From: a virus
Length of the DNA stretch: 26,763 bases
IMG/VR virus record: IMGVR_UViG_3300047316_000025
Coordinates: 1-26,763 of that record
Reading direction: 5' to 3' (one strand)
Below, in pieces: positions 1 to 26,763 of the stretch. Under the pieces are notes generated by a model, which ran no database searches, had not been told where the DNA came from, and saw nothing but the letters and a program-made list of their open reading frames with translations. Position numbers and translations under genes: made by a program. Position 1 is the first letter of the stretch; each line of letters starts with the position of its first letter.

Positions 1-4
1 CAAA

Positions 5-739
5 ATGTCGGAAACCATGACTAAGAAGGCTACCCGGAAGATCGTGAAGAAGGTCGATGGGGTTTGTGTGATCTATAGCGACGGCTCGATCCGGCTCGAC
101 AAGGTGCGGCTGTCCTACCCGTGGGTGGGCAAGGCGCAGAAGAACGTCAACGAGAAAACGGGTGAAGAAACGGCGTCTTACAGCGTGTCTGCGATGCTGC
201 CGAAGACGACGCATCGTGCCGCTTTCGATGCGTGCGTTGAAGCGATCAAGGGTCTTGAGAAACAGATGACCGCCAAGGGAAAGGGTAAAGGCGGAGCGCC
301 GTTCAAGTATCAGACCGCCAAGAAGTTCATCAAGAACGGCGACGCGAAAGACGAGGACGGCGAGAGCCTGTACCCCAACAACCCGGAGTATCTGGGTCAC
401 TGGATCGTCAACGCGCGTTCGCCCAACCAGCCGCAAATCCGCGGCAAGCAGCGCGACGTTGAGACTGGCAAGCCGATGCGGCTCACGTCTGAACAGGCGC
501 AGAAGATGATCTACGGCGGGTGTTTCGCGACGGTGCTGATCCGGCCGTGGCCGCAGGACAACCAGTATGGCATCCGTGCCAATTCGGAACTCCTGGCCGT
601 GCAATGGCAGGCCAAGGGCGAGGCATTCGGCAACGCGCACCGGCTTGATGAAGACGATATCGACGACAGCCTGGACACTGATGCCGACGATGATGATCTG
701 TCGGATGACGGCGGCTTTGGTTCCGACGACGATCTGTAG
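5..739 (+). CDS. Enc34-type phage ssDNA-binding protein (DUF2815-like)
   Basis: Predicted single-stranded DNA-binding protein of 244 aa that would coat phage replication intermediates. After a Lys-rich N-terminus, a compact beta-rich core runs from about residue 17 to 205 (DKVRLSYPWV near the start, YLGHWIVNARS and a GGCFATVLIRPW strand later), typical of the Enc34/DUF2815 OB-fold family. The last ~32 residues are almost entirely Asp/Ser/Gly and end in DDDL, resembling the acidic C-terminal tip with which SSBs recruit partner proteins. It sits two bases upstream of the DNA polymerase gene; DUF2815, family A polymerase, VRR-NUC and SNF2 genes commonly cluster in phages, which supports the call. 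The start could be the ATG at 5 or at 17; the window edge hides any ribosome-binding site. Family assignment is by sequence resemblance. Confidence 0.85.
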   Translation: MSETMTKKATRKIVKKVDGVCVIYSDGSIRLDKVRLSYPWVGKAQKNVNEKTGEETASYSVSAMLPKTTHRAAFDACVEAIKGLEKQMTAKGKGKGGAPFKYQTAKKFIKNGDAKDEDGESLYPNNPEYLGHWIVNARSPNQPQIRGKQRDVETGKPMRLTSEQAQKMIYGGCFATVLIRPWPQDNQYGIRANSELLAVQWQAKGEAFGNAHRLDEDDIDDSLDTDADDDDLSDDGGFGSDDDL

Positions 740-741
740 GC

Positions 742-2877
742 ATGTCGCCATTGGATGGTGGGCACGCCTATGTGCAATCCGCCGCAGGAAGACGACGGGC
801 AAAGCCCGTCGTCCACCTGTCCCTCGACTATGAGACCTATAGCGAGGCTGAACTTGTGGGGCCTCGCAGCGTTGGCGTTTGGCAGTATAGCGTCCATCCG
901 TCAACTGAAGTTCTCATGGTCGCCTATCGCCTGGGAGGTAAAGCCAATCCGGTCAAGCATGTCGATCTGACCGCCGAACCGTTCCCGGCGGAATTATACG
1001 ACGCCCTGTGCGATCCGACTGTTGAACGCTGGGGTTTTAACGCCGCCTTCGAGCGGCTTATCACCAAGAACGTCCTTCACATTCCCACCCCGTACGAGGG
1101 GTGGCGTTGCACGATGGCGCTGGCCAACATGCAAAGTTTCACTGGCGATCTGTACGCGGTCGGCACCGCGATGGGCCTTGACGGCACGAAGCTGAAAGAC
1201 AAGCGGGGCCAACAACTGATCCGCCTGTTCTGCGGCCCGCAGAAGGTCAGTAAGAACAGGCCCCTCGCGCGCAGGACCAGCGGTACCAATCCTTTTGAGT
1301 GGGAAGAGTTCTGCGAGTATAACATACAGGACGTTGTGGCCGAGGAAGAGATACAGGAAAAATTGATCCGGTTTGAAATCCCCGACGATGAATGGGCGAT
1401 GTACGAGATCGATCAGCGGATCAACGACATCGGTCTGCCAGTCAATCGCCGGTTCGTGGAACAGGCTCAGATCAAGTCGGATACCCGGAAAGAAGAATTG
1501 TTCTGGGACATGCTTGAATTGACCAAGTTGGCCAATCCGAACTCGACCGGGAAGTTACTTCCGTGGTTGCAAGATCGGGGCTATCCGTTCGCCGATTTGC
1601 AGAAGAACACGGTCACGAAGGTTCTGAACCTCGACAAAGAGGAGCCGATTTTAGACGACGATGCCAGGAAGGCGCTTCGTCTTCGCCGGTTCATCAGTCA
1701 GACCAGCGTGAAGAAGTTCCCAGCGATCCTGCGCCGCCTGTCACCTGACGATCACTTGCGCCACACGTTGCAATACGGCGGCGCGGCCAGGACGCTTCGG
1801 TGGGCCGGTCGTGGGCCGCAGCCGCACAATCTGACCAGAACGCCTAAGCTCTTGGAGGCTGATGACGATGGCGACTGGTCACGCCTGACGATCTGTGCCG
1901 ACATCATCGAGAACGGCACGTACTCCGATCTCCAGATGTTCATGAGCGAGCCGATGATTGCTCTGGCAGGCTCGGTGAGAAGTAGCTTCCAGGCTCATCC
2001 GGGGTACGAACTTCGGGTGTGCGACCTGAAGGCGATCGAGAGCGCGGTGATCGCATGGCTTGCCGGTTGTGACCGGATGCTTGACGTGTTCCGCGATGGT
2101 CGTGATCCCTACAAGGATTTCGGGGTAGAACTCTATAAAAAGTCATACGACGATATCACCGGCTCGGAGCGGACGATCTGCAAACCAGCCGTGCTTGGCT
2201 GCGCCTATCAGCTTGGCGGCGGCAAAATGAAGAACGGCAAACGCACCGGGTTGTGGGGCTACGCCGAAGCTATGGGCGTCAACATCACGGAGCAAGAAGC
2301 GTGGCAACACGTCAAGCTGTTCCGCGAAACCTACGCCGAGATACCGTTGCTGTGGGACCATCTCGACTTCGCCGCGCGGTCGGCGCTCGCAGGGCGACCA
2401 CGGACGGTCCACGGCAAGCTACAGTTCGAGATGGACGGGCCATATCTCACGGTGCGTCTGCCCAGCGGACGGAAGATGTACTACTACCGCCCGAGGATCG
2501 TGACCAAGGAGTTCGAGGGCAAGGACAGGATCACCGGGGAACCCACCGTGTTCACGCGCGAAGTGCTGTCCTACATGGGCAAGAACCAGTTCACTCATCA
2601 GTGGGGCCGTGTCTACAGCAGCCCCGGCAAGCAGGCTGAGAATGTCACGCAAGCGACGGCGCGTGAAATCCTGGCCATCGGCATCCGGCGGGCACACGAA
2701 GAAGGCTTCAATATCGTCGGTTCGGTTCATGACGAAATCGTTTGCCATCAACGCAAGGGCGACAACTACTACACAGTCGAACGGTTGCGCGAGTGCATGA
2801 TCGGGGAGATCGCCTGGGCGACCGGTTTGCCTCTCGATGCGTCTGGCTATTCCCATACCGTGTACCGGAAGGATTGA
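742..2877 (+). CDS. Family A DNA polymerase with 3'-5' exonuclease domain
   Basis: Replicative phage DNA polymerase, 711 aa. The N-terminal part carries a DEDD-type proofreading exonuclease: LDYETY (D29, E31), then WGFNAAFE, then YNIQDVV as the third acidic motif. The polymerase part shows motif A VCDLKAIES (D428), motif B starting at K481 with a YQLGGGK stretch, and motif C HDE (H663-D664-E665). These are the catalytic metal-binding residues of the PolA superfamily, so the enzyme looks intact. No 5'-3' nuclease domain is present, which is usual for phage versions. The ATG at 742 follows the SSB stop by two bases; a slightly later start cannot be excluded because the first ~22 residues look unconserved. 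It contains two copies of the dispersed palindrome, at 1550 (encoding GKLLP) and a degenerate one at 1978. Confidence 0.95.
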   Translation: MSPLDGGHAYVQSAAGRRRAKPVVHLSLDYETYSEAELVGPRSVGVWQYSVHPSTEVLMVAYRLGGKANPVKHVDLTAEPFPAELYDALCDPTVERWGFNAAFERLITKNVLHIPTPYEGWRCTMALANMQSFTGDLYAVGTAMGLDGTKLKDKRGQQLIRLFCGPQKVSKNRPLARRTSGTNPFEWEEFCEYNIQDVVAEEEIQEKLIRFEIPDDEWAMYEIDQRINDIGLPVNRRFVEQAQIKSDTRKEELFWDMLELTKLANPNSTGKLLPWLQDRGYPFADLQKNTVTKVLNLDKEEPILDDDARKALRLRRFISQTSVKKFPAILRRLSPDDHLRHTLQYGGAARTLRWAGRGPQPHNLTRTPKLLEADDDGDWSRLTICADIIENGTYSDLQMFMSEPMIALAGSVRSSFQAHPGYELRVCDLKAIESAVIAWLAGCDRMLDVFRDGRDPYKDFGVELYKKSYDDITGSERTICKPAVLGCAYQLGGGKMKNGKRTGLWGYAEAMGVNITEQEAWQHVKLFRETYAEIPLLWDHLDFAARSALAGRPRTVHGKLQFEMDGPYLTVRLPSGRKMYYYRPRIVTKEFEGKDRITGEPTVFTREVLSYMGKNQFTHQWGRVYSSPGKQAENVTQATAREILAIGIRRAHEEGFNIVGSVHDEIVCHQRKGDNYYTVERLRECMIGEIAWATGLPLDASGYSHTVYRKD
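1550..1562. repeat. Dispersed palindrome, perfect copy (centre T)
   Basis: GGAAGTTACTTCC inside the DNA polymerase gene, between the exonuclease and polymerase motifs, read as GKLLP. First copy in the window; none was found in 1-1549. Confidence 0.95.
1978..1990. repeat. Dispersed palindrome, degenerate copy
   Basis: AGAAGTAGCTTCC, two mismatches to GGAAGTNACTTCC, in the polymerase gene (read RSSF) about 35 bases before motif A. May be decayed or coincidental. Confidence 0.5.
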
Positions 2878-2881
2878 TACG

Positions 2882-3067
2882 ATGTGGTATAAAGTCGATT
2901 GGGCTGAAGCTAATTCGCTCGGTACAACGAGGACGGAACATATCGAGGCGACCGATCTCGTTGAGGCACTGAAACTGGTGGCTGAAGACACCTTGTTGGT
3001 GGATTTGGCGGGTTGTTGTTTTGTGGTGCGTGTTGCGGGACCGCCGTCAGAAGGGGATAAATCATGA
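2882..3067 (+). CDS. Hypothetical 61-aa protein
   Basis: Unrecognised small protein beginning MWYKVDWAEAN. The ATG at 2882 is four bases after the polymerase stop, and the stop overlaps the next start in an ATGA arrangement, so it is translated as part of the replication operon. The middle part (EATDLVEALKLVAED) should be helical and the end (LLVDLAGCCFVVRVAG) a short hydrophobic beta-like segment rather than a clear membrane helix. It resembles small phage proteins of unknown role located beside polymerase genes. Coding is supported by the tight spacing; function is unknown. Confidence 0.6.
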   Translation: MWYKVDWAEANSLGTTRTEHIEATDLVEALKLVAEDTLLVDLAGCCFVVRVAGPPSEGDKS

Positions 3068-3294
3068 CCCAAGATGCCACGTCAGTCATGCTGGCCGAGC
3101 TTGCCATTAGCCTGCGAAAGATGCTATACTGTGTAGATTGGTTAGCGGATCGTCACGACATCGATCTTGCTGAACCAACTCCCGACAAGAGCCGACAACT
3201 AGACCTTCCGCTGTTCCTGACAGACGGGGGGCAATCCGCGAGAAGTAACTTCCATAATGGAGGACCAAGTGACGACCCAGGTAGAAACCATTGA
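3064..3294 (+). CDS. Hypothetical 76-aa protein
   Basis: Unrecognised protein starting MTQDATSVMLAELA. Its start overlaps the previous stop by four bases (ATGA), a strong sign of translational coupling. The first ~35 residues are predicted helical, the rest is polar with a Pro-rich linker. The last ~18 codons overlap the next gene and contain a copy of the palindrome (3241), read here as RSNF; that tail therefore looks shaped by the DNA site and the overlap rather than by a conserved fold. No function can be given. Confidence 0.5.
   Translation: MTQDATSVMLAELAISLRKMLYCVDWLADRHDIDLAEPTPDKSRQLDLPLFLTDGGQSARSNFHNGGPSDDPGRNH
3241..3253. repeat. Dispersed palindrome, one mismatch
   Basis: AGAAGTAACTTCC, just before the ATG at 3257 and inside the overlapping end of the upstream gene (read RSNF). 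Confidence 0.8.
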
Positions 3295-3640
3295 GGACAT
3301 AATCGAAGCGGCTAACCATCTCGGTTGGTATTTGGTTACGCTTTGTCAGTATGGTCTGAAAGGCGATATCGTCTATCGTGCGACGTTCCAGCATCGTACC
3401 CTGAACGGTGCGACCGAGAACGTCTTCAGCGAATACGAAGATGCGACCGATGCGTACACCGCGATGTTGAACGCGTTTGAGCGGTGCAAATTCATGGCTA
3501 AGAAACAAGAACCGGTGAAGCTGATTAAGGCACCAGTGGAACCGGCCATACCACCGAAGTTGGAGAAGTCGCTCGCCAAGGCGATCGACGCCAATTGGTT
3601 CGCGAGGAAAACTGTAGGTGCGTCCCGAAGAGCGCGTTGA
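3257..3640 (+). CDS. Hypothetical 127-aa protein
   Basis: Unrecognised protein. The N-terminal ~80 residues form an alternating helix/strand pattern (TIEDIIEAANHLGWYLVTLCQY, split here as a helix then a strand; later NVFSEYEDATDAYTAMLNAF), possibly a small dsRBD-like or ferredoxin-like alpha/beta fold, though I do not recognise a family. The C-terminus is Lys/Pro-rich and basic, ending ASRRAR, and could bind nucleic acid. Start choice is ambiguous: ATG at 3257 has AGAAG from the palindrome copy at 3241 as a possible ribosome-binding site, whereas GTG at 3269 has a better GGAGG at 3259-3263 with 5-base spacing. It overlaps both neighbours. Confidence 0.6.
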   Translation: MEDQVTTQVETIEDIIEAANHLGWYLVTLCQYGLKGDIVYRATFQHRTLNGATENVFSEYEDATDAYTAMLNAFERCKFMAKKQEPVKLIKAPVEPAIPPKLEKSLAKAIDANWFARKTVGASRRAR

Positions 3641-3941
3641 GAGTACGATTTGCAGAGAGGCTGTGCGGGCCGGATGGAAGACATATAAACTGTCTTTCAT
3701 CGGGACGCGCGGTGCGCCTGATCGTATATTCGGTCGGAACCGCAGGACTGTGCTGATCGAGTTCAAACGCCCCGGTAAAGGACTGACGCGCCAGCAATTG
3801 AAACGACGCAGTGAACTCATCGAAGACTTCGGCTTCGAAGTGTACTGGGCGGATAATCTGGACGATGCTCGTGAAATCCTTGATCTGAAGGGGAATGAAG
3901 ATGACGAGGAGTATATACAGCATCCCGAGCGTGATGGATAA
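3618..3941 (+). CDS. VRR-NUC domain nuclease
   Basis: Small stand-alone VRR-NUC (PD-(D/E)xK superfamily) nuclease of 107 aa, close to the usual length of phage versions. The signature is complete: an N-terminal helix with E8, then RGAPDRIF with D35, then LIEFKRPG with E48 and K50, then QQ at 59-60 in the following helix. Phage VRR-NUC proteins are thought to act as structure-specific nucleases in replication or recombination, and they usually lie beside a SNF2 helicase and family A polymerase, as here. Start is the GTG at 3618, overlapping the previous gene by 23 bases; the residues right after it (RPEERVESTI) match the family's usual N-terminus. The C-terminal ~15 residues are acidic. Confidence 0.88.
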   Translation: MRPEERVESTICREAVRAGWKTYKLSFIGTRGAPDRIFGRNRRTVLIEFKRPGKGLTRQQLKRRSELIEDFGFEVYWADNLDDAREILDLKGNEDDEEYIQHPERDG

Positions 3942-4131
3942 GATCGAGTATTTGGACACTGAGGACGAAGACGACTATTCCGACATCCCCAATTGGGACG
4001 GCATGATCGACCAGTGGACCGATCTCGCCATACTGGTCGGCAAGACGTGGTTTCCGATCAGCCAGTTGCGAAGGACAGAAGACGAAGAGATCTATGCCTC
4101 GAATTGGATACTCGAACAGAAAGGATATTAG
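3901..4131 (+). CDS. Hypothetical acidic 76-aa protein
   Basis: Unrecognised protein. I choose the ATG at 3901 because AAGGGG (3888-3893) lies seven bases upstream; an in-frame ATG at 3895 is too close to that site. It overlaps the VRR-NUC gene by 41 bases. Residues ~18-30 are a run of Asp/Glu (DTEDEDDYSD) followed by a Trp-containing alpha/beta segment (WTDLAILVGKTWFPISQL). The acidic surface could mimic DNA or bind the neighbouring nuclease or helicase, but this is inference only. Confidence 0.55.
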   Translation: MTRSIYSIPSVMDKIEYLDTEDEDDYSDIPNWDGMIDQWTDLAILVGKTWFPISQLRRTEDEEIYASNWILEQKGY

Positions 4132-4171
4132 CTGACGACCAAGAACCTTCGTGGTGAGGTCGGAGGGCGGC

Positions 4172-4204
4172 CCTGCGCCCGGTAAGACGAACGCCGGGCG
4201 CAGG
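4172..4204 (+). other. Strong GC hairpin upstream of helicase gene
   Basis: A perfect 11-bp inverted repeat, CCTGCGCCCGG / CCGGGCGCAGG, with an 11-base loop. It lies in the only ~100-base non-coding gap of the replication module (4132-4232). There is no T-tract after it, so it is not a textbook intrinsic terminator; it could protect mRNA, attenuate transcription, or mark the edge of an inserted gene. The rest of the gap holds nothing else I can name. Confidence 0.6.
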
Positions 4205-4232
4205 CGACTGCCTCAACATGAAGGGTAACGAA

Positions 4233-5738
4233 ATGTCCGGAAGTAACTTCCACCAAGAATTGGTTCGACGACGGAACTCTGCCTTTCGATGTTTCAGCCT
4301 GCTGCACGATTATCAGAGTGAACAGGCCATTCCTTTCCTCATGGACAATCCGTTCAGTGCGGCGTTCATGGACATGGGCCTCGGCAAGACGGTTGCGATC
4401 CTGACCGTTCTTCAACGCCTGTTCACGCGCGGGCTCATCCACAAAGTTCTCATCATCGCCCCGTTGCGCGTTGCCGTACAGACGTGGCCGACTGAACTTA
4501 AAGAATGGTCACATACTTGGTGGCTCACGTACACGTTGATCCGCGCTAACGAGCGTCACCCAGGTCTGCTCGACGCCCAGGCAGCGGCACGCAAGGCCAA
4601 TCCACTCGCGTCCAATCACGCCGCTGGTAAAGCCAAGACCGCGCACATCGAATTGCAGCGGCGCGAACTGGCGTCACGCCCGACCATGATCCACATCATC
4701 AATCGGGAAGCCGTCGATTGGCTGGTGAATTTCTACGGCAAGAAATGGCCGTACGACACGGTGATTGTGGATGAAAGCAAGAACTTCGCCGATAAGAATG
4801 CCGCCCGGTGGAAGGCATTGAACAAGGTGCGACCGTTCATGCAGCGGATGCACCTGTTGAGTGGCGTCCCTGCGCCCGAAGGCATCGAAAATTACTTCGC
4901 TCAAATTTATCTGCTCGATCGCGGTGAACGCTTCGGCAGGAGCCTGACGGCGTTTCGTGAGAACTACATGATCCATCAACCGTGGAAGCATCGCTGGATA
5001 CCGCGCGACGGGGCACCGCTTCAGGTCGCCAACAAGATCAAAGACCTCTGTATCGTCATGCGGGAAGAGGACTTCCTGAAGCGAGACAAGGCCATCGTCA
5101 TCGAGCGTCCGATCCTGCTGGAGCCGGAAGAACTGCGGCTGTACGCCAAGTTTGAGCGCGACATGATCCTCGATCTGCCCGAGGTCGAGATCGAAGCCAA
5201 GAGCGGCGGATCGCTGGCCGGGAAGTTACTTCAAATGGCTAGCGGCGCGGTCTACGATGAGACCGGCAAGTGGCACCACATCCACGACCACAAACTGGAG
5301 GAACTGAAAGAACTTGTGGCTGAAGCGCAGGGATCACCGCTGCTTGTGGCGTATTGGCACCGGTCTTCGCTGGAACGTCTGCAAAAGACGTTTCCGAAAG
5401 CTGTTAAGATGGATCGTGAGGGAAGATGCGTGAAGCCGTGGAACGAGGGCAAAATAGCGATGCTGCTCGTGCATCCGCGCAGTGCCGGTCATGGCCTCAA
5501 CATGCAGCACGGTCCCGGCCATATCTTAATTTGGTTTGACAACCCTATGCCTTTGGACGATTATTTGCAGATGAACAAGCGCCTCGATAGGCCAGGACAG
5601 AAGAGGATTGTTCGTGTTTACCATTTGGTTGCACACGATACTGTTGATGCTACTGTGGTTCCTGTTCTGCGCGGTAAGGATGACGCGCAGGATGCCGTGA
5701 AAAAATACATCCGTGACCTCCGAGGAAAATGGAAGTGA
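4233..5738 (+). CDS. SNF2-family DEAD/DEAH-like helicase
   Basis: Superfamily 2 ATPase, 501 aa, with both RecA-like domains. Walker A is MGLGKT (K52), the DEAH-box equivalent is VDESKN (D180-E181), motif III appears as LLSGVPAP, and the C-terminal domain ends with QMNKRLDRPGQ, the arginine-finger motif VI of SNF2 enzymes. Phage members of this group probably remodel DNA during replication or recombination beside the polymerase and VRR-NUC. The start at 4233 is preferred over the in-frame ATG at 4218 because GAAGGG (4220-4225) sits seven bases before it. A perfect palindrome copy (4239) forms codons 3-6 (GSNF), a one-mismatch copy lies at 5221 (GKLLQ) and a third perfect copy spans the stop codon at 5731. 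Confidence 0.92.
   Translation: MSGSNFHQELVRRRNSAFRCFSLLHDYQSEQAIPFLMDNPFSAAFMDMGLGKTVAILTVLQRLFTRGLIHKVLIIAPLRVAVQTWPTELKEWSHTWWLTYTLIRANERHPGLLDAQAAARKANPLASNHAAGKAKTAHIELQRRELASRPTMIHIINREAVDWLVNFYGKKWPYDTVIVDESKNFADKNAARWKALNKVRPFMQRMHLLSGVPAPEGIENYFAQIYLLDRGERFGRSLTAFRENYMIHQPWKHRWIPRDGAPLQVANKIKDLCIVMREEDFLKRDKAIVIERPILLEPEELRLYAKFERDMILDLPEVEIEAKSGGSLAGKLLQMASGAVYDETGKWHHIHDHKLEELKELVAEAQGSPLLVAYWHRSSLERLQKTFPKAVKMDREGRCVKPWNEGKIAMLLVHPRSAGHGLNMQHGPGHILIWFDNPMPLDDYLQMNKRLDRPGQKRIVRVYHLVAHDTVDATVVPVLRGKDDAQDAVKKYIRDLRGKWK
4239..4251. repeat. Dispersed palindrome, perfect copy (centre A)
   Basis: GGAAGTAACTTCC forming codons 3-6 (GSNF) of the SNF2 helicase, six bases after its ATG. Confidence 0.95.
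5221..5233. repeat. Dispersed palindrome, one mismatch
   Basis: GGAAGTTACTTCA in the helicase gene, read GKLLQ; the last base departs from the consensus. Confidence 0.8.
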
Positions 5739-5902
5739 CTTCCGAGATCAATCCGCCGCCTCATCTCGATGAATACGAGGCTCTTGTCAGAGCGTCCAGC
5801 GCGCCTGCGGTGTTGTTGGTCGATCGTGATTTGATGCGCGGGTTGTTGGACTACCTGCGTGATCTGGAACGTAAGGTTGATCCGAAAGGAGCATTCTGGT
5901 GA
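5729..5902 (+). CDS. Hypothetical 57-aa protein
   Basis: Small ORF starting at ATG 5729 inside the last codons of the helicase gene and ending at TGA 5900-5902, overlapping the next GTG start (GTGA). It fills exactly the gap between its neighbours, which supports it being real. The protein begins MEVTSEINPPP, so its codons 2-5 are made by the palindrome copy at 5731; the remainder is a helical segment (LVDRDLMRGLLDYLRDLERK). GAGGA at 5722-5726 is a possible but very close ribosome-binding site. No family recognised. Confidence 0.55.
   Translation: MEVTSEINPPPHLDEYEALVRASSAPAVLLVDRDLMRGLLDYLRDLERKVDPKGAFW
5731..5743. repeat. Dispersed palindrome, perfect arms (centre G)
   Basis: GGAAGTGACTTCC. 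Its centre contains the helicase stop TGA (5736-5738), and it also forms codons 2-5 (EVTS) of the next small ORF. Confidence 0.9.
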
Positions 5903-6162
5903 GCGGATTACCATGGACTAAATGGCCGGATGAACGAATTGCGCGGCTCCGCGAGCTTGAAGCGCAGGGTTTGCCGATCCGAGAGATCGGGCGTCGTCTC
6001 GGCTTTGCGCCGACGACAATCCGTCGTCAACTCATATCTTGCGGCGCGCAGCGGTCGGTACCACGACCAAGTTTCACGAAATCGCCGGTCGAAAACGTAC
6101 CGTTGCGGCGTCCTAAAGGCGTCTCGACGCTTCCACCACTTGCATCACTGAGGGACGAATGA
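5899..6162 (+). CDS. Helix-turn-helix protein, GcrA-like N-terminus
   Basis: DNA-binding candidate of 87 aa starting with GTG at 5899 (GTGA overlap with the preceding stop). Residues ~6-48 (WPDERIARLRELEAQG, then IREIGRRLGFAPTTIRRQL) read as a helix-turn-helix resembling the N-terminal domain of GcrA-type alphaproteobacterial regulators and resolvase-like HTH modules. The C-terminal ~40 residues are Pro/Ser-rich and probably disordered. Position just before the terminase genes is a common place for small phage regulators or packaging accessories. It is the only clear small DNA-binding regulator in the window and so a weak candidate for recognising the dispersed palindrome, though there is no direct evidence. 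Confidence 0.7.
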   Translation: MSGLPWTKWPDERIARLRELEAQGLPIREIGRRLGFAPTTIRRQLISCGAQRSVPRPSFTKSPVENVPLRRPKGVSTLPPLASLRDE

Positions 6163-6392
6163 CTGGGCACGTTTGTCACTGGCCCGGTTGCTCCACTAAA
6201 GTGCCGCCCGCGATGTGGGGTTGCAAGCGCCATTGGTACATGCTGCCGAAACATCTCCGGGATAAAATATGGAAGACCTATGTGCCGGGACAGGAGATCA
6301 CCAAGACACCGCACATCGCGTACATCGAGGCGGCGAAAGAAGTGCAAGCGTGGATAGCCGGAGAGGACTGCACTGATGCCGCCAACCGATAA
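6159..6392 (+). CDS. Small zinc-binding phage protein
   Basis: A 77-aa protein whose N-terminus carries C6, C11, C22 and H25 in HVCHWPGCSTKVPPAMWGC followed by KRHW, a probable single zinc site. The following LPKHLRDKIWKTYVPGQE segment is typical of a family of short phage proteins found near terminase genes; the molecular role of that family is not known to me. It overlaps the previous gene by four bases (ATGA) and the small terminase gene by 17 bases, so it is translationally coupled to both. Zn binding is inferred from residue pattern only. Confidence 0.75.
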   Translation: MTGHVCHWPGCSTKVPPAMWGCKRHWYMLPKHLRDKIWKTYVPGQEITKTPHIAYIEAAKEVQAWIAGEDCTDAANR

Positions 6393-7008
6393 CGAACTCT
6401 TGGTGATGGGCGGCACGATCACCGATCTTGCCGCGCTGTTCGGCATCGATCGGAAGGAGGTCCGCAGCCGGATCGGGGATATCCCGCCACGTTCCAAACG
6501 CGGCAACCTCGATGTGTGGCGTGTGCGAGACGTTGCTCCCCGGCTTGTCAAGATGGACGACAGCATGACCGATCTGGTGCGGCGCGTCCTGGCGACACAC
6601 CACACCGATCTGCCCAAGATGCTGTCGAAAGAGTTCTGGTACGGGCAGAACCAACGGCTGAAATATCTTCAGTCGGTGGGTGAACTGTGGGATACTTCAG
6701 CCGTCGTAGAGTTGTGCGGCGAGGTCTTCAAGACGCTGCGCCTGTCGCTCATGCTCTCGGCCGACTCGGTAGGTCGCGAAACAGACTTGACGTTGAAACA
6801 ACGCCACATTATCGAAACCCTCATGTACACGGCCCTTGAGGACGTGCGGGAGAAATTAGTTGTCCGTCTCAACGACCTCCGACAGACTTCAGCGGGGAAG
6901 GCGTTTACACCGCAAGAAGGTGCCGCCGATTATGGAGATAGTGGGCCAAGTTATGACCCCTGGGGAGGACTCGGCCCGCCAGACGAAGACGGAGACGACG
7001 ACTTTTGA
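6376..7008 (+). CDS. Terminase small subunit (DUF1441/Nu1-like)
   Basis: Predicted DNA-recognition subunit of the packaging motor, 210 aa. The N-terminal ~50 residues form a winged-helix-like unit (TITDLAALFGIDRKEVRSRI, then a NLDVWRVRDVAP wing) as in lambda Nu1-like proteins; the remainder is helical and matches the layout of DUF1441 small terminases. GAGAGGA at 6361-6367 with 8-base spacing supports the ATG at 6376. It precedes and overlaps the large terminase gene. The C-terminus is acidic and ends DGDDDF, closely resembling an SSB-type tip. No palindrome copy occurs inside it. Confidence 0.8.
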   Translation: MPPTDNELLVMGGTITDLAALFGIDRKEVRSRIGDIPPRSKRGNLDVWRVRDVAPRLVKMDDSMTDLVRRVLATHHTDLPKMLSKEFWYGQNQRLKYLQSVGELWDTSAVVELCGEVFKTLRLSLMLSADSVGRETDLTLKQRHIIETLMYTALEDVREKLVVRLNDLRQTSAGKAFTPQEGAADYGDSGPSYDPWGGLGPPDEDGDDDF

Positions 7009-9130
7009 TACCGTCGAGGATATCCTTCTCGGACTGACGGAACTTCTTCGCCCGCCCGAGCGGATCAAGATTTCAGAGGCGGCGGAAAAGTACGTCTACC
7101 TCAATAACCCCGGCTCGTACATCGGGCCGTATCGCAATGACATGGCTCCCTATATGGTCGAGCCGATGGATGTCTTGCAGAGCCGCGTGATCTCTTCGAC
7201 CGTGTTTGTCGGTCCCGCGCAGAGCGCGAAGACGCAGGGTTTGATCCTCAACTGGCTGGCATACTCGATCAAGGTTGACGGGATGGATATGATTATCTAC
7301 TCCCCAACGCAATCCGCGTCGCGCGACTTTTCCATGCGACGCGTGGATCGTATGCACCGGTATTCCCCTGCACTCGGCGCGATGCGTCTGAAGTCATCGG
7401 CGCACGATAACGTCTATGACAAACAGTACACCAACGGCATGATGCTGAACCTCGGGCATCCGTCCGTGACCGAGTTCGCGGGCCGACCGGTGGGCCGCAT
7501 CGCGTTGACCGACTACGATCGGATGCCGGATGATGTGGGCGGTGATGGTTCGCCGTTCGACCTCGGTAGCAAGCGCACGACCACCTATGGGTCGTTCGCC
7601 ATGACTGTCGCGGAGTCGTCGCCGTCGCGCGCCGTGGAAGACCCTCGATGGATAGCCAACACGCCGCACGAGGCCCCACCGTGCAAGGGCATACTCGCGT
7701 TATACAATCGCGGGGATCGGCGGCGCTGGTATTGGCCGTGCCCGCATTGCGGAAGTTACTTCGAGGGCAAATGGGAGCAACTGGAATGGGACGTAAAATA
7801 CAGCCCGCTTGCCTCTGCGGAGACTGCACGGCTCGTCTGTCCAGTGAACGGCTGTCGTATCGAACAGAGCAGCCGATCGGTGATGCAGGAATGGGGTCTG
7901 TGGCTGAAGGATGGCGAAGCCCTCGATCCGAAGACCGGCAAGGTTTGCGGCCAATCAATGAGATCATCGACGGCATCCTTTTGGCTCAATGGGGTCGCCG
8001 CCAACTTTACGACGTGGACGAACCTCGTTAGTGCATACCTGAACGCTCTCGGAGATTTCGAGAAGACGGGCGGTGAAGATGCGTTGAAGAAATTCTACAA
8101 TACCGATTTGGGTATGCCGTACTTGCCCAAGTCAGAAGAAAGTTCGTTGCTACCAGAGAACTTGATGGCGAGGGCTGAGACGTTCCCGCTTGCGGAAGTT
8201 ACTTCCGAACAGCGCATTGACCGCATCTGGAACGTCAAGGTCGTGGGTGACATGATCCCCGAACCGCAGGTGCCGGAGGATGTGCGGTTCCTTGTGGCGA
8301 CCGTGGACGTTCAGAATAACCTGTTCTCCGTGCAGGTCCACGGCATACTCCCCGGCGAGCCGTTCGACATGGTGGTCCTCGACCGGTTCCAAATCCGCAA
8401 GAGCCAGCGCATGGACGGTCAGGGCGAGGCGTTCTGGGTCAAGCCGTCGTCGTACCTCGAAGACTGGAATGAGATCAGGACCGAGGTCATGCAGCGTAGT
8501 TATGAACTGTCGGACGGCAGTGGTCGTCGTATGTCGATCCGCATGACCGGCTGTGACAGTGGTGGTCGTGAAGGCGTCACCACGAACGGCTACAATTTCT
8601 ACCGGCTGTTGCGCGCCGAAGGAGATGCCGCACGGTTTCACTTGCTCAAGGGAGATCCGTTGCCGACCCGGCCTCGGGCGCATGTCCACTTCCCAGACAG
8701 CAACCGGCGGGACAAGCTATCAGCGGCGCGCGGTGATGTGCCGGTGATGTTCCTCAATTCCAACATCCTGAAGGACGCTCTGCGAGGTCGTGTCGAGTGC
8801 ATGGTTCCCGGTAAAGGAATGCTGCGCTTCGGACGGTGGCTTCCCGACAATTGGTTTTCGGAGATGTGCGTTGAAGTTCGCACTGACAAAGGCTGGACGA
8901 ACCCGCAAAATCGTCGTAACGAAGCTTGGGATTTGGCGTATTATTGCATGGGTGTATGTGTTAGTCCTCTGATCCGTGTGGAAGGTATTGACTGGACACG
9001 TCCGCCTGGATGGGCCGCGCCGTGGGATAGTAATGATCTGGTCAGCGCGGGTATAATTCCGCGGTTTAAGCCTGTGACGCGAGATGAGCCGCAATTCAGT
9101 TTTGCTGATCTGGCTCGCAAGATGGGATGA
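6932..9130 (+). CDS. Terminase large subunit (GpA-like)
   Basis: Packaging ATPase-nuclease of the lambda GpA family, 732 aa from ATG 6932. Walker A is GPAQSAKT (K100-T101), a Walker B-like LTDYDRM lies at 192-198, and the RNase H-like nuclease domain starts with VATVDVQ (D459). Between them CPHCGS and CPVNGC form a four-Cys zinc knuckle seen in GpA homologues. I prefer 6932, preceded by AAGAAGG at 6914-6920; ATG 6953 is an alternative and an upstream TTG at 6860 is unlikely. The gene overlaps the small terminase by 77 bases. It contains palindrome copies at 7751 (one mismatch, within the zinc knuckle, read GSYF) and 8194 (perfect, read EVTS). Confidence 0.93.
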   Translation: MEIVGQVMTPGEDSARQTKTETTTFDTVEDILLGLTELLRPPERIKISEAAEKYVYLNNPGSYIGPYRNDMAPYMVEPMDVLQSRVISSTVFVGPAQSAKTQGLILNWLAYSIKVDGMDMIIYSPTQSASRDFSMRRVDRMHRYSPALGAMRLKSSAHDNVYDKQYTNGMMLNLGHPSVTEFAGRPVGRIALTDYDRMPDDVGGDGSPFDLGSKRTTTYGSFAMTVAESSPSRAVEDPRWIANTPHEAPPCKGILALYNRGDRRRWYWPCPHCGSYFEGKWEQLEWDVKYSPLASAETARLVCPVNGCRIEQSSRSVMQEWGLWLKDGEALDPKTGKVCGQSMRSSTASFWLNGVAANFTTWTNLVSAYLNALGDFEKTGGEDALKKFYNTDLGMPYLPKSEESSLLPENLMARAETFPLAEVTSEQRIDRIWNVKVVGDMIPEPQVPEDVRFLVATVDVQNNLFSVQVHGILPGEPFDMVVLDRFQIRKSQRMDGQGEAFWVKPSSYLEDWNEIRTEVMQRSYELSDGSGRRMSIRMTGCDSGGREGVTTNGYNFYRLLRAEGDAARFHLLKGDPLPTRPRAHVHFPDSNRRDKLSAARGDVPVMFLNSNILKDALRGRVECMVPGKGMLRFGRWLPDNWFSEMCVEVRTDKGWTNPQNRRNEAWDLAYYCMGVCVSPLIRVEGIDWTRPPGWAAPWDSNDLVSAGIIPRFKPVTRDEPQFSFADLARKMG
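7751..7763. repeat. Dispersed palindrome, one mismatch
   Basis: GGAAGTTACTTCG in the large terminase gene, right after the CPHC zinc knuckle, read GSYF. Confidence 0.8.
8194..8206. repeat. Dispersed palindrome, perfect copy (centre T)
   Basis: GGAAGTTACTTCC in the large terminase gene in the linker before the nuclease domain, read EVTS. Confidence 0.95.
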
Positions 9131-9141
9131 GCGGGGGCTTC

Positions 9142-9154
9142 GGAAGTAACTTCC
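9142..9154. repeat. Dispersed palindrome, perfect copy, intergenic
   Basis: GGAAGTAACTTCC, 11 bases after the large terminase stop and 11 bases before a weak -35-like element (9166). Non-coding if gpW starts at 9220. Confidence 0.95.
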
Positions 9155-9165
9155 GAACGTCCCTA

Positions 9166-9194
9166 TTGCGTTTCAGTGACACTTCGACTATCGT
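9166..9194 (+). promoter_or_regulatory. Weak sigma70-like promoter candidate before gpW
   Basis: TTGCGT (9166-9171), a 17-base spacer and TATCGT (9189-9194) in the 89-base gap between the large terminase and gpW genes. The match to consensus is poor, so this is only a candidate. A perfect palindrome copy ends 11 bases upstream of the -35-like element; the same spacing is seen before the capsid gene. Confidence 0.2.
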
Positions 9195-9219
9195 GGCGTT
9201 TCTATGGAGGTTTTTCCAT

Positions 9220-9483
9220 ATGTCCGGCACCACTCCTGCTCCCGTTCCCGTTCCTGACCCCGATCCGTGTCAGCTATTGAGAGATGCCGACAAAGCCTGG
9301 TTCCAATTGAACGTAGGCGGCGCGGTACGTATGGTCCGCGATCAGAACGGCGAACAGGTCGAATACTCATCCGCCAATCGGGCCGGTCTGCTGAATATGA
9401 TCTACGCTTTGCAGGAGTTATGCCCGACTTACAAGTCGCTTGCGATTTCGGCCGGGCCGAAACCGATGAAATATTTTTACTGA
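9220..9483 (+). CDS. Head-tail joining protein gpW
   Basis: gpW-family protein of 87 aa, which in lambda binds under the portal to complete the DNA-filled head. The diagnostic stretch is present: LLRDADKAWFQL, then VRMVRDQNGEQVEYSSANR and AGLLNMIYALQ, i.e. helix, beta hairpin, helix. The N-terminus has a Pro/Val/Asp-rich linker absent from lambda W (68 aa), explaining the longer length. The start at 9220 is set by GGAGG at 9206-9210; a longer in-frame version from 9127 would have no such site and would translate through the palindrome at 9142. The stop overlaps the portal start (TGATG). Confidence 0.88.
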   Translation: MSGTTPAPVPVPDPDPCQLLRDADKAWFQLNVGGAVRMVRDQNGEQVEYSSANRAGLLNMIYALQELCPTYKSLAISAGPKPMKYFY

Positions 9484-11111
9484 TGACGGTTACATCCGTC
9501 ATCTTGGATAGCGGCGCGCTAGAAGGCGCGGACAAGTTCAGTCGTGAGACGGCGCTGTGGTCGCCGTCTATGGGTTCGCCAGATCAGGTCATCAACAGCG
9601 CGAAGCCGATGGCGGATGCCAGAGGTCGCGATACCGTCCGCAACAGCGGCATGGCCTACGGCGCGGTGGCGCTGCACAAGGACAGCATCGTCGGAGCGCA
9701 ATACCGGCTGAACGCCACGCCGCATTGGCGGTTCCTATCGAGCTATTCCAAGGGTTTCGATGAAACCTGGGCCGATGAGTTCCAACAGATCGTCGAGGCC
9801 CGTTTCAGTCTGATCGCCGACAGTGAGATGTGCTGGTTGGACGCTCAAGGCGTCAACACCATGACCGGCCTCATCCGGCTGGCTGTGGGCGTGTTCTTAA
9901 TTACCGGCGAAGTCACCGGCTCTATCGAATGGTTACGTCAGCCCAATCGACCCATCAACACTGCGTTTCAGATGGTGAACAGCGATAGGCTGTCGAACCC
10001 CAATGGCGTCTCTGACACACGGTTCTTGCGACGCGGCATCGAGCGTGACGCCAACGGAAGAGCCCTCGCCTATAACTTCCGCATGGGCGATCTCTACGAT
10101 GTCTACCCGGACAACCTCGCCTATATCTGGCGGCGGGTTCCAGCCGAGAAGCCGTGGGGCCGCAAGCAGGTTATCCACATCATCGAGCAAGGCTTGATGG
10201 ATCAGACTCGTGGCATATCCGACATGGTTGCCACGCTGAAGAACATGCGTATGACGAAGAAGTTCGCTGAAGTGACGTTGCAGAACGCCGTCATCAACGC
10301 GACTTATGCCGCCGCGATCGAGTCGGAACTACCGAACGACATGATCGCCGCGACGCTCGGCCAGACAGGAGGCGATACCAATGCCGGATTGATGGGCATG
10401 TATCGCTCCTACATGGGGGCCTTGAGCGAGTATCTCGACGCCGCGAACAACATTCGCATTGACGGCGCGATGATCCCCCACCTTTTCCCCGGAACTAAAC
10501 TCAACATGCAACCGGCCAAGACGACCGGCGGGATCGGCACGTCTTTCGAGGAGAGCCTGTTGCGTCATACGGCGGCGTCGCTCGGCCTGTCGTACGAAGA
10601 GTTCTCCCGCGATTTCAGCAAGACGAACTATTCCAGCGGCAAGGCCGCGATGGGCGTCTCGCAGAAGTTTATGGCTTCACGTAAAAAGCATGTAGCTGAT
10701 CGGCTTGCGTCTGATCTCTATTCGCTGGTGCTGGAAGAAGAGATGGCCAACGGTAACGTGCCGTTGCCTCGCGGTATGACGCGCGACGTTTTCTACCGGG
10801 ACAACGGACTGTCCAAAGAAGCCATTACCCGATGCGTGTGGATCGGCTCCGGATCAGGACAGGTCGATGAGTTGAAAGAAACCCAGGCCGCGATGCTTCG
10901 GATCGCCGGGGGTTTATCCACCTACGCGATCGAGGGTGCGCGGCTCGGCATTGACTGGCGAGAACTCTTCGAGCAGTGCGCTCGTGAGAAAGCCTTGATG
11001 GACAAATACGGCTTGGTGTTCGATACCACCACGACCAAGCCTACCGGCGACAATCCGTTAAGTCACGGCGATCAAGGCGACAACACCGCGCAGCAGCAAC
11101 AAGCAGCATGA
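9483..11111 (+). CDS. Portal protein (lambda gpB-like)
   Basis: Portal vertex protein, 542 aa, forming the ring through which DNA is packaged and to which the tail connects. It matches the lambda-type portal family: an N-terminal GMAYGAVALHKDSIVGAQYR-like helix region, a WADEFQQIVEARF stem-like segment, HIIEQGLMDQTRGIS and the LSYEEFSRDFSKTNYSSGK motif near residues 365-385. Length is close to lambda gpB (533 aa). ATG 9483 overlaps the gpW stop; an upstream in-frame start at 9267 inside gpW is rejected. No palindrome lies inside the gene, but one follows its stop codon immediately. Confidence 0.93.
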   Translation: MTVTSVILDSGALEGADKFSRETALWSPSMGSPDQVINSAKPMADARGRDTVRNSGMAYGAVALHKDSIVGAQYRLNATPHWRFLSSYSKGFDETWADEFQQIVEARFSLIADSEMCWLDAQGVNTMTGLIRLAVGVFLITGEVTGSIEWLRQPNRPINTAFQMVNSDRLSNPNGVSDTRFLRRGIERDANGRALAYNFRMGDLYDVYPDNLAYIWRRVPAEKPWGRKQVIHIIEQGLMDQTRGISDMVATLKNMRMTKKFAEVTLQNAVINATYAAAIESELPNDMIAATLGQTGGDTNAGLMGMYRSYMGALSEYLDAANNIRIDGAMIPHLFPGTKLNMQPAKTTGGIGTSFEESLLRHTAASLGLSYEEFSRDFSKTNYSSGKAAMGVSQKFMASRKKHVADRLASDLYSLVLEEEMANGNVPLPRGMTRDVFYRDNGLSKEAITRCVWIGSGSGQVDELKETQAAMLRIAGGLSTYAIEGARLGIDWRELFEQCAREKALMDKYGLVFDTTTTKPTGDNPLSHGDQGDNTAQQQQAA

Positions 11112-11124
11112 GGAAGTAACTTCC
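11112..11124. repeat. Dispersed palindrome, perfect copy, gene junction
   Basis: GGAAGTAACTTCC directly after the portal TGA (11109-11111) and ending one base before ATG 11126. Its left arm acts as the only visible ribosome-binding site of the next gene. Confidence 0.95.
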
Positions 11125-11125
11125 G

Positions 11126-11446
11126 ATGGATGATCCTCTCGACGCACGGTTGCCGATCATGTATGGCGGAACGAGCATTGCGCTTCGCGACACCTACACT
11201 GCTGCCGATACCGTTTGGGTTCCGCTTGAGTACGGCGGCATTCGCTGTAAGGCCAATGCTCTCGGTGCGCTCCCGGCTCACGCTCGCATTCCGTTGCTCT
11301 ACGGCGGGCAATCGTTGTCTCCTGCCGACGTTACGGCAGCCCAAGCCGGTGGATTGGACCTTCTATCGTTAGAGGACGGCTCCGGTTCGTGGGAGTGGGA
11401 AGACGGCAATCGAATTGAATGGCCCGGTGAGGCGGGAGTACCGTAA
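11126..11446 (+). CDS. Hypothetical 106-aa head-module protein with internal repeat
   Basis: Unrecognised protein between portal and fibre-like genes. It contains a short internal duplication, RLPIMYGGTSI near residue 8 and RIPLLYGGQSL near residue 56, each followed by a similar-length stretch, suggesting two copies of a small beta module. The C-terminus is Trp/Glu/Gly-rich (SWEWEDGN). Its ribosome-binding site appears to be the AGGAAG formed by the left arm of the palindrome (11111-11117), nine bases before ATG 11126. The stop overlaps the next start (TAATG). Position suggests a small virion or head-assembly component. Confidence 0.65.
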   Translation: MDDPLDARLPIMYGGTSIALRDTYTAADTVWVPLEYGGIRCKANALGALPAHARIPLLYGGQSLSPADVTAAQAGGLDLLSLEDGSGSWEWEDGNRIEWPGEAGVP

Positions 11447-13197
11447 TGGCAAACGTCTCTATCCTAAAGGCCAATACGGTCGTCAATCCCGACGGGACGT
11501 TTTACGTTCCGCTCGCTAAGGTTGCCGATAAAACGCCGTGGAAGGCCAACTTACCGCTGCCAGCCGATACCGTGCCGCTGATGAATGCTGATGAACCGTC
11601 TGCCGGTAGCAGCATGACCTGGGCGCGAGCGGATCACGTCCATCCGGCCAATACGGCGATGCTCGCGACGATGAAAGATTATGTCGATGAGCAAAATACT
11701 TTACTACAGGAACAGATTTCATCTCTCGCGCAAAATCTCCGGTTCGTCGGTCAGACGAACGTAGTATCGGATAGCACAAAGTTCACTACGGGATCGGGCA
11801 TTACGCCAAACCCCGGAGTGCTGCCACCAGCTTCGACGGCATTTCTCGGATTTTATACCATCGTCATCGCGGCGGGACAGCCGCCAGCCGGTTCGAATAT
11901 CCCGGCAGGCGACTACGCGATGCACGATTGGATCGTGTGCGACGGCACGACATGGCAGCGTCTTGATGTGGGAGCCACGGCGTCCACCGCGTCTACGACT
12001 GCTGTCATGCCAGCAATCGGCGGCATGGACGATGTTCAAGAAGTTCTTGAGCATCTCTACGATACGGTACCGATGGCGTCCGAAACGGTGCCCTCGATGG
12101 ATGGTATCGCATCGGTTGGCGTCAGTACGGAATGGTCACACGGGGATCACGTTCACCCAGTAGATACCAGTCGTTATGCCGCGAGTAATCCGGCGGGGTA
12201 TGTTGATCCTGCCGGGGCGGCTGCGGCCGCGCCGGTTCAGTCAGTGGCAGCCAGGACCGGCGCGGTTGTTCTGACGCACGCGGACATCACTGATTGGGCC
12301 ACGGCTCTGAACCCCTATTACCCGGTGACTAACCCGGCGAATTATGTCGATGCAGCCGGTGCGAGAACGGCGGCTCCGGTGCAGTCCGTGGCGGCGCGCA
12401 TCGGCGCGATCACGCTAACTCACGCGGACATCACTGATTGGGTCGCGACACTACAGCCGTACGCGCTGACCACGGCGATCCCCGCTCCGTCCTCAAGTAC
12501 GCCAACGGCAGACGGCACCGCTGCTGCGGGAACGGCGTTGACTTGGGCGAGAGCCGACCACATTCACCCGACTGACGTGTCTCGCTACGCTGCTAGCAAT
12601 CCCAGCGGTTTCCAAACGGCAGCGCAAGTGGCGGCGGCGGTACCGGCAGCCGCGACTACGCCACCGGTCATGGACGGTACCGCCGCCGCAGGAACCGGTA
12701 CGACATGGGCCAGAGCCGACCACAAACATCCGGTCGATACTTCTCGCGCTCCGGTTATGGGTGTTACTGACGCCAGCAATGCCTTGGCTGGTCAGATTGG
12801 CGAATATATCGTTTCGGCCAATCAGACCGGTGTACAATTGACCACGGCGGTAGGTCTGACGGTCGCCAGCATCAATCTCACGCCCGGATGTTACGAGGCG
12901 TGGGGTCTGGTGGATTACTCGCTCGATGCCAGTAAAAGCCCGACTATGATCGCCGCTGCCATTAGTGGGGTCAACAATACGTTGCCCACGGATACGGCCA
13001 TCTATACCGGCATCGGCAACATGATGCTTCTCAACCTGTCTGGCCTGACCGCTGGACAGCGCCAAGTCTTGATGACCGGCCAGTGCCGCGTCAACACCAG
13101 TACGCCGCTTACGCTGTATGTAGTGGCAAATGCGGTTTGGACTGGCGGTGGAACTCTGTTGACCAAGGGGTATATCTGCGCGAGGCGTGTCAGATGA
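11446..13197 (+). CDS. Fibre-like head protein with DHxHP repeats
   Basis: A 583-aa protein built like phage fibre shafts. Four copies of the W-[AS]-x-x-DH-x-HP motif occur at residues 59-67, 230-238, 367-375 and 421-429, most followed by DTSRYAASNP-like linkers; two further near-identical modules (PVQSVAARTGAVVLTHAD and its copy, each leading into ITDW) are 144 bases apart. In known tail fibres such HxH-containing beta strands trimerise and can bind metal. The last ~150 residues look like a globular beta-rich head domain. GGGAG at 11434-11438 supports the ATG. Its place between portal and protease, not at the tail end, suggests a head fibre or capsid-bound appendage rather than a tail fibre; this is inference. 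Confidence 0.75.
   Translation: MANVSILKANTVVNPDGTFYVPLAKVADKTPWKANLPLPADTVPLMNADEPSAGSSMTWARADHVHPANTAMLATMKDYVDEQNTLLQEQISSLAQNLRFVGQTNVVSDSTKFTTGSGITPNPGVLPPASTAFLGFYTIVIAAGQPPAGSNIPAGDYAMHDWIVCDGTTWQRLDVGATASTASTTAVMPAIGGMDDVQEVLEHLYDTVPMASETVPSMDGIASVGVSTEWSHGDHVHPVDTSRYAASNPAGYVDPAGAAAAAPVQSVAARTGAVVLTHADITDWATALNPYYPVTNPANYVDAAGARTAAPVQSVAARIGAITLTHADITDWVATLQPYALTTAIPAPSSSTPTADGTAAAGTALTWARADHIHPTDVSRYAASNPSGFQTAAQVAAAVPAAATTPPVMDGTAAAGTGTTWARADHKHPVDTSRAPVMGVTDASNALAGQIGEYIVSANQTGVQLTTAVGLTVASINLTPGCYEAWGLVDYSLDASKSPTMIAAAISGVNNTLPTDTAIYTGIGNMMLLNLSGLTAGQRQVLMTGQCRVNTSTPLTLYVVANAVWTGGGTLLTKGYICARRVR
12226..12442 (+). repeat. Two fibre-shaft modules, 144-bp period
   Basis: Tandem imperfect repeat within the fibre-like gene. 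The 22-base core at 12277-12298 recurs exactly at 12421-12442, 144 bases (48 codons) apart, and the surrounding protein modules (about residues 262-285 and 309-333) differ at only a few positions. This is a normal way for fibre shafts to lengthen or shorten by recombination. Confidence 0.8.
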
Positions 13198-13361
13198 ACC
13201 TTATCATTGTTGTAATCATTTTGATCTTGCTCTTCGGAGTTGGCGGCGGCGGGTATTATGGGTCGCAATATGGATGGGGTACGCCGCATTATATTGGCGG
13301 TGGTTTCGGTCTTATTGTGCTTATCCTCGTCATCTTCTTTCTCTTCGGTGGTTTACGATGA
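13194..13361 (+). CDS. Tiny two-helix membrane protein, DUF3309-like
   Basis: A 55-aa protein made of a hydrophobic helix (NLIIVVIILILLFG, residues 2-15), a Gly/Tyr/Trp-rich turn (YYGSQYGWGTPHYIGGG) and a second helix (LIVLILVIFFLFGG, ~39-52). This layout and the GWG turn resemble DUF3309 proteins. It is fitted between two head genes with four-base overlaps on both sides (ATGA at 13194; its TGA overlaps ATG 13358), and GAGG at 13182-13185 is eight bases upstream. Role unknown: membrane-associated head-assembly factor, superinfection exclusion, or holin-like are all possible. Confidence 0.75.
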   Translation: MNLIIVVIILILLFGVGGGGYYGSQYGWGTPHYIGGGFGLIVLILVIFFLFGGLR

Positions 13362-14776
13362 GCAGGTACCAGGCACGCGCTGTGTTGAACAAGCTGGTCG
13401 GTCGTCCAGCCCTTGTCGCGCAATCGTACGCCGGTCAGAGCTTATCGGTCGGATCGGAAGCTACTTCCAGTTCAATGTTGGCGGATATTCACGATCTGTC
13501 CAATGCTGTGGTGGCGGACGAAGCCGCCAAGGATGGCGAGAGACGGGTGTTACTGGCCTCGTGCTATGGCTGTGATGACTACGATCCGGACGACGCCAAG
13601 CCCTTTGTTTACTACAACGGCTTCGCGATCATTCCAATCCACGGGCTGCTCATCAATCGGTTTTCGTGGTCGTGGTCGTGGGTGACCGGCTACAACTTCA
13701 TTCGTAGTCAGCTTTCTGCCGCGATGGCCGATCCCGACGTTCAGTCGATCGTCTACGACGTGAACAGCTACGGCGGCATGGTCATGGGCTGTGAAGAAAC
13801 AGCCGATATGATCTACGAGTCAAACGCCGCTCAAGGCGGTAAAACATCCATTGCGATCATCGATGCGAACTGCTATTCAGCGGCGTATATGTTGGCGTCT
13901 CAATGCGATCACGTTGCGGTCACGCCTTCTGGCGGCGCGGGTAGCATCGGCGTTCTGATGATGCACTGTGACGTGTCGAAGATGTTGGACGAAGCTGGAA
14001 TTGCGATCACGTTTATCCACGCCGGGGCACACAAGGTTGACGGCAACTCTTTCGAACCGCTGAGTGCCGAGGTCAGAGCCGATCTACAGGCCGAGGTTGA
14101 TACCACGTACGATATGTTCGTCGCCAAGGTTGTGCGTGGGCGTTCACTAAGCGACGAAGCAGTGCGTGGTACCGAGGCCCGCTCTTACGGTGCGGAGGAA
14201 GCCCTGACTATCGGGCTTGTCGATGCTGTTGAAAACCCTTCGGACGCGGTGGAGGCTTACTTCTCGGATGCCCCCGACGCCGGACATGACGATGACGATG
14301 AACCTGAAAGCGAGGAAAAAATGGTACTTAAAACCGCGACCGGCGCGGCTGCTCAAGCCGACCCGGAAGTTACTTCCGCCGCCGCTATTGAAGCCGCTGC
14401 GACTGCCGCCGCTGCGTCTGCCCGCACGGCGGAACGTGAGCGTGTGAAAGGCATCCAGGGACACGCCGAAGCGACCGGACGTGAGGCGCTTGCCGCGCAT
14501 CTCGCGATGAATACCGATCTCGACGTGGCAACCGCGGCGGGTATCCTGGCGGCTTCTCCGAAGGCTGTCGCGGCTCCGGCAGCGGACCCTGCTCCCGTCA
14601 AGGAGGACAGCGAGTTCAAGAAGGCGATGGATGCCGCCAAGCACCCGAACCTCGGCGCGAGTGCTACCAGCGGCGATGGCGAGGACGACTCCGAAGACGC
14701 GAAGGATCGCAAACGCGCGCAGTCCATCCTGGCGTTGCAGCACGGTCCGAAACGTCAGGACAAAGCCGCAGCGTAA
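13358..14776 (+). CDS. S49-family capsid protease with C-terminal scaffold
   Basis: Lambda gpC-like maturation protease fused to its scaffold, 472 aa. The ClpP/S49 fold shows IIPIHGLL, YDVNSYGG, then the nucleophile in NCYSAAYMLAS (S174) and the general-base lysine in HAGAHKVDGNSF (K226), so it appears active. After ~residue 305 the chain becomes Ala/Glu-rich and helical, typical of a capsid scaffold. ATG 13358 overlaps the previous stop; a longer reading upstream would run through the membrane-protein gene in another frame and is rejected. A one-mismatch palindrome copy (13456, read EATS) lies near the start and a perfect one (14365, EVTS) in the scaffold part. Confidence 0.92.
   Translation: MSRYQARAVLNKLVGRPALVAQSYAGQSLSVGSEATSSSMLADIHDLSNAVVADEAAKDGERRVLLASCYGCDDYDPDDAKPFVYYNGFAIIPIHGLLINRFSWSWSWVTGYNFIRSQLSAAMADPDVQSIVYDVNSYGGMVMGCEETADMIYESNAAQGGKTSIAIIDANCYSAAYMLASQCDHVAVTPSGGAGSIGVLMMHCDVSKMLDEAGIAITFIHAGAHKVDGNSFEPLSAEVRADLQAEVDTTYDMFVAKVVRGRSLSDEAVRGTEARSYGAEEALTIGLVDAVENPSDAVEAYFSDAPDAGHDDDDEPESEEKMVLKTATGAAAQADPEVTSAAAIEAAATAAAASARTAERERVKGIQGHAEATGREALAAHLAMNTDLDVATAAGILAASPKAVAAPAADPAPVKEDSEFKKAMDAAKHPNLGASATSGDGEDDSEDAKDRKRAQSILALQHGPKRQDKAAA
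13456..13468. repeat. Dispersed palindrome, one mismatch
   Basis: GGAAGCTACTTCC near the N-terminus of the protease gene, read EATS, in a poorly conserved leader. Confidence 0.8.
14321..14776 (+). CDS. Nested capsid scaffold protein (Nu3-like)
   Basis: In-frame internal gene encoding the last 151 residues of the protease ORF, as in lambda C/Nu3. An ATG at 14321 is preceded by GAGG at 14312-14315 with a five-base A spacer, a much better ribosome-binding site than chance would give inside a gene. The product is almost all helix (AAAIEAAATAAAASARTAER and similar), ending in a basic segment (HGPKRQDKAAA) that would contact the capsid shell, as scaffolds do. It would be made in excess over the protease and digested after assembly. 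The call is by analogy and by the internal start signal. Confidence 0.7.
   Translation: MVLKTATGAAAQADPEVTSAAAIEAAATAAAASARTAERERVKGIQGHAEATGREALAAHLAMNTDLDVATAAGILAASPKAVAAPAADPAPVKEDSEFKKAMDAAKHPNLGASATSGDGEDDSEDAKDRKRAQSILALQHGPKRQDKAAA
14365..14377. repeat. Dispersed palindrome, perfect copy (centre T)
   Basis: GGAAGTTACTTCC 44 bases after the internal scaffold start at 14321, read EVTS. Confidence 0.95.
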
Positions 14777-14803
14777 TTCGTCCCCAACAGAAGGATTTTC
14801 CTA

Positions 14804-15523
14804 ATGCCGTATCCCAACCTCTTGGCGGCGGGTGTTACCAACGAGGGTACCTTCACGCCGTTTGAGTTGTTCGCGGGCGAGTCTACGATCGTCACCAGTC
14901 AGGGTGTCGTCGGCACGACTTCCGTTCCGCAATTCGTCCCTGTTGTTCGCAATACGGACGGTACCATATCGGCGTGGTCCGATACTTACGCCAGCATGAC
15001 CGGCACGTTTTCCGGTGCGGGAACCGCCAACGATACCATCACGCTTCATGGGGTGGTGTTCACCTTGGTCGCGGCAGCTACAACGGCGAACCAAGTCACG
15101 ATCGGTGGAACCCCGGCTCAGACGGCGGCTAATTTCGCCGCCAAGGCAGATGCGCTTTCGGCCTCAACGCTCATGCACGCTGTCGCCGTTGGTGCCGTAG
15201 TCACGCTTACCGCTATCACTGCGGGTACCGGCGGGAACTCTCTTGCGATTGCGGAAAGCGGCACGTCCTTTTCGTTTACCGGTGGGGCTACGGTCCTTGC
15301 TGGCGGCGCGGCGGGGGCTTCCGGTGTCGCCATCGGCATCTCGGCGCAAGCGGCACCGGTTGGCGGTCACGTCCCATACTTCACGGGTGGGTCGTTCAAC
15401 TGGCTGGCGATTACGTGGCCTGCCTCGGTCACTACGCTGGAGCAGGCCCGTGCGGTGTTTGATCGCACACCGATCTACATCGACAAGATCCTCGGTTCGT
15501 CCGGTCGGATGACTATTCCGTAA
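14804..15523 (+). CDS. Head decoration protein (gpD-like) with inserted domain
   Basis: Capsid-stabilising decoration protein of 239 aa, about twice the length of lambda gpD (110 aa). The gpD fold is split: residues ~28-64 (VVGTTSVPQFVPVV then GTISAWSDTY) match the first half and residues ~170-237 (VAIGISAQAAPVGGHVPYF, SFNWLAITWP, ARAVFDRTPIYI) the second. Between them, about 65-168, lies a Thr/Ala/Gly-rich beta domain (TITLHGVVFTLV, TAGTGGNSLAIAESG) of a type repeated in many phage virion proteins. The insertion falls in the loop after the W-containing strand. AAGGA at 14792-14796 supports the ATG; the gene precedes the major capsid gene as expected. Confidence 0.85.
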   Translation: MPYPNLLAAGVTNEGTFTPFELFAGESTIVTSQGVVGTTSVPQFVPVVRNTDGTISAWSDTYASMTGTFSGAGTANDTITLHGVVFTLVAAATTANQVTIGGTPAQTAANFAAKADALSASTLMHAVAVGAVVTLTAITAGTGGNSLAIAESGTSFSFTGGATVLAGGAAGASGVAIGISAQAAPVGGHVPYFTGGSFNWLAITWPASVTTLEQARAVFDRTPIYIDKILGSSGRMTIP

Positions 15524-15531
15524 ATACGGAA
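15516..15531 (+). repeat. Inverted repeat over stop codon and RBS
   Basis: TTCCGTA-AA-TACGGAA, two perfect 7-base arms. It covers the TAA of the decoration gene and the first bases of the GGAAGGGG ribosome-binding site of the next ORF, so folding in mRNA could lower initiation of the small membrane protein. It is unrelated in sequence to the dispersed 13-bp palindrome apart from the TTCC/GGAA ends. Confidence 0.4.
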
Positions 15532-15541
15532 GGGGTTTGTA

Positions 15542-15712
15542 ATGCCTATCGGGCTTCTGTTCTGGGTGCTTATGGTCATGTGGGTCATTTTCTGGGGGTA
15601 CGGTCGTACGCCCGGTGGACAACCGTATTGGGGTGCCTATAACGGGTGGCTTCTGTTTGTTCTCCTGTTCCTGATCGGTTGGCGCATCTTCGGCTTTGCC
15701 ATCTACAACTGA
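15542..15712 (+). CDS. Second tiny two-helix membrane protein
   Basis: A 56-aa protein: helix one PIGLLFWVLMVMWVIFWGY (residues 2-20), a polar Gly/Pro/Tyr turn (RTPGGQPYWGAYNG), then helix two WLLFVLLFLIGWRIFGFAI (36-54). GGAAGGGG (15528-15535) six bases before the ATG is a strong ribosome-binding site, so it is probably well translated. Similar mini-proteins beginning MPIGLLFW occur in head modules of other phages by my recollection, but their function is not established to me. It is the second such hairpin membrane protein in this head cluster, again just ahead of a major head gene. Confidence 0.75.
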   Translation: MPIGLLFWVLMVMWVIFWGYGRTPGGQPYWGAYNGWLLFVLLFLIGWRIFGFAIYN

Positions 15713-15717
15713 CGCCC

Positions 15718-15730
15718 GGAAGTTACTTCC
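15718..15730. repeat. Dispersed palindrome, perfect copy, intergenic
   Basis: GGAAGTTACTTCC five bases after the small membrane gene's stop, in the capsid gene leader, 11 bases before a weak -35-like element (15742). Confidence 0.95.
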
Positions 15731-15741
15731 TCAACCGCCGT

Positions 15742-15771
15742 TTGCTCACGAGGCGACGGGTCGCTTATCAA
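15742..15771 (+). promoter_or_regulatory. Weak promoter candidate before capsid gene
   Basis: TTGCTC (15742-15747), an 18-base spacer and TATCAA (15766-15771) in the 71-base gap before the major capsid gene. Weak match to consensus. A perfect palindrome copy ends 11 bases upstream of the -35-like element, the same arrangement as before gpW. Confidence 0.2.
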
Positions 15772-15783
15772 GGGAAACACACA

Positions 15784-16920
15784 ATGCGTAACAAGCTGTT
15801 CGCGCCCGCCTCTTTCGTTCCTCGCGTTGCGGCGGGAGACATCGGGCTTTATTCGTCCGCTACGTTGATCGACGTTCTGTACGATCCGGCAAATGCGCCA
15901 GAACTCAATCAATTCTGGATGAAGTTCTTTCCTCGGACGATCAACTTCACGACCGAGAAGATCATGTTCGATGAGATCGACAACAACGAATATCGGTTGG
16001 CACCGTTCGTTGCTCCGAACGTGCAGGGTCGCGTGGTCGCATCGAAAGGTTTTCAGACCCGTTCGTTCAAGCCCGCTTACGTCAAGCCGAAGCATGTTAT
16101 CGATCCGTCGCGGACGATCCCGCGCCGTGCCGGTGAAGCTCCCGGTACGTTCGGCGGCAGTCTGTCGCTGCAACAGAAATTCGACCTCATCATGGCCGAC
16201 AATCTGCGGCGCGAACGTGCCATGATCGAGAACCGGTGGGACTGGATGGCGTGCAAGGCCATCGTGGACGGTTTTGTCACGGTGTCCGGTGAAGACTATC
16301 CGACGACTACCGTGGACTTTGGACGCGACGCGGGCCTTACCACGATACTGACTGGTGCCGCGCTCTGGACGGCATCGACAGCAACACCGATGGCCGACAT
16401 TCAGGCCAAGCGTACCCTGGCGTTCAAGTTGTCCCGCTCTCCGGTCAACACGTTGATCTTCGGCGTTGATGCCTGGACGGCGTTCACGCAGGAAAATCAC
16501 CCCGACGTTCAGACGTTGCTCAACGTTTTGCGTCGTGGCAACGAGTCCGTGTTCAACGGCGCGAACATCAGCGACGGCTCGCCCTACAACTATCAGGGCT
16601 ACATCGCCGGTGCGAACACCGGACGGCTCGATCTCTGGACGTACTCGAACTTCTACGAGAGCGACGGTACGGACGGCAACACGGTGGGCGTCGGGGTTAA
16701 CTACCTTGATCCAACCTATGTCGTGGGTGTCGGCGGCGCGATCAACGGTATCTCCTGCTACGGAGCGATCATGGATCGTCGGGCACAGCTTCAGGCGCTT
16801 TCCATGTTCCCCAAGGTGTGGGATGAGGAAGACCCGAGTGTCACCTATTCGATGACGCAATCGGCTCCGCTCATGGTACCGCTTCGTCCGAACAACACGT
16901 TCCGTATGAAGGTAGCTTGA
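15784..16920 (+). CDS. Major capsid protein (capsid E family)
   Basis: Main shell protein, 378 aa, of the phage capsid protein E (lambda gpE-like, HK97 fold) family; lambda gpE is 341 aa. Recognised by FFPRTINFTTEKIMFDEI, RLAPFVAPNVQGRVV, SFKPAYVKPKHVIDP, the long spine-like helix MIENRWDWMACKAIVDG, and the C-terminal Met/Pro-rich strand ending FRMKVA. The ATG at 15784 is preceded by AAGGGAA; an upstream in-frame extension to 15646 would overlap the small membrane gene and lacks conservation. Preceded by a palindrome and a weak promoter candidate, followed by a terminator-like hairpin, as fits a highly expressed gene. No palindrome occurs inside it. Confidence 0.95.
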   Translation: MRNKLFAPASFVPRVAAGDIGLYSSATLIDVLYDPANAPELNQFWMKFFPRTINFTTEKIMFDEIDNNEYRLAPFVAPNVQGRVVASKGFQTRSFKPAYVKPKHVIDPSRTIPRRAGEAPGTFGGSLSLQQKFDLIMADNLRRERAMIENRWDWMACKAIVDGFVTVSGEDYPTTTVDFGRDAGLTTILTGAALWTASTATPMADIQAKRTLAFKLSRSPVNTLIFGVDAWTAFTQENHPDVQTLLNVLRRGNESVFNGANISDGSPYNYQGYIAGANTGRLDLWTYSNFYESDGTDGNTVGVGVNYLDPTYVVGVGGAINGISCYGAIMDRRAQLQALSMFPKVWDEEDPSVTYSMTQSAPLMVPLRPNNTFRMKVA

Positions 16921-16927
16921 CCTAACT

Positions 16928-16955
16928 GAAAGACGCGAGGGCAATCGCGTCTTTC
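16928..16955 (+). terminator. Hairpin terminator after capsid gene
   Basis: Perfect 11-bp inverted repeat GAAAGACGCGA / TCGCGTCTTTC with a 6-base loop, beginning seven bases after the capsid stop. The 3' arm ends CTTTC, so the T-run is short and part of the stem; partial termination or 3'-end protection of the capsid message is likely, with some read-through to the tail genes. Confidence 0.65.
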
Positions 16956-16972
16956 CGAATGGAGGAGTACTC

Positions 16973-17341
16973 ATGCCGAGTTTAATTCCGACGATTTCTG
17001 TAGGCGTCAGCCGAGAAATCAATGGTCGTAATCAAACCATCTTCCCGCCTATCGGTGAGATGTTTGAGTTCACTGCCGAAGAGGTCAAACAAATCCGTGC
17101 CGCTGCGCCCGAAGGTCTGCGGCGTCCGATCAACGAGACCTCCGCCAGTAAGCCTGCTCCGAAAGAGGAAGTAACTTCCGAAGAAGAAGAGACTTCGGAA
17201 GAAGAGACGGTGGAAGAAGAGACCACACATCATGTTCAATCGGGGCGTCCTCTGACACCGCAACAACAACGCCAAGCCGCAGCGGCGCAGCGTCGTGCCG
17301 CAGCTCGCCATGGTGGACGCGGCGGGGACGACGATCTGTGA
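16973..17341 (+). CDS. Hypothetical acidic linker protein of head-tail module
   Basis: A 122-aa protein with no family I recognise. Residues 1-55 look folded (SLIPTISVGVSREI, FPPIGEMFEFTAEEVKQIRAA), followed by a Glu-rich disordered stretch (residues ~63-88, EEETSEEETVEEE) and a Gln/Ala/Arg-rich tail ending GRGGDDDL. By position after the capsid gene it occupies the place of lambda FI or of a small connector-associated protein. GGAGGAG at 16961-16967 is a near-ideal ribosome-binding site for ATG 16973. The palindrome at 17167 supplies the first EVTS of the acidic stretch, and TTCGGAAG-like repeats follow, suggesting the site was absorbed into low-complexity sequence. Confidence 0.7.
   Translation: MPSLIPTISVGVSREINGRNQTIFPPIGEMFEFTAEEVKQIRAAAPEGLRRPINETSASKPAPKEEVTSEEEETSEEETVEEETTHHVQSGRPLTPQQQRQAAAAQRRAAARHGGRGGDDDL
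17167..17179. repeat. Dispersed palindrome, perfect copy (centre A)
   Basis: GGAAGTAACTTCC in the acidic-linker gene, read EVTS at the start of the Glu-rich stretch. Confidence 0.95.
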
Positions 17342-17817
17342 GCTTCCTCGATATCAAAGCCAGAACGCGCCGACAGGTTCATGCGACCTTCGCGGTGCCG
17401 TGCATTCTTACCGTGGAAGACGTGACGTACGCTTTGGCGGCACGTCTTCACGGACGGATGGTGGTTGGTGGCGATATCGAGTCACAGGGTTACTCGGTTA
17501 CCATCGAGGGCGTCTTTCGAGTGATATTCAATCGGGAAGAACTCGCCATACTCGACGTGACGCCTCGACGTGGCGATCAGGTGACGTTCATAAACTACAT
17601 CGGTCCCGGTCAGAACATAGCGGTCGAACTCGACGCTCGCGATGAGTACGAGGGGCCGATAGATGAGAAATGGTCTGTAGCTCAGTTCAGTTCCACGGCG
17701 GCATCTGTCGGTGATGCAGCGGCGGGTACCGGTACCGCCGAAGCGGAGGCTGAAGCCGTGACCGAAGCGATGGCAGAAGCGGCTGGTTTCGGTGACGCTG
17801 AAGGTGATGAGCTATGA
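17338..17817 (+). CDS. Putative head-tail connector (FII-like stopper)
   Basis: A 159-aa protein starting with GTG at 17338 (GTGA overlap). The first ~110 residues are beta-rich (VPCILTVEDVTYALAARL, then VTIEGVFRVIFNREELAILDV, RRGDQVTFIN), consistent with the small beta-barrel of FII-type head-completion proteins that bind under gpW. The last ~45 residues are a low-complexity Ala/Glu/Gly tail (AEAEAEAVTEAMAEAAGFGD) not seen in lambda FII. Assignment rests on synteny (after capsid, before gpZ and gpU) and a loose strand pattern. A near-symmetrical GTACCGGTAC stretch at ~17726 encodes part of this tail. Confidence 0.55.
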   Translation: MSFLDIKARTRRQVHATFAVPCILTVEDVTYALAARLHGRMVVGGDIESQGYSVTIEGVFRVIFNREELAILDVTPRRGDQVTFINYIGPGQNIAVELDARDEYEGPIDEKWSVAQFSSTAASVGDAAAGTGTAEAEAEAVTEAMAEAAGFGDAEGDEL

Positions 17818-18419
17818 GCGTCGATATCGACAGCAGTCAGGTGACCGATCTCGAACACCTGTTCGAGAAATTCCCTGACATCGCCCGTCAGGCGATGAGC
17901 ATTGCGCTCAACGAGACAGCGCGTGGCCCGGCGTTGAAAGCTGCCAAGCGCAACATCATGGCGCAGATCAACTTCCCCGAAGGGTACCTCGACACTCGCG
18001 TGGAGTTTAAGAAAGCCGCCACGCCGTACAATCTGGAAGCTCGTATCGTTGGTCGAGATCGTCCGACCTCGCTGGCGCGTTTCACCCCGCCGGGGACACC
18101 GATTGGACGACAAGCTGTCGTGAACCGCGGAATAAACGTCACCGTCAAACGCGGTTCTCCGCGACGCATTCCGCAAGGCTTCTTGGTCAACCTCCGCAAC
18201 TCCAACATCGGCTTTGCCATTCGTCTGAAGCCCGGTGAGACGGTTCGCGGCGTGCAACGGTTTAATCCGGTGCGGCTGTTCCCGAATGTCTACCTCCTGT
18301 ACGGGCCTTCGGTGGATCAGGTCTTGACTGATGTGGGCGACCAGATCGCCGAGGAAGTAACTTCCGATATCGCCACCGAGTTCAACCGGCAGTTCGCTCG
18401 TTTGAGTGGATTAGGCTGA
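17814..18419 (+). CDS. Minor tail protein gpZ-like (tail completion)
   Basis: Protein of 201 aa, close to lambda gpZ (192 aa). The family pattern is visible: an N-terminal helical region with FPDIARQAMSIALNETAR, then AAKRNIMAQINFPEGYLDTR, the EARIVGRDRPTSLARF strand pair and a C-terminal helix (VGDQIAEEVTSDIATEFNRQ). gpZ acts with gpU at the head-proximal end of the tail so that it can join the head. The four-base overlap with the upstream gene and TGATG overlap with the gpU-like gene downstream fit the lambda order Z-U-V. A perfect palindrome at 18353 encodes EVTS inside the C-terminal helix. Confidence 0.82.
   Translation: MSVDIDSSQVTDLEHLFEKFPDIARQAMSIALNETARGPALKAAKRNIMAQINFPEGYLDTRVEFKKAATPYNLEARIVGRDRPTSLARFTPPGTPIGRQAVVNRGINVTVKRGSPRRIPQGFLVNLRNSNIGFAIRLKPGETVRGVQRFNPVRLFPNVYLLYGPSVDQVLTDVGDQIAEEVTSDIATEFNRQFARLSGLG
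18353..18365. repeat. Dispersed palindrome, perfect copy (centre A)
   Basis: GGAAGTAACTTCC near the 3' end of the gpZ-like gene, read EVTS within a helix. Confidence 0.95.
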
Positions 18420-18925
18420 TGGCGTTCGGGGGCGACACCAAACAGTTTATTATCCTGAAACGCCTTACGGTGTTGCTCGAAGGCGTCACTACGGTCAACG
18501 GATATGATTTCGATCTAACCGGTAAAGTCTTTCGAGGCAAGCTGGTGTTCGGAGCGCAAGAGGCCACGCCGTTCGTCTCGATTGTCGAGTTTCCCCGGCC
18601 CGATACTGCGCCGATTGAGGGTGGTGCTGAACGAGTACGACGACTGGAGGAATGGGAACTCCAGGTGCAAGGATGGACGAAAACCGTTCAGGCCAATCCG
18701 ACTGATGAACTCTACGGTTTGAAAGGAGCCATCGAACATCGGCTGGCACGGATCATGGACCCGGACAGCAGTGACTACAGGCTTGGTCGGATCATCGACC
18801 GTGCGCGTATCGGCCCCGGTGTGGTGCGGGCGGCTACTCCACAGACGGCGGGAACAGAAGCTCTATACCTCCCGCTTATTATCCACTATACTTACAACGT
18901 CGCGGACCCTTGGTCGGTCCAATAA
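18419..18925 (+). CDS. Tail terminator (gpU-like)
   Basis: A 168-aa protein in the position of lambda gpU, the hexameric ring that caps tail-tube growth. Features are an N-terminal helix/strand unit (LKRLTVLLEGV), a central strand region (TPFVSIVEFPRPD), a WELQVQGWTK strand, a helical KGAIEHRLARIM segment and a C-terminal strand (YLPLIIHYTYNV), consistent with the alpha/beta fold of tail terminators. Overlap with the upstream stop is one base. Call rests on gene order and general pattern; sequence similarity to lambda U is low. The downstream gene is the tail tube protein. Confidence 0.7.
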   Translation: MAFGGDTKQFIILKRLTVLLEGVTTVNGYDFDLTGKVFRGKLVFGAQEATPFVSIVEFPRPDTAPIEGGAERVRRLEEWELQVQGWTKTVQANPTDELYGLKGAIEHRLARIMDPDSSDYRLGRIIDRARIGPGVVRAATPQTAGTEALYLPLIIHYTYNVADPWSVQ

Positions 18926-18949
18926 CCTCCGATGTGAAAGGCAACAGCC

Positions 18950-19840
18950 ATGGCTGATAATCTGGTTCTTGGACGCGGCAAAGTATTCGTCCAGCCGTAT
19001 CCCAAAGGTGATACTACCGGCGGCACCAAAGGCTATCTCGGTGCAACGCCTTCATTTGCGTTGGCGCAGACTGACACCAAGCTGGATCACTTCAGTGCCG
19101 AGGGCGGCATCAAGGTCAAGGATCGCTCTGTGATCCTGACCCAAGACATGACCATCACGCTTGAGGTCGATAACATCATGATCGCCAACCTCGCGTTGTG
19201 GTTCGGCGGTAACGACACTGACACTCCGCCGCTCGACGCGCCGGGTGATCTTGGTACCATCGCGGTGATCGGTCGAGCCGACAGCATCTTCGGTGCGGTG
19301 TTCTTTGAGTCCGACAATGCTGAGGGCGACAACACCAACTACTGGTTCCCGTATTGCAGCATCACGCCCAGCGGCACTTTCGCTTTGAAGGGCGATACGT
19401 GGCAAGTGATGACGTTCACTATCGAAGCCTTGAAGCGCGATCATGAGACACAGCGTATCTACGTTTACACGCCAGACGCAGGCACGAGCGCAGCCGACGA
19501 CGACACGCCGCTTCTCGACATCGCCGACGTGGCGGCGGCTGGTAGCGGCGACGGTGGTGTCGGCGGTGGGTTGACCGGCGGCACGGTTACGGCTCCAGGG
19601 ACGATGGGGGCGCTTACGCCGTTCTATGTCAGCTACACGCTCACCGGTTCGACCAACGGCTGGCTTCAGTTGTACGACGCTGGTGCGGCTGTCGGAGGTC
19701 CGGTCGCTGCTCACGGTTCGCCGGATATCACTGGTCCGTTCGTGGCTCCAGCGGCGGGAACCTACACGGTGAAGTTGTTCGGCACTTCCAATGCTTCAGG
19801 TCCGATACTCGCCACTTCGGGCGCTATCACTATCAGTTAA
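18950..19840 (+). CDS. Major tail tube protein with Ig-like C-terminal domain
   Basis: Tail tube subunit of 296 aa. Residues 1-~175 form the tube domain (LVLGRGKVFVQPYP, VILTQDMTITLEVDNI, TPSGTFALKGDTWQVMTFTI, and an Asn-Tyr-Trp strand between). A Gly/Ala/Asp-rich linker (~180-212) leads to a C-terminal Ig-like beta domain (TPFYVSYTLTGSTNGWLQLY, then AAGTYTVKLFGTSNASG), comparable to the extra Ig domain on lambda gpV. The first Met at 18950 follows AAAGG with ten-base spacing. The stop is followed by two hairpins, and the protein lies between gpU-like and chaperone genes in lambda order. Confidence 0.85.
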   Translation: MADNLVLGRGKVFVQPYPKGDTTGGTKGYLGATPSFALAQTDTKLDHFSAEGGIKVKDRSVILTQDMTITLEVDNIMIANLALWFGGNDTDTPPLDAPGDLGTIAVIGRADSIFGAVFFESDNAEGDNTNYWFPYCSITPSGTFALKGDTWQVMTFTIEALKRDHETQRIYVYTPDAGTSAADDDTPLLDIADVAAAGSGDGGVGGGLTGGTVTAPGTMGALTPFYVSYTLTGSTNGWLQLYDAGAAVGGPVAAHGSPDITGPFVAPAAGTYTVKLFGTSNASGPILATSGAITIS

Positions 19841-19865
19841 ATCGTCCGTCTTCGGACTTCCGTGC

Positions 19866-19893
19866 GAGGGCGGGGCCGCGAGGTTCCGCCCTC
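19866..19893 (+). terminator. GNRA-looped hairpin after tail tube gene
   Basis: GAGGGCGGGGCC and GGTTCCGCCCTC form a 12-bp RNA stem (two G-U pairs) closed by a GCGA tetraloop of the GNRA class. It is followed by TTGGTATC, so the U-tract is weak. A small 5-bp hairpin (GTCCG-TCTT-CGGAC, 19844-19857) precedes it. Together they could attenuate transcription or stabilise the 3' end of the abundant tail tube message, as the hairpin after the capsid gene does. Confidence 0.5.
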
Positions 19894-19916
19894 TTGGTAT
19901 CGAACAGGAGATCACA

Positions 19917-20369
19917 ATGGCTCTCGCGGATTACGTCGTGCAGCGGCGCGACGTTACCGACTTCAACGGCAAAGTGGTTGCCAAGGTACGCGGCCTTAAC
20001 TTCGAAGACATCTCGCAGTTGGTACGGAACCATCTGACTGAGCTGACCACGGTATTCAGCGGTGCTGCGACCGAGGGGAAGTTACTTCCAGAGAACGTGG
20101 ATATCAATTCGTTGTTGCTTAGTCTGGTCATCAAAACTCCTGACACGGCAGCTAAAATGCTGGCTCTTGGTTGTGACGAACCGGATGCGATCGAGAATGC
20201 AAAATTACTCCCGGCTCCGCTGCAACTCAAGATACTCGGTGAAATCACCGCTCTCACCTTCGAGGATGTCGGTGGCCCTTTGTTGTTTCTCGAAATGGTA
20301 AAGATCGCGGTGGCTTCTCAGCGCCCGGTTTTGGCCGAGCGGGCAAGTTCGACGCGCGTAGTACAATAG
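19917..20369 (+). CDS. Tail assembly chaperone G
   Basis: A 150-aa protein in the position of lambda gpG, the chaperone that coats the tape measure during tail assembly. It starts MALADYVVQRRDV with a beta hairpin (VTDFNGKVVAKVRGLNFEDI) and then is helical, ending with FLEMVKIAVASQRPV. AACAGGAG at 19903-19910 supports ATG 19917; a longer in-frame reading from 19791 would start inside the tail tube gene and cross both hairpins. The palindrome at 20077 encodes GKLLP. A -1 frameshift near the 3' end gives the longer GT product. Confidence 0.8.
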   Translation: MALADYVVQRRDVTDFNGKVVAKVRGLNFEDISQLVRNHLTELTTVFSGAATEGKLLPENVDINSLLLSLVIKTPDTAAKMLALGCDEPDAIENAKLLPAPLQLKILGEITALTFEDVGGPLLFLEMVKIAVASQRPVLAERASSTRVVQ

Positions 20370-20599
20370 TTTCGTGGTACCGTGATCTTCGCGACTGCAT
20401 TGGCTTGTTGCTTTCCCAAGGCCATACCGGCGCGACGCAGTATCCCATTGCCTACCTCTGGAACGAAGTGAGATTTACCAGGGATCGAATGAACGCCGTG
20501 ATGACTACCGAGGCCGTGATAATGAAGGCAACGATCAGTCAGGCGGTGTGGGGCGGCAAGGAACTGAGAGAACTGTTGGAGAAATTAAATGGCGACTGA
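19917..20599 (+). CDS. Tail assembly chaperone GT (-1 frameshift product)
   Basis: Fusion of G with a second reading frame, 227 aa in total. The -1 frame is open from 20243 (after a TGA at 20240-20242) to the TGA at 20597-20599 and encodes a protein-like sequence (IVSWYRDLRDCIGLLLSQG, YPIAYLWNEVRFTRDRMNAV, GGKELRELLEKLNGD) without its own good start: Met codons are late and have no ribosome-binding site. This is the arrangement of lambda G-T and of many long-tailed phages, where a few percent of ribosomes shift. The T-like part would recruit tail tube protein to the tape measure. The stop overlaps the tape measure start by 11 bases. Confidence 0.78.
20077..20089. repeat. Dispersed palindrome, perfect copy (centre T)
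   Basis: GGAAGTTACTTCC in the tail chaperone G gene, read GKLLP. Confidence 0.95.
20276..20333 (+). promoter_or_regulatory. Programmed -1 frameshift region
   Basis: The shift must happen in 20243-20369, where both frames are open. Two heptamers are in the right phase: CCCTTTG at 20276-20282, a canonical X-XXY-YYZ sequence read as C-CCT-TTG, and GGTTTTG at 20327-20333, read G-GTT-TTG, less canonical but much nearer the 3' end of G, where such sites usually lie. Which one is used cannot be decided from sequence; both give a 227-aa product. Confidence 0.6.
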
Positions 20600-23500
20600 A
20601 CGCACAACCGACATCGTTCTCCGGGCGCAAGTCGATAAGGCTCTCCAACCGCTCGATCAGGTTCTCCAGCGGGTCAAGCAACTCACGACGGTACTCGACC
20701 AGCAACGCGACGCCGCCTCTAAAGGCGACACTACGCTGGCCGAGTACTCGAAGGCACTTCGCGACGTAGAGAACGCCGCCAAAGATTTGTTGCGCGCCCG
20801 TGTCGCTCTGAACACGTACGAAGACAAACAGGCGACGCTTGCCACGAAGCAGCAGGCGGTCGCCACCGCGCGGCAGGCCCGTGACACGTTTCAGGCTACG
20901 CTGCCTGCCGATCCGACCAAGGCCCAGGAGCGCCAACTGGGCTCGTTGGAGAAGGCACTTCAGAAGGCTGAGAACCAAGCCAATACCGCGTCGCGTGCTT
21001 TCGAGAAAGCCGCTGCCGAAATGGAGCGTATGCAGATCGCCGTCGATAAGCTCGACGAGACGCACGCGCAAATCACGATCTTCCGCGATATGGCGAGCGA
21101 CGCACTCGCGGCGGGCAATGCGGTCAACGATACCCTGATCGCGACCTTGAAGGTTGCCCGTGCCGAGAAGGAGGCGAATGCCCAACGGATCGAGGATCGC
21201 GAGAAGTTACTTCGTGCGATAGCCAAGACTAACGCCGGTTTACGTGAGGAGGCTGAAACCGCCGAGGCTGCGGCGGCGAAAGACCTTGAGAACAAGCAGC
21301 GCATGTTGGCGCGTGTCAACGCCGGTCTGGGCGATCTCGGTGCGAAGCAACAAGCCGCCGATGCGCTGGAAGCGGCGAAGTTGCAGGAAACTGCCGAGAA
21401 GAAGCGCAACGCCGATGCCGAGGCGGCACAGAACAAAGCCAGAACGATCGCCCAGGCTAACGTAGGCATCGCGCGGCTAGAGGCGCAGGAGCGGGAAAAA
21501 GCTCTCGCTGTCGAGACAACGTTGCAGCAAGCCGCCGACAGGGCGCGGGCCGATGCTGCCCAAGCGGCAGAGAACAAAGCTAGAACGTTAGCCCAGGCCA
21601 ACGTTGGCTTCGCTCGGTTGGAAGCGGCAGAGCGCGAGAAGGCCATCGCTGCCGAACAGGCATTGCAGGAAGCCGCTGACAAGCAGCGGGTGGCCGACGC
21701 GCAGACCGCCGCCAAGGCGGAAGCTGCCGCCGAGAAGGAGCGTGCCGGTCTGGTCCAGGCGGTACGCAACGCCGAGACGATGGCGATGCGCGAGGATGCC
21801 AGGGCACAGGCGGCGACTGAAGAGGCTCTCGCGAAGCAGCGCAAGAAAGACGCCGATGAGTTCCAGGCGACGCAGGCGCGTCTGCGAGAGGCTGTAGCGG
21901 CTGTATGGGCGGAAGAGGCGGCGGACGCTGAGAAGGCCCGCCAGGGGGTCGAAGCCTTCGCGGCGTCGGCTGCGGCGGCGCTGGGGCGGGTCCGCGAAGC
22001 CATGGGCCACGCGGCGGCTCAGGCCGGGGCTGTGGGCGCTCCGGTGACCCTACCCGCCACCCCTCTAGCGGAGCAGGTCCGGACGGCGCTGGGGACGGCT
22101 CCAGGGGCCGCAGCGGGCGGGGGCACTTTGGGCGGTCTGCAATCGGAGATTGCAGCGATCACGGCGGCGATCAACACCGGTGCCGGTGCCGCCAAAAATT
22201 ACTCGGAAGAGTTGAAACGCCTCGACGCCGTTGCACGCGAAACTGTGCGTCAGTCTCAAATTATAGACTCGTTCCAGAAACAGAAAGAAGCTGCCAGGGC
22301 GGCACTGACCGCGTTCCACGATCTGGCCGAAGAGATAAAGGCGCTTGAGGCGGAAGCCGCCAAGGCGACCACGCCGGAGGATGTCGCGGAAGTTACTTCC
22401 AAAATTAACGCGGCACGTCGTCGGCTCGGTTCGGTGGAAGACGGCACCGGGCTTGCCGCTCAAGCACGAAAAGAGATTGAAGCTTTCGAGCAAGAAGCGG
22501 CTGCGGTAAACGCTCTGGGTATCGCGACGGATCGCGTCACGGCTGCGATGCGCGAACTGACCAACGTGGCTGTATCTACGTCGGCAGAACGCCAGACGAT
22601 CATGGACAAAGAACGCCTCGGAATTGAGGCGTCTGCTGACGCTATTATCGCCAATGCTCGCAGGACCGCCGCCGCGGTACAAACTACGTTGACGACGCCA
22701 GCCAGTGCGACTCCTACGTCAGTCGTTGCACAGGTTCAGGCGGTAGGCGGGGCCGGTCGCGGCACGGCTGCGGTTGACGATGTGACTGCTGCGACTGACA
22801 AGCTTGAAGCGTCCATGAGCCGGGGGCGGTTGACCGCTCAGACCTATAACAAGACCATGGACGAACTGTTTGCGGTTCAGCGGCAGATCGCCAGCGACGC
22901 TTCGTTGATCGACAATTTCAAGGCAACCGATGCGGCGTTCGGCAAGGCCAGCATGGCGTTCAACAACGCCGAGATGGAGTTGCTTCGTCTTAACGCGGCG
23001 GTCAAGGCCGGTACCGCCGACATACGCGAACTGCAACAGGCTGAAGCTGCGTTCGATCGTGCCAGTGCCGACCTCGAAAAACAGTTCAAACTGCATCAGG
23101 CGATCGACGCGCAACTGAAAGCGCGCAAGATCGACACGGCCAATCTGACCGCTGAGACGAACAAGCTGGTGCAAGCGTCTTCACGGCTCGCCACGGTGCA
23201 GAACACGGTTCAGCAATCCAGCGGCAAGATATTCGGGCTGTCGTCGTACCAGTTCCAGAACTTACAGTTTCAGGTCAACGACGTTATTACGCAGTTGTCT
23301 CTTGGCCAGGGGCTTATGCGGACGTTCGAGGCGCAGGCCGGTCAGATATTCCAAATCTTCGATCTATCTACCGCCGCTATGGGTCGAATGTTGGCCATCG
23401 GCGGGCCGCTCGTTCTTGTCATCCTGGCCATCGGCGCGTCTTTGCTGCGACTGAAAGAAGGCATTGACGCGCAACGGGAGTTCAATCACCAACTCGCCTT

Positions 23501-26500
23501 GAGTGCGGACGGAGCTGAGTACTCTTCGAAGGCGCTGGTCCAGATCGCTCGTGACCTTGAGAGGATGGGCGTCGCGTTCAGCGATGCGAAGGAGGCTGTC
23601 AAGACAGGTGTGCGCGAGGGGTTCAACCCTGATGCCATCGAGCGGTTCGGCAAGGCGGCGCATGACCTCGCTGACGTGACCGGCGGGGAGTTTAAGGACG
23701 CGTTCAAGCAGGTCAGCGTCATTGCGACCGGCTCGCTTCAGGATATCCTGAAGCTGAACGATCAGTACGGCTTTCTGCACGAGGCCGAATATCAGGCTAT
23801 CCAAGACTCGTTCAGGCTTGGTGACAGCATCGAAGGTCGAAAGATCGCGTTCCAATCGTTGCAGAACGCTCTGGGTAACGCGACCAAGGAAGGTATCGAT
23901 CCGTTCAGGGAGTCGATGCGCGATCTGACGAACGCTTGGCATGACTTCCTCGATGCCATTGCCAGTACTGGTTTGTTCAACGCGATAGCGGCTACGCTTC
24001 GCGCCATGGCCAGCGCGGCCAAAGAGCTTGCCGCCGACATGCGGTATCTGCGAGATAGCATCTGGGGTGGCGATGTTACCCAGCGCGTAAAAGTTGTTGA
24101 CGCGCAGATAAGTGTACTCAACGACAGAATTGCGCGGATGGTAACTCTGATCGAGTCGTTGCGGAAGCAAGGCACGCCGGAAAGCGATCCGACGCTGAAG
24201 CTGCTGACGGAGCAGGCGGTTAAGCTGCGGGAAGAACTAGAAGCCGCCAAGATCGCCAAGTACAATCTGACCCTGCCGGTACCGGTGGCTCCCGGCTCGC
24301 TCGGCAGTCCCGTGCCTGCCGGTGGGCCACTACCGGCTCAGTTCGCCAATCTTCCGTCACCGGACACGCGGGTAAACCGTGCGGTTCCTCCCGACATTCA
24401 GGCGATCATCGAAGGCACGTCCGCGATCACGGCGGTTAGCAAAGAGACGCTTTCCGCGCTCTATCGGCTTGAGGCAGATCGTAATCCTGACGGGTCATTC
24501 AAGACCAGCGCGGCAGGAGCGCGCGGGCCGCTTCAGGTCATGCCCGACACTTTCAACGAGATCGTGAAGGCCAACCAGGGCGTCTTCGACGAAATAGCGA
24601 AGGCTCTCGGTAAGGCGATCAGTATCGACATACCAGACTTCAACATCCTCGCCGGTGCGCTCTACTTCAAGAAGCAGGCTCAGACGTTCGGTAGTCCGGC
24701 GCTCGGTGCCGCCGCGTACAATATGGGACCGGGAGGTCTGCAAAGCGTACTGGCGGGGACGAAGCCGCTGCCGCGAGAGACGGCGCAATACGTTTCCAAC
24801 TTCACGGCAGCGGGCCAGGGCGGCGGTATCGGAAGTGACTTCCTGAAAACCGGTACCAATCAAGCCCAGATAAGTATGGATGAAATTCTCTATCAGCTTC
24901 GGAAAGAGATCATCAACAATCCGAACTCGCTGTTGCGCGGCGATGAGCGTATCGCATCGGATAATGCGCGTGTTGAACAGTTCGCCAAAGACCTCAGAGA
25001 GAAACTGAACACTGCGCTAGCCGGTCGGCAACCGACACCGGAAATCACGGCTGCGCTCAATGAACAGATCGAGAAGTTCCGGAAGCAGCTTGAAGATCAA
25101 CGCCTGAAGGAGATCCAGGACGCCAACAAGGTGGCGAGTGACATCCTGAAGTCTGCCCAGGATGCGGTGGACAAATCGAACAAGACTGATCCCGCCGCCC
25201 AGCGGCGCGTAGTGGATCGGGCGTACGACTCGCAACTCGAAGCTATCGAGATACAAATCCGGCAAGGCGCTACCGAGATCGCCAAGCAATCGCTTGAGGC
25301 TGCGCGAGATGCACTGCTAAAGGCGCGTGACGAAGCTCGCGAGAAAGCTACGATCGACGCGGATCGGGCCATCGTCGATACCATCGTTAAGGCTCGCGAT
25401 GAAACTATCAAGAAGATACAGGACGACTTCAAGACCGGCGCGATTAACGTGCAGGAGATGTTTCGACGGATTGCGGAAGCTACGGGGGTGTTCGGGCCAA
25501 AGATCAAGGAGGCTATAGAGAAGTCTAACGCTGACCTCAGACGTCAGCCGCAGACACCGGCTATTCAGGAACAGATAGCGAAGAATGCCGGGGTATCGCC
25601 TGAAGCCGATAAAGCTGGATTGCAGCAAGATCAAGCGACTGAGGCTCGGCGTAACGAACTTCTGACCGCTCGCAATAAACTGGAGGCTACGTATCAGGAG
25701 GAAGTTACTTCCGGCGCTCTGACGCAGAGCGAGGCTAACGAGAAGTCGATCACCGCGTACCAAAACGTGCGGGATCAGATCATCGCGATCAACGCGGAGT
25801 TGCAGAAGCAGATCGACCTCCAACTTGCGACCGGTAAGATAAGTCACGAAACCTGGGAGCAGATGTCGGCGGACATCCAGAAGACCAACGCCGACGCGCA
25901 AGGTCTGACCAAAGAGCAGAAGAAGTTCCAGACCGAGATAGAGAACACCGTTTCCGGCGCGGCTCTGCGTGGCTTCGAGGCGCTGGCAGACAACATCGGT
26001 AAGGTCATCGCCGGAACCGAAAAATGGAGCGACGCGGTAAAGAACATCGGAGTAGCGTTCGGACTGATGGTGGCGGATGTTCTAAAGGGCATCGCCGAAA
26101 TTATCTTGAAGGAAGAACTCCTGGCTCTCGTGAAGATGGGTATGAAAGCATTGACTGGGGGTGCGGGCGCTGCGACTAGTGTAGCAGGCGATATTCCTTG
26201 GGATTTACCCGCCGCGCACGCGGGCGGTATCGCGGGTGCTTTCAATATGAGCCGGTCGGGTATCAACCCTATGGTGTTCCTGAACGCACCGCGTATGCAC
26301 AACGGTGGGCTGGCCAGTGATGAAGTGGCGGCGGTATTGAAGAGTGGTGAAGAGGTTTTGCCAGTTAACGATCCACGTCATCGCTATAACCAGATGGGGA
26401 AATCTTCGGAAGTAACTTCCATGCCGAATATCCGACAAGTGTTGGTCATGGACCCGGCGCAGACCAGTGCAGCCTTAGCTGGCTCTCACGGCGAAAAAGT

Positions 26501-26561
26501 GATAATAACGCACATCAAGAACAACGCCGGTGCCATACGCGGCATCCTTAATCAAAGGTAA
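20589..26561 (+). CDS. Tail tape measure protein with lytic transglycosylase domain
   Basis: Tape measure of 1990 aa. Residues 1-~520 are almost continuous Ala/Glu/Lys/Arg coiled coil, including 47-residue repeats (from 235). A hydrophobic segment GPLVLVILAIGASLL lies near 939-953. Residues ~1275-1410 form a soluble lytic transglycosylase-like domain: catalytic Glu candidate E1295 in YRLEADRNP, AAGARGPLQVMPDTF, and AAYNMGPGG at 1375-1383, for peptidoglycan opening during DNA entry. The end carries HNGGLASDEVAAVLKSGEEVLP, common at tape measure C-termini (split here: HNGGLASDEV, AAVLKSGEEVLP). At the usual ~1.5 angstrom per residue the tail would approach 300 nm. ATG 20589 overlaps the T frame. 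Five palindrome copies lie inside. Confidence 0.93.
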   Translation: MATERTTDIVLRAQVDKALQPLDQVLQRVKQLTTVLDQQRDAASKGDTTLAEYSKALRDVENAAKDLLRARVALNTYEDKQATLATKQQAVATARQARDTFQATLPADPTKAQERQLGSLEKALQKAENQANTASRAFEKAAAEMERMQIAVDKLDETHAQITIFRDMASDALAAGNAVNDTLIATLKVARAEKEANAQRIEDREKLLRAIAKTNAGLREEAETAEAAAAKDLENKQRMLARVNAGLGDLGAKQQAADALEAAKLQETAEKKRNADAEAAQNKARTIAQANVGIARLEAQEREKALAVETTLQQAADRARADAAQAAENKARTLAQANVGFARLEAAEREKAIAAEQALQEAADKQRVADAQTAAKAEAAAEKERAGLVQAVRNAETMAMREDARAQAATEEALAKQRKKDADEFQATQARLREAVAAVWAEEAADAEKARQGVEAFAASAAAALGRVREAMGHAAAQAGAVGAPVTLPATPLAEQVRTALGTAPGAAAGGGTLGGLQSEIAAITAAINTGAGAAKNYSEELKRLDAVARETVRQSQIIDSFQKQKEAARAALTAFHDLAEEIKALEAEAAKATTPEDVAEVTSKINAARRRLGSVEDGTGLAAQARKEIEAFEQEAAAVNALGIATDRVTAAMRELTNVAVSTSAERQTIMDKERLGIEASADAIIANARRTAAAVQTTLTTPASATPTSVVAQVQAVGGAGRGTAAVDDVTAATDKLEASMSRGRLTAQTYNKTMDELFAVQRQIASDASLIDNFKATDAAFGKASMAFNNAEMELLRLNAAVKAGTADIRELQQAEAAFDRASADLEKQFKLHQAIDAQLKARKIDTANLTAETNKLVQASSRLATVQNTVQQSSGKIFGLSSYQFQNLQFQVNDVITQLSLGQGLMRTFEAQAGQIFQIFDLSTAAMGRMLAIGGPLVLVILAIGASLLRLKEGIDAQREFNHQLALSADGAEYSSKALVQIARDLERMGVAFSDAKEAVKTGVREGFNPDAIERFGKAAHDLADVTGGEFKDAFKQVSVIATGSLQDILKLNDQYGFLHEAEYQAIQDSFRLGDSIEGRKIAFQSLQNALGNATKEGIDPFRESMRDLTNAWHDFLDAIASTGLFNAIAATLRAMASAAKELAADMRYLRDSIWGGDVTQRVKVVDAQISVLNDRIARMVTLIESLRKQGTPESDPTLKLLTEQAVKLREELEAAKIAKYNLTLPVPVAPGSLGSPVPAGGPLPAQFANLPSPDTRVNRAVPPDIQAIIEGTSAITAVSKETLSALYRLEADRNPDGSFKTSAAGARGPLQVMPDTFNEIVKANQGVFDEIAKALGKAISIDIPDFNILAGALYFKKQAQTFGSPALGAAAYNMGPGGLQSVLAGTKPLPRETAQYVSNFTAAGQGGGIGSDFLKTGTNQAQISMDEILYQLRKEIINNPNSLLRGDERIASDNARVEQFAKDLREKLNTALAGRQPTPEITAALNEQIEKFRKQLEDQRLKEIQDANKVASDILKSAQDAVDKSNKTDPAAQRRVVDRAYDSQLEAIEIQIRQGATEIAKQSLEAARDALLKARDEAREKATIDADRAIVDTIVKARDETIKKIQDDFKTGAINVQEMFRRIAEATGVFGPKIKEAIEKSNADLRRQPQTPAIQEQIAKNAGVSPEADKAGLQQDQATEARRNELLTARNKLEATYQEEVTSGALTQSEANEKSITAYQNVRDQIIAINAELQKQIDLQLATGKISHETWEQMSADIQKTNADAQGLTKEQKKFQTEIENTVSGAALRGFEALADNIGKVIAGTEKWSDAVKNIGVAFGLMVADVLKGIAEIILKEELLALVKMGMKALTGGAGAATSVAGDIPWDLPAAHAGGIAGAFNMSRSGINPMVFLNAPRMHNGGLASDEVAAVLKSGEEVLPVNDPRHRYNQMGKSSEVTSMPNIRQVLVMDPAQTSAALAGSHGEKVIITHIKNNAGAIRGILNQR
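21202..21214. repeat. Dispersed palindrome, degenerate copy
   Basis: AGAAGTTACTTCG, both end bases changed, in the tape measure gene (read EKLLR). The inner 11 bases are intact. Confidence 0.6.
21291..21713 (+). repeat. Three tandem 141-bp (47-aa) coiled-coil repeats
   Basis: Units begin at 21291, 21432 and 21573, exactly 141 bases apart, with the protein pattern NKxRxxAxxNxGxxxLxAxE repeated; units two and three are nearly identical (NKARTIAQANVGIARLEA and NKARTLAQANVGFARLEA). Shortened or diverged units may flank them at ~21177 and ~21714. Gain or loss of units would change tape length and hence tail length in 47-residue steps. Confidence 0.8.
22388..22400. repeat. Dispersed palindrome, perfect copy (centre T)
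   Basis: GGAAGTTACTTCC in the tape measure gene, read EVTS. Confidence 0.95.
24831..24843. repeat. Dispersed palindrome, perfect arms (centre G)
   Basis: GGAAGTGACTTCC in the tape measure gene just after the transglycosylase domain, read GSDF. Confidence 0.9.
25700..25712. repeat. Dispersed palindrome, perfect copy (centre T)
   Basis: GGAAGTTACTTCC in the tape measure gene, read EVTS. Confidence 0.95.
26408..26420. repeat. Dispersed palindrome, perfect copy (centre A)
   Basis: GGAAGTAACTTCC in the 3' end of the tape measure gene, read EVTS, just after the conserved C-terminal motif. Confidence 0.95.
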
Positions 26562-26569
26562 GTCACGAG

Positions 26570-26763
26570 ATGGCCGGTCTGATCGCGCGTCTTAGACTAT
26601 TTGGAGTTGGGGCACCGATTGAGCACCATCACAAGGTGCTGGTGGACCATGCGCGCGGCAAGATTTATTCAATCACCTATGAGGCTATACGACGGTATCG
26701 GATTGCATTGGAGACGCAACTTGATCCGGAAGTGATGGTGAAATTAACACCGACTTCATTCTT
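26570..26763 (+). CDS. Minor tail protein, partial at window end
   Basis: Start of the gene after the tape measure, cut by the window edge after 64 codons. The ATG at 26570 follows the tape measure stop by eight bases, with AAAGG at 26553-26557 as possible ribosome-binding site. The visible part (GLIARLRLFGVGAPIEHHHK, then VLVDHARGKIYSITYEAIRRYRIALE) has no motif I can assign; by position it should be a distal tail or tail-tip protein. Confidence 0.65.
   Translation, partial: MAGLIARLRLFGVGAPIEHHHKVLVDHARGKIYSITYEAIRRYRIALETQLDPEVMVKLTPTSF

Follow-up and report, generated by a model that had tools for sequence, protein, structure and literature searches.

The window, that is, the whole 26.8-kb stretch of viral DNA analysed here, encodes a polymerase, helicase, terminase, head-tail adaptor, portal, fibre region, S49 protease, decoration protein, E-type major capsid protein, neck, tail tube and tape measure; it ends just past the tape measure gene, and the tail-tip region was read from relatives only. 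The order of portal, protease, decoration, E-type major capsid, neck and tail genes is Casjensviridae-like, and the best matches of the portal among annotated phages are Casjensviridae. The locus of interest, all on the plus strand, reads portal, orf106, fibre, DUF3309 miniprotein and protease. The portal ORF (9267–11111; phrog_21, E 3e-118; lambda-type PF05136, E 1.9e-74) shows homology from about codon 72, near 9480. It is followed by orf106 (11126–11446), to which no function is assigned, by the fibre gene (11446–13197), by a gene for a 55-aa DUF3309 membrane miniprotein (13194–13361; PF11752, 26.1 bits against a cut-off of 22.3), whose start overlaps the fibre stop (ATGA), and by a gene for an S49/ClpP-type prohead (head maturation) protease (13358–14776, start corrected; PF01343, E 4.5e-32; phrog_53, E 4e-115). 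Starts and stops overlap from orf106 through the protease. The most likely start of the protease is 13358, and not 13187 as in the ORF list, since this is where the ATGA overlap lies and where the homologues in the relatives L017 and L003 start. The earlier note on this DNA had placed a fibre-type protein inside the head gene cluster, between portal and capsid protease. The first part is borne out, and the position is kept across the lineage; the location between the two genes is also right, but they are not immediate neighbours of the fibre, with orf106 intervening upstream and the DUF3309 gene downstream.

Several neighbouring features deserve description. Orf106 is conserved at 56–77% in fibre-bearing relatives and has a 41–50% homologue in a fibre-less phage, G003 (L019, 11836–12120), without the C-terminal acidic/Trp extension. 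An acidic/Trp-rich orf106 C-terminus (GSGSWEWEDG...) is present in the fibre-bearing phages, and it might be a fibre-docking tail; the structure model of orf106 (pLDDT 39) is too poor to judge whether this is a pentameric jelly-roll base protein. Membrane miniproteins of about 55 aa, in two families (one of them DUF3309), occur in virion gene clusters: in the window at 13194–13361 and at 15542–15712 (plus strand, beginning MPIGLLFWVLM..., with a homologue adjoining the fibre in G001 and L044), in L017 at 13601–13938 and in L044 at 9404–9768. They adjoin the fibre in several phages, in changing order. DUF3309 was rejected as a specific marker of a fibre cassette, since similar miniproteins are found in many phage contigs without an adjoining DHxHP fibre. 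The decoration protein (14804–15523) has 239 aa, against about 120–135 aa in relatives such as AH2 and L021, and its residues 57–171 match phrog_28344, a family of no assigned function; because of this larger size and partial match it may hold an inserted domain. The probable start of the major capsid ORF (15646–16920) is codon 47, near 15784, because the L003 and L017 homologues align from residue 47.

The genome also carries many copies of a 13-bp palindrome, GGAAGTWACTTCC, one of which, at 11112–11124, separates the stop of the portal gene from the start of orf106, as it also does in L003, L017 and L020. With at most one mismatch, 24 were observed in the window against 0.67 expected, and the window holds 19 exact GAAGTNACTTC, spanning 1551 to 26409. 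The density is about 6–16 per 10 kb across the lineage, including G003 (L003, L017, L019, L020, L034–L036 and L038), and none was found when AH2, UF_RH7 and L021–L023 were searched. In L038 (G003 1–20 kb), seven copies of a one-base-longer variant, GAAGTATACTTC, stand alongside GGAAGTWACTTCC. Copies sometimes sit just 5' of start codons and also occur within genes; they look like operator, 'stoperator'-type or partition sites. The fibre gene has none, an absence estimated as not significant at that gene length.

The fibre gene opens with an ATG and encodes 583 aa. Residues 1–70 (11446–11655) comprise a generic fibre start (M.NVSI..) and the first DHxHP motif. They run into a single long predicted helix at residues 70–97 (11653–11736), modelled with low confidence there, which is probably a coiled coil and, if so, would presumably be trimeric. 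Residues 74–206 (11665–12063) form a conserved domain (FVGQ...DWIVCDGTTW...DVQEVL) that L044 and L045 also encode next to head genes. The shaft, residues 207–444 (12064–12777), consists of DHxHP and SVAAR-GA-LTHAD modules, the number of which differs in the relatives L003, L017 and L020, and the C-terminal tip, residues 446–583 (12781–13194), is predicted to be a TNF/C1q-like jelly roll. DHxHP occurs at residues 63, 234, 371 and 425 (n=4), whereas, when the protein sequence was shuffled 20,000 times, at least one appeared in just 23 cases; the SVAARxGA..LTHADITDW module occurs twice, at residues 266 and 314, its two copies 72% identical at the DNA level. Among the PHROGs, phrog_11393 ('tail fiber') matches residues 437–583 (E 1.3e-9) and phrog_2952 ('minor tail protein') a stretch of the shaft. 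The Pfam search of the fibre gave no match above cut-off; CusF was rejected as a fibre domain, its match being under the family's cut-off, and RSC8 chains were rejected as relatives of the tip, the phmmer matches being low-complexity noise. The product of 11446–13197 is a genuine modular fibre protein, with a conserved anchor, a variable tip of jelly-roll type and a shaft of variable modules. That it is a chance ORF or a non-virion protein is extremely improbable: nothing speaks for this except the absence of proteomics, and against it stand an N-terminal part that is 73–80% identical among relatives, significant matches to fibre families and a coherent predicted tip fold.

When the full fibre was modelled as a single chain, only residues 446–583 were confident (a beta jelly roll, pLDDT mostly 70–90), and the shaft and N-terminus were poor. 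Among the VIA-align matches of the tip that were listed, the BC2L-C N-terminal domain had a Z of 10.5, PLTL 10.3, and exosporium and phage proteins 10.1–10.4; these matches belong to the TNF/C1q type or resemble it, and they include several trimers that bind sugars. The BC2L-C N-terminal lectin and PLTL resemble the tip in predicted fold, at a Z of about 10 over 116–120 residues, but they are only about 10% identical, and a common fold is no evidence of the same sugar. The head fibres phi29 gp8.5 and Andhra gp13 are absent from the best 50 structure matches of the tip, which is uninformative. Foldseek against viral models returned proteins of uncultured phages and a Klebsiella phage tail fibre. 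By sequence, the sole credible solved relative is gp47, the trimeric tail fibre of podophage PhiM1 (PDB 8VBX, E 8.7e-5). This protein and gp19 of Burkholderia phage BcepC6B (PHROG 11393) align with the tip region, BcepC6B being 33% identical across 25% of the query, but both differ in their N-terminal part and, unlike the window fibre, are encoded amid podophage tail genes.

The portal-fibre-protease arrangement is kept in three relatives, namely L003 (the same sequence as L002 and L004, with L018 a fragment of the same kind), G001 (L017) and G002 (L020), whose terminase, portal, capsid and neck proteins are mostly about 82–94% identical to those of the window. The comparison of gene order proposed in the earlier note thus found the fibre slot conserved. 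G003 is a sister with a portal 72% identical, orf106 present and the same gene order; no fibre match was found anywhere in its record. In L021–L023 the portal is directly followed by the protease, and in the annotated Casjensviridae in which both genes could be located (AH2, UF_RH7, SS2019XI, MA11, BcepNazgul, FoX4, DanisaurMW and SLP-22) the portal and protease matches lie at most about 140 bp apart. Casjensviridae such as AH2, BcepNazgul and UF_RH7 share the order of portal, protease, decoration, capsid and tail genes, with a portal up to 60% identical, but their portal and protease abut, with no fibre, orf106 or DUF3309 gene in between. Since the two genes abut there and in L021–L023, the fibre is, judging from gene order, a lineage-specific insertion. 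Recent transfer of the fibre was considered on the ground of base composition and rejected, as its GC is about that of its neighbours. A scan of bacterial and archaeal genome contigs with peptide patterns found no relative.

A homologous fibre also occupies the portal-protease slot of the records L043 and L044, which represent a single phage type. This type is unrelated to the window phage and differs in its portal and protease families: a PF04860/phrog_2662 portal is followed by two ORFs, the fibre, a pair of membrane miniproteins and a protease of XkdF type whose start is ChaB-like. At the DNA level, only parts of the fibre gene are shared with the window. The L044 portal (3101–5608) is a fusion with a domain of the inorganic-pyrophosphatase type (PF18823). 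In L045, a 1360-aa (incomplete) fibre that begins with the 74–206 domain is encoded downstream of capsid/connector genes, among them a PF09950 major capsid gene. DHxHP fibres stand directly after a J-like protein in L005 and L092, and the clusters of L046, L062 and L088 are podophage-like and include an Hc3 head-closure protein (L062 by similarity to L046). The DHxHP and SVAAR modules, which had been taken as hallmarks of tail fibre shafts, are thus fibre modules but not tail-specific, recurring in siphophage tail-tip and podophage clusters, and alone they do not reveal where on the virion the fibre sits. The view that DHxHP proves a tail fibre was likewise discarded, the motif being seen in many virion contexts.

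The two ends of the fibre have different histories. Its N-terminal ~205 residues are 73–80% identical between the window and its relatives. The tip is 52% identical to those of G001 and G002 and 32% to that of L003, yet with the tip of the unrelated L044 it shares 83% identity, although the 74–206 domain of L044 is only 54% identical. The N-terminal part tracks the phage lineage and the tip does not, as expected of a swapped receptor-binding tip; a conserved anchor with a divergent tip is the usual signature of such exchange. This pattern bears on one alternative, namely that the fibre is a decoration- or moron-type protein, unessential for adsorption (for example, a display for matrix or particle-particle contact), with a generic adhesive jelly roll as its tip. 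G003 keeps orf106 and the gene order yet is without the fibre, which is therefore dispensable at the scale of the wider lineage. Nevertheless, a tip that is replaced faster than its anchor and swapped between unrelated phages fits receptor-driven selection better, and we regard this alternative as unlikely.

A separate tail-fibre module downstream, another thing the earlier note had suggested looking for, is present in G001 and G002, both of which bear the head-cluster fibre; therefore, the latter is additional to the tail-tip module. In both, the region 3' of the tape measure gene encodes a tail assembly protein, one that resembles a baseplate hub, a J-like protein (phrog_1101) and a pair of paralogues of about 500 aa each, and G001 additionally encodes a DUF2793 protein matching 'tail fiber' families and a laminin-G (LamG) lectin-domain protein; the protein-family search was made mainly on G001, with G002 interpreted through parallel ORFs. 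The position after J in G001 is held by the DUF2793 family protein. The fibre itself sits between portal and protease and not directly downstream of a J-like tip protein, as a siphophage tail-tip fibre would. No DHxHP was found in the post-tape-measure tail proteins of G001 and G002, so that their tail clusters are without a DHxHP fibre, and this would suit the most serious rival explanation: that the protein is an ordinary tail (side or tip) fibre, assembled at the tail, whose gene was moved into the head cluster by recombination. Its first 36 residues resemble, weakly but above chance, those of the L092 fibre (4 of 5000 shuffles reach the score), the L005 fibre (44 of 5000) and the L088 podophage fibre (0 of 5000), and with the DHxHP shaft this makes it similar to the post-J fibres of L005 and L092; moreover, its closest solved relative by sequence is a tail fibre and its PHROG matches are annotated as tail. 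These likenesses weaken the case for a head location, as does the occurrence of orf106 in G003 without a fibre. Less easily explained by a displaced tail fibre are the use of the same head-cluster slot by an unrelated phage whose portal and protease belong to other families, the preservation of the overlap-coupled gene order across the lineage, and a post-J position in G001 that is already taken. We grant this explanation an appreciable chance of being right, though well short of an even one.

On balance, we favour the reading that the fibre is a receptor-binding adhesin of the head, portal vertex or neck, with a probability of about 0.55 on comparative sequence evidence. It is encoded among head genes, which supports a head fibre but does not define one, and gene position does not fix virion position. 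What tips the balance is that an unrelated phage (L043/L044) uses the same slot, that the slot with its overlapping start and stop codons is kept in the window, L003, G001 and G002, that the tail-tip module is separate in G001 and G002, that the 74–206 domain of L045 sits downstream of a PF09950 capsid gene, that the tip was exchanged with L044 while the N-terminal part follows the lineage, and that the tip model matches the TNF-like lectins BC2L-C and PLTL. The proposal of a head fibre or portal/neck appendage in the earlier note thus gains from the genomic context and loses from the N-terminal residues, which resemble tail-tip-encoded fibres. We infer a receptor-binding fibre, probably a homotrimer, set in the head or the portal-vertex/neck region. 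Its N-terminal residues ~1–205, which include the predicted coiled coil, would attach to the capsid, the portal or the neck, perhaps via orf106; the repeat shaft of variable length would project outwards and determine reach; and the exchangeable lectin-like TNF/C1q tip would reversibly bind a host surface molecule, most likely a glycan. The phage would in this way have a head-borne grip on its host before or alongside the tail tip.

Such a grip has precedents. Head spikes of RcGTA bind capsule (PMC7296036), Andhra has trimeric head fibres beside the portal (PMC9710869), and the capsid fibres of 7-7-1 bind flagella (PMC12796354). Andhra gp13 and the P68 head fibres resemble the window fibre in their reported N-terminal domain, coiled coil and C-terminal receptor-binding-like domain and in lying beside the portal vertex (PMC9710869), but Andhra is a picovirus in which the capsid-binding N-terminus is solved, and the likeness is one of layout. 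The RcGTA spikes (base Rcc01079, fibre Rcc01080) offer a parallel in their proposed head-borne capsule binding besides a complete tail (PMC7296036), but there the fibre opens with the peptide IALGLGLGL, and one chain of it stands on a base that is a pentamer; an RcGTA-type leucine-glycine repeat peptide was sought at the N-terminus of the window fibre, which reads MANVSILKANTV, and is absent. In 7-7-1, capsid fibres are the first to contact the host and the tail does the rest (PMC12796354), but there the receptor is flagellar, the tail contractile and the fibre protein not identified. A bolder and doubtful idea, which we entertain only tentatively, is that of a mobile head-appendage cassette, made up of a fibre with an exchangeable TNF-lectin-like tip and one or two membrane miniproteins, which would insert between the portal and prohead protease genes of unrelated phages, so that siphophages would have, in addition to the tail tip, a head or portal vertex able to adhere. 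That the capsid may be adhesive through both the fibre and the decoration insert, as the earlier note suggested, is speculation.

Head fibres as such are already known, and the fibre described here is not a proven one. What is new is a tip-swapping, tail-fibre-type protein that is conserved between portal and protease in a Casjensviridae-like lineage and stands in that interval in an unrelated phage as well. Host-range prediction usually seeks receptor-binding proteins in the tail cluster only. If the favoured reading is true, host-range scans restricted to the tail would miss an adsorption determinant encoded in the head cluster, and this lineage would provide, besides RcGTA, Andhra and 7-7-1, a further testable case of host binding at the head or portal vertex, this time in a phage whose tail is long and non-contractile.
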